Below are positions 1-64,000 of a stretch of 64,000 nucleotides of DNA, in pieces; the first letter of the stretch is position 1; every line of letters begins with the position of its first letter. The stretch lies in the NCBI RefSeq assembly GCF_004365575.1, contig NZ_SOBG01000001.1, positions 186,001 to 250,000 of the forward strand, in the 5' to 3' direction. A program made the translations under genes and the position numbers. A model generated the notes under the pieces. It worked only from the letters and a program-made list of their open reading frames with translations, did no database searches and had not been told where the DNA came from. Origin of the DNA: Hypnocyclicus thermotrophus. Its GTDB lineage: Bacteria; Fusobacteriota; Fusobacteriia; Fusobacteriales; Fusobacteriaceae.

Positions 1-970
1 TTTCAATAAATTCAAATTCTATTTCTGATATTAATTTATCATTATTTCTACTGGTATTTAATTCTTTTAAAAAAGATTTTAATTTCCTTATATAAAGACT
101 AGCTTTTTGAATATCATTCATTTGTTTTGATAAAATAAGTAATTTTAAATTTACAATACTTTTTTTATAAATAGATTTATATTTTAATAAAAGACCTCTA
201 TAAATAGAGTTAGCTTTATCAAAATATTTTTCAAGTTCATAACATTCTGCTAAAAGTAATTTTAATTCAAATATTTTTTCAGTATCAGTTTCTATTTTTT
301 CTAATTCTTCAAAATATCTTAAAGCATAATTTATAGTATTTAAATTTTTATGAGAGATACCTAATAAATAAAATATTTTTTCTTTATAATTTTCTAATGA
401 TTGAATATAACTAAAAAACTGATTTTCTAAGTCGATATTTCTATTAAAATTATTAAAAATAATATTTATATAGAGCGTATTATAAAGGATCTCTTCAAAA
501 TCTATATTAATTTCAGGATTTAAACTATCAATTAAAATAGAATCATATAAATTATATGACTCTTCGAAGTCATTTAATAAAAACAATATATCAGCTGTTT
601 TTTTAAACAATAAAATTTTATAAATAGAATGAGTTGTTTTTAGTGTTGTACTTTTTATTTTTTTTAAAACTCCATACACATTTTTAGAGTTAACAGCCTG
701 GTATAAAGAATTGCATATTTTGTCGAATTGTTCTTCTTCATCTTCTAATAAATATGAAACGGTAATTTGTTTATCAATCCCACGTTCTTTAAAAATTTTA
801 TTAAAGTTTTGAGTAAGAATTTCAGCTACTCTAGGACTAATAGTTTTTTTTTGAGACTCTATTATAGCTAAATAACTACGTGCAATATTATCCTTTGAAA
901 GGTCTTTTTGACTTATTTTGTATTTTTTTCTTAAGTTGACAATTTTTTCGACTGGGGATAATACTTGCAT
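1..970 (-). CDS. HTH-TPR transcriptional regulator, truncated by window edge
   Basis: Continuous open frame on the minus strand with no stop, so the C-terminus lies beyond position 1. The ATG at 970 follows a GGAGG site. The N-terminus (MQVLSPVEKIVNLRKKYKIS) begins a Cro/C1-type helix-turn-helix of about 60 residues; the rest is helical with Leu/Tyr/Phe spacing like TPR repeats. The same opening pattern (SP.EK...RKKY....) occurs in the genes at 5244-6368 and 42112-43212, so these are paralogs. The architecture resembles RRNPP-type peptide-responsive regulators (Rgg, PlcR), but ligand and targets cannot be told from sequence. It is divergent from hydE. Confidence 0.8.
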   Translation of the reverse strand, partial: MQVLSPVEKIVNLRKKYKISQKDLSKDNIARSYLAIIESQKKTISPRVAEILTQNFNKIFKERGIDKQITVSYLLEDEEEQFDKICNSLYQAVNSKNVYGVLKKIKSTTLKTTHSIYKILLFKKTADILFLLNDFEESYNLYDSILIDSLNPEINIDFEEILYNTLYINIIFNNFNRNIDLENQFFSYIQSLENYKEKIFYLLGISHKNLNTINYALRYFEELEKIETDTEKIFELKLLLAECYELEKYFDKANSIYRGLLLKYKSIYKKSIVNLKLLILSKQMNDIQKASLYIRKLKSFLKELNTSRNNDKLISEIEFEFIE

Positions 971-1010
971 AAAAACCTCCTAAAAACTTAAAATAAATTT
1001 TTCTCATAAT

Positions 1011-1039
1011 ATTATATGATAAATTTCAAAAAAAAGCAA
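1011..1039 (-). promoter_or_regulatory. Sigma70-type promoter of the truncated HTH-TPR gene
   Basis: On the minus strand TTGCTT (1034-1039) and TATAAT (1011-1016) are separated by 17 bases, about 40 bases upstream of the ATG at 970. Confidence 0.55.
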
Positions 1040-1090
1040 TTATAATTTGATATTATTTACATAATAACTAAAGTTAATTAAGGAGATTAT

Positions 1091-1123
1091 GTGAAAAAAA
1101 TATTTAAAATTAACTTAAAATAA
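1091..1123 (+). CDS. Possible 10-residue micro-ORF upstream of hydE
   Basis: A GTG codon lies five bases after AAGGAG and opens a 10-codon frame (MKKIFKINLK) ending in TAA at 1123. It sits between the divergent HTH-TPR gene and the hydE promoter. It is basic and amphipathic. The ribosome-binding site is the only evidence of translation. It could be a leader peptide, a peptide partner of the adjacent regulator, or chance. Confidence 0.25.
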   Translation: MKKIFKINLK

Positions 1124-1132
1124 ACTTTTCTT

Positions 1133-1161
1133 TTGCAAAAAAACATAATTCTTGATATAAT
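1133..1161 (+). promoter_or_regulatory. hydE promoter
   Basis: TTGCAA (1133-1138), 17-base spacer, TATAAT (1156-1161). A 10-base palindrome AAGTTAACTT at 1162-1171 overlaps the predicted start near 1168 and could be an operator. Confidence 0.6.
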
Positions 1162-1199
1162 AAGTTAACTTTATTTTTGATAAATATTTTGGAGGAGTT

Positions 1200-2288
1200 A
1201 TGAATTTAGATGCTATATTAAAAAAAGATGATTTAACTAAAGAAGAATTAGTATATTTGTTAGATTTAAAAAATACTGAAGATATATCAAAATTACACAA
1301 AAGAGCATATGAGATAAAACTAGAAACAATAGGCAATAAAGTATATTATAGAGGTCTTATTGAGTTTAGTAATATTTGTGTGAAAAATTGTAATTATTGT
1401 GGAATAAGAAGAGATAATAAAAGTGTAGAGAGATTTCATATGACAAAAGAAGAAATACTTGATACAGCTAAATGGATATATGAAAATGGTTATGGTTCTA
1501 TAGCTCTTCAATCTGGTGAAAGACAAGATGATGAGTTTACAGAATTTGTAGAAGATATTATAAAAGAAATAAAAAAAATAGGTAACTTAGGGATTACATT
1601 ATCACTTGGTGAACAATCATATGATACATATAAAAGATGGTTTGATGCAGGAGCACATAGATACCTTCTTAGAATAGAAAGTTCTAATGAAGAAATATAT
1701 AATTCCTTACATCCAAAAGACAAATTACATGATTTTAATACAAGAAAGCAATGTTTAATAGACCTTCGAAATATTGGATATCAAGTGGGAACAGGAGTAA
1801 TGATAGGACTTCCAGGACAAACAGTAGAAGATCTTGCAAATGATATCTTGTTTTATAAGGAAATGGATATAGATATGATAGGAATGGGGCCTTATGCTCT
1901 TCACAAAGATACACCTATGGGACAAGGTAAAGAAGATAGTATAGAAGAGATTCAAGACAGAGTAAGATACGGATTAAATATGATAGCTGTAACAAGAATA
2001 TTTTTAAAAGATGTTAATATAGCAGCAACAACTGCACTTCAAGCGCTTGATCCTTTAGGGAGAGAAAAAGGATTAAAAGCAGGTGCAAATATACTTATGC
2101 CAATTACTACAATAGGAAAACATAGAGCAAAATATCAACTATACGATAATAAACCATGTGTAGAAGACACAAAAGAAGAATGTAAAGGATGTTTAGCAGG
2201 AAGAGTAAAAAGTGTAGGCGATGAAATTGTATATGGAGAATGGGGAGATTCACCGCATTTTTATAATAAACAAAAAACTTTAGGATAA
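1200..2288 (+). CDS. hydE: [FeFe]-hydrogenase H-cluster radical SAM maturase HydE
   Basis: Radical SAM enzyme of 362 residues that helps build the diiron subcluster of [FeFe]-hydrogenase in the cytoplasm. The SAM-cluster motif C60-x3-C64-x2-C67 lies in CVKNCNYCGIRRDN. A C-terminal group of three cysteines (CVEDTKEECKGC) matches the second, non-essential cluster of many HydE proteins. Length is close to characterised HydE (about 350). The ATG follows GGAGGAG. No hydF, hydG or hydrogenase gene is present in the window, so it is either an orphan or its partners lie elsewhere. BioB- and PylB-like radical SAM proteins are relatives, but the overall pattern fits HydE best. Confidence 0.9.
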   Translation: MNLDAILKKDDLTKEELVYLLDLKNTEDISKLHKRAYEIKLETIGNKVYYRGLIEFSNICVKNCNYCGIRRDNKSVERFHMTKEEILDTAKWIYENGYGSIALQSGERQDDEFTEFVEDIIKEIKKIGNLGITLSLGEQSYDTYKRWFDAGAHRYLLRIESSNEEIYNSLHPKDKLHDFNTRKQCLIDLRNIGYQVGTGVMIGLPGQTVEDLANDILFYKEMDIDMIGMGPYALHKDTPMGQGKEDSIEEIQDRVRYGLNMIAVTRIFLKDVNIAATTALQALDPLGREKGLKAGANILMPITTIGKHRAKYQLYDNKPCVEDTKEECKGCLAGRVKSVGDEIVYGEWGDSPHFYNKQKTLG

Positions 2289-2305
2289 ATTCCTAAAGTT
2301 TTTTT
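2272..2305. terminator. Bidirectional terminator between hydE and the glycosyltransferase
   Basis: Stem AACTTTAGGA (2276-2285) pairs with TCCTAAAGTT (2291-2300) around a five-base loop. There is an A-run on the left and a T-run on the right. It contains the hydE stop codon and abuts the convergent gene ending at 2293. Confidence 0.85.
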
Positions 2306-3366
2306 ATATAATTAAAGATTAAATTAGTGATTTTATCCAAATCGTTTTCTATTTTATTTAAATTTTCTAAACATATATCATTTGATATTTGTCTTTTTAT
2401 TTCATTATAATCAATAATATTTATAGTGTTTAGATCGATAGAAGAAGCATATTTATATTTTAAAAGATAATTTCTAATAAAATTATCCTCTAAAACATCT
2501 CTATTTAAAACAATTGTTTTTGTATGAGAAATAAGAGCTTCCGCGACACTACTCCAGCCTGATTTTATTATAGCTATATCACTAGCTGCTAAATAATTAT
2601 GTGTATCAAGAGTATCAATGCTTAATTTTAAGCTATTTCCATCTTCGTTAGTAACATCTATTCCGTCGGTATAAATAACTGTACCGTCAAAGTTTTTAAC
2701 AACTAAATTAGATAAATTAGCTGATTTTCCACAGCTAATAAAAATTATTTTGTTATATTTTTCTTTTATTTGTTTTATTTTATGAGTGTTAAATTTTCTT
2801 GAAATAAAACCTATGGTATCAATATTTGTATTTATAAAATTATGATCTAAAGAGGGAATATATTCGATATAATAATCTATTTTTTTATAAATGTTTTTAT
2901 AAAAATTGATTATATTTTCTGAAATATTAAGATATTTGTATTGATGATACCATGTAAAATTAGAAGCTTGAATTATTGGAATATTTAGATTTTTTCCAAC
3001 TTCTATTCCTATTAAAGTAATATCATTTATAATTAATTTTATGTTTAATAGACTTAAATTTTTGACTTCGTTTTTAATTTTATTGTCAATATTTTTTATA
3101 AAATTATTTAAGGATTTTTTAGTTTCTAAAATATTTATTTTTAATGAATTTTTATAGTTTATAAGACCAATGTCAGTAGTAAATTCAGAATAGATAATTC
3201 TATTTGAATAATTTATTAAGTATTTTTTTGCAAAATCAAGATGTGGTTTATCACATGCAATATAGATATTATATTTAGAAAGCTCTAAAATATTTTTTAT
3301 AATCGCAACATTTCTAGTAAGATGCCCAAAACCATGACTCGATATATAAAAAGCTATATAGTCCAT
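2293..3366 (-). CDS. MurG/UGT-like GT-B glycosyltransferase
   Basis: Predicted cytoplasmic glycosyltransferase of 357 residues. The ATG at 3366 (MDYIAFYISSHGFGHLTRN) is chosen because AAGGAG lies just upstream; a frame extending to 3438 lacks a site. The N-terminal SSHGFGHLTRN is the glycine-rich loop seen in MurG/UGT-like proteins. Near the C-terminus GWSSVAEALISHTKTIVLNR matches the nucleotide-sugar binding segment of the GT28/GT1 fold. Acceptor and sugar are unknown. It follows the esterase gene by 31 bases and is probably co-transcribed with it. Confidence 0.7.
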   Translation of the reverse strand: MDYIAFYISSHGFGHLTRNVAIIKNILELSKYNIYIACDKPHLDFAKKYLINYSNRIIYSEFTTDIGLINYKNSLKINILETKKSLNNFIKNIDNKIKNEVKNLSLLNIKLIINDITLIGIEVGKNLNIPIIQASNFTWYHQYKYLNISENIINFYKNIYKKIDYYIEYIPSLDHNFINTNIDTIGFISRKFNTHKIKQIKEKYNKIIFISCGKSANLSNLVVKNFDGTVIYTDGIDVTNEDGNSLKLSIDTLDTHNYLAASDIAIIKSGWSSVAEALISHTKTIVLNRDVLEDNFIRNYLLKYKYASSIDLNTINIIDYNEIKRQISNDICLENLNKIENDLDKITNLIFNYIKKL

Positions 3367-3397
3367 TTTTGCTCCTTTTTTATAATGATTAAATAGT

Positions 3398-4402
3398 TTA
3401 GTCAAAATATTTTGAATGAAATAAAAGAACACTTTCAAGCTCTTTTTCTACATATTCCCAACGATGACCTTCTCCTTTTACAAGTCTAGCTTCATAATGA
3501 AAATTATATTTTTCCATATGTTCAACAATATCTTCCCATTGAAGTAACATAGTATATCCTTTATTATCGTATTCGCCAACACTCAAGTAAAAATATTTAG
3601 ACTTTACAAGTTCCATATCTTCAGACATTTTTCTTTTTAATAAAGTAAAAACATTTTCATTATTAGAATATCTAATTTTTTTCCCAAAAATTTTTCTTAA
3701 ATTTCGTAATTCTTTGTTTTTATCACTAAGTTTAAGATGTTTTAATAATCCAAAACCTTTTAAAAGTCTAGAAAAAAGTCTAGGGAAATTAATAGCACCA
3801 GCTAAACTAGCAATAGTTTTGTATTTATCAAGATGCTTTAAAGCTAATTTATAAGCCCCATATCCACCCATAGAAAATCCAGTTATTCCCATATTTTGAG
3901 TATCAATATTATATCTTTTTTGAATATCATTAATTAATTCTATAGTAAAATAATCTTCATATTTTTTATTTGAAATATTATACCAATTTGTATACCAGCT
4001 TCTGCCATTTGCACCAGATTCCGGTAAAACAAGAATAATATCTTTTATTTTATTATTATTAATTAGAGAGTCATAGGTTTCTAAAAGTTTAGCTTTTTCA
4101 ATCCAATCAATAGCACTATCTCCTAATCCGTGTAAAAAAAATAAAACAGGATATGTTTTCATATTATCATAATTATTTGGCAATACAACAAAATAATCCA
4201 TAACTTCTGATACAAGATCACTTTTTATTCGATGTCTTTTAACAGTTAAAGTACTATTTCTTTTTTTATGAGAATAATCTTTATAGTTAATCATTTCAAC
4301 ATTTTTAAATTTTAATATTTTTAATATTTTTTGTTTTCTATATAGTTTATATAAAATATAACTTAGTAAAATATAAGTAATTATATTTATTGTTAATCTC
4401 AT
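3398..4402 (-). CDS. Membrane-anchored alpha/beta-hydrolase esterase (esterase D/FrmB-like)
   Basis: 334 residues with an N-terminal hydrophobic segment (about residues 2-18), so probably a membrane-anchored serine esterase. HGLGDS forms the oxyanion region, GFSMGGYGAY carries the GxSxG nucleophile, and GEGHRWEY supplies the C-terminal histidine. Similar folds include S-formylglutathione hydrolase, tributyrin esterase and mycolyltransferase-like enzymes. The start at 4402 is preferred over 4420 because GAGGTG precedes it at normal spacing. Upstream of the glycosyltransferase on the same strand, it may act on a glycolipid or polysaccharide ester; that is inference. Confidence 0.75.
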   Translation of the reverse strand: MRLTINIITYILLSYILYKLYRKQKILKILKFKNVEMINYKDYSHKKRNSTLTVKRHRIKSDLVSEVMDYFVVLPNNYDNMKTYPVLFFLHGLGDSAIDWIEKAKLLETYDSLINNNKIKDIILVLPESGANGRSWYTNWYNISNKKYEDYFTIELINDIQKRYNIDTQNMGITGFSMGGYGAYKLALKHLDKYKTIASLAGAINFPRLFSRLLKGFGLLKHLKLSDKNKELRNLRKIFGKKIRYSNNENVFTLLKRKMSEDMELVKSKYFYLSVGEYDNKGYTMLLQWEDIVEHMEKYNFHYEARLVKGEGHRWEYVEKELESVLLFHSKYFD

Positions 4403-4523
4403 AACTTTCACCTCTTTCATATATAATTATAGCACTATTAAAAAAAAAAACAAATATAAATACTTTAAATTTGCCGAAAATAATTATATAATATATAAAA
4501 TATTTTAAAAAGGAGTGTTTAGC

Positions 4524-4763
4524 TTGAAAATCATAAAAATATTATTTATAATAATAATAGTTTTATCTGGTGGATGTCAAAGAGTTCAATATGTATCAGT
4601 ATCAAAACCAAATATTGACACTTCGACAACAAATCATTTTTTAACACCACAAAAAGATACTATCTTAGAGGGAAATGATAGTGTTAAAGATATTAATAAG
4701 AAATCAAATCAAATAGAAACATTAATTATTGAAGATGATGGTTCTTATTATTATTCAGATTAA
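4524..4763 (+). CDS. Small putative lipoprotein
   Basis: 79 residues. The TTG at 4524 is chosen because AAGGAG (4509-4514) sits eight to nine bases upstream; the GTG at 4515 abuts the site and is too close. The sequence starts with a lysine and a hydrophobic stretch ending LSGGC, a near-lipobox whose -3 residue is Ser rather than Leu. The mature part is Ser/Thr/Asp rich and ends in a run of aspartate and tyrosine (EDDGSYYYSD). No family recognised. The following gene begins 20 bases later, suggesting an operon. Confidence 0.55.
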   Translation: MKIIKILFIIIIVLSGGCQRVQYVSVSKPNIDTSTTNHFLTPQKDTILEGNDSVKDINKKSNQIETLIIEDDGSYYYSD

Positions 4764-4782
4764 AATATATTAGGAGGATAAA

Positions 4783-5121
4783 ATGGAAATTATTAACAAA
4801 AAAACTTTTCAAAAATACAAGGTTACAAATAATGAATTATCTTTATTATTAAAATATGGGTATATAAATGAAGAAAATGGTGGTTTTTATTTTGATGATA
4901 AAAATAAAAATAAAATTATTCTATTAATAAAAGCAGATAGAACAGATAAAATTAATCAAGTATATGCTTTAAGAGAAGTTGTAGATGAACTTCATGATAT
5001 TTATGCAAAAGATTATTTTGAATCAGATACTATAAAAGTGAATCATCTATTTTTAAAAATAAGAAAATTAAAAAATTTATATGATACAATAGTAAGTGAA
5101 GGATTTAAAAAAGATAAGTAA
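4783..5121 (+). CDS. Hypothetical 112-residue protein
   Basis: AGGAGGA precedes the ATG. The protein is soluble and charged, with a mixed alpha/beta N-terminal half (GGFYFDDKNKNKIILLIKA) and a helical C-terminal half. No signal peptide, cysteine pair or known motif seen. It follows the lipoprotein gene by 20 bases, and the two may be functionally linked. Family not recognised. Confidence 0.6.
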   Translation: MEIINKKTFQKYKVTNNELSLLLKYGYINEENGGFYFDDKNKNKIILLIKADRTDKINQVYALREVVDELHDIYAKDYFESDTIKVNHLFLKIRKLKNLYDTIVSEGFKKDK

Positions 5122-5146
5122 TAAAAAGGTAAATAATATTCTTACG

Positions 5147-5175
5147 TAGACATTCCCTGTTAAAAGAGCTATAAT
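5147..5175 (+). promoter_or_regulatory. Promoter of the second HTH-TPR gene
   Basis: TAGACA (5147-5152), 17-base spacer, TATAAT (5170-5175), followed by a leader of about 60 bases to the GTG at 5244. Confidence 0.5.
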
Positions 5176-5243
5176 ATATATTAAGATATAAATAATATAT
5201 AAAATTATTCACAAAAATATTAGTGTGGTTTAGGGAGGGGAAT

Positions 5244-6368
5244 GTGGATAAAGAATTTTTGACACCAGGAGAAAAACTGAGAAAAATTCGTAAAAAATAT
5301 AGTTTAAAACAACATGAAATAACTAATGATGAAGTAACACGTAATTTTATTAGTATGGTAGAAAACAATAGAGCTAATTTAACAATGAGAACGGCAGCTA
5401 TTATTTGTAAAAAAATAAATGAATTGATTTTTTTAAAAAATGAATTATTTGAAATAAAACCGGAAGAACTTCTTAAAACAGTAAAAGAGCAAATTGATGA
5501 AAAAGCTTTAATGTATTTCAAAAAAATAGATAATATTAAATCAAGTGATGAAATAGAAGAAATAATTAATTTTGTAATTGGAAAAGAGTTATCAAATAAC
5601 ATATTTAAATTAAATGTTAAACTAGGAGATTGTTTTTATAAAAATAATGAATTAGAAAAAGCAAAATTTTTTTTAAATACAGCGTTTCATATTGATTTTA
5701 CTAATAAAGAAATTATAGAAGAAGTGGAAAATAGTTTTTTTAAATTAGCAAAGATAAATTTTTTTACTGATAATATAGAGTGCTTTCGTTCATTAAAAAA
5801 ATTCATTTTAAATAAAAAAGAATTTTTTTCGGATAAGTTTATAAAATCACTTAATTTTTATTTTTTGTTATTTGAAATATTAAAAAAAAATAATATATTA
5901 GAATTAATTAATTATTATGAAACTAGTGATGATATACGATCTTTTATTTTAGGAATTTACAATTTACATTTAGAAAATTATAGCCTTGCAAATTCATATT
6001 TTGATATTATTAATAATTCGGAGATTATGATTTTAAAATTAATTGCTAAAATTAAAACAAACCTTTATATTTCAGATAAAAATTTAAAAAAATATTTAAT
6101 TGAGTTGAAAAATATTTTAGAAAGATTAAAAGAAAATGAATTTTATTATTTGGGATTATATGCACTTTTATATTTTAAAGAACATATAATTATAGAAGAA
6201 AACTATATATTAAACGAATTAAATAATAGAGAATTTGAAAAGTATTTAAATTATAAAATTTTTAAAGAGATATTTTTTAAAGATAGTGAAATTCATCTAA
6301 TATTAAAAGAAAAGAAGAAATTTGAATTATATAAAAATGAAAAAAATGTTGATTATGTATTAAAATAG
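5244..6368 (+). CDS. HTH-TPR transcriptional regulator (paralog 2)
   Basis: 374 residues from GTG 5244, which follows AGGGAGGGG. This start aligns MDKEFLTPGEKLRKIRKKYS with the starts of the other two paralogs. Residues 5-65 form a Cro/C1-like HTH (LKQHEITNDEVTRNFISMVE). The remainder is repeated helical hairpins rich in Asn, Lys, Phe and Tyr, consistent with TPR repeats that bind a peptide or mediate dimerisation. Closest in the window is the gene at 42112-43212 (KQHEITGDEITRNLISMIE). Monocistronic, with its own promoter and terminator. Function unknown beyond DNA binding. Confidence 0.8.
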   Translation: MDKEFLTPGEKLRKIRKKYSLKQHEITNDEVTRNFISMVENNRANLTMRTAAIICKKINELIFLKNELFEIKPEELLKTVKEQIDEKALMYFKKIDNIKSSDEIEEIINFVIGKELSNNIFKLNVKLGDCFYKNNELEKAKFFLNTAFHIDFTNKEIIEEVENSFFKLAKINFFTDNIECFRSLKKFILNKKEFFSDKFIKSLNFYFLLFEILKKNNILELINYYETSDDIRSFILGIYNLHLENYSLANSYFDIINNSEIMILKLIAKIKTNLYISDKNLKKYLIELKNILERLKENEFYYLGLYALLYFKEHIIIEENYILNELNNREFEKYLNYKIFKEIFFKDSEIHLILKEKKKFELYKNEKNVDYVLK

Positions 6369-6397
6369 CGTAAAAACTTATTTTGCGCTATTTTAAT
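6361..6397 (+). terminator. Intrinsic terminator after HTH-TPR paralog 2
   Basis: TAAAATAGCG (6361-6370) pairs with CGCTATTTTA (6386-6395); the left arm overlaps the end of the coding region. Confidence 0.75.
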
Positions 6398-6520
6398 TTA
6401 TAAAATTATTAAAAATAAAAAGAATTATAAAAATTTATTAAATAATTTTAAACAAGAATAAAATTTATCCGATAATTAAAATATATAAATAAATTTTTTA
6501 ATATAATTAAAGGTGGTAAA

Positions 6521-7273
6521 ATGTATAGTCAACGATATGGATTAAAAACAACAGTATATAATAAGATGATAGATGTATTCAAAAAATATCCTCAAATAAA
6601 GCAAGTAAAAATATTTGGTTCAAGAGTACGTGGTGATTATAAAGAAAATTCAGATATTGATTTATCTATTACTTTTAATGAAAGTGGAGATAATATAATT
6701 TATAAAGTTATAGAGGATTTATCATTAATTGATACTATACTTATTTTTGATGTGATAGATAATGATAAAATAAAAAATCTAATGCTATGGGAATATCTCG
6801 AAAAAGAGGGAGAGATAATTTATAAAACTAATAGACAAGGGGAAGCTATTGTTGACAGAGTACAACTTTTAAAACAATTATCTAATTTTAATATAGCAAT
6901 AGATTCATTAAAGCAAGGAATTGAGGTATATAAAGAATCGCAAAATGATGCACTTATATTAGATGGGATCTTAAAAAGATTTGAACTTTGTTATGAATTT
7001 GCATGGAGGCTTATAAAATCATATTTAGAATACAAAGGATTAGATATAAGTAATGATCCTAAAATAAGTATAAAACAGGGATATAAAAATGATATAATAG
7101 ATAATGGTGATAAATGGTTAGAAATGTTGTTAGATAGAAATAAAATAATGTATGTATCAAATAGTGAGATAAAAATTAAGATATTTTACAGTATAAGAGA
7201 TAATTATATATATTTATTAAGTTCGCTTTATAATAAAATGGATAGTTTATTAAATATAAAAAAAAATAAATAA
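6521..7273 (+). CDS. Fused MNT nucleotidyltransferase / HI0074-like HEPN-type protein
   Basis: 250 residues. Residues 1-105 are a minimal nucleotidyltransferase with G33-S34 and D45-x-D47 (FGSRVRGDYKENSDIDLSI). Residues about 112-245 match the substrate-binding HI0074 family, a HEPN-type helical bundle (FELCYEFAWRLIKSYLEYKG, KWLEMLLDRN). In Haemophilus the two are separate genes (HI0073/HI0074), and MNT/HEPN pairs often act as toxin-antitoxin modules. Here they are one polypeptide. At the place where the family usually has RN-x3-H the sequence is RNKIMY, so the usual His is Tyr211. AGGTGG precedes the ATG. Confidence 0.8.
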   Translation: MYSQRYGLKTTVYNKMIDVFKKYPQIKQVKIFGSRVRGDYKENSDIDLSITFNESGDNIIYKVIEDLSLIDTILIFDVIDNDKIKNLMLWEYLEKEGEIIYKTNRQGEAIVDRVQLLKQLSNFNIAIDSLKQGIEVYKESQNDALILDGILKRFELCYEFAWRLIKSYLEYKGLDISNDPKISIKQGYKNDIIDNGDKWLEMLLDRNKIMYVSNSEIKIKIFYSIRDNYIYLLSSLYNKMDSLLNIKKNK

Positions 7274-7280
7274 ATTTTGA

Positions 7281-7323
7281 AAAGCTCTTTAGTATAAGTT
7301 AAAATATATTAAAGAGTTTTTTT
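7281..7323 (+). terminator. Intrinsic terminator
   Basis: Imperfect stem CTCTTTAGTATA / TATATTAAAGAG (within 7284-7316) followed by a T-run. It ends the MNT-HEPN transcript. Confidence 0.7.
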
Positions 7324-7350
7324 ATTTAAATAATAAGATTGCATTTATTT

Positions 7351-7365
7351 TTGTAATAATTACAA
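7351..7365. promoter_or_regulatory. 7-1-7 palindrome, Fur-family-like operator
   Basis: TTGTAATAATTACAA is a perfect 7-1-7 inverted repeat. It differs by one base per arm from the Bacillus PerR box (TTATAAT-N-ATTATAA) and Zur box (TCGTAAT-N-ATTACGA). It lies just upstream of the -35 of the flavodiiron gene. A second copy, sharing the following ATTTA as well, is at 57591-57605. Confidence 0.55.
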
Positions 7366-7381
7366 ATTTATAAAAAAAACA

Positions 7382-7410
7382 TTGACTAAAGTTTACAAAT
7401 TTGGTATAAA
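7382..7410 (+). promoter_or_regulatory. Promoter of the flavodiiron gene
   Basis: TTGACT (7382-7387), 17-base spacer, TATAAA (7405-7410), leader of about 55 bases to the ATG at 7472. Confidence 0.6.
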
Positions 7411-7471
7411 ATATGTAAATAATATAAAATCTAATGTGAATAAAATCATAAAAAAAATAGGAGGATTTAGT

Positions 7472-10078
7472 ATGAAATCTCTAGAATTAAAAAAAGATAT
7501 TTATTGGGTAGGAGCTTTTGACCCAAATTTAAGAATTTTTGATATTATAATGGAAACACAGTTTGGAACTACTTATAATTCTTATATAGTAAAAGGTAGT
7601 GAAAAAACAGCAATTTTTGAGACAGTTAAAGTGAAATTTTTCGATAAATATGTAGAAAAATTAAAAAGTATATTAGGTGATTTAAATAAAGTTGATTATA
7701 TAGTAGTAGATCATACAGAGCCGGATCATGCAGGGTCTGTAGAAAAATTATTAGAACTTATACCACATGCAAAAGTAGTTGGGTCACAAGCAGCTATAGA
7801 TTTTTTAGCAGATATATGTAATAGAGAAATAGATTCAATTGTTGTAGAGCACGGTGATACTTTAAATCTTGGGAATAAAACACTTAAATTTATTTCAGCT
7901 CCATTTTTACATTGGCCAGATTCTATTTATACTTATGTACCAGAAGACAATTTATTATTTACATGTGATTCATTTGGTTCACATTACAGTTTTGATCAAA
8001 TATTATATTCAAAAATACCAACTGAAAAACATGATGACTATATGTCAGCATTATTATATTATTATACTGCTATTTTTGGACCATTTAAAAAATATGTACT
8101 TGAGGCAATAGATAAAATAAAAGATTTTAATATTGATATGATATGTACTGGGCATGGGCCTGTATTAGATAAAAATCCGTTAGAAATAGTAGAAATTTAT
8201 AAAAAATGGTCAATAGAAACAAATTCAAATGAAAAACCTAAAATAGTAATTCCTTATGTATCAGCATATGGATATACCGAAGAAATTGCAGAAAAAATAA
8301 TAGAAGGAATAAATAGTTTTGGGGATTTTGATATAAAAAAATATAATATAAATATTGCAAACTATGGAGAATTAAAGCAATCAATAATGAATGAAATATA
8401 TTGGGCTGATGGGATATTGTTAGGAACATCTACTATAAATGGCGATGCACTTCCACCTATTTGGGATATAGCTATTTCATTAAATCCTATTGTACATGGT
8501 GGGAAAATAGCGTCTGCATTTGGTTCTTATGGATGGAGTGGAGAAGGAGTACCAAACATTATAGATAGATTTGAACAACTTAGAATGAATGTAGTTGATC
8601 CATACAGAATAAAATTCAAACCATCAAAAGATGAACTTTTAAATGCTGTAGAATTTGGTAAAAAATTTGCAGAATATGTAACGACAGGCCAAGTACCACC
8701 TAGAAAACAAGAAGAAATAGAACTTTTAGAAACTTTGAATCCAAGTGGAGAAATAAAAAAATGGAGATGTCTTGTATGTGGAGAAATATTTGAAGGTGTT
8801 CTTCCACCTATGGTTTGTCCAGCTTGTGGAGTAGGACAAGAATTATTTGAAGTTATAGAAGAAACATCAGCAGTATTAACAACTAGCGAAGCAGAAGAAA
8901 ATATTATTATCATAGGAAATGGAGCAGCTGGAATATCGGCTGCAGAAGCTGCTAGAGAGAGAAATAAAAATGCTAATATAGAAATAATAGCAAAAGCTTC
9001 TATCGATGCATATTATAGACCAAGTATATCAGATTTTTTAGGTGATAATGTTACATTAGATGAGCTTTATTTAAAAGAAAAATCATGGTACATAAAAAAC
9101 AATATAAAAGTTTCATTGAATACATTAATAGAAAAAATAGATACAAATAATAAAACTATTTATTTAGGAGATTCTACAAAAAGAAAATATGATAAACTTA
9201 TAATAGCTACTGGAAGTAGATCAAATATTCCACCAATTTTAGGAGTTGAAAAACCAGGCACTTATACTCTTAGAGGAAAAGTAGATGCAGATAGAATAAA
9301 AGAAAATCTAAAAACAGTAAATAAAATAGCTGTAGTTGGTGGAGGAATTTTAGGATTAGAAGTAGCATCAGAAATAGCTGAAATGGGAAAAGAGGTAATT
9401 ATAGTAGAAATGGAAGCAAGAATTTTTCCAAAACAGCTTGATGAAGAGGGTTCAGTTATTTTAGAAGAAATCATAAAAAATAGAGGAATAAAATTATATA
9501 AAAATCACTTTGTAAGAAAAATAAACGGCAATGAAAAAGTAACAGGAATAGAACTTGATAATGGAAAATCTATTAATGTGGATATGGTAATAATAAGTGC
9601 TGGAATTAGATGTAACAAAGAGCTTGCAGAAAGATCAGGAATAATTACAAATTACGGAATAGTAGTTAATAATAAAATGGAAACAAATGTAAAAGATGTT
9701 TATGCTTGTGGAGATGTAGCAGAATTTGAAGGGATAGTACAAGGATTATGGAAAACAGCACTTGAGCAAGGTAAAGTAGCAGGAGCAAATGCGGTAGGAG
9801 ATGATTTAACGTATACATTAGAAAATCAACCTGTAACATTTTCAGGATTAGATACAGAGATATTTTCAATAGGAGATATAGGAAATGATCCAGAAAAAAA
9901 CTATCAAATATCAGTATATAACGATCCTATAAATAAAGTTTATAAAAAAGCGTATTTTGAAAATAATAAATTTGTAGGTGGAGTACTTATAGGAGATATA
10001 ACAGCTGCGGGCTCTTTATTATCAGGAATAAAATTAAAATCAGATATGAAAGAACTAACTAAAAAATTATATAAATAA
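7472..10078 (+). CDS. Class F-type flavodiiron protein: beta-lactamase-like, flavodoxin, rubredoxin and NADH:rubredoxin oxidoreductase in one chain
   Basis: 868 residues from the ATG at 7472, which follows AGGAGG. Domains in order: metallo-beta-lactamase-like diiron domain (1-250) with H81-x-E83-x-D85-H86, H147, D166 and H228; flavodoxin (about 256-400); short rubredoxin with C433-x2-C436 and C449-x2-C452; FAD/NAD(P)H disulfide-reductase-like domain from about 475 with GNGAAG and a second Gly-rich loop (VVGGGILGLE). Such fusions carry electrons from NAD(P)H through rubredoxin and FMN to the diiron site and reduce O2 to water or NO to N2O in the cytoplasm. All iron ligands are present. A 7-1-7 box upstream suggests peroxide- or metal-responsive control. 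Confidence 0.9.
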   Translation: MKSLELKKDIYWVGAFDPNLRIFDIIMETQFGTTYNSYIVKGSEKTAIFETVKVKFFDKYVEKLKSILGDLNKVDYIVVDHTEPDHAGSVEKLLELIPHAKVVGSQAAIDFLADICNREIDSIVVEHGDTLNLGNKTLKFISAPFLHWPDSIYTYVPEDNLLFTCDSFGSHYSFDQILYSKIPTEKHDDYMSALLYYYTAIFGPFKKYVLEAIDKIKDFNIDMICTGHGPVLDKNPLEIVEIYKKWSIETNSNEKPKIVIPYVSAYGYTEEIAEKIIEGINSFGDFDIKKYNINIANYGELKQSIMNEIYWADGILLGTSTINGDALPPIWDIAISLNPIVHGGKIASAFGSYGWSGEGVPNIIDRFEQLRMNVVDPYRIKFKPSKDELLNAVEFGKKFAEYVTTGQVPPRKQEEIELLETLNPSGEIKKWRCLVCGEIFEGVLPPMVCPACGVGQELFEVIEETSAVLTTSEAEENIIIIGNGAAGISAAEAARERNKNANIEIIAKASIDAYYRPSISDFLGDNVTLDELYLKEKSWYIKNNIKVSLNTLIEKIDTNNKTIYLGDSTKRKYDKLIIATGSRSNIPPILGVEKPGTYTLRGKVDADRIKENLKTVNKIAVVGGGILGLEVASEIAEMGKEVIIVEMEARIFPKQLDEEGSVILEEIIKNRGIKLYKNHFVRKINGNEKVTGIELDNGKSINVDMVIISAGIRCNKELAERSGIITNYGIVVNNKMETNVKDVYACGDVAEFEGIVQGLWKTALEQGKVAGANAVGDDLTYTLENQPVTFSGLDTEIFSIGDIGNDPEKNYQISVYNDPINKVYKKAYFENNKFVGGVLIGDITAAGSLLSGIKLKSDMKELTKKLYK

Positions 10079-10084
10079 TTAAAT

Positions 10085-10119
10085 AAACATCAGTTAATTT
10101 AGATTAACTGATGTTTTAT
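10085..10119 (+). terminator. Intrinsic terminator of the flavodiiron gene
   Basis: AAACATCAGTTAAT (10085-10098) pairs perfectly with ATTAACTGATGTTT (10103-10116) around a four-base loop. Confidence 0.85.
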
Positions 10120-10226
10120 TATAAAAAATAAAATTTTAATTATTATTCAAATCTATTAAATTGACAATTAAATAAAAAAAAGTTATACTATATTGATTAA
10201 AATTATAAGTAAGGAGAGGTAATGGA

Positions 10227-11483
10227 ATGAAAAAGATATCAATGTTTATTGTACTATCTACAATTATTATAACAGCAATTACATCTATAATAGCTTCAAA
10301 ACTTATAGGAAACTTATTACTTTTTAGTTTAGCAGTAATAATAATACCACTTATTTTATCTTTTATTATGCTATTTATGTTTATTTTACCAAGACTTGGA
10401 GCATTAAACACAATTTTTAATGTATTAAAAGATATCGCAGAAGGAAATTTGGAGACGGATTTATCAGAAGTAGAAAAAGTTAATCCAGCTTTAGCAGAAA
10501 AGCTTTCTAAGTTTTTTGTATTATTGAATAAAGTTATAGATAATTCTGTTGTGAGAATAGATAAAATTCTTGATAAAAATAATGTATTAGAACAAGATCT
10601 TGATGGGATTGTTATGGGGAATAATGAAAGTGTAAAAAATGGATTATTACAATTAACAGAAGCAGTACAAGATACTATGGATCAAATGAGAAATCAAACT
10701 GCAAGTACTCAAGAATCACTTGCAGGAATAGAAGAAGTATCAGCTTCAGCTATCTCAATGAATGAAAATGCAAAATATTCATTAGATATATCAACAGAAG
10801 CAAAACAACAAGCTAATGAAAGTATAAAAAATATTGATAATTTATCAAATAAAATGAATCAGATTAATCAAAGTGTGGAGAATGCAAATGTAAAAATTCA
10901 AGAATTAACTGTACTATCAGAAAATATAGGAAATATTATTATTGCTATAAATTCAATATCAGAAAAAACAAATTTATTAGCGCTAAATGCAGCAATAGAA
11001 GCAGCTAGAGCTGGAGAAGCAGGAAGAGGATTTAGTGTAGTAGCAGAAGAGATAAGAAAATTAGCAGAGCAAACAAATGAAGAAACAAAAAAAATAGAAT
11101 CAATTATATTTGATATACAAAATAAAGTAATGGATACTAAAATAGCAAATGATGATGTATCTAAAAATGTTACAGAAGGACTTGAAGTAAATACTGTTGT
11201 TAATGAGCAAATAAATAAAATACTTGAAATAACAGAAAAAACAAATGCAAAAATAGAAGAAATAACTTATGCAACAGAAGAACAAATGAATGCAACGGAA
11301 GAAATAAGCAAAGCAATAAATAGTATTAGTGAAAGTGCTACAGAGATAGAATCAAAAGGAATGTTTAATTTAGAAGTAACAGAAGAAGTATCAGATATGC
11401 TCGCGACAAAACTTATAGAAATAAAAGATATAATAAAAGAGCTAGAAAATTTTAAAGAAGAATTAAAGGAATTAAAAAAATAA
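10227..11483 (+). CDS. Methyl-accepting chemotaxis protein without a periplasmic sensor
   Basis: 418 residues. Two closely spaced hydrophobic segments (about 5-24 and 28-52) leave almost no external loop, so any signal is probably sensed in the membrane or cytoplasm, or comes from a partner. The signalling hairpin tip is clear ([20 protein letters not shown]) within a long coiled coil. AAGGAGAGG precedes the ATG. No che genes lie nearby. A second, conventional receptor is at 12529-14436. Confidence 0.85.
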
Positions 11484-11490
11484 ATTATAT

Positions 11491-11531
11491 AAAAAGGACT
11501 TTAGGATTTAAAAACCTAGAGTCCTTTTTAT
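11491..11531. terminator. Terminator between the receptor and the barrel protein
   Basis: AAAAAGGACTTTAGG pairs with CCTAGAGTCCTTTTT with one mismatch, between convergent genes. Confidence 0.75.
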
Positions 11532-11547
11532 ATTTAGGATTCACGAT

Positions 11548-12378
11548 TTACCATAAAAAGACTGTAAATCCAAATGAAAAAAATGGAAGAGGCGCATATC
11601 CTAATAAATCTTGAATAAACCCAAGTCCAGTACTGTTTACCATAGTATCTATTTGATTTTCTAAATCACCTATAACAGTATTAGAATCAGGTAAAGTAAA
11701 ATCACTTGGTGGAGTAACACCATATTCGTTTAATTTGTTTTGTAAGTCAAATAAATCAGATTGAAGTAAAGCTTTTAATTCAGTTTCTTGATCAGTAGTT
11801 AAAAGGTCATTAGCACCGTCGTCTATCTTGGTAACTATATCATTAGCAGTTGTGCTATCAACAGTAGCATTTATATCAAATGTATTAGCTCCTGATATTT
11901 TTTTTACAAATTGTAATCCTATTTCCCAGTCTAAACTAAGAAAATCTCCGTATTGATATCCCCAACCTAAACCTATATATGGTAAGTATTTTCCAAAATC
12001 AGTATTGACAGTTCCGTTCATAATTGCGGGAGAAGACCCACCATAATCATAAGAAATATTATTCATTTTAAAATTAATATCACTTAAATTGTATGTATAA
12101 CCACCAGTTAATCTAAATCCTCCTGCAAATGGATGAAAATGAGCATTAGCTTTAAGAGCAGATATTTTTAAGTTACCAGTCAAGTCCCCAGTTGTAAAAT
12201 TATTAAGTGTAAAATTATTATATTCTAATGATGAGCTAAAAAAATCATTAAATGTATATATCCCCTTTAATTGATAACCACCAGTACTTATTCCTACGCC
12301 TATACCAAGATCTTCTTTAGTAAAAGCATAAGAGAGAGTAGAAATTATTAATATTAATAATAGAATTAATTTTTTCAT
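11548..12378 (-). CDS. Outer-membrane beta-barrel protein
   Basis: 276 residues with an N-terminal signal peptide (MKKLILLLILIISTLSYA) and probable cleavage after SYA. The mature part has alternating hydrophobic/polar strands (GIGVGISTGGYQLKGIYTF) and ends in a strand with terminal aromatic residues (FFSFGFTVFLW), typical for barrel assembly. A central segment (about 165-245) is Asp/Thr/Asn rich and helical, likely a large loop or plug. No family name assigned. AGGAG lies upstream; monocistronic. Confidence 0.75.
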   Translation of the reverse strand: MKKLILLLILIISTLSYAFTKEDLGIGVGISTGGYQLKGIYTFNDFFSSSLEYNNFTLNNFTTGDLTGNLKISALKANAHFHPFAGGFRLTGGYTYNLSDINFKMNNISYDYGGSSPAIMNGTVNTDFGKYLPYIGLGWGYQYGDFLSLDWEIGLQFVKKISGANTFDINATVDSTTANDIVTKIDDGANDLLTTDQETELKALLQSDLFDLQNKLNEYGVTPPSDFTLPDSNTVIGDLENQIDTMVNSTGLGFIQDLLGYAPLPFFSFGFTVFLW

Positions 12379-12496
12379 ATTTTTCTCCTTTCTATATATA
12401 TTTTTATAAATAATTAATTATAGAATTTTAACTTTAAAAATAATATTTAAAGTTTTTCTATTAATATTATATTCGAAATTTTTTACAAAAACTATA

Positions 12497-12525
12497 GAAA
12501 AAATAAGTCCTCATAATGAGGACTT
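12497..12525 (-). terminator. Terminator of the large chemotaxis receptor
   Basis: AAGTCCTCA / TGAGGACTT stem (12505-12525) with a three-base loop and a T-run in the minus orientation. Confidence 0.8.
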
Positions 12526-12528
12526 AAA

Positions 12529-14436
12529 TTAAAATTTAAATTTATTGATTTCATTATTTACAGTATCTGAATTTTGGGCTAGATTTTCAGCTACAATAAC
12601 AAGATCATTTATAGAAGTACTTGTTTCTGTCATGGCATAATTTATTTCTTCAATACTTGAAGAAATATCTTCAAATACGCTTTTTATTTCATTAGAAGTA
12701 GTACTTAATTCTATTACTTCATCAGTTTGCTTTCTAGTGTTATCATAAACCATATCTATAGATGATACAGCATTTGAGAGGACATCCATAACTTGTTCAA
12801 ATATATTTTCGATTCTTTTTATTTCATTAGTCATATCAGACATTTTTTCTCTTGATTTATTTGAATTATTTACAGTAATATCAATTTTTTCAGAAACATT
12901 ATTAACTTTATTTTCTATTTCTTCTGCCATCATTTTACTATTTCCAGCAAGTTTTCTAATTTCGTCAGCAACTACAGCAAAACCTTTACCAGCTTCTCCA
13001 GCTCTAGCTGCTTCTATTGCTGCATTTAGTGCTAATAAATTTGTTTGTTCTGTAATAGCATAAATTTTATTTACAAATTCTTGTATCTCATTTGATAATG
13101 ATTTTAAAGTTTCTACTTCATTTATATTATCTTCAATTTCATGTGTAATAACATTAATTTTTTCAGTAGCACTTTTTATAGTAGACTTTTCTTCGAGAGA
13201 TTTTTGTAACATTGATTCATTTTCAGATTTTATATTATTAAATTCATGAAGCATATTTTCAGAATTTTCAGCTATAGAATTTGCATTTTTAGCCATTTCT
13301 TGAAGTTTTTTAACAGAATTATTAACGTTTCCTGTTATTTCGGAAACACTAGCAGATATTTCTTCTGATGAAGAGCTACTTCTCAGTATTGTATCAGATA
13401 TTTTATTTGCTTCATCTTTTGTATGTTTTGAAGAATTACTAACTTCTTGAATAGTTTCTTTAAAAGCAGCTATCATTTTTTCAAAAGATGTTCTAATTAT
13501 TTTCATTTCATAGTTTTCTTTAATTTTTTTAGATTTTTGTTTTTTATTATTATTTTTAGATTTTTTATTAGAATTAGACTTTTTAATTTTTTTAGATTTT
13601 TTTTCTTTTTGACCTAATTCATTAAAATCAATATTTAAATCTAATTGTGAAAGTTTTTCAGTCATAGCTATTAATTTATTTAAAAAGCTATTAATATTAT
13701 TAGTAATATTAATAGAAAGTAGAGTAAGTAAAGCTATTATTCCTAGAATAATAATAATATTATTAATAGAACTAGATTTTATATGTTTTTCTGTTTCTTC
13801 AGTAACTTTTTTAATATTATTAATTGACATAGTATTTTGAAGTTGAGTAGAATCAATAAATGGTTTTAAAACAAAACCAACATTATCAAATTCTACTAGT
13901 ATTTTTCTTTCAAAAATATTATTAATATCATAATTAAGTTGTTCAATTTCTTTATTTAATTTTTGGATCTTATCACTATTTTTAGAAATATCAGAAATAC
14001 TAGTGGATAATTTTTTTATTTGAATCTCTTTTTTTAATTTTTCTTTTATTAAATTAGAATAATTTTTTGTATGAGTTCTCAGTTTATCTAATATAGGAGA
14101 AACACCATTTCCATTAGAAGTATCAATACTTGAAAAACCTCTTTCAAAAGAATCGATACCATTAATGGCATTAGTTTGATATTTTTGTACTAAAAAAATA
14201 TTTTTAGATTTTCCTAGTAAAAAAATATTCTTTAAATAATCATTAGTAAGCCTTGTTTGGGCTATTTGAGCAAGAACCATTTTACCATTATTTTGTTTTA
14301 TTTGTTCTACACTACTTGCAATATTTTCAGCTTTCTCAGAAAAACTTGAAGCTGTATTATTAAAAATACCAAGTAATAAAAATAGCGATAAAATAATAAT
14401 AGCAAAACCACCTTTTAATTTTGTTGTTAACTTCAT
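12529..14436 (-). CDS. Methyl-accepting chemotaxis protein with Lys/Asn-rich HAMP insertion
   Basis: 635 residues: TM1 (about 8-25), a helical periplasmic sensor (30-222) resembling a four-helix bundle, TM2 (223-245), HAMP, then the signalling domain with tip [20 protein letters not shown]. Residues about 276-307, between the two HAMP amphipathic helices, are almost all Lys, Ser and Asn, longer and far more charged than a normal HAMP connector. The likely role is transmembrane ligand sensing for chemotaxis through CheA/CheW, which are not in this window. Monocistronic on the minus strand. Confidence 0.87.
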
Positions 14437-14554
14437 AACTGCTTCACTCCTTTATTTACCATCTCTTAAATGTACTAAAAGAAAAAAATTTAACTATTTA
14501 TATACATCTCTATTTAAAATTATACAACTTTTTTATTTGAAATACAATAAAAAA

Positions 14555-16306
14555 TTATTTTATAATTGAATTAAATTTTTCAATATCATTTATAATTATA
14601 TCTAAAGCGCCTTGCCAAAATTCTTTTTTTGTAATATCAATATTTATTGAGTTCATAATATCTTCAATATTATTTTTTCCAGTTATAGATAAAAGAATAT
14701 CATATTTTTTTATAAATTTATTTTTATCTTCTAAATATAACTTATATAATCCTTTTGCAAAAAGTAAACCAAAAGTATAAGGGAAATTATAGTAATTTAC
14801 TTCAGCAGAATAATAGTGAGGTTTACATATCCACATATATTTGTGTAAATAATTTTTGTCGAGGCCTTTTCCATATGCTTTTTTTTGTGCTTCTAACATT
14901 AGATTATTTATTTTTTCTAAAGATAGTGAACCTTTTTCTCTTTCTTTTATAAAAGAATCTTCAAATAAAAATCTAGAGTAAATATCAACTATAATTTGAG
15001 TATTATGTGTAAGATCTTGTTCTAAAATAAATAATTTTTCATCATCTGAAGCATTTTTTAAAATTGCATTTTTTACAATTGTTTCGCAAAAAATAGAAGC
15101 AGTTTCAGCAATAGGCATAGTATAATTACTATTAAACAGATGTTGATTTTTAATTGCTTCACCATGGTATCCGTGCCCTAATTCATGAGCTAAAGTAGAG
15201 ACATCATTAAAGCTACCACTAAAATTTAACATTATTCTACTTTCTTTTTCAGAATGAATATTTAAACAAAAAGCACCACCTCTTTTTCCTTGAGCTGGTA
15301 AAAAATCTACCCAATTATTATCAAAAGCTTTTTTTGCATAGTTACTAAGAGAAGAACTAAATTTATTAAAATTTGTTATAATAAAGTCTTTTGCTTCTTC
15401 TATAGTATATTTTTTATCAATATTTCCAATGGGAGCAAATAAATCATAAAAAGGAAGACTGTTTTGATGCCCTAAAATTTTAGCTTTTTTTAATAAATAT
15501 TTTTCAAAATATTTTAAATTTTCTTGAATAGTTTCAAACATTATATTTAACGTAGATTTACTTACTCTTGACTGAATAAGAGTTTTTTCTAATAAAGAAT
15601 TATAGCCTCTCATTTTAGCTTCTAAAATAGCTTCACCTTTTATAGCGTTTAATGCAAAAGAAACAGGAGATTCTATATTCTTGTATGATTCTATTTCAGC
15701 AAAATATGCCTTTTTTCTTATAGTAGAATCTTTATCATAAGCAAGATTTCTAATAGACGAAAGAGGTAATTGTTTTTGTTTACCATTTATTTCTATATTT
15801 ACTAAAAGATTAGCGGTAAGATTTTCTTGAAGTTTTGTCCAGTATTTTGAACCTGTATTTTTCATTTTTTCTAATAAAAGTTCTTCATTATCACTTAATA
15901 AATGTTTAGATAATTGTTTTTGTTCACTTAAATAGAATTTAAACTCTTTTAAATAATTTCTTGAATTGATTATATCATCTAAATTATCTAAATTTTTTAA
16001 ATATTTTTTTAAATTAACTTCTATTTCAGTAATATTAGTATTAAAGTTTTCAATTTTTTCTAAATATTCCATAGCGTCACTATCATTTACATTTGTACTT
16101 AATTTTAATTCGCAAAAATAATAAATTTTTAAAAATTTTGAAAAGTACTCAGAATATTCTTCTAAAAATTTTTCTAATAAATTAATATTATTTTGATTAA
16201 AGAAATTTTTAAAATAACTTTTTTTTTCAATTAAATAATTAAAGTCATTTTTAAATTCTTCATTATTAAAAGATGTATATAAAATATCTAAATTCCAATT
16301 ATGCAT
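14555..16306 (-). CDS. pepF: M3 family oligoendopeptidase F
   Basis: 583 residues, close to the usual 600. Zinc site H374-E-L-G-H378 in LAHELGHGYHG, with a probable third ligand E401 in AETASIFCE. The N-terminal helical domain matches the PepF/M3B layout. It is a cytoplasmic metallopeptidase that trims short peptides. No signal peptide. AGGAGGG precedes the ATG. It lies downstream of no obvious partner; the next gene upstream is divergent nfo. Confidence 0.9.
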   Translation of the reverse strand: MHNWNLDILYTSFNNEEFKNDFNYLIEKKSYFKNFFNQNNINLLEKFLEEYSEYFSKFLKIYYFCELKLSTNVNDSDAMEYLEKIENFNTNITEIEVNLKKYLKNLDNLDDIINSRNYLKEFKFYLSEQKQLSKHLLSDNEELLLEKMKNTGSKYWTKLQENLTANLLVNIEINGKQKQLPLSSIRNLAYDKDSTIRKKAYFAEIESYKNIESPVSFALNAIKGEAILEAKMRGYNSLLEKTLIQSRVSKSTLNIMFETIQENLKYFEKYLLKKAKILGHQNSLPFYDLFAPIGNIDKKYTIEEAKDFIITNFNKFSSSLSNYAKKAFDNNWVDFLPAQGKRGGAFCLNIHSEKESRIMLNFSGSFNDVSTLAHELGHGYHGEAIKNQHLFNSNYTMPIAETASIFCETIVKNAILKNASDDEKLFILEQDLTHNTQIIVDIYSRFLFEDSFIKEREKGSLSLEKINNLMLEAQKKAYGKGLDKNYLHKYMWICKPHYYSAEVNYYNFPYTFGLLFAKGLYKLYLEDKNKFIKKYDILLSITGKNNIEDIMNSINIDITKKEFWQGALDIIINDIEKFNSIIK

Positions 16307-16453
16307 AAATCCCTCCTAATTTTGTATTTATATTATAAATATTATAGCACAAATAAATAAATTACTACAAATCAAAATCATTTTTTAAAATACACTTTTA
16401 AACTCATTACAAATATGATATAATATAAAATATAAAATAATTAGAGGTGAATT

Positions 16454-17317
16454 ATGAAAAATACAAGAGATAATATTTTTATTGGAGCACATGTAAGTGT
16501 TAGCGGAGGAATAGAAAAAGCTCCGATTAATGCAAATGATATAGGTGCAAAAGCATTTGCATTATTTACTAAAAATCAAAGAAGATGGGATTCAAAACCC
16601 TTAGATGAAAAAAATATAAAAAAATTTAAAGAAAATTTGGTGAAATATAATTTTAATCCTAAATATATTTTACCACATGATAGTTATTTGATAAATTTAG
16701 GGAATCCTAATAAAGAGAAAAGAGAAAAATCATTAAATGCTTTTATTGATGAGTTAGAGAGAGCTTATCAATTAGGATTATTATACGTAAATACACATCC
16801 AGGAAGTCATTTAAAAGAGATATCAGAAGAAGAATGTCTCGATTTAATAGCTGAAAGTATTAATATATCTCATAGTAAAACAAAAGATGTAATAGTAGTA
16901 CTTGAAAATACAGCAGGACAAGGAAGTAATTTAGGGTATAAATTTGAGCATTTAGCCTATATTATTGAAAAAATAAAAGATAAAAATAGAATAGGTGTAT
17001 GCCTTGATACTTGTCACACATTTGTAGCAGGGTATGATTTAAGAGATGACGAATCATATAATAAGACTATGAATGAATTTGAAAAAATAGTGGGATTTAA
17101 GTATTTAAAAGGAATCCATTTAAATGATTCAAAAACAGAGTTTGCAAGTAAAAAAGATAGACATCATAGTATAGGAAAAGGATTTTTAGGCAAAAAATTC
17201 TTTAAGTTATTTATGAATGATACTAGAATGCAAAATATTCCAATAATTTTAGAAACTATAGATAATAGTATATGGAAAGAAGAGATTGAATATTTATATT
17301 CTTTAATTGAAAACTAA
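16454..17317 (+). CDS. nfo: Endonuclease IV
   Basis: 287 residues, the usual size for this apurinic/apyrimidinic endonuclease of base excision repair. Trinuclear zinc-site motifs are present: [54 protein letters not shown] and [15 protein letters not shown] precedes the ATG. Monocistronic. Confidence 0.95.
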
Positions 17318-17337
17318 AATTAATATATTATTTAGAT

Positions 17338-17369
17338 AAAAAACCTATACAAATATTGTATAGGTTTTT
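17338..17369. terminator. Bidirectional terminator between nfo and the HAD-IB gene
   Basis: AAACCTATACAA (17341-17352) pairs with TTGTATAGGTTT (17356-17367), with A- and T-runs on both sides. Confidence 0.85.
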
Positions 17370-18102
17370 ATAATTCCTCATTATTATTAAAAGTTTTAAC
17401 AGTTGAATCGAGTACATACATGATATCTTTTCGTTCTACTATTATTTTTATTTTTTCACTTAGCTTTTTATCTTTTCGGATTCCATTTAGTAATTCTTTT
17501 GCAGGATTAATAGCTATAGGTTTTCCAACAGATTTAAACATTGTGATATCGCCATTAGTATCACCATAAGCATAAGAGTTTGATAAATCAATATTATATT
17601 TTTCTACAAAATTATAAATTGCTTTTTGTTTACTTTCAGAATCCCACATTGGTGTAACTTCACCAGTAAAGATATTGTTTTTATCAACATGATAAATACT
17701 ACCACAATAATCATCTACTTTATATTTTTTTGCCATTTTAGATACTAGAAAATCAGGACTTCCAGAGATAAAAATAACTTTATGTCCATTTTCCATATGC
17801 CATTTTATTCGATCTCTTGTAAATCTATAAACTCTTTCACCTTTTAGTCTAATAACTTGATCTGAAATAAATTCAACATGATTTTTATTTAAGCCTTTCA
17901 TTGATTCAATATAAATAGTAGCTAATTTTAATAAATAATCATCATAGTTTCCTTGCCTTTTATCCCAATCATGAAAATTTTTTTTGTTCCCATGCCATAC
18001 AATAGGATCAACAACTTCATATCTTATTAATTTTTTAAAATGTTCTACCATAAGAGAATCTCTATACAAAGTACCGTCTATATCAAAGAATGCTGCTATC
18101 AT
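17368..18102 (-). CDS. HAD-IB family phosphatase (phosphoserine-phosphatase-like)
   Basis: 244 residues. Motif I DIDGTLY, motif II ISGSPDF, motif IV AYGDTNGDITMF, with a helical C1 cap between I and II as in SerB/PSPase-like HAD-IB enzymes. The substrate may be a phosphoserine, a lipid phosphate or another small phosphate ester. The ATG at 18102 is preferred over 18111 because AAGGAG lies nine bases upstream of it and abuts the earlier one. It follows the degenerate hybrid kinase gene by 16 bases, so the two are likely one operon. Confidence 0.85.
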   Translation of the reverse strand: MIAAFFDIDGTLYRDSLMVEHFKKLIRYEVVDPIVWHGNKKNFHDWDKRQGNYDDYLLKLATIYIESMKGLNKNHVEFISDQVIRLKGERVYRFTRDRIKWHMENGHKVIFISGSPDFLVSKMAKKYKVDDYCGSIYHVDKNNIFTGEVTPMWDSESKQKAIYNFVEKYNIDLSNSYAYGDTNGDITMFKSVGKPIAINPAKELLNGIRKDKKLSEKIKIIVERKDIMYVLDSTVKTFNNNEEL

Positions 18103-18118
18103 TATGCTCATCTCCTTT

Positions 18119-19756
18119 TTAGTAATTTAAAGTTTTTAATTTTTTTGTAAGTTCATAAATATCTGCTTTAATAATACTAGCATAAGTGTAAATCTCATTA
18201 GTTTCTAATTCATTTAATAGGATATAATTAATGAGTCTATTAGTTTTATTCATTTTAAAATTTCCAATAGATGCAGATATATTTTTTAGAATTTTTTTAA
18301 TCTCTTCTATATTATTATCTTCTATATTTTTTTCAAAATCCTCTAATTCTTTTTTGATATTATTTAGAAAATTTTTTGATAATATTTTAAATATCTTATC
18401 TCCATAATGCATTTTTAAATTATCGATATCAATATTTATATTATTTAAATATTTAAAAGTAACTTTTTGAAGTTCTTCGTAGATAATAGGTTTTGCGACA
18501 TAATCATCTATTCCAGCTTCAAAATATTGATTTTCATAACCATGGAAAAGATGAATAGTAACAGCAATAATAGGAGTTAATTTATCATTTTTTCTGATTG
18601 CTTTAGCTAAATCAAAACCATTTATATCATTTAATTGAATATCTAAAAATATTAGAGAAAACTGTTCATCTAATAATAAATTAAGAGCTTCTTTACCAGT
18701 TTTTACAGCAGTACATTTTATTCCCATTAATGTAAAATATTCTTTTGTAACTTCAGAATTTATGTTATTACTTTCAACAAGTAAAATATTTTTTTTCTTT
18801 CGTTCTTCTTTATTTTCTAAACTTCTTTTATGATATAGTTTTAATTCATTATATAAGATGTTTTGTGATATAGGATTTAAAAAAATATAATTTAAATTAT
18901 ATTTTTTTAAAGTGATAATATTATTTGGATTATATATTAAAAAAATAGATTTTTCTTTTAGTATAAAATTATTTAATAATTTTGGGAAAATCATTTCACT
19001 TGATAAATCAATAAAATCTTCTGAAATTAAAAAATAATCATATTTTTGAATAAATTGTTTTTCAGATAAAAAGTTAAATAAATTAGCTACATCGTAGATA
19101 TTAGTATAATTAATATCTAAATTAGAAAAGAATTGCTTATAATATTTAAGTAAAAAAAAGTCTTTTTCAGCAATAGCAATATTTAGAGATAATTCTTTTC
19201 TATCAAATTTAGTCATAGGAAATATTTTTATTTTAAAACTAAAAGCTATTTGACTAGGTGATAGATAAGTAAATTTTATATGTTTATTTTTTCTTAAAAA
19301 TTCGCTAAATTCTTCTTTTATAATTTTCTTTTTTAAATCATATATATATATATGCATATAATTTTCACTGATTGCATTTTTAATAATAATATTTTTATAA
19401 GAATCTTTTTTTACAATTTCATCTAAAATACTAACTAATGTTAATTTTAAATGATTTTTATTTGTTTTAATTATTTTTGGAGTTTCTTTACAAATATCAA
19501 AGATAATTTTAGTATTATTATCATATATAGAATATTTCATTAAAAAAATAATTTCTTCTAATACTTTTCTAATATGAATTATATTTAACTTTTTCTTGAT
19601 GTTAATATACTTAATAATAAAATATATTGTTATAATAAAAATAATAAAATTTAATAGAATAAAGTTATTTAAATTGGTATAAAAATCATATAAATTATTT
19701 TTTGCATAAGAAAAAGTTGGAACTAATAAAAATAATAAGATATACATAATATTCAC
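18119..19756 (-). CDS. Degenerate hybrid sensor: membrane anchor, kinase remnant, pseudo-receiver, receiver, Hpt-like domain
   Basis: 545 residues. N-terminal hydrophobic segments (1-18, resembling a signal peptide ending SYA, and about 31-50), then a region resembling a histidine-kinase ATPase without G-boxes or an H-box His (60-185), a receiver-like fold without clear acidic site (190-310), an intact receiver (323-440; E328, D372, T400, K422), and a C-terminal helical domain laid out like Hpt (ILKNISASIGNFKM) where the phospho-acceptor His is Lys488. Probably not autokinasing; D372 could accept phosphate from another kinase. GAGGTG precedes the ATG. Confidence 0.7.
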   Translation of the reverse strand: MNIMYILLFLLVPTFSYAKNNLYDFYTNLNNFILLNFIIFIITIYFIIKYINIKKKLNIIHIRKVLEEIIFLMKYSIYDNNTKIIFDICKETPKIIKTNKNHLKLTLVSILDEIVKKDSYKNIIIKNAISENYMHIYIYDLKKKIIKEEFSEFLRKNKHIKFTYLSPSQIAFSFKIKIFPMTKFDRKELSLNIAIAEKDFFLLKYYKQFFSNLDINYTNIYDVANLFNFLSEKQFIQKYDYFLISEDFIDLSSEMIFPKLLNNFILKEKSIFLIYNPNNIITLKKYNLNYIFLNPISQNILYNELKLYHKRSLENKEERKKKNILLVESNNINSEVTKEYFTLMGIKCTAVKTGKEALNLLLDEQFSLIFLDIQLNDINGFDLAKAIRKNDKLTPIIAVTIHLFHGYENQYFEAGIDDYVAKPIIYEELQKVTFKYLNNINIDIDNLKMHYGDKIFKILSKNFLNNIKKELEDFEKNIEDNNIEEIKKILKNISASIGNFKMNKTNRLINYILLNELETNEIYTYASIIKADIYELTKKLKTLNY

Positions 19757-19897
19757 CTCTTTAATATATTATACTATAAAGTGAAATATTTGTAATAAAA
19801 TTTTTTAGTTTATGATATAATAGTAGGGATTATTTAAAATAGAAACAAATAAAAACAAATAAAAAAATTATAAATTTTATAAAAACGTGGAGGGAAA

Positions 19898-20704
19898 ATG
19901 GAATACAAAATGATAATTACAGATATGGATGATACACTGCTACGTGATGATCATACAATATCTAGAAGAACAAAAAAAATTATAAAAAAAGCACAAGAAA
20001 AAGGTGTGAAATTTGTATTAGCATCAGGTAGACCAACTTTTGCTATGAAAGATTATGCAAAAGAATTAGAACTAGATAAATATGGGAGTTATATAATATC
20101 TTATAATGGTGCTGTAATTACAGATGCAAAAGAAAATAAAGAAATTTTTAGAAATATGCTGCCAAAAGAGACAGTTCATGAACTAGTAGAATTAAGTAAA
20201 GAACATAATATGTATATACATACATATCTAGGGGATGATATTATTACAGCAACACCAAATGAATATACAAATATTGAGCAAGACATTACTAAAATGGATA
20301 TAAAAGTAGTAGATTGCCTAAAAAGTCATGTAAATGAAGATGTAGTAAAAGTTCTTATGTTACAAGAACCAAATTATTTGTTAAATATAAAAAATAAAAT
20401 ACAACCTTTATATAAAGATAAATATAGTATCACTATATCAAAGCCTTTTTTCTTAGAATTTATGCCACATGGAGTAAATAAAGGAAAAAGTCTAGAAAAA
20501 TTATTAGATATATTAAAAATAAAAAAAGAGGAAGTTGTAGCTATTGGAGATGGATTAAATGACCTTGAAATGTTAAAAGTAGCAGGACTTCCGGTATGTG
20601 TTGAAAATGCAAATGAAGAATTAAAAAAATATGCAAAGGTTATAACAAAATCAAATAACGAAGATGGGATAGCAGAATTAATAGAAAATTATATATTAAA
20701 TTAA
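19898..20704 (+). CDS. Cof-type HAD-IIB phosphatase
   Basis: 268 residues, typical for the Cof/YidA family of sugar-phosphate and cofactor phosphatases. DMDDTLLRDD is motif I, ASGRP motif II, and GDGLNDLEMLKVAG motif IV, with the C2B cap between. Exact substrate unknown. GGAGGG precedes the ATG. Monocistronic. Confidence 0.9.
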   Translation: MEYKMIITDMDDTLLRDDHTISRRTKKIIKKAQEKGVKFVLASGRPTFAMKDYAKELELDKYGSYIISYNGAVITDAKENKEIFRNMLPKETVHELVELSKEHNMYIHTYLGDDIITATPNEYTNIEQDITKMDIKVVDCLKSHVNEDVVKVLMLQEPNYLLNIKNKIQPLYKDKYSITISKPFFLEFMPHGVNKGKSLEKLLDILKIKKEEVVAIGDGLNDLEMLKVAGLPVCVENANEELKKYAKVITKSNNEDGIAELIENYILN

Positions 20705-20730
20705 AGAGTAGTTAAAACTGCTCTTTTTTA
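20703..20730 (+). terminator. Intrinsic terminator of the Cof-type gene
   Basis: AAAGAGTAGTT pairs with AACTGCTCTTT (one G-U pair), followed by a T-run. Confidence 0.75.
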
Positions 20731-20784
20731 ATGAAAAATTTATAAAAATAGAGTAAAATAATAATATTCAAGTAAAGGAGAATT

Positions 20785-21744
20785 ATGATTTTTAAAAAAT
20801 TTAAATTAGGTAATTATAGGTTGCAAAACAAAGTAGTACTTCCACCAATGGTTAGGTTTAGTATTTTAGATAAGAGTAGTTATGTAAATCAAGAACTTAT
20901 TAATTATTATAAAAATACATGTGAAGCCAGAAATGGACTTATTATAGTAGAAGCTACAGCAGTATCAAGTGACGGGAAATTACGTGATAATCAAATAGGA
21001 ATATGGGATGATAGTTTTATTGAAGGACTTAGTAAAATAGCAAAACTTGGAAAAGAATATAATATTCCAATGTTACTCCAACTACATCATGCAGGATTTA
21101 GAGAAAAAATAAAAGATGTTAAAGAAGAGATTTTAGATAAAATACTTGATGATTTTGTAAATGCTACAATTAGAGCTAAAAAAGCAGGATTTAATGGTAT
21201 TGAGATACATGGTGCACATAGATATTTGATTTCGCAATTACACTCAAAAATATGGAACACAAGAGATGATAAATATGGTGGGAATTTTCAAAAAAGAATG
21301 TATTTTATTACAGAATATGTAAACAGAACAAAAGAGCTTTTTAATAATGATTTTTTATTGGGTATAAGAATAGGAGGGAATGAACCAGGGATTGAAGAAG
21401 GAATAGAAATAGCTAAATATTTAGAAAAATTAGGATTTAAATATTTGCATATATCACACGGTATTCCATATCCAAATATTAAAAGTTTTGATAAAGTAGA
21501 AAAACCAGAGGATTTCCCATTGAATTGGATAAATTACTTGTCTTTTGAAATAAAAAGAAATGTAAAAATACCTGTAATAGCGGTATATGAAATAAAAAAA
21601 TATGAACAGGCAAAATATATTATAGATAATAATGGAGCTGATTTGATAGCCGTAGGTAGAGCACAACTTAATAATTTTAATTTATTAAAAAAATGGCATA
21701 GAAAAGAAAAGTATGAGAGGAGTCTAAAATGGAAAAAAAATTAA
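20785..21744 (+). CDS. Old yellow enzyme family NADH:flavin oxidoreductase
   Basis: 319 residues, a single FMN-binding TIM barrel without the Fe-S/FAD extension of the longer 2,4-dienoyl-CoA reductases. Key segments: LQLHHAGFREK, GIEIHGAHRYLISQ, DKYGGNFQKRM and AVGRAQL. It reduces activated C=C bonds at NAD(P)H expense; physiological substrate unknown. AAGGAGAA precedes the ATG. Its last 16 bases overlap the next gene, whose ribosome-binding site lies inside it, so the two are translationally coupled. Confidence 0.85.
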   Translation: MIFKKFKLGNYRLQNKVVLPPMVRFSILDKSSYVNQELINYYKNTCEARNGLIIVEATAVSSDGKLRDNQIGIWDDSFIEGLSKIAKLGKEYNIPMLLQLHHAGFREKIKDVKEEILDKILDDFVNATIRAKKAGFNGIEIHGAHRYLISQLHSKIWNTRDDKYGGNFQKRMYFITEYVNRTKELFNNDFLLGIRIGGNEPGIEEGIEIAKYLEKLGFKYLHISHGIPYPNIKSFDKVEKPEDFPLNWINYLSFEIKRNVKIPVIAVYEIKKYEQAKYIIDNNGADLIAVGRAQLNNFNLLKKWHRKEKYERSLKWKKN

Positions 21745-22340
21745 TGTTTGATAGTATAATTTTATTTATTTTTTTATCTACACTAAGCTTTGCAGAAGAC
21801 ATCGTTATACATTCTCTTGAACCTGGAATGATGGATAATAGAGGCATGGGAATGTATAAGAATGAAAAATATTTGTTTCCAATTTTTTCAATAAGTTATC
21901 CATTGATAACAAATGATATGAAAATGGGAAATATAAACTATCCAGCAAAAAAATCATGGAGTTTTATGTTTGAAAGTGGTTTAACTAAAAATGAATTTAT
22001 TAATTTAGGAATAGGAGTAATGTATACAGAACAATTTAGATTATTAACATTATCAAGTTATACAACTTATTCAACACCAGATACTTATAAATTTGTACCA
22101 ATATATATGATAGCAGATGTTTCTCTTTCTCCTTATACTGCTTTTGTTTTTAAATTAGGAGTGGGAAATGTAAAAGCAAATAATGAGTTTATAACAGAAT
22201 TTGGCGATATAGTATCAACTGGATATTATTATGCAGGAGGAATTAGATTTTTATCTCTTGAAATATTATATAGTATAGATAGTTTAAAACTTTCAAAAGG
22301 AGTTAAAGTTAATAATAATAAAATAAGTTTAGTATTTTAA
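21729..22340 (+). CDS. Small outer-membrane beta-barrel protein
   Basis: 203 residues with a signal peptide (MEKKLMFDSIILFIFLSTLSFA) and cleavage after SFA. The mature chain has short alternating strands and ends NNNKISLVF with a terminal Phe, like an outer-membrane barrel. It overlaps the old-yellow-enzyme gene by 16 bases with GAGAGGAG as its SD. The pairing of a cytoplasmic reductase with a surface protein is unexplained. Family not recognised. Confidence 0.7.
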   Translation: MEKKLMFDSIILFIFLSTLSFAEDIVIHSLEPGMMDNRGMGMYKNEKYLFPIFSISYPLITNDMKMGNINYPAKKSWSFMFESGLTKNEFINLGIGVMYTEQFRLLTLSSYTTYSTPDTYKFVPIYMIADVSLSPYTAFVFKLGVGNVKANNEFITEFGDIVSTGYYYAGGIRFLSLEILYSIDSLKLSKGVKVNNNKISLVF

Positions 22341-22350
22341 CTTAATATAT

Positions 22351-22384
22351 AAAAAAGTGCTATTATCAGATAGCACTTTTTTAT
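22351..22384 (+). terminator. Intrinsic terminator
   Basis: AAAAAAGTGCTAT (22351-22363) pairs with ATAGCACTTTTTT (22370-22382). Confidence 0.85.
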
Positions 22385-22468
22385 ATATTAAATTTTTTGT
22401 TTAAATAAATATTAAATGTAGCATTGCCTAAATTTTAATGTTTTTATATAGATCAAAAAAAGATCTGT

Positions 22469-22526
22469 ATTCGTAACAAATGTTACTGAATATAAAAAAT
22501 ATATTTGGTAAAATAAGTTTAGTAAA
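22469..22526 (+). repeat. 58-bp perfect direct repeat, copy 1, carrying a complete promoter
   Basis: Identical to 22598-22655. It contains the palindrome GTAACAAATGTTAC (22473-22486) and a -10 TAAAAT (22509-22514). The palindrome centre is 41.5 bases from the start site predicted at 22521, the class II position for CRP/FNR activators. Confidence 0.85.
22473..22486. promoter_or_regulatory. CRP/FNR-type operator (HcpR-like), distal copy
   Basis: GTAAC-AAAT-GTTAC inverted repeat upstream of hcp. A GTAAC-N4-GTTAC form is, as I recall, the signal predicted for HcpR regulators in clostridia and relatives. Confidence 0.6.
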
Positions 22527-22597
22527 AAAGTCAGGTATTAAAAGATAAAAAAAAAAGGAAAATATATTTTTTCTCGTATATAAAAATGGTAAAAAAA

Positions 22598-22655
22598 ATT
22601 CGTAACAAATGTTACTGAATATAAAAAATATATTTGGTAAAATAAGTTTAGTAAA
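22598..22655 (+). repeat. 58-bp perfect direct repeat, copy 2, proximal hcp promoter
   Basis: Exact copy of 22469-22526, displaced 129 bases. It carries the palindrome at 22602-22615 and TAAAAT at 22638-22643, giving a start near 22650, about 20 bases ahead of the hcp SD. Confidence 0.85.
22602..22615. promoter_or_regulatory. CRP/FNR-type operator (HcpR-like), proximal copy
   Basis: Second GTAACAAATGTTAC, centred at -41.5 of the proximal hcp promoter. Confidence 0.6.
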
Positions 22656-22682
22656 TTAATAAAAAAATAAGGAGGTATTTAA

Positions 22683-24326
22683 ATGTTTTGTTATCAATGT
22701 CAAGAAGCAGCAAAAGGAACAGGATGTGATATTAAAGGGGTATGTGGGAAAGAGGCACCAGTAGCTGATATTCAAGATATGCTTATATTTGTATTAAAAG
22801 GTATTTCATATGTTTCTTCGGTTCTAAGAGAGGTAGAAGAACTTCCAGAACATAATATTGTTGATGAATATGTTACGACATCTTTATTTACAACTATTAC
22901 AAATGCAAACTTTGATGAAGATGCTTTATTTAATAGAGTAAAATCGGGTATAGATTTAAGAAATAGTTTAATAAAAATAGCAACAGATAAAGGAATTGAA
23001 TTAGCTGATTATGATCAAGTAACTTGGAATCCTGCTAATGATGAAGAAATAAAAGAGAAAGCAAAAAATGTAGGGGTATTAGATACTGAAAATGAAGATA
23101 TTAGATCTTTAAGAGAGTTAGTTACTTATGGATTAAAAGGTGCAGCAGCATATTTAGAGCATGCAAATAATTTAAAATTTGAAAATAAAGAAATAAATAA
23201 ATTTATACAAAAAGCATTGTCTGATTTATTAAATGATGAATTAGGAGCAGATGAATTAACAGCTCTTGTTTTAGAAACTGGTAAATATGGTGTAGAAGCT
23301 ATGGCTTTGTTAGATAAAGCAAATACAAGTGCATTTGGAAATCCTGAAATTACTAAAGTAAATATAGGAGTTAGAAATAATCCAGCTATATTAATTAGTG
23401 GACATGACTTAAACGATATGGAACAATTGTTAGAACAAACTAAAGGAACTGGAGTAGATGTATATACTCATAGTGAAATGTTACCAGCAAACTATTATCC
23501 AAAATTTAAACAATATGAACATTTTGTAGGAAACTATGGTAATGCATGGTGGAAACAAGTAGATGAATTCACTTCATTTAATGGGCCTATTTTATTTACT
23601 ACAAACTGTATAGTTCCTCCAAAAGCTGATGCAACATATGCAGATAAAATATTTACTACTGGTGCTGCAGGACTTGCTGGGGCTACTCATATAGTGGCTG
23701 ATGAAAATGGCAAAAAAGACTTTACTCCAATTATTGAATTAGCTAAAAAATGTAAACCACCTGTAGAAATTGAAAAAGGTGAAATTATTGGTGGATTTGC
23801 CCATAATCAAGTATTAGCATTGGCTGATAAAGTAGTAGACGCTGTAAAACAAGGAGCAATTAAAAAATTTGTGGTAATGGCTGGTTGTGATGGTAGAATG
23901 AATTCAAGAAATTACTATACTGAATTTGCTCAAGAATTACCTGATAATACAGTAATTTTAACTGCGGGATGTGCTAAATATAGATATAATAAATTGGATT
24001 TAGGAGATATTGGCGGAATACCTAGAATTTTAGATGCTGGACAATGTAATGATTCGTACTCATTAGCTGTTATTGCATTAAAATTAAAAGAAGTATTTGG
24101 ACTTGAAGATATAAATGAATTACCAATATTCTATAATATTGCGTGGTATGAACAAAAAGCTGTAATTGTATTACTTGCTTTATTATACTTAGGTGTTAAA
24201 AATATTCACTTAGGACCAACATTACCTGCATTCTTATCTCCAAATGTTGCAAAAGTACTTGTAGAAAACTTTGGAATTGCTGGAATTGGCGAAGTAAAAG
24301 AAGATATAGAAAAATTCGTATTATAA
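22683..24326 (+). CDS. hcp: Hydroxylamine reductase / hybrid cluster protein
   Basis: 547 residues, usual length. The N-terminal cluster motif C3-x2-C6-x8-C15-x5-C21 is the spacing of the [4Fe-4S] class of Hcp in anaerobes. Downstream segments holding the hybrid-cluster ligands are present ([42 protein letters not shown]). The enzyme reduces NO (and hydroxylamine in vitro) in the cytoplasm, protecting anaerobes from nitrosative stress. AAGGAGGT precedes the ATG. Two identical upstream promoters with CRP/FNR-type sites imply NO- or nitrite-responsive activation. Confidence 0.95.
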
Positions 24327-24344
24327 TTTTATATATGTGACATC

Positions 24345-24380
24345 AAAAAAGACTGACTTATCTTAAGTCAGTTCTTTTTG
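24345..24380 (+). terminator. Intrinsic terminator of hcp
   Basis: GACTGACTTA (24351-24360) pairs with TAAGTCAGTTC with one bulged base, followed by a T-run. The remaining 24381-24700 is AT-rich with no gene seen. Confidence 0.75.
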
Positions 24381-24708
24381 TTTTTAAATATTTATCAAAT
24401 AAATTACTAAAAAGATTGAGTATATAGTTTAGAAAGAATATAATAAGTGTAAGAAAATAATTTTAAAAAAAATAATTTTAAAAAATAGAAAGCAAACCTT
24501 AATTATGATATGATTAATCTCTAGCCAAAAATTAAATCAAAAGAATAAAGAAAAAAATAAAGAAATAATTAGATGATTTAATAATTTTATAAAAAATGAA
24601 AAAACTAATGAAATATTTTGGGCAATAAAATAAATGTCGGTAAGTTATAAAAATAAGGCGTCTTAAATTTTTTCTTAAATTTGACACTATCCATATATAT
24701 AAAAAAAT

Positions 24709-24737
24709 TTGACATCGCAACTATATGATAATATAAT
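24709..24737 (+). promoter_or_regulatory. Consensus promoter of the CoA-disulfide-reductase-like gene
   Basis: TTGACA (24709-24714), 17-base spacer, TATAAT (24732-24737). The palindrome TACATT-AG-AATGTA (24737-24750) covers the predicted start and is a candidate repressor site. Confidence 0.75.
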
Positions 24738-24774
24738 ACATTAGAATGTAATAATGTATTTGGGAGGGATATAA

Positions 24775-26115
24775 ATGAATGAAACAATAGTAATTATTGG
24801 TGGTGGAGCAGGTGGAATGACTACAGCATCACAATTAAAAAAAATATCACCAGAAAAAAGAGTAGTTGTATTTGATAAAGGCCCTTATGTATCATGGGCA
24901 GGTTGTCCAACACCTTATTATATAGCAGAAGAATTACCTTTTAAAAGTGTAGTACATTTTACACCAGAATTTTTTAGAGGAAGAGGAATAGAAATATATG
25001 AAAATCATAAAGTAATTAAAATAGATAAAGAAAATAAAAAAATAATGGTAGAAGGAAAAGAAATTAATGGAGAATTTGGCTATGATAAATTGGTACTAAG
25101 TCTTGGTGGGAAATCATTTGTACCAAAAATAAAAAATTATAATAATAAATTAGAAAATCTTTTTAAACTTTCTCATGCAGTAGAAGCAGAAAAAATAAAA
25201 GATTATATAGATAATAAAAAACCTAAAAAAGCAGTAGTAGTAGGTTCTGGCTTTATAGGACTTGAGATGGCAGAAGCTTTTAAACAAAGAGGATTAGATG
25301 TAGTAATAGTAGAAGCTATGGATAAGATCTTTCCTACATTAAATGAAAATTTTAGAAAAATACTTTTAGATAAAATGAAAGAAAAAGATATAAAACTTTT
25401 ATTAAATGAAAAAGTTGTAGAGATAAAAAATAAAGATAATAAAGTAACAAAGTTGATATTTGAATCAGGAAATTATATAGAGGCAGATATATTTTTATTA
25501 GCAATAGGATTGAGACCAAATTTAGATTTATTGATAGAGTCAGGATTTGAATTAGAAGACAACAAATTAGAAACAAATGAAAAATTTGAAACAAAATACA
25601 AAGATATTTACGCACTTGGGGATATGGTATATAATAAAAATCTTATTACAAAAAAAGAAGTGTACGCTCCATTTGGTGATGTAGCTGATAAACAAGGAAT
25701 AATTTTATCAAAAATTTTATCTGGGAAAAATGTACAATGGAGAGGAATAATAGGGACATTTGCTACTTCATTTTTTGATATAAAAATAGCTAAAACTGGA
25801 TTAACATATGATGAAGCTTTAAAAGAAGGATATAATGTAAAATCAATTAATGTAACAGGAGTACCAAAAGTATCAGGATTTAAAGATAGTACTAAAGGAA
25901 CTATGGAGATAATATATGATGATGATAAAAAAATAATACTTGGGGCATCAATGCTAGGATATGAAGCAGTAGCACAATTTATTGATCAAGTAGCTATAGC
26001 AATAACTTATAAAATAAGTATAGAAGATTTATTTTATGTAGATTATGCTTATTCTCCAACTAATGCAAGTGTTTGGAACCCATTAGTTGTAGCCTATAGA
26101 AAAGCATGTAAATAA
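24775..26115 (+). CDS. CoA-disulfide reductase / NADH oxidase family flavoprotein
   Basis: 446 residues, the usual size for single-cysteine disulfide reductases (CoADR, Nox, Npx). FAD loop GGGAGG (9-14), redox-active C44 in SWAGCPTPYYIAEE, NAD(P)H loop VVGSGFIGLE, FAD-binding YALGD and a C-terminal dimerisation domain (YAYSPTNASVWNP). It may reduce CoA-disulfide, persulfide or O2/peroxide; sequence alone does not decide. A consensus promoter with a palindrome over the start suggests repression relieved by stress. GGAGGG precedes the ATG. Confidence 0.85.
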   Translation: MNETIVIIGGGAGGMTTASQLKKISPEKRVVVFDKGPYVSWAGCPTPYYIAEELPFKSVVHFTPEFFRGRGIEIYENHKVIKIDKENKKIMVEGKEINGEFGYDKLVLSLGGKSFVPKIKNYNNKLENLFKLSHAVEAEKIKDYIDNKKPKKAVVVGSGFIGLEMAEAFKQRGLDVVIVEAMDKIFPTLNENFRKILLDKMKEKDIKLLLNEKVVEIKNKDNKVTKLIFESGNYIEADIFLLAIGLRPNLDLLIESGFELEDNKLETNEKFETKYKDIYALGDMVYNKNLITKKEVYAPFGDVADKQGIILSKILSGKNVQWRGIIGTFATSFFDIKIAKTGLTYDEALKEGYNVKSINVTGVPKVSGFKDSTKGTMEIIYDDDKKIILGASMLGYEAVAQFIDQVAIAITYKISIEDLFYVDYAYSPTNASVWNPLVVAYRKACK

Positions 26116-26142
26116 AAAAGTAAATAAAAAAGAAAAAAAATA

Positions 26143-26171
26143 TTGACATGTTTTTTATAATATGATACTAT
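26143..26171 (+). promoter_or_regulatory. Promoter of the tRNA cluster
   Basis: TTGACA (26143-26148), 17-base spacer, TACTAT (26166-26171), start about 14 bases before tRNA-Gly. Confidence 0.7.
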
Positions 26172-26191
26172 TATTCTTGCCTGAAGTGATT

Positions 26192-26267
<76 letters not shown>

Positions 26268-26274
26268 TCTTTAT

Positions 26275-26349
26275 GCTCCGTTCGTCTAGAGGTTAGGATT
26301 CCAGGTTTTCATCCTGGCGGCAGGGGTTCGATTCCCCTACGGAGTACCA
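26275..26349 (+). tRNA. tRNA-Glu (TTC)
   Basis: Acceptor GCTCCGT/ACGGAGT, anticodon stem CCAGG/CCTGG with loop TTTTCAT, encoded CCA. Starts eight nucleotides after tRNA-Gly. Confidence 0.93.
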
Positions 26350-26354
26350 TATTT

Positions 26355-26431
26355 GCCGATGTAGCTCAGTTGGCTAGAGCATACGGTTCATACCCGTAGT
26401 GTCGGAGGTTCGACTCCTCTCGTCGGCACCA
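26355..26431 (+). tRNA. tRNA-Met (CAT), elongator type
   Basis: Acceptor GCCGATG/CGTCGGC, anticodon stem TACGG/CCGTA with loop TTCATAC, encoded CCA. The paired first position and absence of three GC pairs in the anticodon stem argue against an initiator. A tRNA-Ile with modified CAT cannot be excluded. Confidence 0.9.
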
Positions 26432-26440
26432 ATTTATTTA

Positions 26441-26464
26441 TAACAGCTTTTAAGCTGTTTTTTT
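26441..26464 (+). terminator. Terminator of the tRNA cluster
   Basis: AACAGCTT pairs with AAGCTGTT, followed by a T-run. Confidence 0.8.
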
Positions 26465-26542
26465 AATTTTTTGTATTTTTTTTTAGAATATGCTAAAATA
26501 TTCTTAAGGTTTATATGAATACAAAAATTAAAGGGGTAAATT

Positions 26543-27130
26543 ATGTTAAATAAAAAAAATAGCAATTATCTTTTGAAAACATATAAAAAACATGATAAAA
26601 ATTCCTTTATTATAGAGATTGATTTGGATAAATATAACGAAGTTTTTAATGAATGGGATAGATCTCATATAAGAAAAAGAGATATTCATCCTGAATTAGA
26701 AGAATATTTAGATAGTTGTTCTGAAGATATTCCTTTAAAATACAAACTTGTATTATATTTGTATTTACCAAATAAAATAAAAGATGAAAAAAAAGAAAAA
26801 ACAATAATTGAAGCTATTCATAATTATTATGAATACTTACTTCATTTTAATCAAAAAAAAATCTCTGAAATTAATTCAGAATCATTAAGACATCTTATTT
26901 TTTCTTTAATATTATTAATTCTTTCTTTTTTTATGAAGTTAAAAATTCATAATGTATTATTTAATGAAACCTTAATAGAAATATTATATATTGGAGCATG
27001 GGTGCTTATGTGGGAAGCTTTTCATAATACATTTTTGTCAACAAGTAATATTCGAAAAAAGTCAAAAGAGTATAAACGATTTTTACAATCTAAAATTTAT
27101 TTTTATTATGAAACTAGAGTAAACAATTAA
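26543..27130 (+). CDS. Hypothetical protein with two membrane segments
   Basis: 195 residues. A soluble N-terminal half with conserved-looking motifs (WDRSHIRKRDIHPELEEYLD, CSEDIPLKYKLVLYLYLP) is followed by two hydrophobic segments (about 114-132 and 140-158) and a basic tail. The pattern looks like a real conserved family, but I do not recognise it. GGGG before TAAATTATG is a weak SD. It sits between the tRNA cluster and a GT4 gene. Confidence 0.65.
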   Translation: MLNKKNSNYLLKTYKKHDKNSFIIEIDLDKYNEVFNEWDRSHIRKRDIHPELEEYLDSCSEDIPLKYKLVLYLYLPNKIKDEKKEKTIIEAIHNYYEYLLHFNQKKISEINSESLRHLIFSLILLILSFFMKLKIHNVLFNETLIEILYIGAWVLMWEAFHNTFLSTSNIRKKSKEYKRFLQSKIYFYYETRVNN

Positions 27131-27210
27131 ATAAAAATTAAAAAATATTGAAGAGATAAGGATTTTTATTATTAAAGGTAATTATTTTATTTTAAAATTT
27201 AGGAGGGAAA

Positions 27211-28413
27211 ATGAAAATAGGAATTTTTACAGATACTTATTTTCCAAATGTAAATGGTGTTGTTCGTTCTATTGAAACACTTAGGGAAAATTTAGAAAAA
27301 AGAGGCCATGAAGTATATATTATAACAACTGTTAAGCTTGATAAAAAAGAAGATAAAGTATTAAGAGTATCAAATTTACCTATAGAAATATTAGAAGGAT
27401 ATAAAGTAGCACTTCCTTATTCAAATAGAGTATTTAAAGCTGTTAAGAAACTTGAATTAGATGTGATACATACACATACAGAATGGAGTATAGGAGCTTT
27501 TGCAAGAATATGTTCAAAAAGATTAAAATTACCAATGGTTCACACATTTCATACGATGTATGAAAATTATTTGCATTATATAACAAAACAAAGAGGACAA
27601 GTAATTAGTAAACAATTAATGAAAAGTATAGTTAAAGGACATAGTAATTCTGCTAAATATGTTATTGCACCGTCACTAAAAGCTAAAAACACTTTAGAAA
27701 ATTATAAAGTAAGATCAAATATTGAGATAGTACCAACTGGAATAGAACTTAGTAAATTTAAAGAAAAAATTAATCAAGAATTAATTAATAAAAAAAGAGA
27801 AGAATTAAAAATTGATAAAAATGATTTTGTAGCAATGTATTTAGGAAGAATAGCTAAAGAAAAAAATATTGAACCTATTATAAAATCAGTATTAAATATA
27901 AAAATATCAAATTTTAAATTAGTTATTGTTGGAGATGGACCTGAAAGAAAAAATCTAGAAAAAATAGTTAAAGAAAACAACTTGGAAAATAAAGTAATAT
28001 TTACAGGGCAAGCAGCAATGGAAGATGTCCCGATGTATTATAAAATGGCAAATCTTTTTATACAAGCATCTAATACAGAAACTCAAGGATTAACTATATT
28101 TGAATCTATGGCATCTGGAACACCATTATTAGTAAGATTTGATACAAATATTAATAGTTTTTTTGAAAATAGAGTAGAATGTGTTTATTTTAATGAAGAA
28201 GAAGAAATATCTGAAAAAATTAATGAACTTATTGAAAATAAAGATTTATTAAATTATATAAGAAAGAATGCTCTCGAAAGAATAGATGAATTTTCAGCAG
28301 AAAAATTTGCGGAAAATATAGAAAAAATATATTTAGCTGCGATAGAGCTTAAAAAAAGTAGAAATAAAAAAAAAATAAAACTTAAATTTTCTTTTAGAAA
28401 AAATAAAAATTGA
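27211..28413 (+). CDS. GT4 family glycosyltransferase, likely glycolipid synthase
   Basis: 400 residues, GT-B fold. The N-terminal IGIFTDTYFPNVNGVVRSIE and internal TFHTMYENY are typical of GT4 enzymes that glucosylate diacylglycerol. The C-terminal EX7E motif is in ETQGLTIFESMASGTP. The basic tail (KKSRNKKKIKLKFSFRKNKN) suits attachment to anionic membrane. Likely a cytoplasmic-face glycolipid synthase, though a mannosyltransferase role is possible. AGGAGGG precedes the ATG. Confidence 0.82.
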   Translation: MKIGIFTDTYFPNVNGVVRSIETLRENLEKRGHEVYIITTVKLDKKEDKVLRVSNLPIEILEGYKVALPYSNRVFKAVKKLELDVIHTHTEWSIGAFARICSKRLKLPMVHTFHTMYENYLHYITKQRGQVISKQLMKSIVKGHSNSAKYVIAPSLKAKNTLENYKVRSNIEIVPTGIELSKFKEKINQELINKKREELKIDKNDFVAMYLGRIAKEKNIEPIIKSVLNIKISNFKLVIVGDGPERKNLEKIVKENNLENKVIFTGQAAMEDVPMYYKMANLFIQASNTETQGLTIFESMASGTPLLVRFDTNINSFFENRVECVYFNEEEEISEKINELIENKDLLNYIRKNALERIDEFSAEKFAENIEKIYLAAIELKKSRNKKKIKLKFSFRKNKN

Positions 28414-28421
28414 TTTTAAAT

Positions 28422-28475
28422 AAACCACTTCTTATTAGATAATAATTTTATTATCATAATAAGAAGTGGTTTTAA
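28422..28475. terminator. Very long near-perfect hairpin, bidirectional terminator
   Basis: A 24-base arm starting AAACCACTTCTTATTA (28422) pairs with its complement ending at 28472, with a single bulge and a two-base loop, between convergent genes. Confidence 0.85.
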
Positions 28476-28482
28476 TTTATAA

Positions 28483-29889
28483 TTATACATTTGTATAAAT
28501 ACTTATATTCATTTCTGTATATTTAAACTTTATATTTGAAATAATATAAAGAGGGGTTAAATTACCATCTTTTAATAAGCTTTTTAATTTAGTACTAATA
28601 TCAATAATTATATTTTTGTTATTACAAGGCTTTTCAAAACTTGTAAGACATTTTTCAAAATTATCAGGAGTATCTAAAGAGGCATCTTTATAATTAATAA
28701 AAAATTTCATAATAATTTTTTCTTTTTCTTCTAAATATTTGATATTTTTAATATGCAAAGTAGCGGATTTGATTTTATCAAAATCTACTTCACCTGGAAT
28801 TTTAATATACATTATATTATTATTTTCAATTATATTATTTTTATTTAATATGATTTGAAAATGATTTAAAGTTTGTTCACCAGCAATATTTTTTTGCATA
28901 AGTCTTTTTACTTCCTCGATAGGTAAATTTTTACCTAATAGATACATAAGTTTAGTTACAGCTGCTTCTGGAGTAAGGTCGATACCACTAATTACACCAG
29001 AGTCAATAAGTCCACTACTAGCCTGATAAAGACCTAATTTTACCATTCCACTAATGCATTGAGTAATATTTATAATAATAACATTTTTTTCAGCTATTTC
29101 ATGAAGGATTGATAAAAACTCAGTATTACTAGGTGCGTTTCCATTTCCATACGTTTTTAAAATTAATCCTTTAATATTATTTTTAGAAGTAAAAATTCCT
29201 TTTAGAATATTTGGGTCAAATCCTGGAAAGAGCTCTAAAATCATGATATTTGATTCAAGTTCTGTATTTATATAAAAAACTTCTTCAGGTTTTGGAAGAG
29301 GTTTTATAAACTTATCATTAAAAATTATTTCTGCTCCAGCTTCTGCAAGATGAGGATAATTTGGAGAATCAAATCCAGCATATTTATTTGTATATAATTT
29401 TCTAGAACGATTTCCTCTATAAAGTGCATCTCTAAAAAATATAGTTACTTCGGGAATAGTTTTTTCATTGCTAGCAATATCTAAAGCTGAAATCAAATTT
29501 TGTAAACCATCAGTTCTACTATTTTGTAAAGGAACTTGAGAACCAGTTAAAACAACAGTTTTACTTAAATTTTTTAACATAAAAGATAAAGAAGAGGCTG
29601 TATATGCCATGGTATCAGTTCCGTGTAAAATAACAAAAGAATCATATTTTGAATAATTTTTATAAATTAAATTTGCGATTTCTATCCAATTTTTTGGTTT
29701 CATGTCAGAAGAATCAATGAGTTTTGGCAATTGAATATATTCGGTATTATATTTATATAAAATAGGATATTTATATGCAATATCTTTCCATGATTTTGCA
29801 GGGATAAGAGGACTTAAAGGATTATTTTTATCTAAATTGACCATTCCAATTGTTCCACCGGTATTAATAATTAATATTTTTTTTGACAT
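28483..29889 (-). CDS. Asparaginase (type I-like) with a C-terminal extension
   Basis: 468 residues from the ATG at 29889, which follows AGGGGGA; the frame extends to 29973 without an SD. Asparaginase signatures: INTGGTIGMV near residue 10 and LHGTDTMAYTASSL near 95. No signal peptide, so a cytoplasmic enzyme hydrolysing asparagine to aspartate and ammonia. Residues after about 335 form an extra domain of some 130 residues with beta-rich character, absent from the common 330-340-residue enzymes and not recognised. Confidence 0.85.
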   Translation of the reverse strand: MSKKILIINTGGTIGMVNLDKNNPLSPLIPAKSWKDIAYKYPILYKYNTEYIQLPKLIDSSDMKPKNWIEIANLIYKNYSKYDSFVILHGTDTMAYTASSLSFMLKNLSKTVVLTGSQVPLQNSRTDGLQNLISALDIASNEKTIPEVTIFFRDALYRGNRSRKLYTNKYAGFDSPNYPHLAEAGAEIIFNDKFIKPLPKPEEVFYINTELESNIMILELFPGFDPNILKGIFTSKNNIKGLILKTYGNGNAPSNTEFLSILHEIAEKNVIIINITQCISGMVKLGLYQASSGLIDSGVISGIDLTPEAAVTKLMYLLGKNLPIEEVKRLMQKNIAGEQTLNHFQIILNKNNIIENNNIMYIKIPGEVDFDKIKSATLHIKNIKYLEEKEKIIMKFFINYKDASLDTPDNFEKCLTSFEKPCNNKNIIIDISTKLKSLLKDGNLTPLYIISNIKFKYTEMNISIYTNV

Positions 29890-29997
29890 TTTTCCCCCTT
29901 CAATAAAATTATTGTATTTACTCTCTTGTTTATAGTACTTAATTATTGTATAATAATATGGAAATATTTTCAAATGAAATAGAAAGAGGGGCTAATT

Positions 29998-31092
29998 ATG
30001 AAAGTAAAAGTTAATAGACAAGAATTTATAGAAATACTTAGTGATTTAAGTATAATTATTAGAGATAATCCAGTAAGACCAATTATTTCAGGTACAAAAC
30101 TTATAGCGCATGAAAATAATATTTTAGAATTTAAAGGAACAACTCTTGAAATGAGTATGGTAGCTAAAATACCTGCACTTGTAGAAGAACCTGGGGAAGT
30201 AGTATTTAAAGTTCCTTTAGTACTAGAATATATTAAACTTTTAGAAGAAGAAAATATAGATTTAGAATATAAAGATGGAGTAATATTTATTCATAGAGCA
30301 GAATTTTCAGTATTTGATACTGATGATTACCCCAATATCAGACAACTTAATGAAGGGATAAAATTTAATATAGATATACTTGATCTTTTAGATGGATTTG
30401 AAAAAGTGAAAATGAGTGCGGCTACTTCATCTGATAATGTATCTATAAATTGTATTCGTATGGAGTATAATGAAAATAATATTCATTTTGTAGCTACGGA
30501 TACATATAGACTTGCATATTTTAAATTAGAGGCAAATATTGAAGAGGAATTTGGGATCTCAATTCCTTTAGAAACAGTACAAGCATTTTTAAAAATATTT
30601 AAAAGTTATAGTGGAGAAGTCGAGTTTACTATTCAAGATAGTTATTTACAAATTCAAACAGATAAAATAACAATATTTACAAGACTAATAGATTCTAAAT
30701 TCCCTGATTATAAAAATATTTTAAAAAATATTCCAACAGATAAAAAAATGGAAGTAAATAATGAAGAATTTAATAATTCATTAAAAAAAGTGTTAACAGT
30801 AGCAAAAATAAATATGGATACAAAAGATGCTGCTATATTTAGTTTTACAGGAAATAAAATGACTGTAATTGCAACGTCTGGTAGAGCAAAAACTACACAA
30901 AAAATTGATATGATAAAAGATGGTGGAGATTTTAGAGCTTCGTTAAATACTAGATATGTATTAGATTTTACTACAAAAATTAAAAAAAATATTATAATTT
31001 ATGGAATAAATAGTAGTTCTATGTTTGTATTTAAAGAAGTTAAAAATGATAATTATTATTATATTCTTATGCCTTTAGCATTGAGAGAATAA
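29998..31092 (+). CDS. dnaN: DNA polymerase III beta subunit (sliding clamp)
   Basis: 364 residues with the three-domain clamp layout: MKVKVNRQEFIEILSDLS at the start, FVATDTYRLAYFKLE in the second domain and the C-terminal YYYILMPLALRE, which forms the partner-binding pocket. Tethers polymerase III to DNA. It stands alone between asparaginase and a cold-shock gene, not beside dnaA or gyrB, and no DnaA-box cluster is visible, so this is not evidently the origin. Confidence 0.93.
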   Translation: MKVKVNRQEFIEILSDLSIIIRDNPVRPIISGTKLIAHENNILEFKGTTLEMSMVAKIPALVEEPGEVVFKVPLVLEYIKLLEEENIDLEYKDGVIFIHRAEFSVFDTDDYPNIRQLNEGIKFNIDILDLLDGFEKVKMSAATSSDNVSINCIRMEYNENNIHFVATDTYRLAYFKLEANIEEEFGISIPLETVQAFLKIFKSYSGEVEFTIQDSYLQIQTDKITIFTRLIDSKFPDYKNILKNIPTDKKMEVNNEEFNNSLKKVLTVAKINMDTKDAAIFSFTGNKMTVIATSGRAKTTQKIDMIKDGGDFRASLNTRYVLDFTTKIKKNIIIYGINSSSMFVFKEVKNDNYYYILMPLALRE

Positions 31093-31106
31093 GAGAACAA
31101 AAAAAG

Positions 31107-31135
31107 TTGCATCTTGAATTAAAATGTGGTATACT
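31107..31135 (+). promoter_or_regulatory. Cold-shock gene promoter
   Basis: TTGCAT (31107-31112), 17-base spacer, TATACT (31130-31135); start near 31142. Confidence 0.65.
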
Positions 31136-31141
31136 CCTATT

Positions 31142-31269
31142 GTAGTAATTCGAAATAGTAGTTTTAATAAGGTTTTTGTGAAATTATGAAGTCTGAGTAG
31201 TATTTCCAAAAGTTATTAAAAGCAGTACTATTTAAGAATTAAAAAAAATATTTTTGGAGGTATTACAAA
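31142..31269 (+). promoter_or_regulatory. Structured 5' leader of the cold-shock gene
   Basis: About 128 transcribed bases precede the ATG. AAATAGTA-G-TTTTAATAA (31153-31170) can pair with TTATTAAAA-GCAG-TACTATTT (31213-31233): 17 base pairs with one internal loop, enclosing about 42 bases. Long foldable leaders are typical of cspA-type genes. Confidence 0.5.
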
Positions 31270-31473
31270 ATGGCATTAGGAACAGTTAAATGGTTTAATA
31301 GTGAAAAAGGATTTGGATTTATTACTTCAGAAGAAGGAAACGATGTATTCGTACATTTCTCTCAAATTCAAAAAGATGGTTTTAAAACTTTAGAAGAAGG
31401 AGAAAAAGTAAGTTTTGATGTAGTTCAAGGACAAAAAGGACCTCAAGCTGAAAACGTAGTTATAGTAAAATAA
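31270..31473 (+). CDS. Cold-shock domain protein
   Basis: 67 residues, single OB-fold cold-shock domain. RNP1 GFGFITS and RNP2 VFVHFSQI are intact, and the start [17 protein letters not shown] is classical. Binds single-stranded RNA/DNA as an RNA chaperone. GGAGGT precedes the ATG. Could be constitutive or cold-inducible; the long leader favours post-transcriptional control. Confidence 0.95.
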
Positions 31474-31495
31474 TTAACTAATAGCTATATATTAT

Positions 31496-31522
31496 AAGCC
31501 TGCATTTGCAGGCTTTTTTTTA
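31496..31522 (+). terminator. Terminator of the cold-shock gene
   Basis: AAGCCTGCA (31496-31504) pairs with TGCAGGCTT, followed by eight T. Confidence 0.9.
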
Positions 31523-31674
31523 TTACAAAAATATATGTTTTTTAATTCAAAATATGTTACAATTAAGTAAAGTTAACATATATAAATTATTTAAATTTTT
31601 TTAACTATTTATAAAATTAATAATATAGAGATTTATATATAAGCTAAAATAAACTCTTTTTAAAGGGGGATAAA

Positions 31675-34110
31675 ATGGAATTAAAAACAGAGCCATTTGA
31701 TACATTAGTATTAGAATATAATTTTTATGGAGAAAAATTTGATATAAACAAAAAAAATTTAATAGGAAGTAAATTAAATAATAGATATGAAATTATTAAA
31801 AAAATAAGTGATGGTGGGACAAGTATAGTTTTTTTAGTAAAAGATATTCATGATGATAATAGATATATTGCAAAAATTTTAAAAGAAAATATTAATATAC
31901 AGTTATTAGAAAATGAAATAGAGAAATTATTAGAATTAAAACATGAAAATATAGTAAATTTAATTGATTATAAAAAAGAGTATGGAATAGAACCAGCATT
32001 TATTATACTTGAATATATTGAAGGCAAATCATTAGAAGAGATTTTAAAAGAAAATGAAGATATGAAAGAAAAAGAAATATATCATATTTTTTATCAAATA
32101 GCAGAAGGAATAAAGTATTTACATAGTAAAAATATAATTCATAAAGATTTAAAGCCTAAAAATATATTAATAAATAATAAAAATAAAGTGAAAATAATAG
32201 ATTTTGGAATAGCAGATTATTTAAAAGATAATAATATAAAAGCAGGAACAAAAATATATTGTAGTCCTGAACAAGAAAAAGGAGAAATATTAGATAAAAG
32301 AACAGATATTTATTCATTTGGAATAATGTTTTATGAGATTATTGCTAAAAAATTACCATTAGATATAAAAAATATAAGTAATATTGATGAATTAGAACCA
32401 GATAATATATTTTTTTATACATGGGATATAGTAAAAAAATGTCTTGAAAATCAAAAAGAGAAGAGATTTTTAAATTTTAATGAATTAATTTTTGAAATGA
32501 GATTAAGTGAATTTATAAAAGAAAATCTTTATTTTAATTTTAAAAATGAAATGTTAGATGAGAATAAAGAAAAAGAAATTATAAATATAGGGTTAGAAAA
32601 AGGATTTAGTAGGAATCAAATTTTAAAAGCTATAAATAAAGTATGTGAATATAAAAGTATAAAAAGAAGTTTTAAAATTCATATAGATGACGTTATAGAT
32701 AAAATGAAAAAAGATATAGAAATAAAAAAAGGTTTAACTTTAGATGAAGATAAAAACTCTTTTATAAAAGAAATAAATGCAAAGTTTTATAATTTAAACA
32801 TTGAATTAATTGAAGAATTATATGATAAAGAAGTTTTGAAATATAGAGAAATTCAAGAAGAAAAGTATAATAGTATTATAAAAAGAGCAGAAGAAGAGAT
32901 AGAGATTGAAAATAGTGAAATAATAATTAATGATTTAGAATATTTAAGTGAAAAAGGATGCTTAAAGGCGGATTATTTATTAGCAAATATATATTTACAA
33001 GAAAAAACACAAGATATAAGAAGATTTTGGCATTATGTAGAAAGAGCAAAAAAATATAATTATTATTTGATTTATAATGCTATTGGGAAATATTATTTAT
33101 TAGAAAAACTTTATGACGAAGCTAAAAAAAATTTTATTATCGCTATAAAAAATAATATAAAAATATCACATAACGGGATAGCATTAATTGAGTTGTATGA
33201 GGGGAATAACGAAAAAGTGTTGGAAGAGCTTGAAAAAACAGAAGATAAAAATTCTTATAATAATATTGGGTATTGTTATTATAATGGAATAGGAGTATTA
33301 CAAAATATAGAAAAATCAGTAGAGTATTTTAATACTGCGTTTAAAATGAATAGTAAAATAGCGGTTTATAATTTAGCAATTTGTTTAGCAAATGGTAATG
33401 GAGTAGAAAAAAATATAGAAAAATCTATAACATTGCTTAATACAATAAAAGATATTAAATATGCAAAAAATTTATTAGCAATACTATTAAGAAAAAAAGA
33501 TTATAACACTGCGATAGAATATTTTGAAGAATTAATTTTAGAAAATTATAATATTGCTTATTACAATTTAGCTATTTTATATGATGAAAATAAAGAATAT
33601 GGAATGGCAATGATTAACTATAAAGAATATTATGAGATAACTAAAGATGAGAAAGTATTATTTGATATAGCATATCTATATATAAAGCAAAATGAATTAA
33701 ATAAATTAGAAGAGGTAATTCAAGATATAAGTAATACAAAATTTGAAAATAAAAATGAAATATTAGGGATATATTATTTTTATAAAAAAGATTATAGTAA
33801 AAGCTTCGATTATTTATCAAAAGCATTAAAAAATGAAGAAAAATATGCTTCTTTTTATATGGGAGAACTTTATTTAAATGGATTAGGAATAACACAAAAT
33901 TATTTAAAAGCATTTAAATATTATAATAATGCTAGGAAAATAGGAATTAAAGAAGTATATGATAAATTAATATATTTATATAATAATGGTTTTGGAGTTA
34001 TCAAAGATGAAGAAAAAGTAAGAGAATTAAAAGTAGAAAAAGAAAATATAGATTATACAGATCTAAGCAAAAAATATAAATATAGTAATGATATAAAATG
34101 GGCATATTAG
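31675..34110 (+). CDS. Serine/threonine protein kinase with Sel1/TPR-like repeats
   Basis: 811 residues. Kinase domain about 36-290: glycine loop SDGGTSIV, ATP lysine K67, catalytic loop H156-K-D-L-K-P-K-N163, D177-F-G and SPEQ. All catalytic residues are present, but HRD is HKD, a non-RD form. From about residue 430 there are Sel1/TPR-like repeats (YYNGIGVLQNIEKSVEYF, LANGNGVEKNIEKS, YLNGLGITQNYLKAFKYY). No membrane segment, so cytoplasmic. First gene of a cluster with an FHA protein (10-base gap) and two lipoproteins, suggesting phospho-dependent partner binding. GGGGG precedes the ATG. Confidence 0.88.
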   Translation: MELKTEPFDTLVLEYNFYGEKFDINKKNLIGSKLNNRYEIIKKISDGGTSIVFLVKDIHDDNRYIAKILKENINIQLLENEIEKLLELKHENIVNLIDYKKEYGIEPAFIILEYIEGKSLEEILKENEDMKEKEIYHIFYQIAEGIKYLHSKNIIHKDLKPKNILINNKNKVKIIDFGIADYLKDNNIKAGTKIYCSPEQEKGEILDKRTDIYSFGIMFYEIIAKKLPLDIKNISNIDELEPDNIFFYTWDIVKKCLENQKEKRFLNFNELIFEMRLSEFIKENLYFNFKNEMLDENKEKEIINIGLEKGFSRNQILKAINKVCEYKSIKRSFKIHIDDVIDKMKKDIEIKKGLTLDEDKNSFIKEINAKFYNLNIELIEELYDKEVLKYREIQEEKYNSIIKRAEEEIEIENSEIIINDLEYLSEKGCLKADYLLANIYLQEKTQDIRRFWHYVERAKKYNYYLIYNAIGKYYLLEKLYDEAKKNFIIAIKNNIKISHNGIALIELYEGNNEKVLEELEKTEDKNSYNNIGYCYYNGIGVLQNIEKSVEYFNTAFKMNSKIAVYNLAICLANGNGVEKNIEKSITLLNTIKDIKYAKNLLAILLRKKDYNTAIEYFEELILENYNIAYYNLAILYDENKEYGMAMINYKEYYEITKDEKVLFDIAYLYIKQNELNKLEEVIQDISNTKFENKNEILGIYYFYKKDYSKSFDYLSKALKNEEKYASFYMGELYLNGLGITQNYLKAFKYYNNARKIGIKEVYDKLIYLYNNGFGVIKDEEKVRELKVEKENIDYTDLSKKYKYSNDIKWAY

Positions 34111-34120
34111 GTGATAAATT

Positions 34121-35878
34121 ATGAATAAATTATATTCTATAAAAGAAATATCAAATTTAGCAAAAAATATATTAGATGAAAGATATAAAAAAAAGGGTTG
34201 GCTACTAAAAAAATTAGAAGTTATTTCAGCAGAAACAGTAATAAAAAATATAAAAAAAGGCGACTCTTTAATAAAAGAAAATGAAAAAATAAATGACGAA
34301 GTAAAAAAAATATATAATATTCAAGATGCGCTTTTAGCTTATTATGTAGCATTTCATAGAAGTAATGAAAAAGATAAAAGAGCAATTGAAAATATAAAAA
34401 AAAATAAAATTCGTTATTTGGATACAATAAAAAAATATATAGAATTAAACATTGACAAAAAAAATAATTACGAAAATATTGAGATTTTAGAAAATTTAAT
34501 AAATATTTTAAAAATAGAAAAATTAGAACAAAGTTTATTACTTGAAAAAAGATTTTTTTTAAATAAAGAAGCAATAAATACTTTTAATAAAATAGAAGCT
34601 TTAAATTATAATGATTATAAAATTGCAAATGAAGAGTTTAAAACATATTTTAAGTATAATCTTCCTATAATTAAAGAACTGAAAGCTAAAATAATAAAAA
34701 AATATAATGAAAATATAAATAATATAAAAGAATTTTTAAATGGAAATAAAAATATAGAAAATATAAAAGAAAAATTAATTTATATTTCTTATATAAATCC
34801 AGAAAATTATAAAAAATTAAAAAATATAATTAATAATTATTATAAAATGGAAAAGATAATACTTTTTTTAGAGTCTGATAATGATTATAATAATTATATT
34901 AAATTAGAAGAATTAAAAAAAGAATATAATGAGATAAAATCTATAAATTTTGTAGTACCATTATTAATAAATACTTTTAATAAATTAAATAATAAACTAA
35001 AAAAATATAATAAAATTTATTTTAGGAAAAATTTACAAGAATTTTTTAATAATAATCATCAAGAAGTATATGATAAACTTTTTTTAGTTGAAAATTATTA
35101 TAGTAAAACAGATAAAAAAATAATAGATTTATATTTTTTAGAATTAATAACAATTTTAGATGAAATAGATATAGATAAAAAATTAAATAAACTAGAAAAT
35201 TTGATAGAAACTGATATAAATTTAGATACAAAAGATATATTAATAGAAGAACTTATGGAGTACTATAAAAAAGAAATAAAAAACTATAATTTTTTAGATG
35301 AATATACAATAAAAATATATGATAATCAATATGATATATTTTATAATATAATAAATAAAAATAAAATTACAATTGGTAGAAGTAGAATAAATGATATAGT
35401 ATTAAATTCAAAATTTGTATCAAGAAAAGAACATCTTATTATTAACTTGGAAAAAATGTTATTTGAAAATCCAAAGTTCAAAATATTTTATATTGATAAT
35501 GAAATAAGTGATATAGTAAATGAAAAAGAAATAAAAAAATCGTTATTTGAATTAAATATAGGAAATGTATTTACATTTAAAGTGATAGTTAAAGAAAATT
35601 ATATTTTATTTATTCCATATGAAGATAAAACAAATATAAAAGAATGTAATGAATTTTCTTTTGAGGATTTTAAAAAAAATATTTATATTATAATAATAAA
35701 GAATAGTTCATTATATTTTGATAAATATAATGTTAGTGATATTGAAATCGGAGAAGAAGAATTTAGTTTAGAGTATTTAGATAATAAATATTTCATTAAT
35801 TATAAAGATAAAATGAAAAGAGTAGTTAAAAAAATTGAGTTTTTTATCGATAATAGATATAAGGTGTCTATTAAATAA
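34121..35878 (+). CDS. FHA-domain protein with long helical N-terminus
   Basis: 585 residues. The first 390 are Lys/Asn/Ile-rich helices, probably coiled coil. A forkhead-associated domain follows (about 395-490) with the signature ITIGRSRINDIVLNSKFVSR and EHLII: Gly-Arg, Asn-Asp and Ser-Arg-x-(E)H positions that bind phosphothreonine are all there. It starts 10 bases after the kinase stop, so it is the likely kinase partner or substrate. The C-terminal 90 residues look like a second beta-rich module. SD is weak (AGGTGA). Confidence 0.82.
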   Translation: MNKLYSIKEISNLAKNILDERYKKKGWLLKKLEVISAETVIKNIKKGDSLIKENEKINDEVKKIYNIQDALLAYYVAFHRSNEKDKRAIENIKKNKIRYLDTIKKYIELNIDKKNNYENIEILENLINILKIEKLEQSLLLEKRFFLNKEAINTFNKIEALNYNDYKIANEEFKTYFKYNLPIIKELKAKIIKKYNENINNIKEFLNGNKNIENIKEKLIYISYINPENYKKLKNIINNYYKMEKIILFLESDNDYNNYIKLEELKKEYNEIKSINFVVPLLINTFNKLNNKLKKYNKIYFRKNLQEFFNNNHQEVYDKLFLVENYYSKTDKKIIDLYFLELITILDEIDIDKKLNKLENLIETDINLDTKDILIEELMEYYKKEIKNYNFLDEYTIKIYDNQYDIFYNIINKNKITIGRSRINDIVLNSKFVSRKEHLIINLEKMLFENPKFKIFYIDNEISDIVNEKEIKKSLFELNIGNVFTFKVIVKENYILFIPYEDKTNIKECNEFSFEDFKKNIYIIIIKNSSLYFDKYNVSDIEIGEEEFSLEYLDNKYFINYKDKMKRVVKKIEFFIDNRYKVSIK

Positions 35879-35911
35879 TGTTTTATATTAAAAAAATAGG
35901 AGGAGAATACA

Positions 35912-36559
35912 ATGAAAAAACTATTTTTTACAATCATTTTGACGATATTTATAATTTCATGTGGAAATAATACGCCAAAACAACCTGTAATAGAAAGAGA
36001 TCCTGTAGTGGGAGAAACTAAAATTCTTAGAACTAGACCAGTAGATGAACCTAGTTGGACCTCATCAGTTTATAAAGCAGCAAAAGATTTTCCAGAATAT
36101 GAATTATTTGTAGGGATATCAGCTTATTCTGGGAATGAAAGAGATGCAACAAAACTAGCAGAACAAGATGCTATACAAAAAGTAATAAATTATTTAGGAA
36201 CTTATGGAGAAAATAATTTAAAAAAAGTATTTTCTAGTAGTGGAGTAGATTATGTAGATATAGCCGAAGCATCTCAAGAAAAAGTAACGCAAATAGCTAA
36301 AAATTTTGCTTCTGGAATAAAAACATTAGAAACATATTTAGAAGAGGGAGAAAGATATTCAACAAAACAAATTTGGGAAAAATATTTTAAAATATATGTA
36401 TTATATGGAGTAGAGAAAACAGATTTCAATTCCGCTAGAAATAGAATTATTCAGGCACAAAAAGAGGTGTTATTAGAAAAATCTAGAACTGAAAGAAATG
36501 CAGAAGCAAAAGAAGCTATGGAAAAAGCTATTGAGGAGTTAGATGCATTAACAAAATAA
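35912..36559 (+). CDS. LPP20-family-like lipoprotein
   Basis: 215 residues. Signal peptide with lipobox FIISC, then a mature domain with RPVDEPSWTSS, EYELFVGISAYS and a helical segment of conserved layout (AEQDAIQKVINYLG) as in LPP20/LPP-like lipoproteins. The C-terminal 35 residues form a charged helix. Membrane-attached in the periplasm or outer membrane. Paralogous to the next gene. AGGAGGAG precedes the ATG; 33 bases after the FHA gene. Confidence 0.75.
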   Translation: MKKLFFTIILTIFIISCGNNTPKQPVIERDPVVGETKILRTRPVDEPSWTSSVYKAAKDFPEYELFVGISAYSGNERDATKLAEQDAIQKVINYLGTYGENNLKKVFSSSGVDYVDIAEASQEKVTQIAKNFASGIKTLETYLEEGERYSTKQIWEKYFKIYVLYGVEKTDFNSARNRIIQAQKEVLLEKSRTERNAEAKEAMEKAIEELDALTK

Positions 36560-36576
36560 TATAAAGAGGTATTTTT

Positions 36577-37092
36577 ATGAAAAATAAACTGCTATTTACT
36601 TTATTGGTAATAATAATAGGATGTAGTAATAATAAAGTAAAAATAATATCCAATCCGAAAGCTTATGATTATATAATTGAAAATCAAATTCCCTCTAAAA
36701 GACCAGATTGGACATACAATCTAAAAAGTATAGAAAATAAATATAAAACTTATGAGCTTTTTGTAGGGATATCTAATTTTTCTAATGATGAATACACTGC
36801 TAGTAAAATAGCTGAAGAAAATGCTATATTGCAAGTAATTAAATATTTAGGTGTTTCTGCTGAAATAGAAAGAATAACAACTAAAAGAAGTGAAAATAGT
36901 AGTTCTATTGATAATTTTAATTTAAAAAGTAAAGAAATAAGTAAGCAAGTATCAAAAAATTATGCTGAAAAAATTATACTTCTTGAAAAATATATAGAAG
37001 AAGGGAAGTATTTTGATCCGAGAAGATTTTGGAGACCATTTACAAGAGTATATTCTCTTTATGGTATTGATAAAAAAATAATAAACAAATAG
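36577..37092 (+). CDS. LPP20-family-like lipoprotein (tandem paralog)
   Basis: 171 residues. Signal peptide ends VIIIGC, a lipobox. The mature region repeats the pattern of the preceding protein: RPDWTYN, TYELFVGISNFS, AEENAILQVIKYLG and LEKYIEEGKYFDPRRFW. It lacks the C-terminal helix of its neighbour. Starts 17 bases after the first lipoprotein gene with GAGG as SD; same transcript. Confidence 0.73.
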   Translation: MKNKLLFTLLVIIIGCSNNKVKIISNPKAYDYIIENQIPSKRPDWTYNLKSIENKYKTYELFVGISNFSNDEYTASKIAEENAILQVIKYLGVSAEIERITTKRSENSSSIDNFNLKSKEISKQVSKNYAEKIILLEKYIEEGKYFDPRRFWRPFTRVYSLYGIDKKIINK

Positions 37093-37109
37093 CCCTCTTA
37101 AAAGAGGGC
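37092..37109 (+). other. GC-rich hairpin overlapping the lipoprotein stop region
   Basis: GCCCTCTT pairs with AAGAGGGC (37092-37109), far more GC-rich than its surroundings. No T-run follows on the plus strand; instead an SD for a 19-codon frame follows, so processing or attenuation is as likely as termination. Confidence 0.5.
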
Positions 37110-37126
37110 CATAAAAGGAGGTTATT

Positions 37127-37186
37127 ATGATGAAAAGTTTTATTAGGACTATTCAATATAAGTTTACCTCTATTTTCTTAAAATAA
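37127..37186 (+). CDS. 19-residue micro-ORF
   Basis: AAAAGGAGG lies five bases before the ATG, an excellent SD. The frame MMKSFIRTIQYKFTSIFLK ends in TAA. The peptide is basic and amphipathic. It follows a GC-rich hairpin and precedes a membrane protein gene. The second ATG (37130) is an alternative start. Function unknown; leader peptide or small membrane-active peptide are possibilities. Confidence 0.4.
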   Translation: MMKSFIRTIQYKFTSIFLK

Positions 37187-37228
37187 AATTAAAATAAAAT
37201 TTTTTTTGAATAGTTTAGGAGTGGAAAA

Positions 37229-37675
37229 ATGGCTAAGAAAAAAAAGATGTTTTCAAAAAATAAAATGTTAAATAGAACGAAACTTTTAATTATTATTTTA
37301 ATTATATTTATTTCTATTTTAATAATGATTAATAAAAATTCTTCAATTTCAAAAGAAGAAATACCACAAGAAATCAAAGTAACTATTGAAAAAGGAAAAG
37401 AAAAGCTAGAAGAAAAGCCAAAATTAGAAGTAATTGAGTTAAAAGAAGATTTATCTAATGAATTTGATTTGAAAAAAACAGAAAACACAGTAAATAGTAA
37501 TATAAATACAAAAGTAAAAACAAGAACAAAAGTTCTAAAAGAAAGAGATGTAGAAAAAGAAGAGCTTATTGAAAGAGCAGAGAATTCCATATATGAATTT
37601 AAATCAGATAAAGAAATCTGGGAAGAATTAGAAGATATTAGTAAACAAAAATTAAAAGAAAAGCAAAAAAATTAA
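37229..37675 (+). CDS. Hypothetical single-pass membrane protein, charged tail
   Basis: 148 residues. Basic N-terminus (MAKKKKMFSKNKM), one membrane segment (about 19-34) and a highly charged Lys/Glu-rich remainder that looks partly disordered and partly helical (ERAENSIYEFKSDKEIWEEL). Likely a type II membrane protein with the tail outside or in the periplasm. AGGAGTGG precedes the ATG. It closes the kinase-FHA-lipoprotein run and may be part of it. No family recognised. Confidence 0.65.
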   Translation: MAKKKKMFSKNKMLNRTKLLIIILIIFISILIMINKNSSISKEEIPQEIKVTIEKGKEKLEEKPKLEVIELKEDLSNEFDLKKTENTVNSNINTKVKTRTKVLKERDVEKEELIERAENSIYEFKSDKEIWEELEDISKQKLKEKQKN

Positions 37676-37680
37676 TTTAT

Positions 37681-37709
37681 TTGCAAAAAATAAAAAAAAT
37701 TTGTATAAT
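37681..37709 (+). promoter_or_regulatory. Promoter of the broken acetyltransferase gene
   Basis: TTGCAA (37681-37686), 17-base spacer, TATAAT (37704-37709). Confidence 0.6.
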
Positions 37710-37735
37710 TTTATTAAGGAAAATTGGAGGAAAAA

Positions 37736-38281
37736 TTGTATTTAGAAACAAAAAGACTTATATTAGTACCTGCATATAAAATAAATGTAAAAAAGGTTTT
37801 AGAATATTTAATTAAAAACAAAGAATTTCTTAAGCCGTATGAACCAAAAAAAATGAAGAATATTATAAAATTTGGTATCAAAAAAAATTATTGAAAATGT
37901 ATAAAAAATCATTTAAAAATGATAATGAATATAGATTTTGGCTAATTAAAAAAGGGGGATAATAAAAACATTATAGGTTCTATAGCATTATCAAATATTA
38001 TTCGAGGAGCTTTTCAAAATGCGTTTTTAGGTTATAAGTTAGATAAAAATGAAATAAATAAAGGTTATATGAGTGAAGCTGTAAATGAAATTATTAAATT
38101 TGCTTTTGATAACTTAAACTTACATAGAATTGAAGCAAATGTTTTACCGAGAAATAAAGCTTCTATGAAAGTTTTAGAAAAAAATGGTTTTATTTTAGAA
38201 GGATATTCAAAAGATTATTTAAAAATTGATGATGAATGGAAAGATCATATACATATGGTAAAATTAAATAAAAAATTATAA
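37736..38281 (+). pseudogene. RimJ/RimL-type GNAT acetyltransferase with two homopolymer frameshifts
   Basis: TTG at 37736 after GGAGG opens MYLETKRLILVPAYK, a typical GNAT start. Frame breaks in the A8 run at 37846-37853 (nine A would restore the protein) and again in the G5 run at 37954-37958 (four G would restore it). Read through both, the chain continues EYYKIWYQKKLL, then NIIGSIALSNI, GYKLDKNEINKGYMSEAVNE, LHRIEANVLPRNKASMKVLE and NGF, the family's acetyl-CoA-binding core. Promoter and SD are intact. Recent pseudogene, slippage-controlled gene or assembly error. Confidence 0.8.
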
Positions 38282-38296
38282 AGGCAGGGAATTAAT

Positions 38297-39079
38297 TTGA
38301 AGATGATAAAAAATATGATTCAAAACATTTTAGGGAATAATTATTCAGAAGAAGAGTATATATTAGAGATTGAAAATTTAAAAAATGAATGCAATGAGCT
38401 TATTGATGTAATTCATCAAAAAGATGAAAAAATAAATGAGTTATATAATGAATTGGAAGAGATGAATAAAAAAATAAAATCTATTCAAAATACAACTAAA
38501 ATAGATAATAATTTATTGGATAAACTTGACCAAGAAATAAAAAAAAGAGATAACAAAATAAAAGAATTAGAAAATGAAAATACAAAAATTAAAATAGAGC
38601 TTAATTTATTAAAAGAAAGTAAAACAATTTTATCAGAAGAAATAAAAAATGTTGAAACGATAGAATTTAATTTTAAAATTTTGATTAATGATTTTTTTCC
38701 AGAGAGAAAATTTGAAAAGTTTAAAAAAGAATGCGCTTTAAGAAATTTTATATATGTTGATGATATATTAAAGTATGATATATCTATGTTTGAACTAACA
38801 GAAACAAAGTTACAAAATGTTATTGAAAGATTGAATGATTACAGAGAAAAGAAATTTGATAAAGAAACAATAGAATATTTAAAATATGGAGATAAAATAA
38901 GTAAAGTGTTTTTTAGGTATAGAAGTTTTGTAAAGTTTTGTAAAGGTATAAATTTAGAAAATATAATAGAGCTTAAAGATTTTGATTTTAATATATTATT
39001 AGAAAATGGATTTACAAAAGTACAAATAGAAAAAATTAAAACTAAATATAATGAATATATGAGCTTAAGAAAAAAATAG
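38297..39079 (+). CDS. Hypothetical coiled-coil protein
   Basis: 260 residues from a TTG preceded by AGGGA. Residues about 15-125 form a long coiled coil (LYNELEEMNKKIKSIQ, KIKELENENTKIKIEL). The C-terminal half is helical and more globular, with two repeated-looking units (LRNFIYVDDILKYDISMFEL and GINLENIIELKDFDFNILL). No signal peptide or membrane segment. Family not recognised; architecture suggests a scaffold or cytoskeletal role, which is a guess. Confidence 0.65.
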   Translation: MKMIKNMIQNILGNNYSEEEYILEIENLKNECNELIDVIHQKDEKINELYNELEEMNKKIKSIQNTTKIDNNLLDKLDQEIKKRDNKIKELENENTKIKIELNLLKESKTILSEEIKNVETIEFNFKILINDFFPERKFEKFKKECALRNFIYVDDILKYDISMFELTETKLQNVIERLNDYREKKFDKETIEYLKYGDKISKVFFRYRSFVKFCKGINLENIIELKDFDFNILLENGFTKVQIEKIKTKYNEYMSLRKK

Positions 39080-39108
39080 AGAGAATTATTTTAGTTCTCT
39101 CTATTTTT
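39077..39108. terminator. Bidirectional terminator with both stop codons inside
   Basis: TAGAGAGAA (39077-39085) pairs with TTCTCTCTA (39095-39103). The plus-strand stop is in the left arm and the minus-strand stop of queH is in the loop. Confidence 0.8.
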
Positions 39109-39714
39109 ATTTTCTGCCTCTAGTTTTGAAAAACTACAACCACAATAATTTTGTCTATAAAGATTATATTCACAACTTAATTCTATAGAACGTTTATAGC
39201 CATTTTTCTTTTTAAAATCACTTTTTAACCAAGGAATATTATATTTGTTTTCTAATTCAAGTCCAATTTTATTAATAACTTGAGAATCTTTTAATGGACT
39301 AATCGAAAGAGTAGTACAAAAATAATCATATTTATTTTTTTTTGCTAAAATAGCGGTTTTCTCAAGTCTAAAAGTATAACATTTTTTGCATCTAATACTT
39401 CCTTCGCCTTTTAATTCTTCACCTTTTATAGCAGAATAAAAATCTTGGATATTATAATCACCTTCTATAAATGAAATTTCATTATTTGAAAATTCTTTTA
39501 TAAATCTTTTTTGTTCTTCTTTTCTTTTTTGATATTCAGTTTCAATATTTATATTTGGATTATAAAAGAAAACTGTTATATTAAAAAAATTATTTAAATA
39601 TTCAAGGACATAACTACTACAAGGAGCACAACATGAATGTAATAATAAATTGGGCTTACTAGTAAACGAACTAATTATTTTTTCGAATTCCTTTTGATAA
39701 TTAATTTTATTCAT
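39091..39714 (-). CDS. queH: Epoxyqueuosine reductase QueH
   Basis: 207 residues of the QueH family, which performs the last step of queuosine tRNA modification using an Fe-S cluster and no cobalamin. LLHSCCAPCSSYVLEYL near the start and CKKCYTFRLEKTA in the middle hold the metal-binding cysteines; CTTLSISPLKDSQVI is also conserved. The ATG at 39714 overlaps the upstream stop as ATGAATAA; a GTG at 39720 is an alternative. No other queuosine gene in the window. Confidence 0.88.
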   Translation of the reverse strand: MNKINYQKEFEKIISSFTSKPNLLLHSCCAPCSSYVLEYLNNFFNITVFFYNPNINIETEYQKRKEEQKRFIKEFSNNEISFIEGDYNIQDFYSAIKGEELKGEGSIRCKKCYTFRLEKTAILAKKNKYDYFCTTLSISPLKDSQVINKIGLELENKYNIPWLKSDFKKKNGYKRSIELSCEYNLYRQNYCGCSFSKLEAENKNREN

Positions 39715-40330
39715 TTTCACTTCTTTCTTTTTTTAAAAAATTATTTTTTTCTAATATTTTATTCCATTCAGCAATTCTATCAGCATATTTTTCAAATAGC
39801 CAACTATAATCACCTTTTATTTCTATAGAAAGAATTTTATCGCCTTTTTCAATTGTTTTTACAATTTTTTCATCAGAAGTACTCACAATTTCACCAAAAA
39901 TTGTATGTACTTTATTTAATCTATCAGCTGGATTTTCAGTAATAAAAAATTGACTTCCATTTGTATTAGGGCCAGAATTAGCCATAGCAAGCATACCACT
40001 ATTATAAAAATCTAACCAATCAACAAATTCATCTTCAAATGAATATCCTGGGCCACCAGTACCATCTGCATTAGGATCTCCACCTTGAATCATAAAACCT
40101 CTTATAACTCTATGAAAAGTTAAATTATTATAAAATCCATTAATTGATAAATTAATAAAATTAGTTACAGCAATTGGAGCTGCCTCTGGATATAAAAACA
40201 AATTAATATCGCCTTTATTAGTTTTTATAACAGCTCTAATATCATTTTTATTTTCGTTTTTAGTAGATAATGAAGAGCAGGCTATTAAAGGTATCATAAT
40301 AATAAAAAGTAAAATTTTTTTAATGTTCAT
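39707..40330 (-). CDS. Cyclophilin-type peptidyl-prolyl isomerase, lipoprotein
   Basis: 207 residues from the ATG at 40330, eight bases after GGAGG. Signal peptide with lipobox LIAC makes it a periplasm-facing lipoprotein. The cyclophilin core is intact: FHRVIRGFMIQGGDPNADGT, AMANSGPNTNGSQFFIT and HTIFGEIVS. Catalyses proline isomerisation in exported proteins. Overlaps queH by eight bases. An extended -10 (TGCTATAAT) in the gap to the upstream PHP gene suggests its own promoter. Confidence 0.92.
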   Translation of the reverse strand: MNIKKILLFIIMIPLIACSSLSTKNENKNDIRAVIKTNKGDINLFLYPEAAPIAVTNFINLSINGFYNNLTFHRVIRGFMIQGGDPNADGTGGPGYSFEDEFVDWLDFYNSGMLAMANSGPNTNGSQFFITENPADRLNKVHTIFGEIVSTSDEKIVKTIEKGDKILSIEIKGDYSWLFEKYADRIAEWNKILEKNNFLKKERSENE

Positions 40331-40384
40331 TGAGTTAACCTCCATTTTTTTTTATATTATAGCATAAGTTTTATTAAAAATAAA

Positions 40385-41143
40385 TTATAGAAATTTATAT
40401 ATAATGTTTAGAGAAAGAGAATTAGCGAATTCATAAGCTTTTTCTACAGCTTCATCATGTAGTTCTTTAGGGGTATGGCAATCTGAATTAATAAGAACTT
40501 TTACTTCATATTTTTTTGCTATTTCCCAAAATTCGTATCGTGGATAATTATATCGAGGGCCTAAATTAGTATCCTTAAATCCTTTTCTTATACCATTAGC
40601 ATTTATTTCCAAAGGGATATTAAGTTCTTTAGCGGTTTTACATATTTTAATAGAGGCTTCTTCAAAGTCTTTATCCCAAGTAGTATTAGCGTTTGTAAAA
40701 AGATCAGGATGTGCAATAAAATCAAATAAATTTGTATTCATTGCTGCTAATAGTTGTTTAGTATAAAGATTTAACCTAGATTTTGTATTAATTTCCCATG
40801 AAGAAATTAAATTATTGTTTTCTATTATATAGTGTGGACCAAGTACTAAATAATCAAGTTTTTCTTTTAAAGATTTGTAATATTTTATAAATTCAGGGAA
40901 ATATTCTATTTCTAATCCTTTGTATATTTTAATAGAATATTTTAATTTTGCAATATCTATAGCCTTTATATAATCATCAAAATCTTTTAAAGTCATTCTA
41001 TCAAAAAGGTAGTCAGGTAAAGGTCCATGATCAGATATTCCAATAATATTATAATTATGTTTAATTGCTTCTTTTATGTAATCATCTACATCACCAATAG
41101 CATGGCCACATCTAAAATTATGAGTATGATAATTTGTTTTCAT
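40385..41143 (-). CDS. PHP-domain phosphatase, histidinol-phosphatase (HisK) type
   Basis: 252 residues. Metal-binding motifs of the PHP superfamily: HTHNFRCGHA at the start, ISDHGPLPD, GLEIEY, LGPHYI, AHPDLF and NSDCHTP. Length and order fit the HisK/HisJ-type histidinol-phosphatase. No other his gene is nearby, so another phosphoester substrate is possible. AAGGA precedes the ATG. Confidence 0.82.
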   Translation of the reverse strand: MKTNYHTHNFRCGHAIGDVDDYIKEAIKHNYNIIGISDHGPLPDYLFDRMTLKDFDDYIKAIDIAKLKYSIKIYKGLEIEYFPEFIKYYKSLKEKLDYLVLGPHYIIENNNLISSWEINTKSRLNLYTKQLLAAMNTNLFDFIAHPDLFTNANTTWDKDFEEASIKICKTAKELNIPLEINANGIRKGFKDTNLGPRYNYPRYEFWEIAKKYEVKVLINSDCHTPKELHDEAVEKAYEFANSLSLNIIYKFL

Positions 41144-41326
41144 AAAAAAATCCTTTCTTTTTTTTATATTATATAAATTTTTTTAAAAAAAATCTAGAAA
41201 TAAATATTAAATGAGCATATAAAATTTTTCGGGGTAAATTTAATAAAAATATTTTAAAATTGTGAAAAATATGTTATTATAATTTGGTAAAAAAATAATT
41301 TTAATATATAAAGGAGGATATTTAAA

Positions 41327-42103
41327 GTGTATGAAAATAATATTACTTATTCTAAAGTTGTAAAAATGGGTGAAAAAAAATCAAAAAGTACACTAATGAA
41401 TACTTTTTTATTTGGTGTATTAGGAGGAATATTTATTGCTTTAGGATACATTGGGTATATGAGTGTAGTAAAAAATATTATTAAAATTGATAAAGGAATA
41501 GCAGGTCTTTTAGGAGCAGCAGTATTTCCAGTAGGGATAATGCTTTGTGTAGGAATAGGCGGAGAGTTATTTACAAGTAATAATCTTATTACATTGTCAT
41601 TTTTAAATAAAAAAACAAATATAAAAAAATTAATAAAAAACTGGATAATTGTATGGATAGGAAATTTTATAGGAGCTATATTTATTGCAATTATTGCAAA
41701 GCTAGCAGGTATTTATAAAAGTAGCGATATGTACAATATTGCTGTAAACATGGCACACCATAAATTAGAATTAACGTTTATAGAAGCTGTAGCGAGTGGT
41801 TTTTTTTGTAATATTTTAGTATCTTTAGCTGTATGGCTTTCTCTTAGTTCTAAAAGTTTAATATCAAAAATTTTTGCACTATGGTTTCCTGTAATGCTTT
41901 TTGTTTTGTCAGGATATCAACATGTAGTTGCAAATATGTATGTACTTTCAATAGCAAAGCTATTAGACAATTCAATACAAATACAAAGCATATTTTTAAA
42001 TAATTTATTTCCAGTAACTATTGGAAATGCTCTTTCGGGAGGGGTTTTTATACCATATATATATTTTCAAATATTTAATAATAAAAAAGAAGCTATAGTT
42101 TAA
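41327..42103 (+). CDS. Formate/nitrite transporter family channel
   Basis: 258 residues, six hydrophobic segments, usual FNT length. The GTG start follows AAGGAGG. Pore signature GYQHVVANMY carries the central histidine seen as GFEHSIANM in FocA; GELFTSNNLI and GNFIGAIF are further FNT landmarks. It forms a pentameric channel for formate, nitrite, hydrosulfide or lactate. In this anaerobic context formate export or uptake is likely, but specificity is not readable. Confidence 0.9.
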   Translation: MYENNITYSKVVKMGEKKSKSTLMNTFLFGVLGGIFIALGYIGYMSVVKNIIKIDKGIAGLLGAAVFPVGIMLCVGIGGELFTSNNLITLSFLNKKTNIKKLIKNWIIVWIGNFIGAIFIAIIAKLAGIYKSSDMYNIAVNMAHHKLELTFIEAVASGFFCNILVSLAVWLSLSSKSLISKIFALWFPVMLFVLSGYQHVVANMYVLSIAKLLDNSIQIQSIFLNNLFPVTIGNALSGGVFIPYIYFQIFNNKKEAIV

Positions 42104-42124
42104 TAAAGTAACTATAGCTTTATT
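42087..42124. terminator. Bidirectional terminator between the FNT channel and HTH-TPR paralog 3
   Basis: AAGCTATAGTT (42090-42100) pairs perfectly with AACTATAGCTT (42110-42120). Both coding regions end inside it. Confidence 0.85.
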
Positions 42125-43212
42125 GTCATATAATTATTTTTGATTGATTCGTTAATATTTATTTTTTCAAGGAAAGCTAAAAATTTTTTTGAATTATTGT
42201 TGGAAATAGTTTTGTTTTTAATAATATGATCAATCAAATCAATTTTATTATAAAAAAAGTTCAAGTTTTTAATTTTCATTGAAATTTTATTTAATGAAAA
42301 ATTGTTTGACTTTAAAAAATATAAGTATATAAAATCGGTAACACTATTTTTATTATATAAAATTTTATCTTCAACAGATAAATCATCAATATTTTTTATT
42401 ATAGAAAAATATTTATTGTTTTTAGATTTTGAAAAATATTTTGTATAATTATTATCGTCTTTAAAATACTTAAATAAAATTAGATAAAAAATATGTATAT
42501 TTGAATTAAATTTATTATTTTTTATTAAATCATCTATTTCATCGATAATATTTAGGATACTATTATAGTCATTTAATTTATAATAAATATATAATTTTGT
42601 GGATAATATTGTATATTTTATAAAAAAAGAATTTGTTTCACGTAAACTTTCTAGTAGTTTAAAAACATAAAAAATTTCATTATATTTTTTTTGAATTAAA
42701 AGTAAGTTGACATATTTTTTTATAAAAAAATATAACGAAGATCTATCTTCATTTTTTATAGCATAATCAATAATTTCAAAACAATATTTTTCAGCTAAAT
42801 AATATTGTTTGTTTAGAATATAAAAATCAGCAATTTTAGTATATAAAATAAATTTAGAATGAAAAGTTTTTTTATGTTTAGTAAAAGAATTTATTTCTTG
42901 AACAAGTTCTTCAGTAGAATGAGAGGAAAATTTTTCAATATAGTCAATAAAGATTTTATCTGTTTGCTCGTCAAGTGATTCTAACAATTCACTAGGCGAG
43001 ATAAAAATATTAATATTTCTTTTTTTTAAAATTCCATTAATGGTATTTACAATTTTTATACCATTTTCTTTTGTTAACTTTGCTTTTCCATTTTCAATCA
43101 TTGAAATTAAATTTCTAGTAATTTCATCACCAGTGATTTCGTGTTGTTTTAATCCAAATCGTTTTCTTAATCTTTTTAGTTTTTCCTCGGGTGTAAGTAA
43201 TTCATATTTCAC
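42112..43212 (-). CDS. HTH-TPR transcriptional regulator (paralog 3)
   Basis: 366 residues from GTG 43212, four bases after GGGGGGTGA; a longer frame to 43227 would place the start inside the SD. The opening (MKYELLTPEEKLKRLRKRFG, then KQHEITGDEITRNLISMIE) matches paralog 2 closely, and the 300-residue helical remainder has TPR-like spacing. Own promoter at 43244-43272. Upstream on the same strand lies a candidate small RNA that terminates before this promoter. Targets unknown. Confidence 0.8.
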   Translation of the reverse strand: MKYELLTPEEKLKRLRKRFGLKQHEITGDEITRNLISMIENGKAKLTKENGIKIVNTINGILKKRNINIFISPSELLESLDEQTDKIFIDYIEKFSSHSTEELVQEINSFTKHKKTFHSKFILYTKIADFYILNKQYYLAEKYCFEIIDYAIKNEDRSSLYFFIKKYVNLLLIQKKYNEIFYVFKLLESLRETNSFFIKYTILSTKLYIYYKLNDYNSILNIIDEIDDLIKNNKFNSNIHIFYLILFKYFKDDNNYTKYFSKSKNNKYFSIIKNIDDLSVEDKILYNKNSVTDFIYLYFLKSNNFSLNKISMKIKNLNFFYNKIDLIDHIIKNKTISNNNSKKFLAFLEKININESIKNNYMTIKL

Positions 43213-43243
43213 TAAATCACCCCCCATAAATTAATTTACTTTT

Positions 43244-43272
43244 ATTATAATATATAAAAACAAAAAAGTAAA
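43244..43272 (-). promoter_or_regulatory. Promoter of HTH-TPR paralog 3
   Basis: On the minus strand TTTACT (43267-43272), 17-base spacer, TATAAT (43244-43249). Confidence 0.6.
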
Positions 43273-43286
43273 TTTGATTTAAAAAG

Positions 43287-43346
43287 AAAAAAAGACCTTG
43301 ATAAAATCAAAGTCTTTTTAAGGGGCAGGTTAAGTGTACAGGTTAT
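43287..43346 (-). ncRNA. Candidate small RNA, about 60 nt
   Basis: A consensus minus-strand promoter predicts a start at 43346. The transcript ends at the hairpin AAAGACTTTGAT / ATCAAGGTCTTT with a T-run (about 43287-43319). No SD-led reading frame lies between. The 5' part is unstructured and contains CCTGCCCCTT, complementary to SD-type AAGGGG sequences, plus two AACCTG repeats. A leader/attenuator of the regulator is less likely, because that gene has its own promoter downstream of this terminator. Confidence 0.45.
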
Positions 43347-43352
43347 ATTATA

Positions 43353-43381
43353 ATAATACTATTTTTTACTTATTTTGTCAA
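43353..43381 (-). promoter_or_regulatory. Consensus promoter of the candidate small RNA
   Basis: TTGACA (43376-43381), 17-base spacer, TATTAT (43353-43358) on the minus strand. The region 43382-43644 is AT-rich with no gene seen. Confidence 0.6.
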
Positions 43382-43644
43382 CATTTTTTTTTATCTATGT
43401 TTAATATATATTTATATTAGATTCTTTCGATAGTTAATATTATAAATATTTATTCTTTATCAACTATTATAATACTTGCATTATCTTATTTTATATGATT
43501 TTTACTTGTAATATCAAATAACTTTTTTTATTGATATATCTGGATTTAAATTTTTATTTAATAAATTTATTATATAATGTTTTTGCAAGAAAACTATTGT
43601 TATTAAAGTTAAAACTTTAAAATATTAAAGAATAAATATTATAC

Positions 43645-43673
43645 TTGACTTAATGTGAAAAAAATTATAAAAT
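43645..43673 (+). promoter_or_regulatory. thpR promoter
   Basis: TTGACT (43645-43650), 17-base spacer, TAAAAT (43668-43673). Confidence 0.55.
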
Positions 43674-43707
43674 ATATCTGTTATAGTTTACACGGGGATG
43701 TGATAAC

Positions 43708-44280
43708 ATGAGATGTTTTATTGCTTTAGATGTAGATGAAAATTTTAAAAAAGAGTGTATTAAACTTCAAAAAGAGCTTAAAAAATTTGGGATTAAAGGT
43801 AGCTATGTGAAAGCTAATAATTTTCATTTAACATTAAGATTTTTTAGAAATGCTGAAGAAAAAATAGCATTAGAAATTATTCAAAATTTTGAAAAAATTC
43901 TTAAAGAAAAAAAAGAATTTAGAATTTCATTAAGAGAAAAGTTATCAATGTTTATTAGAAAAGATGGAAAAAGTATTGTATGGCTAGGGATAAAAGAAAA
44001 CAGAGATAAAGTAAAAAATATTGCTAAAGAATTATTTGACATAACTAATACTTATGTACTTGAAGATAAAGACGTAAAAAATTTTAAGCCACATTTTTCA
44101 TTACTTAGAACAAAAATTTCTACAAAAGAAGATGAAGAAAATATTATGAAAATTATTGAATCTTTTGACTTAGAAATTACAACGAAAATAAAATCAATTT
44201 CGCTTTATAAAAGTGAACTTACACCAAATGGACCAGTTTATTCAAAACTTTATAGAATAAAATTAGAAAAAGCAGAATAA
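43708..44280 (+). CDS. thpR: RNA 2',3'-cyclic phosphodiesterase (2H/LigT family)
   Basis: 190 residues. The two HxT/Sx motifs of 2H phosphoesterases are present: HLTLRF near residue 41 and HFSLLR near 132. MRCFIALDVDENF is the usual start. It opens 2',3'-cyclic phosphate on RNA and was first named 2'-5' RNA ligase. SD is weak (GGGGATG). Monocistronic. Confidence 0.9.
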   Translation: MRCFIALDVDENFKKECIKLQKELKKFGIKGSYVKANNFHLTLRFFRNAEEKIALEIIQNFEKILKEKKEFRISLREKLSMFIRKDGKSIVWLGIKENRDKVKNIAKELFDITNTYVLEDKDVKNFKPHFSLLRTKISTKEDEENIMKIIESFDLEITTKIKSISLYKSELTPNGPVYSKLYRIKLEKAE

Positions 44281-44293
44281 TTTCTGCTTTTTT
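44266..44293. terminator. Terminator between thpR and the LacI gene
   Basis: AAAAAGCAGAA pairs with TTTCTGCTTTTTT around the thpR stop codon. Confidence 0.8.
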
Positions 44294-44296
44294 ATT

Positions 44297-45310
44297 TTAC
44301 AATAAAGTTGATTCTCTTTCGATTAAATTTATATTTGTTATGAGAATATTTGGATTAAATTTTTTATTTAAAATTAATTTGATTAAATATTCTAAAGCTA
44401 ATTCTCCTCTATGTTTAATTTCTTGATTTATAGTAGTTAATGAAGGAGTGTAATAATTGCTTATATTAATATTATCAAATCCTACTATTCCAAATTCGTT
44501 AGGTATTTTTTTATATTTACTTATTTCTTTTACTATTCCAATAGCTAAAATATCACTTACTGATACTACTGCATCAATATTATTATTTAATATTTCTTTA
44601 GCTATTTCAACTCCAGCATCAAAAAAAATATTTTTGCTTTCTAAAACAATAGGAATGTCTATCTTGTATTTATTTAATGCCTCTAAATAGCCTTTATATC
44701 TTAGAGAATTTACCTTACTAGATTTTAGGTTGCTACTACAAAATGAAATTTTTTGATAACCTTTTTTTATAAGATGCTTTGTTGCTAAATAGCCACCTAA
44801 TTTATCATCGATATTTAAAGTAATGCTATTTTTTGGATAATCTACATAGTTGTCAATAAAAATACAGGGGATGTTACTTTTTTCTATTTTTTTTATATAA
44901 TTTTTAGATATTTCTCCAATAACAATTAATCCATCAATATTTCTCATATTAACCCATTCGATAATATTTTCTTTTTTCTTTTTTGAGTGTAAATAATTTA
45001 TTATAATATCATATTCGTTATCTAATGAAGTAAGTTTAGAATTAACACCATCAATAATAGTATTATAAAACGGATTTCCCGTAAGAAAATTATTATCAAT
45101 GTATTCAGGTAAAATAATTCCAATAAGCTTAGAAGTTTTATTTACTAATGTTTTTGCAGCAAAATTAGGAGTATAATTAAGCTCTTTTATTGCTGCAAGC
45201 ACTTTTTTTTTAGTTTCATTACTACATCTTTTAGGATGGTTAAGCACATTAGAAACTGTTGTTCGAGAAACGCCTGCTTTTTTTGCCACATCAATTATTG
45301 TTATAGACAT
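44297..45310 (-). CDS. LacI-family transcriptional regulator
   Basis: 337 residues. N-terminal HTH and hinge (TIIDVAKKAGVSRTTVSNVL, NHPKRCSNETKKKVL) followed by a periplasmic-binding-protein-like sugar domain. AAGGAG precedes the ATG. It lies 49 bases downstream of the GH31 gene in the same direction and probably represses that operon through TTTGAACGTTCAAA at 47668-47681, with an oligosaccharide as inducer. Confidence 0.92.
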   Translation of the reverse strand: MSITIIDVAKKAGVSRTTVSNVLNHPKRCSNETKKKVLAAIKELNYTPNFAAKTLVNKTSKLIGIILPEYIDNNFLTGNPFYNTIIDGVNSKLTSLDNEYDIIINYLHSKKKKENIIEWVNMRNIDGLIVIGEISKNYIKKIEKSNIPCIFIDNYVDYPKNSITLNIDDKLGGYLATKHLIKKGYQKISFCSSNLKSSKVNSLRYKGYLEALNKYKIDIPIVLESKNIFFDAGVEIAKEILNNNIDAVVSVSDILAIGIVKEISKYKKIPNEFGIVGFDNINISNYYTPSLTTINQEIKHRGELALEYLIKLILNKKFNPNILITNINLIERESTLL

Positions 45311-45359
45311 AGTTACTCCTTTAAAACTTTTTTAATAATGTGATTATATTAGAATTTTG

Positions 45360-47633
45360 CTATATATTATAAATATTATCAAATTGAATATTTTCAAATT
45401 TAATGATATCATTTTTTTTATGTATTATTAAATCAAATTTAGGTAATATATAATTATCAATTATTTTACTTATTTTTACTGAATTATCTATTTTTTCTAC
45501 CTTTATTATAGAATATTTTTCATTTTTATACTCAAAACTTATTCCATCATCAAAATAAAACTCTTTACTCAAATTATTTTCATCTGCATAAATATGAATC
45601 GTTATTTTATCATTATTTTCAAAAATATAATTCATTTCACTATTTTCAATTAAAATAGAACCTTTTTTTACAAATAATAATAATTCATTTAAATTAGCTT
45701 TCATTATATAATAATTATTTCCTTCAAACTCTTCTTTTGTAAAATAGTTTATCCATTTCCCATTTGGTAAATAAACTAATCTTCTATTTTGTTTTGGTCT
45801 AATTATTGGAGCTACTAAAATATTTTCACCGAATAAAAATTCATCATTTATATTGTGTGTTTCAATATCTTCTTGATAGTGATAAAATAATGGTCTGAGT
45901 ATTGGATTACCTTTTATACTACTTTCTCTAAATAAATTATATAAATAATCAATAAATTTATATCTTAATTTTATGTATTTTTTTATAATTTCAGTAGTTT
46001 CATTATCAAATGCAAATGGTTCTTGATATCTAGAATTTATAACACTATGATTTCTACAAAGAGGATAAAAAATACCAAGTTGTGTCCATCGAATAAGTAA
46101 TTCTTTATTTGTATCATCTATAAAACCACCAATATCGGATCCAACATAACTATAGCCACTAAGTCCTAAATTTAGAAGCATAGGTATACTTCCTTCTAAA
46201 TGCTCCCATACAGATGAATTATCACCTGTCCATAATGAAGAAAATCTTTGAGTTCCAGCTGAAGCTGCTCGTGTTAATATAAATGGTCTTTTATTTTGAA
46301 GCTTTTTAACTCCTTCATATGTAGAAATTGCTTCATAATGACCGTATAAATTGTGTACTTCTTTTTGATATCTTTTAATACCATTATCGTCAATATGATA
46401 TGAATCTTCTGGTAATGTTTTAGTATCATTAGACATATCTGCTATTTCATTCATATCATTCCAAAATCCATCTACTCCAATTTTTATTAAATTGCTATGT
46501 AATTCTCCCCACCATTTTCTTACTTTATCTCTTAAAAAATCAGGAAAACTACTATCACCAGGCCATACTTTACCTATATATACTTCACCATTTTTGTCTT
46601 TTATAAAATAATCATTTTTAATTCCTTCTTCATATACTTTATAACTATCTTCTACTTTTACACCAGGATCAATAATTACAACTAATTTAAATCCCATTTT
46701 ATGAAGTTCTTTAGCCATATTTTTAAAATCTTTAAAATTTTCTGAATCAATAGTAAAAACTTTATAATTTTCCATATAATCAATATCTAAATATATAACA
46801 TCTGCTGGGATATTATTTTTTCTAAATTTTTTGGCTATTTCAAGAGTTTCTTTTGTATTCATATAACTCCATCTACATTGTTGAAAACCTATAAAGTCTT
46901 TTCTAGGTAATTTTAAAGTTCCTGTTAAATTGGAATAATTTTGAACAACATCTTTAATATTTTTTCCATAAATAAAATAATAATCTAGGATTCCACCATC
47001 AGCTTTATAAACTACATTTTCGGATAATTTTTTAAAATCAAAATATGTTTTATATGAAGTATCATAAAATATCCCATAACTTTTGCTTTCATCAGTAGCG
47101 ATATAAAATGGTATAGATGTATGATAAGCTCTTTGAGCAGAATTATGCATAGTAGTAACTCCTAAAACATCTGTATTCCAGTTGTATGTATCCCTATCTA
47201 TTAAATTAATAAAACCATATTTTTCTCCTAATCCATAAAAACCTTTTTCAAAAGTAACCTTTCTCTCAACCTTTATAGGATTAATTATTTCTAAATCTCT
47301 TTCGCTTAATACACTATCTAAAGATTCTGTATTTTCAAGTTTATTTTTTATTTTTTCATGTGTTTTAAATTCTATTTTTGTATCTTCTAATAAAATTTCA
47401 TCTTGTTTATTTAAAATTTTAATAGTTAAATTATTGTTTATAATAATATCAAAATTTTTAGTATATATTTTATTCTTATCTTTAGTAAATTCTATTTTAG
47501 TAGGCTCTAAAATAACTGCATCTGTAATATTTTTTTTAGGAATATAATCCCCATATACAAATCTAACAATATTTTCATTATAAAATAAGATATTTAGTTG
47601 ATTTTTTTCATTTTTAAAGATAATTTTTTCCAT
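45360..47633 (-). CDS. GH31 family alpha-glycosidase
   Basis: 757 residues. Catalytic nucleophile D393 in GFWNDMNEIADM, acid/base region LWTGDNSSVWEHL, and GSDIGGF, all typical of GH31. The N-terminal beta domain (1-230) and C-terminal beta domains complete the family layout. No signal peptide, so it cleaves imported alpha-glucosides or alpha-xylosides in the cytoplasm. No transporter gene is in the operon. GAGGTGG precedes the ATG. Confidence 0.9.
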   Translation of the reverse strand: MEKIIFKNEKNQLNILFYNENIVRFVYGDYIPKKNITDAVILEPTKIEFTKDKNKIYTKNFDIIINNNLTIKILNKQDEILLEDTKIEFKTHEKIKNKLENTESLDSVLSERDLEIINPIKVERKVTFEKGFYGLGEKYGFINLIDRDTYNWNTDVLGVTTMHNSAQRAYHTSIPFYIATDESKSYGIFYDTSYKTYFDFKKLSENVVYKADGGILDYYFIYGKNIKDVVQNYSNLTGTLKLPRKDFIGFQQCRWSYMNTKETLEIAKKFRKNNIPADVIYLDIDYMENYKVFTIDSENFKDFKNMAKELHKMGFKLVVIIDPGVKVEDSYKVYEEGIKNDYFIKDKNGEVYIGKVWPGDSSFPDFLRDKVRKWWGELHSNLIKIGVDGFWNDMNEIADMSNDTKTLPEDSYHIDDNGIKRYQKEVHNLYGHYEAISTYEGVKKLQNKRPFILTRAASAGTQRFSSLWTGDNSSVWEHLEGSIPMLLNLGLSGYSYVGSDIGGFIDDTNKELLIRWTQLGIFYPLCRNHSVINSRYQEPFAFDNETTEIIKKYIKLRYKFIDYLYNLFRESSIKGNPILRPLFYHYQEDIETHNINDEFLFGENILVAPIIRPKQNRRLVYLPNGKWINYFTKEEFEGNNYYIMKANLNELLLFVKKGSILIENSEMNYIFENNDKITIHIYADENNLSKEFYFDDGISFEYKNEKYSIIKVEKIDNSVKISKIIDNYILPKFDLIIHKKNDIIKFENIQFDNIYNI

Positions 47634-47667
47634 TAGTTTACCACCTCTTTTTAAACTCTTTTTAAAT

Positions 47668-47681
47668 TTTGAACGTTCAAA
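47668..47681. promoter_or_regulatory. LacI-family operator
   Basis: TTTGAACGTTCAAA is a perfect 14-base palindrome with a central CG, as LacI-family sites have. It lies at about +12 to +25 of the GH31 promoter, a position that blocks elongation. Confidence 0.75.
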
Positions 47682-47699
47682 TAAATTTATATTAATAAA

Positions 47700-47728
47700 A
47701 ATATACTCTATTTTTTTTATATAGTCAA
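47700..47728 (-). promoter_or_regulatory. Promoter of the GH31-LacI operon
   Basis: TTGACT (47723-47728), 17-base spacer, TATATT (47700-47705) on the minus strand. Confidence 0.6.
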
Positions 47729-47760
47729 TGATTTTTAATAAAATTTATAGTTATTAAATA

Positions 47761-47790
47761 AAAAAATCTAGGATTTTTCCTAGATTTTTA
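47761..47790. terminator. Hairpin between tRNA-Leu and the GH31 operon
   Basis: AAAAATCTAGGA pairs with TCCTAGATTTTT with A/T runs on both sides; a second stop signal behind tRNA-Leu. Confidence 0.65.
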
Positions 47791-47827
47791 AGAGATGTTC
47801 ACATATACTAAAATAGTTATATTCAAA

Positions 47828-47860
47828 ATAAAAAAACTATCGAATAACTCGATAGTTTAT
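47828..47860 (-). terminator. Terminator of tRNA-Leu
   Basis: AAACTATCGA / TCGATAGTTT stem (47834-47858) with a five-base loop, followed by a T-run in the minus direction. Confidence 0.8.
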
Positions 47861-47872
47861 ATTTATAATCTA

Positions 47873-47956
47873 TGGTGCGAAGGGAGGGACTTGAACCCTC
47901 ACGTCGTAGACACTAGATCCTAAGTCTAGCGCGTCTGCCAATTCCGCCACCCTCGC
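47873..47956 (-). tRNA. tRNA-Leu (TAG)
   Basis: 84-nt class II tRNA. Acceptor GCGAGGG/CCTTCGC, anticodon loop ACTTAGGAT with TAG, long variable arm, GGTTCAAGTCC T-arm and encoded CCA. Confidence 0.95.
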
Positions 47957-47966
47957 GAGCAAAAAT

Positions 47967-47995
47967 ATAATATCATTATTTTATAGTTTTGTCAA
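47967..47995 (-). promoter_or_regulatory. tRNA-Leu promoter
   Basis: TTGACA (47990-47995), 17-base spacer, TATTAT (47967-47972) on the minus strand, start near 47960. Confidence 0.75.
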
Positions 47996-48031
47996 TTAGT
48001 TTTTTTAATAGTAAATACCTTATTTATAAAA

Positions 48032-48062
48032 TTAAAAAATAGGTACTTAAATACCTATTTTT
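48032..48062 (-). terminator. Terminator of the exported repeat protein gene
   Basis: AAAAATAGGTA pairs with TACCTATTTTT, with a T-run in the minus direction. Confidence 0.7.
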
Positions 48063-48155
48063 ATGTAAAATTATAAACATACATTAACTTAATATTTTCA
48101 ATGATTTATTTTTATTTTAATAGCGCACTAAAAAAGAATGTAACAAATTTTTTTA

Positions 48156-48692
48156 TTATAATTTATTATACTTCATTTTAAGAGTTTTTTCAAAATCATT
48201 TAAATATTTTTTTGCACCACTACTTTGAGAAGATTTCCACTTAGTAATAAAATCTAATAAATCATTTACTTCTCTTTTAGCTATATTTTTGTTTTTTCCT
48301 GTTTTTATCGCTTTATCAGCAAGAGTAATTGTTTTTTTATATCTTTCAACCATTGACTTTTGATTTATAGAGGCACCGCCTAAACCATCAATTGTTTCTA
48401 ATTTTAGAATTATTTTATTAAGATTATTTATCATCTTTTTAGTTTTTTCAGTAGCATGACCTGATTTGTTTTTATACGAATTAACTATATTAATAAAGTT
48501 TTCAATATTATCATAAATCTCTTCTTTGACAAAAAAATCATTCTTTTTAATAGCTAATTTAGCAGTTTTAACTAAATTATTATAAACTTTAATTGTTTGA
48601 TGTTCATTTAAAGAAGCTCCTCCTAGTCCATCAATATTAGCAAAAGTAATACTAGATAATATTAATAATAAAATTATTATCTTTTTTTTCAT
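48156..48692 (-). CDS. Exported protein with two IDGLGGAS repeats
   Basis: 178 residues from the ATG at 48692, which follows AAGGAG at normal spacing. Signal peptide ends ITFA. The mature protein is an internal duplication of about 80 residues: each half starts IDGLGGAS(L/I)N, followed by a Lys-rich helix (VYNNLVKTAKLAIKK; RYKKTITLADKAIKT). Residual similarity through the repeats is clear by eye. Location would be periplasm or surface. No family recognised. Monocistronic. Confidence 0.7.
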   Translation of the reverse strand: MKKKIIILLLILSSITFANIDGLGGASLNEHQTIKVYNNLVKTAKLAIKKNDFFVKEEIYDNIENFINIVNSYKNKSGHATEKTKKMINNLNKIILKLETIDGLGGASINQKSMVERYKKTITLADKAIKTGKNKNIAKREVNDLLDFITKWKSSQSSGAKKYLNDFEKTLKMKYNKL

Positions 48693-48875
48693 GTTATTCA
48701 CTCCTTTTTAAAATTTTTACATTTAAATCATACCATAAAAATATTAAAATTTCTATTTTTTTATCAATATTATAAAGAATTGAAAATAATAATTTTTTAT
48801 GTTAGGATTACAATATAAAATAGAATAAAAGGAATTGTTAGTCTGAATAGAAAAATTTACATTTATGGAGGAAAG

Positions 48876-50117
48876 ATGAATAGAAAATATATAGGTATAC
48901 ATCTTAAAGATAAAAAACAATTAACAGAAAATAAAAAAATAGAAAATTTTATTCCAAAAAGAGTTAAAATCTCTTTAAAACAGCATATAGGAACAAAAGC
49001 TTTTCCTATTGTTAAAGAAGGAGAAGAGATATTATGTGGACAGGTAATAGCGATAGAAAATTTTTCTCCTAACATACATTCTTCTATTTCAGGAAAAATA
49101 GAAAAAATTACTGAAGGTTTTATTGAAATAAAAAATGATTATGAAGAAAATAAAGTTGAAAATAAAAAAATCAAAATTGACACAATAAATAAATTTATAA
49201 ATTTATTAAAAGAATATGGAATAGTAGGAATGGGGGGAGCGATGTTTCCTACCTATAAAAAATTTAATATTCCAAATGGGAAAAAAATAGAAAATCTTGT
49301 AATAAATGCTGCAGAATGTGAACCATATTTAAATGCAGATAATAGAGTAATAATAGAAAAATATAATTCGATTATTAAGATACTGGAATTTATAAAAAAG
49401 TTATTTAATATAAAACATATAATAATAGGAATAGAAAAAAACAGACATGAAGCCATAAAAATTTTAGAAAATTCAAATAAAAAAAAGTTATATAAAATAA
49501 AAAAATTAAAAACAATTTATCCGCAAGGAGCAGAAAAGCAACTTATTCAAAGTATATTTAATAAAGAGATAAAAACACTTCCTATTGATGAAAATATTGT
49601 TGTACTTAATATTTCTACTTGTTATGCAATTTATAATGCGATTTTTAATAATAAACCTCTTACTAAAAGAGTTGTTACAATTAGTGGAGAAGCTATAAAA
49701 GAACCTAAAAATTTACTTGTACCAATAGGAACAGATATAAAGGAGTTGCTTGAATATTGTAAAATTAATGAAAGTAAAGTTTATAAAAAATTTTTAGGCG
49801 GACCGATGATGGGAGTAGAAATAGATAAAAACTCTACGATTATTAAAGGGACAAATGGTGTAATTGCTATATCTAAAAAAGAAGCAAATATATATCCAGA
49901 AAAAGAGTGTATATCATGTGGGAGATGCGTAGATGTTTGTCCAATGAATCTTATTCCTTTAAAATATGTTGAATATTATAGAAGAAATCAGTTAGGAAAA
50001 ATGAATGAGTATGAATTAAATAAATGTATAAAATGTGGATGTTGTCAATATATTTGTCCTGTAAATCAACCACTTATGAAAGCTATTTGGACGGGAGTAA
50101 ATTATAAAAATAATTAA
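48876..50117 (+). CDS. rnfC: Rnf complex subunit RnfC
   Basis: 413 residues, membrane-associated NADH-binding Fe-S subunit. FMN/NADH-site motifs GMGGAMFPTYKKF (118-130), NAAECEPYLNADNR (144-157) and YPQGAEKQLI (215-224) are intact. Two [4Fe-4S] motifs follow: C345-x2-C348-x2-C351-x3-C355 and C384-x2-C387-x2-C390-x3-C394. GGAGG precedes the ATG. First gene of a cluster C-DG-E?-A?; the next starts nine bases later. Relatives with longer C-terminal repeats exist; this is the short form. Confidence 0.93.
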   Translation: MNRKYIGIHLKDKKQLTENKKIENFIPKRVKISLKQHIGTKAFPIVKEGEEILCGQVIAIENFSPNIHSSISGKIEKITEGFIEIKNDYEENKVENKKIKIDTINKFINLLKEYGIVGMGGAMFPTYKKFNIPNGKKIENLVINAAECEPYLNADNRVIIEKYNSIIKILEFIKKLFNIKHIIIGIEKNRHEAIKILENSNKKKLYKIKKLKTIYPQGAEKQLIQSIFNKEIKTLPIDENIVVLNISTCYAIYNAIFNNKPLTKRVVTISGEAIKEPKNLLVPIGTDIKELLEYCKINESKVYKKFLGGPMMGVEIDKNSTIIKGTNGVIAISKKEANIYPEKECISCGRCVDVCPMNLIPLKYVEYYRRNQLGKMNEYELNKCIKCGCCQYICPVNQPLMKAIWTGVNYKNN

Positions 50118-50126
50118 GGGGGAACA

Positions 50127-51641
50127 ATGAAAAATAATATAAAATCAATTGCTCCATTTATTCGTACAAATTATACAATGGAATCAACAATGTACGATGT
50201 AGTTATTGCACTTTTACCAGTGTTAACAGCAGCTATTTATATCTATGGAGTTAAAGTTATATATATATTACTAATCTCAATTATTACGTCTTTATTTACA
50301 GAATTTTTAATTACAAAAAGTTTTAAACTTAAAAATCAAGTATTTGATGGAAGTAGTATAGTTACAGCTATGTTATTTTGTTTTACTTTACCTATAAGTA
50401 TTCCATATCATGTGGTTATTTATGGAAGTGTATTTTCAATATTTATAGGGAAAATGATATTTGGAGGCGTAGGTAATAATCCTTTTAATCCAGCCCTTTT
50501 AGGTAGATTATATATTATGATATCTTATCCACAATATAGTTATAATTATATTGATACTACAGTAGGTGCTTCTATTATTCCACAATTGAAATATATAGGC
50601 AGTGAAACAATATTTACATTTTTTAATGGTAAATTAGGTTTTTATAAAGATATTTTAATAGGAAGTAGTAAAAGAATTACATCTATTGGAGAAGTATCAA
50701 TTTTAGCAATAATATTAGGAATGATTTATTTGAAATATAAAGGGCATATTAAGTTAAGAACTCCTATATCAATTTTAGGAACGTTAGGAATTTTATATGT
50801 TATTTCAGGAAGAGATATTATGTATTTATTTCTTGGCGGAGTAATATTTGCAAGTGTATATATGGCTACTGATATGGTATCTTCACCATATACTCATAAT
50901 GGACTTATTATATATGGAATTGTTATAGGTTTATTTGTATATGTTTTTAGAGATTTTACATCAAATCCAGAAGGGATTACTTTTGCAATATTATTAGCTA
51001 ATATTTTAGTTCCAACAATAAATAAACATACTTTATCTAGAAGTTTTGGAGGAGAAAAAAACATGAAAAAGATTAAAACTATTTTTTTAATTATAATAGT
51101 CGTAATATCATCTGTTATTATAATTAATAAAACTGATAATATGATAGAAAAAATTAAAATAAAAAAAGAAAATCGTTTAAAACAAAAATTTATTAAAGAA
51201 ATTTATGGTGAAAATGCTAAAACTTCTGATAAAATAGAGATAAAAGGAGATTATTCATTTGTTCCAATAGAATTGGAAAATCAAATAGTTGGATACATAA
51301 CTATTTTTGAAAGTAAGGGCTATAGTGAAAATATGATTAAATTTTTATTAGCCTTGGATATAGAAGGAAGAATAAAAAGATTAGAAGTACTTTCTCAAAA
51401 TGAAACAGAAGGCTTAGGATCATATGTAGCTAGTAAAAAATGGAAAAATTTATGGATAAACAGAGATTCTAGTTATATTTTTAATAAAAAAGTGGATGCA
51501 ATGACAGGAGCAACCTTTACATATTTAAATTCTTATAAAACTATTATAAAAGTACTTGAAAGTTATGATGAATTAATAGGAAAAAATTCTTTAGAAATGG
51601 AGGATGTAGATTTTTTAGATTTAGAACCGATAGATTTTTAA
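50127..51641 (+). CDS. RnfD-RnfG fusion protein
   Basis: 504 residues. Residues 1-312 are RnfD: multiple membrane segments and the landmarks VFDGSSIVTAMLFCFTLP and NPFNPALLGRLYIM. From residue 313 RnfG begins in the same frame with its own membrane anchor (MKKIKTIFLIIIVVIS) and an external domain ending with flavinylation site D457-A-M-T-G-A-T463. The RnfD flavin site is unusual (D143-TTVGA-S149; Ser instead of Thr). GGAGGAG and ATG (51063) sit in frame at the junction, so separate RnfG could also be made. Both domains normally carry covalent FMN on the outer face. Confidence 0.85.
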   Translation: MKNNIKSIAPFIRTNYTMESTMYDVVIALLPVLTAAIYIYGVKVIYILLISIITSLFTEFLITKSFKLKNQVFDGSSIVTAMLFCFTLPISIPYHVVIYGSVFSIFIGKMIFGGVGNNPFNPALLGRLYIMISYPQYSYNYIDTTVGASIIPQLKYIGSETIFTFFNGKLGFYKDILIGSSKRITSIGEVSILAIILGMIYLKYKGHIKLRTPISILGTLGILYVISGRDIMYLFLGGVIFASVYMATDMVSSPYTHNGLIIYGIVIGLFVYVFRDFTSNPEGITFAILLANILVPTINKHTLSRSFGGEKNMKKIKTIFLIIIVVISSVIIINKTDNMIEKIKIKKENRLKQKFIKEIYGENAKTSDKIEIKGDYSFVPIELENQIVGYITIFESKGYSENMIKFLLALDIEGRIKRLEVLSQNETEGLGSYVASKKWKNLWINRDSSYIFNKKVDAMTGATFTYLNSYKTIIKVLESYDELIGKNSLEMEDVDFLDLEPIDF

Positions 51642-51671
51642 AAGTTTTAAGATGAAAAAGGAGGAAATGAT

Positions 51672-52154
51672 TTGGATACAATATTTATTTATCCGATAGC
51701 TGTTCTTGCAGTTGGAACTGTAAATAGTTTTGCAGCTATCCTTAGTTTATTTTTATTTTTAATAGTGTTTATATATAGTTATTTTATAAAAAAATATATT
51801 ACAAAAAGTTATATATTTATAGCAGTATCTATATTGATTAGTTTTATTTATCTTTTTTTAGATTATATGAATTTTAGTTGGTATATAGATGCAAAATATA
51901 TGGCAATATTATATTTTACAGTTATTTTAGCTTTGGAATATATAAATAAATTAGAGATAAAATATTTTATAAAAAATATATTTTTATTTTTATTTTTAGG
52001 AATTATAAGAGAATTTTTTTCATACGGTAAAATTTTTAATAAAACAATTTTAACAAAATTTGAGGGTTCACTAGTTTTAACTTACAGTGCAGGAGGATTA
52101 TTTTTACTTGTATTTATTTTTATATTTATGAATTCAAAAGGTGATAGTTTATGA
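51672..52154 (+). CDS. Diverged RnfE-position membrane protein, no cysteines
   Basis: 160 residues, about five to six hydrophobic segments, TTG start seven bases after GGAGG. Position after rnfG and the segment GIIREFFSYG recall RnfE (RE-x-LG/GSG), but it is shorter than the usual 200-230 residues and contains no cysteine; RnfE normally has conserved cysteines that help hold the membrane [2Fe-2S] cluster. It overlaps the next gene by four bases (ATGA). Identification as RnfE rests mainly on gene order. Confidence 0.6.
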   Translation: MDTIFIYPIAVLAVGTVNSFAAILSLFLFLIVFIYSYFIKKYITKSYIFIAVSILISFIYLFLDYMNFSWYIDAKYMAILYFTVILALEYINKLEIKYFIKNIFLFLFLGIIREFFSYGKIFNKTILTKFEGSLVLTYSAGGLFLLVFIFIFMNSKGDSL

Positions 52155-52663
52155 TAGTTTTAACGATAAAATTATTTTTAATAGGACTTTTACTTAATAA
52201 CTTTATATTTAAATATTTTGTGGGGATAGAAATATTTTCTAAAATAAAAAATATAAAAGAATTCTTAAAAATTTTTTTTATAAATATATTACTCGCAAAT
52301 GTTGTTAGCTATGGGATAGTAAAGTTATTTAAGATTAACTCTTTTGCTATAAATATATTAGTAATAAGTTTAATAGCTACAATGGTGTATGAAATTTTAT
52401 TTAAAAATAAGAGTGAATATAAAAATATTATTCTACTTTACACAATATTTTTATATTTAACTATAAAAGAGTATACTTTTTTAGCACTTATAATATATGC
52501 TATTTTGAATACATTTTTTATAGGAGTTTCACTTTATGTAATACAAAATTTATATGATTATATTGATTATAAATCAAAATTAATAAAACCAGAGCTTATA
52601 TATACCCTGGTTATTAGTTTAATATCTATGATATTTTTTGGTTTTACTGGTTTTCATTCTTAG
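52151..52663 (+). CDS. Diverged RnfA-position membrane protein, no cysteines
   Basis: 170 residues, six hydrophobic segments. The start LFLIGLLLNNFIFKYFVGIE recalls RnfA (NN-FVLS-x-FLGICPF), with the cysteine position occupied by Glu; the end FFGFTGFHS recalls the RnfA C-terminus. There is no cysteine in the chain. It overlaps the upstream gene by four bases, so it is translationally coupled. No rnfB follows: the next gene is convergent and overlaps this one by 20 bases. Confidence 0.6.
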   Translation: MIVLTIKLFLIGLLLNNFIFKYFVGIEIFSKIKNIKEFLKIFFINILLANVVSYGIVKLFKINSFAINILVISLIATMVYEILFKNKSEYKNIILLYTIFLYLTIKEYTFLALIIYAILNTFFIGVSLYVIQNLYDYIDYKSKLIKPELIYTLVISLISMIFFGFTGFHS

Positions 52664-53333
52664 TTTTTAAGTTAAAAGATGTATTTTTAAAATTTTTGGA
52701 ATAAATATTATTGGCTTCTTCTCCTACTATACTAATTGATTTATACGCTAAAAACCTTAATAATGAAAGTATAGTTGTTTTTCTTAAAATTCTAAATGTC
52801 CAGTACCTAGGATTTGCTATATTTAAAGTCATCCAAGTTTTTTGCAATTTATTAATTAATTTATGTTTATTAGCTTTTTTTATTAACGGAATTTCTAAAA
52901 ACTTATTTTTACTATCATTCAAGTATAATATTTGAGAAATTCTAACTTTTTTTAATAATTTAAATGTAGGAGTATCTAATAATTTTATTAATTTTTCTGA
53001 AATATGAATATTAAGATATAAAAATTCTTCTAAAGTAAGTTCATATAAGTGATATTGTGAAGAGGGAAAATACTCTTTTGAAATTTTATTTATAAGTTCA
53101 AATATATTATCTTTAAAATAAAATAAATTTTGTTTTAAATTAAAATTTTTATTAAATATCATATTTTTTTTAGCGTCTTTAATTATTTTGTTTATTTTAT
53201 CATCATTAACGTTTACTCTATCATATATTTCCACTTTTTCTTTATTTTTATAAAAAACATTTAAAACAATAAAAAAAATAGTTATAATTAGAAAAGTAGT
53301 AAGTATTCCAGCAAAAAATCCTATAAAAAACAT
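52644..53333 (-). CDS. Hypothetical membrane-anchored protein
   Basis: 229 residues. One N-terminal membrane segment (2-27), then a charged linker and a helical domain with a conserved-looking segment (LYELTLEEFLYLNIHISEKL, then TPTFKLLKKVRISQILYL) and a final helix pair (RILRKTTILSLLRFLAYKS). GAGGTG precedes the ATG. It converges on the Rnf-like cluster and overlaps its last gene by 20 bases. Family not recognised. Confidence 0.65.
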   Translation of the reverse strand: MFFIGFFAGILTTFLIITIFFIVLNVFYKNKEKVEIYDRVNVNDDKINKIIKDAKKNMIFNKNFNLKQNLFYFKDNIFELINKISKEYFPSSQYHLYELTLEEFLYLNIHISEKLIKLLDTPTFKLLKKVRISQILYLNDSKNKFLEIPLIKKANKHKLINKLQKTWMTLNIANPRYWTFRILRKTTILSLLRFLAYKSISIVGEEANNIYSKNFKNTSFNLKTKNENQ

Positions 53334-53417
53334 ATTATCACCTCATAAACAGGTTAACATTTAAAAATAATAAAATCAAGTAAGTTTTTTTGCTAAAAAA
53401 AATTTAGCAAGTAAAAA

Positions 53418-53431
53418 TGTAATTATTACAA
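53418..53431. promoter_or_regulatory. 7-1-7 palindrome, Fur-family-like operator (weaker copy)
   Basis: TGTAAT-T-ATTACA with one arm lacking the outer T. Matches the boxes at 7351 and 57591 except that base. Lies between the divergent genes at 53333 and 53540, about 25 bases ahead of the -35. Confidence 0.45.
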
Positions 53432-53454
53432 AAATAAAATTATTTTAAAATTTC

Positions 53455-53483
53455 TTGAAAAAATAAATGTTTTCATATATAAT
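53455..53483 (+). promoter_or_regulatory. Promoter of the histidine phosphatase gene
   Basis: TTGAAA (53455-53460), 17-base spacer, TATAAT (53478-53483). Confidence 0.6.
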
Positions 53484-53539
53484 ATTTTTAAATTAAAATT
53501 TAGTAAAAAATTATTAAGATTTAACTAAGGGGGAAATAA

Positions 53540-54160
53540 ATGTTAGAAATTTATTTAGTAAGACATGGGAGAACTGACTGGAATGAAAAAGGAATAATAC
53601 AAGGTCAACATGAATCAAAATTAACAAAAGAAGGGATAGAACAAGCAAAATTGTTAGGGAAACGTTTAAAAGATATAAAGTTTGACGCAATATACTCATC
53701 ACCAATATCAAGAGCAGTAGAAACAACAAAAAATATCTTGGGAGAGAGTAATTATAAAAAACAAGAGATTATTTTACGTGATGAATTAAAAGAAATGGGA
53801 TTTGGGATAGCTGAAGGACTTAAAATAGATGAAATTAAAAAAAAATATAGTAAAGAATGGGACGATCATTATAATAATCCTCAAAATTACAATCCTATTA
53901 TTTATCAAGGGGAAACATTTCAACAATTATTAGAAAGATGTAGAAATTTTCTTGAAGAAATTGTAAAAAAACATAAAAATCAACAAATATTAGTAGTAAG
54001 TCACGAAGTAACAATACAAGCTTTTATAAATATTATTAATAAATATGAATTAAAAGAGTTTTGGAACGGTGATAGTATAGAAAATACAAGTTTATCTATA
54101 TTTAGTTATAATAATGATTTTGAAATAAAATTGTTATCTGATGTTTCTCATTTGAAATAA
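53540..54160 (+). CDS. Histidine phosphatase family protein (phosphoglycerate-mutase-like)
   Basis: 206 residues. The catalytic LVRHGRTDWNEKGIIQGQ at the start, YSSPISRAVETT, and VVSHEVTIQAF with the second histidine are all intact. Size fits CobC/GpmB/PhoE-type phosphatases rather than the 230-250-residue glycolytic mutase. Substrate unknown. AAGGGGG precedes the ATG. Confidence 0.88.
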   Translation: MLEIYLVRHGRTDWNEKGIIQGQHESKLTKEGIEQAKLLGKRLKDIKFDAIYSSPISRAVETTKNILGESNYKKQEIILRDELKEMGFGIAEGLKIDEIKKKYSKEWDDHYNNPQNYNPIIYQGETFQQLLERCRNFLEEIVKKHKNQQILVVSHEVTIQAFINIINKYELKEFWNGDSIENTSLSIFSYNNDFEIKLLSDVSHLK

Positions 54161-54228
54161 AAAATATTTTTTTTGAAAAAAATATACGAAAAACAAACTT
54201 TTTAAAAGAAAATATCTTTTAATATTTC

Positions 54229-54257
54229 TTGACAACAAAGGAAATATATATTATAAT
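54229..54257 (+). promoter_or_regulatory. Consensus promoter of a candidate small RNA
   Basis: TTGACA (54229-54234), 17-base spacer, TATAAT (54252-54257), with both hexamers at consensus. Confidence 0.75.
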
Positions 54258-54263
54258 TTTATT

Positions 54264-54338
54264 GCTGCAAACAAATTGCGGAAACGCAGTTTACCATCTC
54301 TCTAAACCCTTTTCGTTTAAGAAGAGGGTTTTTCTATT
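54264..54338 (+). ncRNA. Candidate small RNA, about 75 nt
   Basis: Transcript from a perfect promoter to the intrinsic terminator AAACCCTTTTC / GAAGAGGGTTT (54304-54331) with a U-rich tail. A 5' hairpin TTGCG-GAAA-CGCAG has a GNRA tetraloop. The only frame through it lacks an SD, and the next gene is convergent, so it is not a leader. I do not recognise a known RNA family. Confidence 0.55.
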
Positions 54339-54368
54339 TTTTGAAAATTTTTATAAATTTTATAAATT

Positions 54369-54400
54369 TAAAAAGAGAACTAATAAATGTACTAGTTCTC
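54369..54400 (-). terminator. Terminator of the gnd-zwf-pgl operon
   Basis: GAGAACTA (54375-54382) pairs with TAGTTCTC (54393-54400), with a T-run in the minus direction. Confidence 0.75.
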
Positions 54401-54417
54401 AAAATGTTTTATACCTT

Positions 54418-55107
54418 TTAGTATGCTGCATTATCCACAAAGAAAATTAACTCTTTTTTAGCTTTTATATAACTCGCGGGATATTTTTTATCTTTTTTTA
54501 AAACTTTCTGTAGTATTTCTTTTTTATTTTTTCCAGATACTAAAAATACAATGTAATTGCTATTATTTAGAGTTTGAAGATCTAAAGAGACTCTATCATA
54601 ATTTATTCTATTTATATTTTTAGCTACTGTAGTTATTTCTATACTATTTTGATTAAAATTTTCAGGGAATAATGAAGCTGTGTGCCCATCATTTCCTATA
54701 CCTAATAATATAAAATCAAAATTAGGATATTCATTTTCTGATAAGTTAAAAAATTTAACTATATCATTTTCATAAAATTCTTTACTTTCTTCTAATGTTT
54801 TTAGATATGGAATAAAATGAAAATTTTCTTTTGGAATATTAATATGATCTATGAGGGAAGATTTTATTAGATTATAATTACTATCATTTGAATCAAGGGA
54901 CACATGTCTATCATCTACAATAAAGATATTTATATTATTCCAATTAATTTCTTTTTTTTCAGAAAGTAATTGGAAAAATTTTTTTGGAGTATTACCTCCT
55001 GATAGAGCAATATTAAGTAAAGGCTTATTAAGATAAATTTTAAAAAAATAATTCACTAATTTTTGAGATAAATTATTTAAATCCTGTCCTATATTTATTT
55101 TATTCAT
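54418..55107 (-). CDS. pgl: 6-phosphogluconolactonase
   Basis: 229 residues from the ATG at 55107, after GGAGGAA; the frame extends to 55140 inside zwf. The SugarP-isomerase-like (DevB/NagB) fold is shown by LNIALSGGNTPKKFF, FIVDDRHVSLDSNDSNY and LLGIGNDGHTASLFPEN. It hydrolyses 6-phosphogluconolactone, the second step of the oxidative pentose phosphate pathway. It starts one base after the zwf stop, last gene of the operon. Confidence 0.92.
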   Translation of the reverse strand: MNKINIGQDLNNLSQKLVNYFFKIYLNKPLLNIALSGGNTPKKFFQLLSEKKEINWNNINIFIVDDRHVSLDSNDSNYNLIKSSLIDHINIPKENFHFIPYLKTLEESKEFYENDIVKFFNLSENEYPNFDFILLGIGNDGHTASLFPENFNQNSIEITTVAKNINRINYDRVSLDLQTLNNSNYIVFLVSGKNKKEILQKVLKKDKKYPASYIKAKKELIFFVDNAAY

Positions 55108-55108
55108 T

Positions 55109-56584
55109 TTATTTCCTCCAATGTCTATTGTCTTTTTCAATAATTTTTATAGAATCAAAAGGTCCCCAACTACCAGCCGGATATTGTTTAGGTAGTAATT
55201 TATTTTCTGCCCATAAATGTAAAAGTGGATCTACAATTTCCCACATCTCTTCTATTTCATCTTGTCTAGCAAAAAGAGTAAGATCAGAGTCTATACAGTC
55301 AATTAATAAACGTTCATACTCAGTTAACTTATTAATTTCAAAAATTTCTTTATAGTTAAAATTCATAAAAGTAGAATGAACTACATTTCCAATACCAGGT
55401 TTTTTGATATTTATATTCATACAGATTTCTTCATTTGGTTGAATTTTAAATATTATAGAATTCGAATCATAAAAATTACAATGGTCATTAATTAGTTTTA
55501 AAGGTGGTTCTTTAAATTTTATATAAATTTCAGTACTTTTTTCAGGGAGTCTTTTTCCAGTTCGAATATAAAAAGGTACATCAGCCCAACGCCAATTATC
55601 TATATAAAATTTTCCTGCAAAAAAAGTCGGTGTTTTAGAATTAGGATCTACATTTTCTTCTTCTCTATATCCCGCAATATTTTCATTATTTGAGTATTGC
55701 CCAAGAATTATATTATCTTTTATATATTTTTCATCCATTTTACGTATAGATTTTAAAATTTTAACTTTCTCATCTCTTATAGAATTTGCATTAAAATCTG
55801 CTGGGGGTTCCATTGAGATTAATGATATTAACTGCATAATATGATTTTGAACAAAATCTTTAATTATTCCTGATTTTTCGTAGAAACGACCTCTACCTTC
55901 TATTCCAATACTTTCAGAAACTGTTATTTGTATATGGTCAATATAATTTCTATTCCAAATAGGTTCTAAAATAATGTTACTAAATCTAAAAAATAATATA
56001 TTTTGTACTGTTTCTTTTCCTAAATAATGATCTATTCTATATATTTGTGTTTCTTCAAAATAGTTGTGTAAAAGACTATTTAAATTTTTTGCAGATTCTT
56101 TACTTTCACCAAAAGGTTTTTCCATTACAACTCTTGTTTTTTTAAAATCATTAAATTTATCTTTGTTTTCACCAATATTTTTAATAATCATTTTTGAAAA
56201 AAATGGAGGTGTAGCAAAATAAAAAATTATATGTTCATGAATTTCTTTGTTTATATTATTTATCATTTTTAAAAAAGCTTTATTATCGTCAAATTCGGCT
56301 GTTATAAAATCAAAATGGTTAATAAATTCATCTATATTATCTGATTTATCATTAACAAATTCATCAATCGATTCTCTTATAAAATCATGGTAAGAACCTT
56401 TTCTATAAGGATGACCAAAACCAATTATTTTAAAGTTAGAATTTAAGAAGTTATGAGAAAATAAGTTGTAAATAGATGGAATTAACTTTCTTTTTGTTAA
56501 ATCACCAGCACCACCGAATATAATTAATATAAAATCATCTACTTTAAATTTTACATCAAGCTCACAAATATCTTCTATTTTCAT
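55109..56584 (-). CDS. zwf: Glucose-6-phosphate 1-dehydrogenase
   Basis: 491 residues, usual length. Coenzyme loop FGGAGDLTKRKL near residue 23, catalytic segment RIDHYLGKETVQN, and a typical C-terminus (LHLWAENKLLPKQYPAGSWG). Oxidises glucose 6-phosphate with NAD(P)+. Its ATG overlaps the gnd stop codon (TAATG), so translation is coupled. Confidence 0.95.
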   Translation of the reverse strand: MKIEDICELDVKFKVDDFILIIFGGAGDLTKRKLIPSIYNLFSHNFLNSNFKIIGFGHPYRKGSYHDFIRESIDEFVNDKSDNIDEFINHFDFITAEFDDNKAFLKMINNINKEIHEHIIFYFATPPFFSKMIIKNIGENKDKFNDFKKTRVVMEKPFGESKESAKNLNSLLHNYFEETQIYRIDHYLGKETVQNILFFRFSNIILEPIWNRNYIDHIQITVSESIGIEGRGRFYEKSGIIKDFVQNHIMQLISLISMEPPADFNANSIRDEKVKILKSIRKMDEKYIKDNIILGQYSNNENIAGYREEENVDPNSKTPTFFAGKFYIDNWRWADVPFYIRTGKRLPEKSTEIYIKFKEPPLKLINDHCNFYDSNSIIFKIQPNEEICMNINIKKPGIGNVVHSTFMNFNYKEIFEINKLTEYERLLIDCIDSDLTLFARQDEIEEMWEIVDPLLHLWAENKLLPKQYPAGSWGPFDSIKIIEKDNRHWRK

Positions 56585-57489
56585 TACTTATCCCCCTTTT
56601 TAATTTCGTGTCCACCAAATTGATTTCTAAGTGCAGCAAGAACTTTATCAGAGAAAGTTTCTTCTTTTCTTGAACGAAATCTTTGCATTAAAGATAAAGT
56701 AATAACAGGCATAGAAACACTTTGTGAAATAGCTTCTTCTACAGTCCATCTACCTTCTCCAGAATCAGGGACATATCCTCTAATATCTTTTATATAATCT
56801 TTATCTTCGAAAATATTTGAAATAAGCTGAAGCAACCAAGAACGAATTACACTTCCGTGATCCCACACTTTAGATATTTCATGCAGATCTAAATCATATT
56901 CTTTTTTCGAATGTAATAATTCAAAGCCTTCAGCATAAGCTTGCATCATTCCGTATTCTATTCCGTTATGAACCATTTTAACAAAATGTCCAGAACCACT
57001 AGGACCAGTATAGATATAACCATTTTCTGGAGCTAAAGATCTATAAAGAGGTTCTGTTTTTTCAAAAACTTCTTTTTTTCCACCGACCATAAGACAATAT
57101 CCTTCGGTTAATCCCCATATTCCACCACTTGTACCTACATCAACAAATTCAATTTTTTTTTCTTTTAAAAAGCTTGCTCTTCTTTCGCTTTCTTTATAAT
57201 TAGAATTACCTCCGTCGATGATAATATCATTTTTACTTAATAAGTTTGATAATTTATTAATAAGATTTTCAGTAATTTCACCGGCAGGAACCATTACCCA
57301 TATAATTTTTTGTTCGGGTAATAAGTTTATTAATTCTTCAATAGAATTACTTGCAATAGCACCATACTTTTTAAGAGAATTTACATTATCGATATTTACA
57401 TCATAAACAACTACTTCATGATTAAAATTAATTAATCTTTTAGCCATATTACTTCCCATTTTTCCAAGTCCAATCATTCCTAATTTCAT
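56584..57489 (-). CDS. gnd: 6-phosphogluconate dehydrogenase (short, YqeC type)
   Basis: 301 residues: the short form related to Bacillus YqeC rather than the 470-residue enzyme. NAD(P) loop GMIGLGKMGSNMA, GTSGGIWGLTEGYCLMVGG, catalytic KMVHNGIEYGMMQAYAEG, and GEGRWTVEEA. Decarboxylates 6-phosphogluconate to ribulose 5-phosphate. GGGGG precedes the ATG. First gene of gnd-zwf-pgl, under a promoter with a Fur-family-like box just downstream of the start. Confidence 0.93.
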   Translation of the reverse strand: MKLGMIGLGKMGSNMAKRLINFNHEVVVYDVNIDNVNSLKKYGAIASNSIEELINLLPEQKIIWVMVPAGEITENLINKLSNLLSKNDIIIDGGNSNYKESERRASFLKEKKIEFVDVGTSGGIWGLTEGYCLMVGGKKEVFEKTEPLYRSLAPENGYIYTGPSGSGHFVKMVHNGIEYGMMQAYAEGFELLHSKKEYDLDLHEISKVWDHGSVIRSWLLQLISNIFEDKDYIKDIRGYVPDSGEGRWTVEEAISQSVSMPVITLSLMQRFRSRKEETFSDKVLAALRNQFGGHEIKKGDK

Positions 57490-57590
57490 ATTGTTTCCCC
57501 CTTTATTATTTATAGAAAATTTAATTTCATAAGTAATTTAATAATTATTTTTAATGAATCCTTTAAACAAAAAAAATTTATTATCTAAAA

Positions 57591-57605
57591 TTGTAATTAT
57601 TACAA
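57591..57605. promoter_or_regulatory. 7-1-7 palindrome, Fur-family-like operator over the gnd start region
   Basis: TTGTAATTATTACAA is a perfect 7-1-7 repeat. It covers about +5 to +19 of the gnd promoter, a repressing position. Confidence 0.65.
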
Positions 57606-57615
57606 ATTTAAATTA

Positions 57616-57644
57616 ATTATATTATATTGAAAGGGAAAATGCAA
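57616..57644 (-). promoter_or_regulatory. gnd-zwf-pgl promoter
   Basis: TTGCAT (57639-57644), 17-base spacer, TATAAT (57616-57621) on the minus strand; start near 57609. Confidence 0.65.
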
Positions 57645-57752
57645 ATATTTTTTGATGTTTATACATTTAAAAATTCTAAAATCGAAAAAATGAATATTTA
57701 TCGAACGATGTGTAAGCATAGTTAACAATATAAAAAAATAATTAAATTAAAC

Positions 57753-57780
57753 TTGACATATTATAAAAAACTAATATAAT
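57753..57780 (+). promoter_or_regulatory. Promoter of the Fe-S membrane protein gene
   Basis: TTGACA (57753-57758), 16-base spacer, TATAAT (57775-57780). An 11-base inverted repeat AAAACATATTA / TAATATGTTTT (57783-57793, 57802-57812) spans the start and ends at the SD, a candidate operator or mRNA hairpin. Confidence 0.65.
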
Positions 57781-57823
57781 ATAAAACATATTAAAAAAAT
57801 ATAATATGTTTTAGGAGGTAGAT

Positions 57824-58327
57824 ATGAGGCAGAAATTATTAAAGAAAAAGAATCATCAGGAGTGGAGTTGGGTATTAATTTTTGCATTTTTTGCATTAGG
57901 AATAGTTGACTATCATTTTGGATTGCTAGGGTTAGCTTGTATGACAATTCCGTTATTTCATGCTTTTAAAGGACATGGAAAGATTCATTGTTCACACTAT
58001 TGTCCAAGAGGATCATTTTTAGGAAAATTCTTAGGAGAATTCTCATTAAACAATAATACACCAAAATTTATGAGAAAAAAATGGTTTAAAAATATGATAC
58101 TATTTATTATGATTGGTATGCTTAGTTTTTCTATGTATCATTCAGGCGGAAATCCTAAAAAAATTGGATTTGCAATATTTAGATTTATGTTAGCATCGTC
58201 AATAATAAGTGTATTATTAGGTTTAATGTTTAAGCCAAGAAGTTGGTGTCAAGTTTGTCCAATGGGATATAGTACAGGATTAATAAATGAATTAAAATTA
58301 AAAAAATCAAATAAAAAAGTGGCATAG
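57824..58327 (+). CDS. Membrane Fe-S protein of the NapH/4Fe-4S-binding type
   Basis: 167 residues with three or four hydrophobic segments. Cysteine motifs CSHYCPRGSF (about 65-75) and CQVCPMGYST (about 145-155) resemble the cytoplasmic CxxxCPxG motifs of NapH/NosR-type membrane redox proteins. It probably passes electrons between a cytoplasmic ferredoxin and a membrane partner. AGGAGGT precedes the ATG. A two-cluster ferredoxin gene starts nine bases after its stop. Confidence 0.75.
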   Translation: MRQKLLKKKNHQEWSWVLIFAFFALGIVDYHFGLLGLACMTIPLFHAFKGHGKIHCSHYCPRGSFLGKFLGEFSLNNNTPKFMRKKWFKNMILFIMIGMLSFSMYHSGGNPKKIGFAIFRFMLASSIISVLLGLMFKPRSWCQVCPMGYSTGLINELKLKKSNKKVA

Positions 58328-58336
58328 GAGGTAAAT

Positions 58337-58501
58337 ATGTATATAATAGATGAACATACATGTATTGAATGTGGATTTTGTCAAAAAATATGCCCAAAAG
58401 AAGCTATTGAAAAAACAGAAATAGCTTATAAAATAACTGGAAAATGCGTTAGTTGTGGTTTATGCGTAAAAAAATGTCCGGTAGATGCAATATCAAAATA
58501 A
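58337..58501 (+). CDS. 2[4Fe-4S] ferredoxin
   Basis: 54 residues, usual clostridial-type size. C9-x2-C12-x2-C15-x3-C19-P and C37-x2-C40-x2-C43-x3-C47-P. AGGAGGT precedes the ATG. Co-transcribed with the membrane Fe-S protein, so likely its electron partner. Confidence 0.93.
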   Translation: MYIIDEHTCIECGFCQKICPKEAIEKTEIAYKITGKCVSCGLCVKKCPVDAISK

Positions 58502-58556
58502 AAACTTCTTTTAAATAGCTTTATTAAAATAAAACTACTTAAAAAAAGCTTTTGAA

Positions 58557-58596
58557 AATAAAAGAGTGTATAACAATACACTCTTTTATTTTTTTC
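58557..58596 (+). terminator. Terminator of the ferredoxin operon
   Basis: TAAAAGAGTGTA (58559-58570) pairs with TACACTCTTTTA (58577-58588), followed by T-rich sequence. Confidence 0.85.
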
Positions 58597-58690
58597 ATAT
58601 AAGTTTGTAATGCTAAATTATTTGTATAAAAAGATAAAATATGTTATTATTTTTTTAATATTATAAAAAGCAAAATAAGGGGGAGTATGA

Positions 58691-59833
58691 ATGCTTGAAG
58701 AAATAAAAAATGAGGTAAAAAATCATAGAAGAAAATTACATACCATACCAGAAACAGGTTTTGAAGAATTTAAAACATCTGAATATTTAAAAAATACATT
58801 AAAATCATATGGATTTGAAGTAAAAGAGATTTGCGAAACAGGATTATATGTATTTATAAAAGGTAAAGAAGATACAACAATAGCATTTAGGACAGATATA
58901 GATGCATTAAATATTGAAGAAGAAAATAATATAGAATTTAAGAGTATTCACAAAGGGAAAATGCATGCATGTGGTCATGATGGGCATATGTCTATTATGC
59001 TGGGATTTGCTAAATATTTATCCAGTATAAAAGAATTTAAAAAAAATATTTTATTAATATTTCAACCTGCAGAAGAAGGGCCTGGAGGAGCAAAAAATAT
59101 TGTAGAAACAGGAATTTTTGATAAATATAATGTAGAAGGAATATTTGGACTTCATTTATTTCCAAATATAAAAGAAGGAGTAATAGCATCAAAATCTGGA
59201 GAATTTATGTCTGCTACAGCTGAAATAGATATAGATATATATGGAAAAGGTGGGCATGGTGCTATGCCACATACTGCCATAGATACTATTATAATAACCT
59301 CAAAACTTATTGAAGCATATCAAAGTATTATTTCTAGAAATATTTCTCCTATGGAAAATGCTGTACTTACATTTGGTAAAATAGAAGGTGGAACAGCAAG
59401 AAATATAATAGCAGAACATACCAGAATAGAAGGGACGATGAGATTTTTTAATAAAGAAGTATTTGAAATTATAAAAAATAGAATTTCTGAAATTAATAAA
59501 GGATTTGAAAAAGCTTTTGAAATAGAAATAAAAACTGATTTAAGGCCCCTTTATCCAGCAGTTATTAATGATAAAAATTTATATAGTAGATTTCATAATG
59601 CTATTAAAAATAGTGACTTAAAGTATGAAGAAATAAGAGCTATAATGCTTGCAGAAGATTTTGCATATTATCAAGAAACTATTCCAGGACAATTTTTCTT
59701 TTTAGGTACTGAAAATAAAGAAAAGGGTTATGACAAACCATTACATAATTGTAAATTCAATTTTGATGAAGAGATATTAATTAACGGAGTAAAAGCATAT
59801 ATTGCTATCTCTAAAGAATATAAACTATTTTGA
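58691..59833 (+). CDS. M20D family amidohydrolase (N-acyl amino acid hydrolase type)
   Basis: 380 residues. Metal-site motifs AFRTDIDALNIEE, MHACGHDGHMSIMLG and LIFQPAEEGPGGAK are characteristic of the hippurate/IAA-amino-acid/N-acetyl-diaminopimelate deacetylase group; LHNCKFNFDEE near the C-terminus completes the site. Cytoplasmic. Substrate unknown. GGGGGAG precedes the ATG. Confidence 0.9.
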   Translation: MLEEIKNEVKNHRRKLHTIPETGFEEFKTSEYLKNTLKSYGFEVKEICETGLYVFIKGKEDTTIAFRTDIDALNIEEENNIEFKSIHKGKMHACGHDGHMSIMLGFAKYLSSIKEFKKNILLIFQPAEEGPGGAKNIVETGIFDKYNVEGIFGLHLFPNIKEGVIASKSGEFMSATAEIDIDIYGKGGHGAMPHTAIDTIIITSKLIEAYQSIISRNISPMENAVLTFGKIEGGTARNIIAEHTRIEGTMRFFNKEVFEIIKNRISEINKGFEKAFEIEIKTDLRPLYPAVINDKNLYSRFHNAIKNSDLKYEEIRAIMLAEDFAYYQETIPGQFFFLGTENKEKGYDKPLHNCKFNFDEEILINGVKAYIAISKEYKLF

Positions 59834-59887
59834 ACATATTAAAAAGAGAGTTTTTTAAAAAACCTCTCTTTTTAATATGTTCAAAAT
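59829..59887. terminator. Very long perfect hairpin, bidirectional terminator overlapping coding ends
   Basis: About 22 bases from TTTGAACATATTAAAAAGAG (59829) pair without a mismatch with the segment ending near 59886. The left arm covers the M20 stop codon and the right arm encodes the last residues of the convergent gene. Confidence 0.85.
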
Positions 59888-60094
59888 CAAATCATAATTT
59901 CCTTTTATATGTGGGACATTACAGTTGCTACAATCTTTTATGTTATTAATATATTTATAATTTCCACCACATTTTTTATCAAGTAAATATAAAGGACAAA
60001 AGCAAAATAAACAATTAAAGTTTTCTTGTGCGACATCTTTATGACAAGGGAAATATTCACAATTTTTATTTTGAAAAAATTTATAATTTTTCAT
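59855..60094 (-). CDS. Cysteine-rich small-domain protein
   Basis: 79 residues with eight or more cysteines: CEYFPCH, NCLFCFCPLY, CGG, CSNCNVPH. This is the layout of the cysteine-rich small-domain family, thought to bind metal. Its ATG overlaps the transposase-like gene stop (TAATG), so the two are translationally coupled. Function unknown. Confidence 0.75.
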   Translation of the reverse strand: MKNYKFFQNKNCEYFPCHKDVAQENFNCLFCFCPLYLLDKKCGGNYKYINNIKDCSNCNVPHIKGNYDLILNILKREVF

Positions 60095-61287
60095 TAATTA
60101 TCTCCAAGATATTTAAGTTGGTAAATAGTTGGTTTAATATTAATTAAATCTTCACATTCTGCATCACATATATATATGTTTTCAATAAAAATCTTTATTT
60201 TACTAAGATCAAATGGGTTGATTATAATATTTGCATTTTCTCCGGTGTATAAGTTTAATAACTTATGTTTATAAATATAAGTTTGATATCTAATTATACC
60301 ATTATTGATTTTTCTAGTGCTTTCAATTGGCTGAAGAAGAGCATTTAAATAATCTTTTTTTGTAATGATTTCTATTCTTTCTAAATTTTTTTCCCATTTT
60401 TCACTTTTATTAAAATTATAAATTTCATTTATATATTTTTTTATTATTATATCAAATTTTAAAAAAGTTATTTCTTCTTTACTATTTAATTTTAAATCTT
60501 TTAAAAAGATATTATTTAAATCTTGAAAAAATTTTTTCATTTTTTCTTCTTGTGAAGTGATAAAATTGATATCAATTTTTAAATCTTTTTTTATAGTTTC
60601 TATCAATTCTCTGTGTTGTATTTTAAAATTATTTAAAATATATTCTTCGGGTTTTCCGTATATTAAAAAAGAATTTGATTCATTTGCTAAAATAGCTGAA
60701 CGAAGTAATGATAGAGCATCATTGAATTTAGCTTCTTCGAAAGTTAAATAATAACTACAAATTGCTTTTGAATAATTATCAAATATAATATGTAAAAAAG
60801 GCTTTTTATAGTTATTAGACAAACAATCATAGATATCGATATCTAATTGTTTTGAATAAAATTCAAAAATTTGATTTGAATATTTAGACTTTATATCTTT
60901 AGAAGCATATTTTTTTACAAAAGGATCTAAATTATTTATAATACGGTAAACGGTATCATAACTTATTTCTTTTTTACCTAAACTTTTTAAAAATTTATTT
61001 AGTTTTTTATGTGCATCTAAAATTTTTAAATTAGATTCAGTTTGATATAAAAAAGCTAAGTAATCTAAAATTTCTTTATCTACACTTCTAAAACTATTTT
61101 TGTCTTTTCTTACAGTTCTTTCTAATCCCATTATACCATCTTTTTTATATGCGCTAACCCATCTTTTTAAAGTACTATATGGAACTAATGATTCACGACT
61201 TACATCGATTAGATTTTTTTCTTTATCTAAAAAAGGTTTGATTATTTCAAATCTTTCTTTACTTAATAGATTATTGTTTTTTTTCAA
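60094..61287 (-). CDS. Mu/IS481-type transposase homolog lacking all catalytic acids, probably domesticated
   Basis: 397 residues from TTG 61287 after GAGGTGA. N-terminal winged-helix/HTH (RESLVPYSTLKRWVSAYKKD), an integrase-fold core (LHIIFDNYSKAICSYYLTFE) and a Mu-type C-terminal beta domain (INNGIIRYQTYIYKHKLLNL). By alignment with the family pattern the first Asp (WQ-x-D) is Tyr144, the second (VDNG) is Asn219 and the Glu (KxERFF) is Lys251. The frame is intact and no terminal inverted repeats are seen. It is coupled to the Cys-rich gene and divergent from ptsHI, suggesting a DNA-binding regulator. Confidence 0.72.
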   Translation of the reverse strand: MKKNNNLLSKERFEIIKPFLDKEKNLIDVSRESLVPYSTLKRWVSAYKKDGIMGLERTVRKDKNSFRSVDKEILDYLAFLYQTESNLKILDAHKKLNKFLKSLGKKEISYDTVYRIINNLDPFVKKYASKDIKSKYSNQIFEFYSKQLDIDIYDCLSNNYKKPFLHIIFDNYSKAICSYYLTFEEAKFNDALSLLRSAILANESNSFLIYGKPEEYILNNFKIQHRELIETIKKDLKIDINFITSQEEKMKKFFQDLNNIFLKDLKLNSKEEITFLKFDIIIKKYINEIYNFNKSEKWEKNLERIEIITKKDYLNALLQPIESTRKINNGIIRYQTYIYKHKLLNLYTGENANIIINPFDLSKIKIFIENIYICDAECEDLINIKPTIYQLKYLGDN

Positions 61288-61314
61288 AATTCTCACCTCA
61301 GATTCTATACAAAT

Positions 61315-61343
61315 ATTTTATCTTAAATATTTTTCTATGTCAA
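61315..61343 (-). promoter_or_regulatory. Promoter of the transposase-derived gene
   Basis: TTGACA (61338-61343), 17-base spacer, TAAAAT (61315-61320) on the minus strand. Confidence 0.7.
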
Positions 61344-61466
61344 TCAAGAAAAAAATTTTAAAAAAAAATAAAAATTTAAAAACCATAAAAAAACCTTTAA
61401 AAACAATAAATTTGTCTACAAAAAATATTTTTTTAAATAAAAAGGCTCATTTATTTTCAAAAAAAC

Positions 61467-61495
61467 TTGACTTTTTTATAAAAAAATATTATTAT
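61467..61495 (+). promoter_or_regulatory. ptsHI promoter
   Basis: TTGACT (61467-61472), 17-base spacer, TATTAT (61490-61495); leader of about 100 bases with a small hairpin GTGTT-GAAAA-AACAC. The rest of 61344-61466 is AT-rich with no gene seen. Confidence 0.6.
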
Positions 61496-61603
61496 TATAT
61501 TAATCAAAAAACATTATAATAGCACTTATAAAACTAAAATAGAACAGTGTGTTGAAAAAACACAAAACAAAAATAAAATTATTAAATATGGAGGTATGTA
61601 ATT

Positions 61604-61864
61604 ATGGCGAGTAAAACAGTAATAATAACAAATGAAACAGGAATGCACACAAGACCAGCGAATGAATTTGTAAAAGAGGTAAAATCATTTAATTCAGAAG
61701 TTACTTTATCAGCAAATGGAAAAGAAGTAAAAGCAAAATCTTTATTAAAAATTTTATCATTAGGAATAAAAAAAGGAACAGAAGTGACAGTGACGGCTAC
61801 TGGAGATGATGCTAAGCAAGCTGTAGAGAAATTAGCTGAGGTATTAGCTAACTTAAAAGATTAA
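61604..61864 (+). CDS. ptsH: PTS phosphocarrier protein HPr
   Basis: 86 residues. Phosphorylated H15 in NETGMHTRPANEFV and the Ser46-region motif KAKSLLKILSLGI are intact. Passes phosphate from enzyme I to sugar-specific EII proteins. GGAGGT precedes the ATG; ptsI starts 19 bases later. Confidence 0.95.
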   Translation: MASKTVIITNETGMHTRPANEFVKEVKSFNSEVTLSANGKEVKAKSLLKILSLGIKKGTEVTVTATGDDAKQAVEKLAEVLANLKD

Positions 61865-61883
61865 TTTTTAAGGAGAAGAGAGT

Positions 61884-63584
61884 ATGGAAAAATTTTTTAA
61901 AGGGATAGACGCTTCCCCAGGTATAGCTATAGGTAAAGTTTTTCTTTATGAAGAAGTAGAGCTTGATATAAAAGAAATAAGTAATATTACTTTTGATGAA
62001 GAAAAACAAAGACTTTTAGAAGGTAGAGAAAAAACTAAAATTCAATTAGAAGCTATTAGAGAAAAAGCTAAAATAAAAATGGGTGATGATAAAGCGGCTA
62101 TTTTTGATGGTCATATAACGCTTTTAGAAGATGAAGAACTTTTTGATGAAGTAGTAGAAAAAATAGAAGATGAAGGATATACTGCTGAATATGCTTTAAA
62201 TGAAGGAATAAAAGAATATTGTGCTATGATAGCAGCATTAGAAGATGAATATTTAAGAGAAAGAGCTGCTGATTTAGGTGATATTGGTAAAAGATGGATA
62301 AAAAATATTTTAGGAGTAGATATTTTAGATTTATCAAATTTACCAAAAAATTCTATCATAATAGCAAAAGATATAACACCTTCAGATACTGCTCAAATGG
62401 ATTTAGAAAATGTAGGAGCATTTATTACTGAAATTGGTGGGAAAACAGCTCATTCAGCTATAATGGCACGTACTTTAGAAATACCGGCAGTTGTTGGTGT
62501 AGCTAGAATTACTGATAAAATTTTAAATGGAACTGAAATAATAGTAGATGCAAATACCGGATTTATAATAGTTAATCCAAGCGAAGAAAATAAAAATAAA
62601 TACTCTAAATTGAGAAAAGAGTTTTTAGAAGAAAAAGAAGAGTTAAAAAAAATAAAAGATAAAGAAGCTATTACAATAGATAATCATAAAGTAAATCTTT
62701 GGGCAAATATTGGAAGTCCAAAAGATTTAACAGGAGTGTTAGCAAATGGTGCTGAAGGTATAGGACTTTATAGAACAGAATTTTTATTTATGAATAGTGA
62801 TAAATTACCTACTGAAGAAGAACAATTTGCTGCATATAAAGAAGTAGCAGAAAAAATGCAAGGTAAGCCTGTAACTATAAGAACTATGGATATAGGCGGG
62901 GATAAAGAACTCTCATATTTAAAATTACCTAAAGAAATGAATCCGTTTTTAGGATACCGAGCTCTTAGAGTATGTCTAAAAGAGAAAGATATGTTTAAAA
63001 CACAACTTAGAGCGCTCCTTAGAGCTTCTAAATATGGTCAAATTAAAATAATGTTACCTATGGTAATTTCTTTGGATGAAGTCAGAGAAAGTAAAAAAAT
63101 ATTAGAAGAGTGTAAAAAAGAATTGAGAAAAGAAAATATAGAATTTGATGAAGAAATTAAAGTTGGAATAATGGTAGAAACACCAGCAACAGCATTTAGA
63201 GCAAGATATTTTGCTAAAGAAGTTGACTTCTTTTCAATTGGAACAAATGATTTAACTCAATATACTCTTGCAGTAGATAGAGGGAATGAAATTATTAGCG
63301 ATTTATATGATACATATAATCCAGCTGTACTTGAAGCAATAAAAGTTACAATAGAAGGAGCCCATGCTGAAGGTATAACTGTATCTATGTGCGGTGAATT
63401 TGCTGGAGATAATAAAGCAACAAAACTTCTTTTAGGACTTGGTTTAGATGCGTTTTCTATGAGTGCAACGTCTATCCCACGAGTTAAAAAAGTTATTTTA
63501 GAATCAAATTATGATGATGCAAAACAATATGCAAATAAATTACTAGAAATGGATACTGCAAAAGAGATAATCTCTAATTTATAG
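61884..63584 (+). CDS. ptsI: PTS enzyme I
   Basis: 566 residues, usual length. Active histidine in GGKTAHSAIMARTLEIPAVV; PEP-binding motifs GLYRTEFLFM, RTMDIGGDKEL and FFSIGTNDLTQYTLA; MCGEFAGD near the end. Autophosphorylates with PEP and charges HPr. Operon with ptsH. Confidence 0.96.
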   Translation: MEKFFKGIDASPGIAIGKVFLYEEVELDIKEISNITFDEEKQRLLEGREKTKIQLEAIREKAKIKMGDDKAAIFDGHITLLEDEELFDEVVEKIEDEGYTAEYALNEGIKEYCAMIAALEDEYLRERAADLGDIGKRWIKNILGVDILDLSNLPKNSIIIAKDITPSDTAQMDLENVGAFITEIGGKTAHSAIMARTLEIPAVVGVARITDKILNGTEIIVDANTGFIIVNPSEENKNKYSKLRKEFLEEKEELKKIKDKEAITIDNHKVNLWANIGSPKDLTGVLANGAEGIGLYRTEFLFMNSDKLPTEEEQFAAYKEVAEKMQGKPVTIRTMDIGGDKELSYLKLPKEMNPFLGYRALRVCLKEKDMFKTQLRALLRASKYGQIKIMLPMVISLDEVRESKKILEECKKELRKENIEFDEEIKVGIMVETPATAFRARYFAKEVDFFSIGTNDLTQYTLAVDRGNEIISDLYDTYNPAVLEAIKVTIEGAHAEGITVSMCGEFAGDNKATKLLLGLGLDAFSMSATSIPRVKKVILESNYDDAKQYANKLLEMDTAKEIISNL

Positions 63585-63633
63585 TTACCTAATAAATACC
63601 AAGACATTGGTGTTTAAACCCTTTAATTCAATC

Positions 63634-63672
63634 TATCCCCCCTTATAATATATTTATAAGGGGGGTATTATT
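63634..63672 (+). terminator. GC-clamped terminator of ptsHI
   Basis: CCCCCCTTATAA (63637-63648) pairs perfectly with TTATAAGGGGGG (63654-63665), a strong contrast to the AT-rich surroundings; only a moderately T-rich tail follows. The stretch 63673-63850 holds no gene that I can see. Confidence 0.75.
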
Positions 63673-63856
63673 ATAAAAAAAGATAAAGATATACCAAAAT
63701 TGTAAAATAAAAATAAAAAATAATAAAACTTTAAAAAGTATGCATTTGGAGATACAATAAATAAATAAATATAAGTTCAGAATAAAGACTTATATATGAA
63801 AATTTACATAAAAAGTCCCGAAATTAAAAAAAATGTATTTATATCGAAAAAAGGTA

Positions 63857-63885
63857 TTTACAAAATTAATGAAAAATGATATTCT
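63857..63885 (+). promoter_or_regulatory. Promoter of the last gene
   Basis: TTTACA (63857-63862), 17-base spacer, TATTCT (63880-63885). Confidence 0.45.
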
Positions 63886-63930
63886 AACATTGTGTGGTAA
63901 ATATGTGCTATTATATAAGTGGGAGTGGTT

Positions 63931-64000
63931 ATGTTGAAGAAAATTGAATTAAATTTTTTTGAAAAATACTTTTTAGTATTTCTTTTTTTAATAAACGATT
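63931..64000 (+). CDS. Start of a probable membrane protein, truncated by window edge
   Basis: GGGAGTGG lies just upstream of ATG 63931 (a TTG at 63934 is also possible). The visible part MLKKIELNFFEKYFLVFLFL suggests a short basic cytoplasmic start followed by a membrane segment. Too short to name. Confidence 0.5.
   Translation, partial: MLKKIELNFFEKYFLVFLFLIND

Follow-up and report, generated by a model that had tools for sequence, protein, structure and literature searches.

A reduced, RnfC-based relative of the Rnf complex in Fusobacteriota without RnfB and without the cysteines of the RnfA/RnfE cluster

The electron path through Rnf is U-shaped. It leads from ferredoxin via RnfB to the [2Fe-2S] cluster of RnfA/E, on to the outer flavin of RnfG, and back through the RnfD flavins to RnfC and NAD, with the RnfC cofactors aligned to RnfD and through RnfD to RnfG (PMC11889175, PMC12174285). 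In cryo-EM structures the clusters of RnfC and RnfB lie >30 Å apart, with no direct transfer between these subunits (PMC11889175). For both Rnf and NQR there is disagreement over the site of ion transfer, RnfA/E or RnfD/NqrB (PMC11889175, PMC12174285). One-way NQR/RNF-like systems have also been described, in which an NqrB/RnfD limb and an FMN-binding domain are proposed to carry electrons from NAD(P)H outward; these systems, known mainly from Actinobacteria and CPR, join the RnfD-like domain to an NAD-binding domain of NqrF type (PF00175) (PMC8238504, PMC10979944). Because these surveys, Meheust 2021 and Huang 2024, define Rnf by RnfB (PMC8238504, PMC10979944), a reduced form based on RnfC would be missed by them.

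We analyzed contig C1:186001-250000 of genome G000, assigned from its relatives to a Fusobacteriaceae-type family of Fusobacteriota; positions are those of this 64-kb window. The locus of interest consists of the following features:

48156-48701, minus strand: open reading frame for an exported protein, divergent from rnfC; putative periplasmic flavin carrier
48876-50117, plus strand: rnfC, 413 aa, matching NCBIfam model rnfC TIGR01945 with 411 bits
50127-51641, plus strand: in-frame rnfD::rnfG fusion, 504 aa, with PF03116 at 7-308 and PF04205 at 403-466
51063-51641, plus strand: free RnfG from a possible internal start (~51063), GGAGGAG-N8-ATG within the fusion, in frame
51672-52154, plus strand: E', 160 aa, TTG start; RnfE homologue without cysteine
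52151-52663, plus strand: A', 170 aa; RnfA homologue without cysteine
52644-53333, minus strand: open reading frame, convergent gene after A'

The genes follow the order C-D-G-E-A with D and G fused, and the reading frames of C, DG, E' and A' are intact, each with ribosome sites. The original prediction had described an rnfC with an intact NADH/FMN site and eight cluster cysteines, an rnfD-rnfG fusion, two tightly coupled small membrane proteins lacking cysteine, a convergent gene at the cluster end and a missing rnfB. This description was borne out: the two Pfam domains of the fusion share one frame, the E' and A' genes overlap by 4 bases, neither chain contains a single Cys, and no rnfB was found in the locus. 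The divergent exported protein at 48156-48701 had escaped the original prediction.

The C-D-G part of the complex is well preserved, and family models leave no doubt about the identity of RnfC, RnfD and RnfG. RnfC is composed of NADH/FMN, SLBB and twin [4Fe-4S] domains, with a Nuo51 FMN/NADH domain match over residues 112-253, and it matches the solved RnfC 7zc6_C with E 1e-101. When canonical and reduced RnfC proteins are aligned, its eight cluster cysteines (345, 348, 351, 355, 384, 387, 390 and 394) show no variation. The RnfD part matches PF03116 with 272 bits and keeps N121 and D249, which correspond to N123 and D249 of A. woodii RnfD (alignment to 9eri_D and family alignment), residues that bind riboflavin (PMC11889175). 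The putative FMN acceptor of RnfD is Ser149 in DTTVGAS, with Ser in place of Thr, and the RnfG acceptor is Thr463 in DAMTGAT, within the FMN_bind domain fused to RnfD. The old rnfG start persists in frame inside the fusion, GGAGGAGAAAAAAACATG. The other fusion lineages that keep E'/A' likewise have an ATG in frame at the rnfG start, accompanied by a purine-rich stretch, and fusion lineages without E'/A' do not. Free RnfG could also be produced from this internal start.

Neither small protein is recognized by any Pfam or NCBIfam model. A profile of A' and seven relatives (A3) was searched against the whole PDB and gave A. woodii RnfA 9eri_A as best match (E 1.7e-9) and C. tetanomorphum RnfA 7zc6_A as second (E 1e-6), while the top four also include NqrE and A. 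vinelandii RnfA. With hhalign, A' matched 21 RnfA/NqrE sequences (E 2e-11) but not RnfE, and A3 recovered RnfA and NqrE genes from 61 whole genomes. For the profile built on E' (A2), the sole PDB match at E up to 10 was RnfE 7zc6_E (E 0.037), and its non-self matches across the 61 genomes fell mostly on RnfE genes. The hhalign result for E' was weak with one RnfE sequence; rerunning with 21 sequences gave E 1.6e-4 with RnfE/NqrD, as against 0.53 with RnfA/NqrE. A structure predicted for E' from one sequence had a pLDDT of 59. On the strength of the PDB profile, hhalign and 61-genome searches, E' is a highly diverged RnfE and A' a highly diverged RnfA, the homology of E' being judged sound, yet weaker than that of A'. 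The profiles thus returned the families that the original prediction had assigned from gene position, not an unrelated one.

The cysteines that hold the membrane [2Fe-2S] cluster, two in RnfE and two in RnfA, are nearly universal in ordinary RnfE/NqrD and RnfA/NqrE: they occur in 98-99 of 99 sequences, a set that includes loci of many phyla. All four are absent from E'/A', and the standard ferredoxin-to-NAD path therefore cannot run in C-DG-E'-A', as originally proposed. Another metal site in E'/A' was considered and rejected, since, apart from the start Met, no potential His, Cys or Met ligand is invariant in the family alignments.

The host is not devoid of canonical complexes. It has a complete C-D-G-E-A-B Rnf on contig C5, with RnfB and normal RnfA/E, an NQR on contig C2, and a second reduced rnf locus on C6, which has an orthologue in a sister species (loci L053, L054, L052 and L055, respectively). 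The only RnfB-type FeS domain of the genome sits in the complete operon. The original prediction had left open whether the cell has Rnf elsewhere. It had named an rnfB elsewhere with matching phylogeny, plus a normal rnfA/rnfE, as a refutation, and part of this is what the genome shows. A tree built from 47 RnfC proteins nevertheless groups the canonical Fusobacteriota RnfC with that of other phyla and places all reduced forms across a 99/99 branch. The divergent RnfC of the canonical operon in G054 also falls on the reduced side, where the branching order is unsure because of long branches. Reduced RnfC is, on this tree, a Fusobacteriota lineage of its own.

This lineage occurs in three forms. 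Cysteine-free A' was found in 7/98 Fusobacteriota genomes (eight copies), and C-DG-E'-A' is spread over three genera. Genera g12 and g9 have C-DG but not E'/A' (L042, L046, L060, L031), and C-D alone is found in 14 of the 22 genomes of a family (f4) that we take to be Leptotrichiaceae-type. In 13 of these 14, PF02508, the RnfB FeS domain and FMN_bind are all missing from the entire genome. In the Leptotrichiaceae the RnfD has lost the FMN acceptor residue and there is no RnfG. The flavin transferase ApbE is nevertheless present in all 14 rnfC-positive genomes of this family versus 1/8 rnfC-negative ones (hypergeometric p ~5e-5, calculated by hand and ignoring relatedness); apbE adjoins rnfC in 5/14 C-D-only genomes and is broken in one. 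Among 80 ordinary Rnf loci collected from other bacteria, no D-G fusion was found. The suggestion of an undescribed Rnf subtype agrees with this recurrence in Fusobacteriota and with our finding no description of an RnfC-based half system in the open-access literature.

Compared with canonical Rnf, the complex shares the cofactor residues of RnfC (FMN/NADH and two [4Fe-4S]), the flavin sites of RnfD, the FMN motif of RnfG, the gene order and homologous E and A subunits. It differs by the absence of RnfB, the D-G fusion, the missing E/A cysteines and the separate RnfC lineage, and its relatives also drop E/A or G. We therefore regard it as a descendant of Rnf that falls outside canonical Rnf, since it lacks two features that define the latter and were looked for here, the cysteine-bound RnfA/E cluster and RnfB in the complex. 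It may work like the one-way NQR/RNF-like systems of Meheust 2021 and Huang 2024, with which it has in common a single transmembrane electron limb and an FMN_bind domain. Whereas those systems use an NqrF-type PF00175 domain, which the family search did not find in DG, the entry module here is a genuine RnfC carrying FMN and two [4Fe-4S] clusters; moreover, G is fused to D and remnants of E/A persist. Na+-NQR has homologous B, C, D and E subunits, but NqrF has no counterpart here, RnfC retains redox cofactors that NqrA has lost, and the host has its normal NQR separately.

We consider it reasonably likely that the complex is a half-Rnf in which electrons run one way, from NADH via RnfC and RnfD to flavins on the outer side of the membrane. 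Once RnfB and the A/E cluster are taken out of the U-shaped path, one complete limb is left, NADH-RnfC-RnfD-RnfG, and all mappable cofactor residues of the C-D-G limb are kept while the four A/E cysteines are gone; a reduced NADH-to-external-flavin device, as originally suggested, is hence the best reading. The persistence of the limb without A/E/B/G in 13 Leptotrichiaceae genomes, always together with ApbE, speaks for it as well, whereas the lost RnfD acceptor residue and missing RnfG in that family, and the broken apbE in one genome, speak against it. NADH would reduce the FMN of RnfC, from which electrons would cross the two [4Fe-4S] clusters to the riboflavin and FMN of RnfD, pass to the FMN in the RnfG part of the fusion, and finally reach exported small proteins that carry flavin, for example the 48156-48701 product. 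Cluster-free E'/A' would probably serve as a scaffold for D and G. We infer the direction of flow and the final acceptor. A more specific version, which we put forward tentatively, is that E'/A' are cofactor-free scaffolds, that C-D-G is a self-standing NADH-driven exporter feeding new minimal flavin-carrying lipoproteins, and that RnfD alone may move ions. The Fe-S membrane protein (NapH-like)/ferredoxin pair at 57824-58501, which had been considered as an electron partner, was rejected: it lies 5 kb away behind unrelated genes, and no link was seen.

The candidate acceptor encoded at 48156-48701 has a signal peptide followed by two units, each a flavinylation-like motif (DGLGGASLN, DGLGGASIN) and a predicted three-helix domain (AF2 helices, mean pLDDT 70). 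The whole genome has just three DGxGGA[ST]-coding sites, and two of them lie inside this gene. Its relatives are small lipoproteins, which in G033, G014 and G025, genomes that also carry C-DG-E'-A', display DAQAGASLNR just behind the lipobox; a lipoprotein relative in G004 has DGYGGASLNR. Two or three DGxGGA[ST] motifs end the DG fusions of G033, G014, G025, G036, G031 and G023, and one DGEAGA[ST] ends those of G018 and G006. Since the canonical RnfD of this genome carries DGSAGAT, the motif form fits a flavinylation site, and we infer covalent flavin on the DGLGGAS protein and on the DGxGGA[ST] motifs. The genome encodes one ApbE, on C9. The genes flanking C-DG in genus g12 encode secreted FMN_bind proteins and a thioredoxin-like [2Fe-2S] protein. 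The sister species lacks both the DGLGGAS protein and this rnf locus, so the link of the protein to rnf rests on adjacency, motif and relatives. FMN_red and Flavodoxin_4 proteins, whose flavinylation motifs sit on disordered tails, similarly have a motif resembling [S/T]GA[S/T] in a tail or insertion (Huang 2024, PMC10979944), but here the bearers are a small helical lipoprotein-like family and the C-terminal tails of DG, with up to three putative motifs.

Other readings of the limb were weighed against NADH-driven export. That NADH-to-outer-flavin transfer also pumps Na+ or H+ through RnfD is unlikely: although some models put the ion path in RnfD/NqrB (review PMC12174285) and the RnfD core is well kept, the A. 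woodii study places Na+ at the RnfA/E cluster (PMC11889175), which is gone here, and there is little free energy between NADH and flavin. We give little credence to a limb running in reverse, in which outer reduced flavins or other donors feed DG, RnfC and finally NADH, perhaps aided by the membrane potential. The C-D limb is reversible in Rnf (PMC11889175). Sequence cannot tell direction, but no external donor oxidase was seen nearby. Export would be downhill, NADH being more strongly reducing than bound flavins typically are.

The complete Rnf on C5 makes it conceivable that C-DG are alternative subunits that pair with its RnfA, RnfE and RnfB and so retain the full ferredoxin path. Such sharing is disfavoured and appears improbable, since the locus encodes an E'/A' pair of its own, its RnfC falls in a separate clade, and the lineage persists in 13 Leptotrichiaceae genomes without any RnfA/E/B. 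Finally, it is very improbable that the locus is a decaying Rnf copy without function, with cysteine loss and fusion as pseudogene steps: E'/A' are strongly diverged, shortened and lost from related lineages, and the second copy on C6 looks more decayed, having lost the RnfD FMN motifs and showing a dN/dS of 0.53 for A', but the selection data already count against decay, with dN/dS of 0.05-0.18 for all four genes and 0.11-0.18 for E'/A' at dS 0.27-0.59 among the close relatives G033, G014 and G025, on top of intact frames with ribosome sites, recurrence in several genera and retention of all RnfC cysteines. The E'/A' genes are under purifying selection in these relatives and are thus not dying.

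A natural complex without the A/E cluster but with a selected C-D-G limb makes both views of the ion path testable without crippling mutations. The forms found here also document a stepwise series of loss, from CDGEAB through C-DG-E'-A' and C-DG to C-D. For the organisms themselves, the reduced forms suggest a way in which fermenting fusobacteria could discharge NADH electrons extracellularly.

The reduced rnf genes of the window are separated by sugar-phosphate pathway genes from the following pair, a NapH-like protein and a ferredoxin that apparently belong together as a separate unit of their own.

Window 57824-58501: NapH-like membrane protein with four cysteines, then a 54-aa 2[4Fe-4S] ferredoxin

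The same genome holds a second such C-D-E'-A' set, likewise reduced (E' and A' being cysteine-free RnfE and RnfA homologues; L052, contig C6, about 69500-73000), with a counterpart, L055, in the sister species. This set adjoins genes resembling rplU-ysxB-rpmA-obg, and its RnfD, from which both FMN acceptor motifs are gone, has ENAGAT as its C-terminal end. A conserved DG(C/I/V)GGAT site, found about once per genome in nearly all Fusobacteriota genomes searched (e.g., G000:C2:276958), apparently belongs to an unrelated housekeeping protein.

Genus g12 has operons of rnfC and the rnfD-rnfG fusion (L042 3221-8384, L046, L060), with these neighbors:

Upstream: small secreted FMN_bind proteins
Downstream: NuoE-like thioredoxin-type [2Fe-2S] protein (PF01257)

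The PF01257 protein is possibly an additional entry point for electrons.

In the Leptotrichiaceae-type family, apbE-rnfC-rnfD is adjoined by:

L044 3160-3651 and L041 9034-9465: small exported protein with ERATSSK-like repeats

In G053, a stop codon divides apbE (L045 3602-4584), reflecting either a pseudogene or a sequencing error; rnfC and rnfD there are intact. The ERATSSK-repeat protein may be the flavin carrier in genomes lacking an FMN_bind domain.
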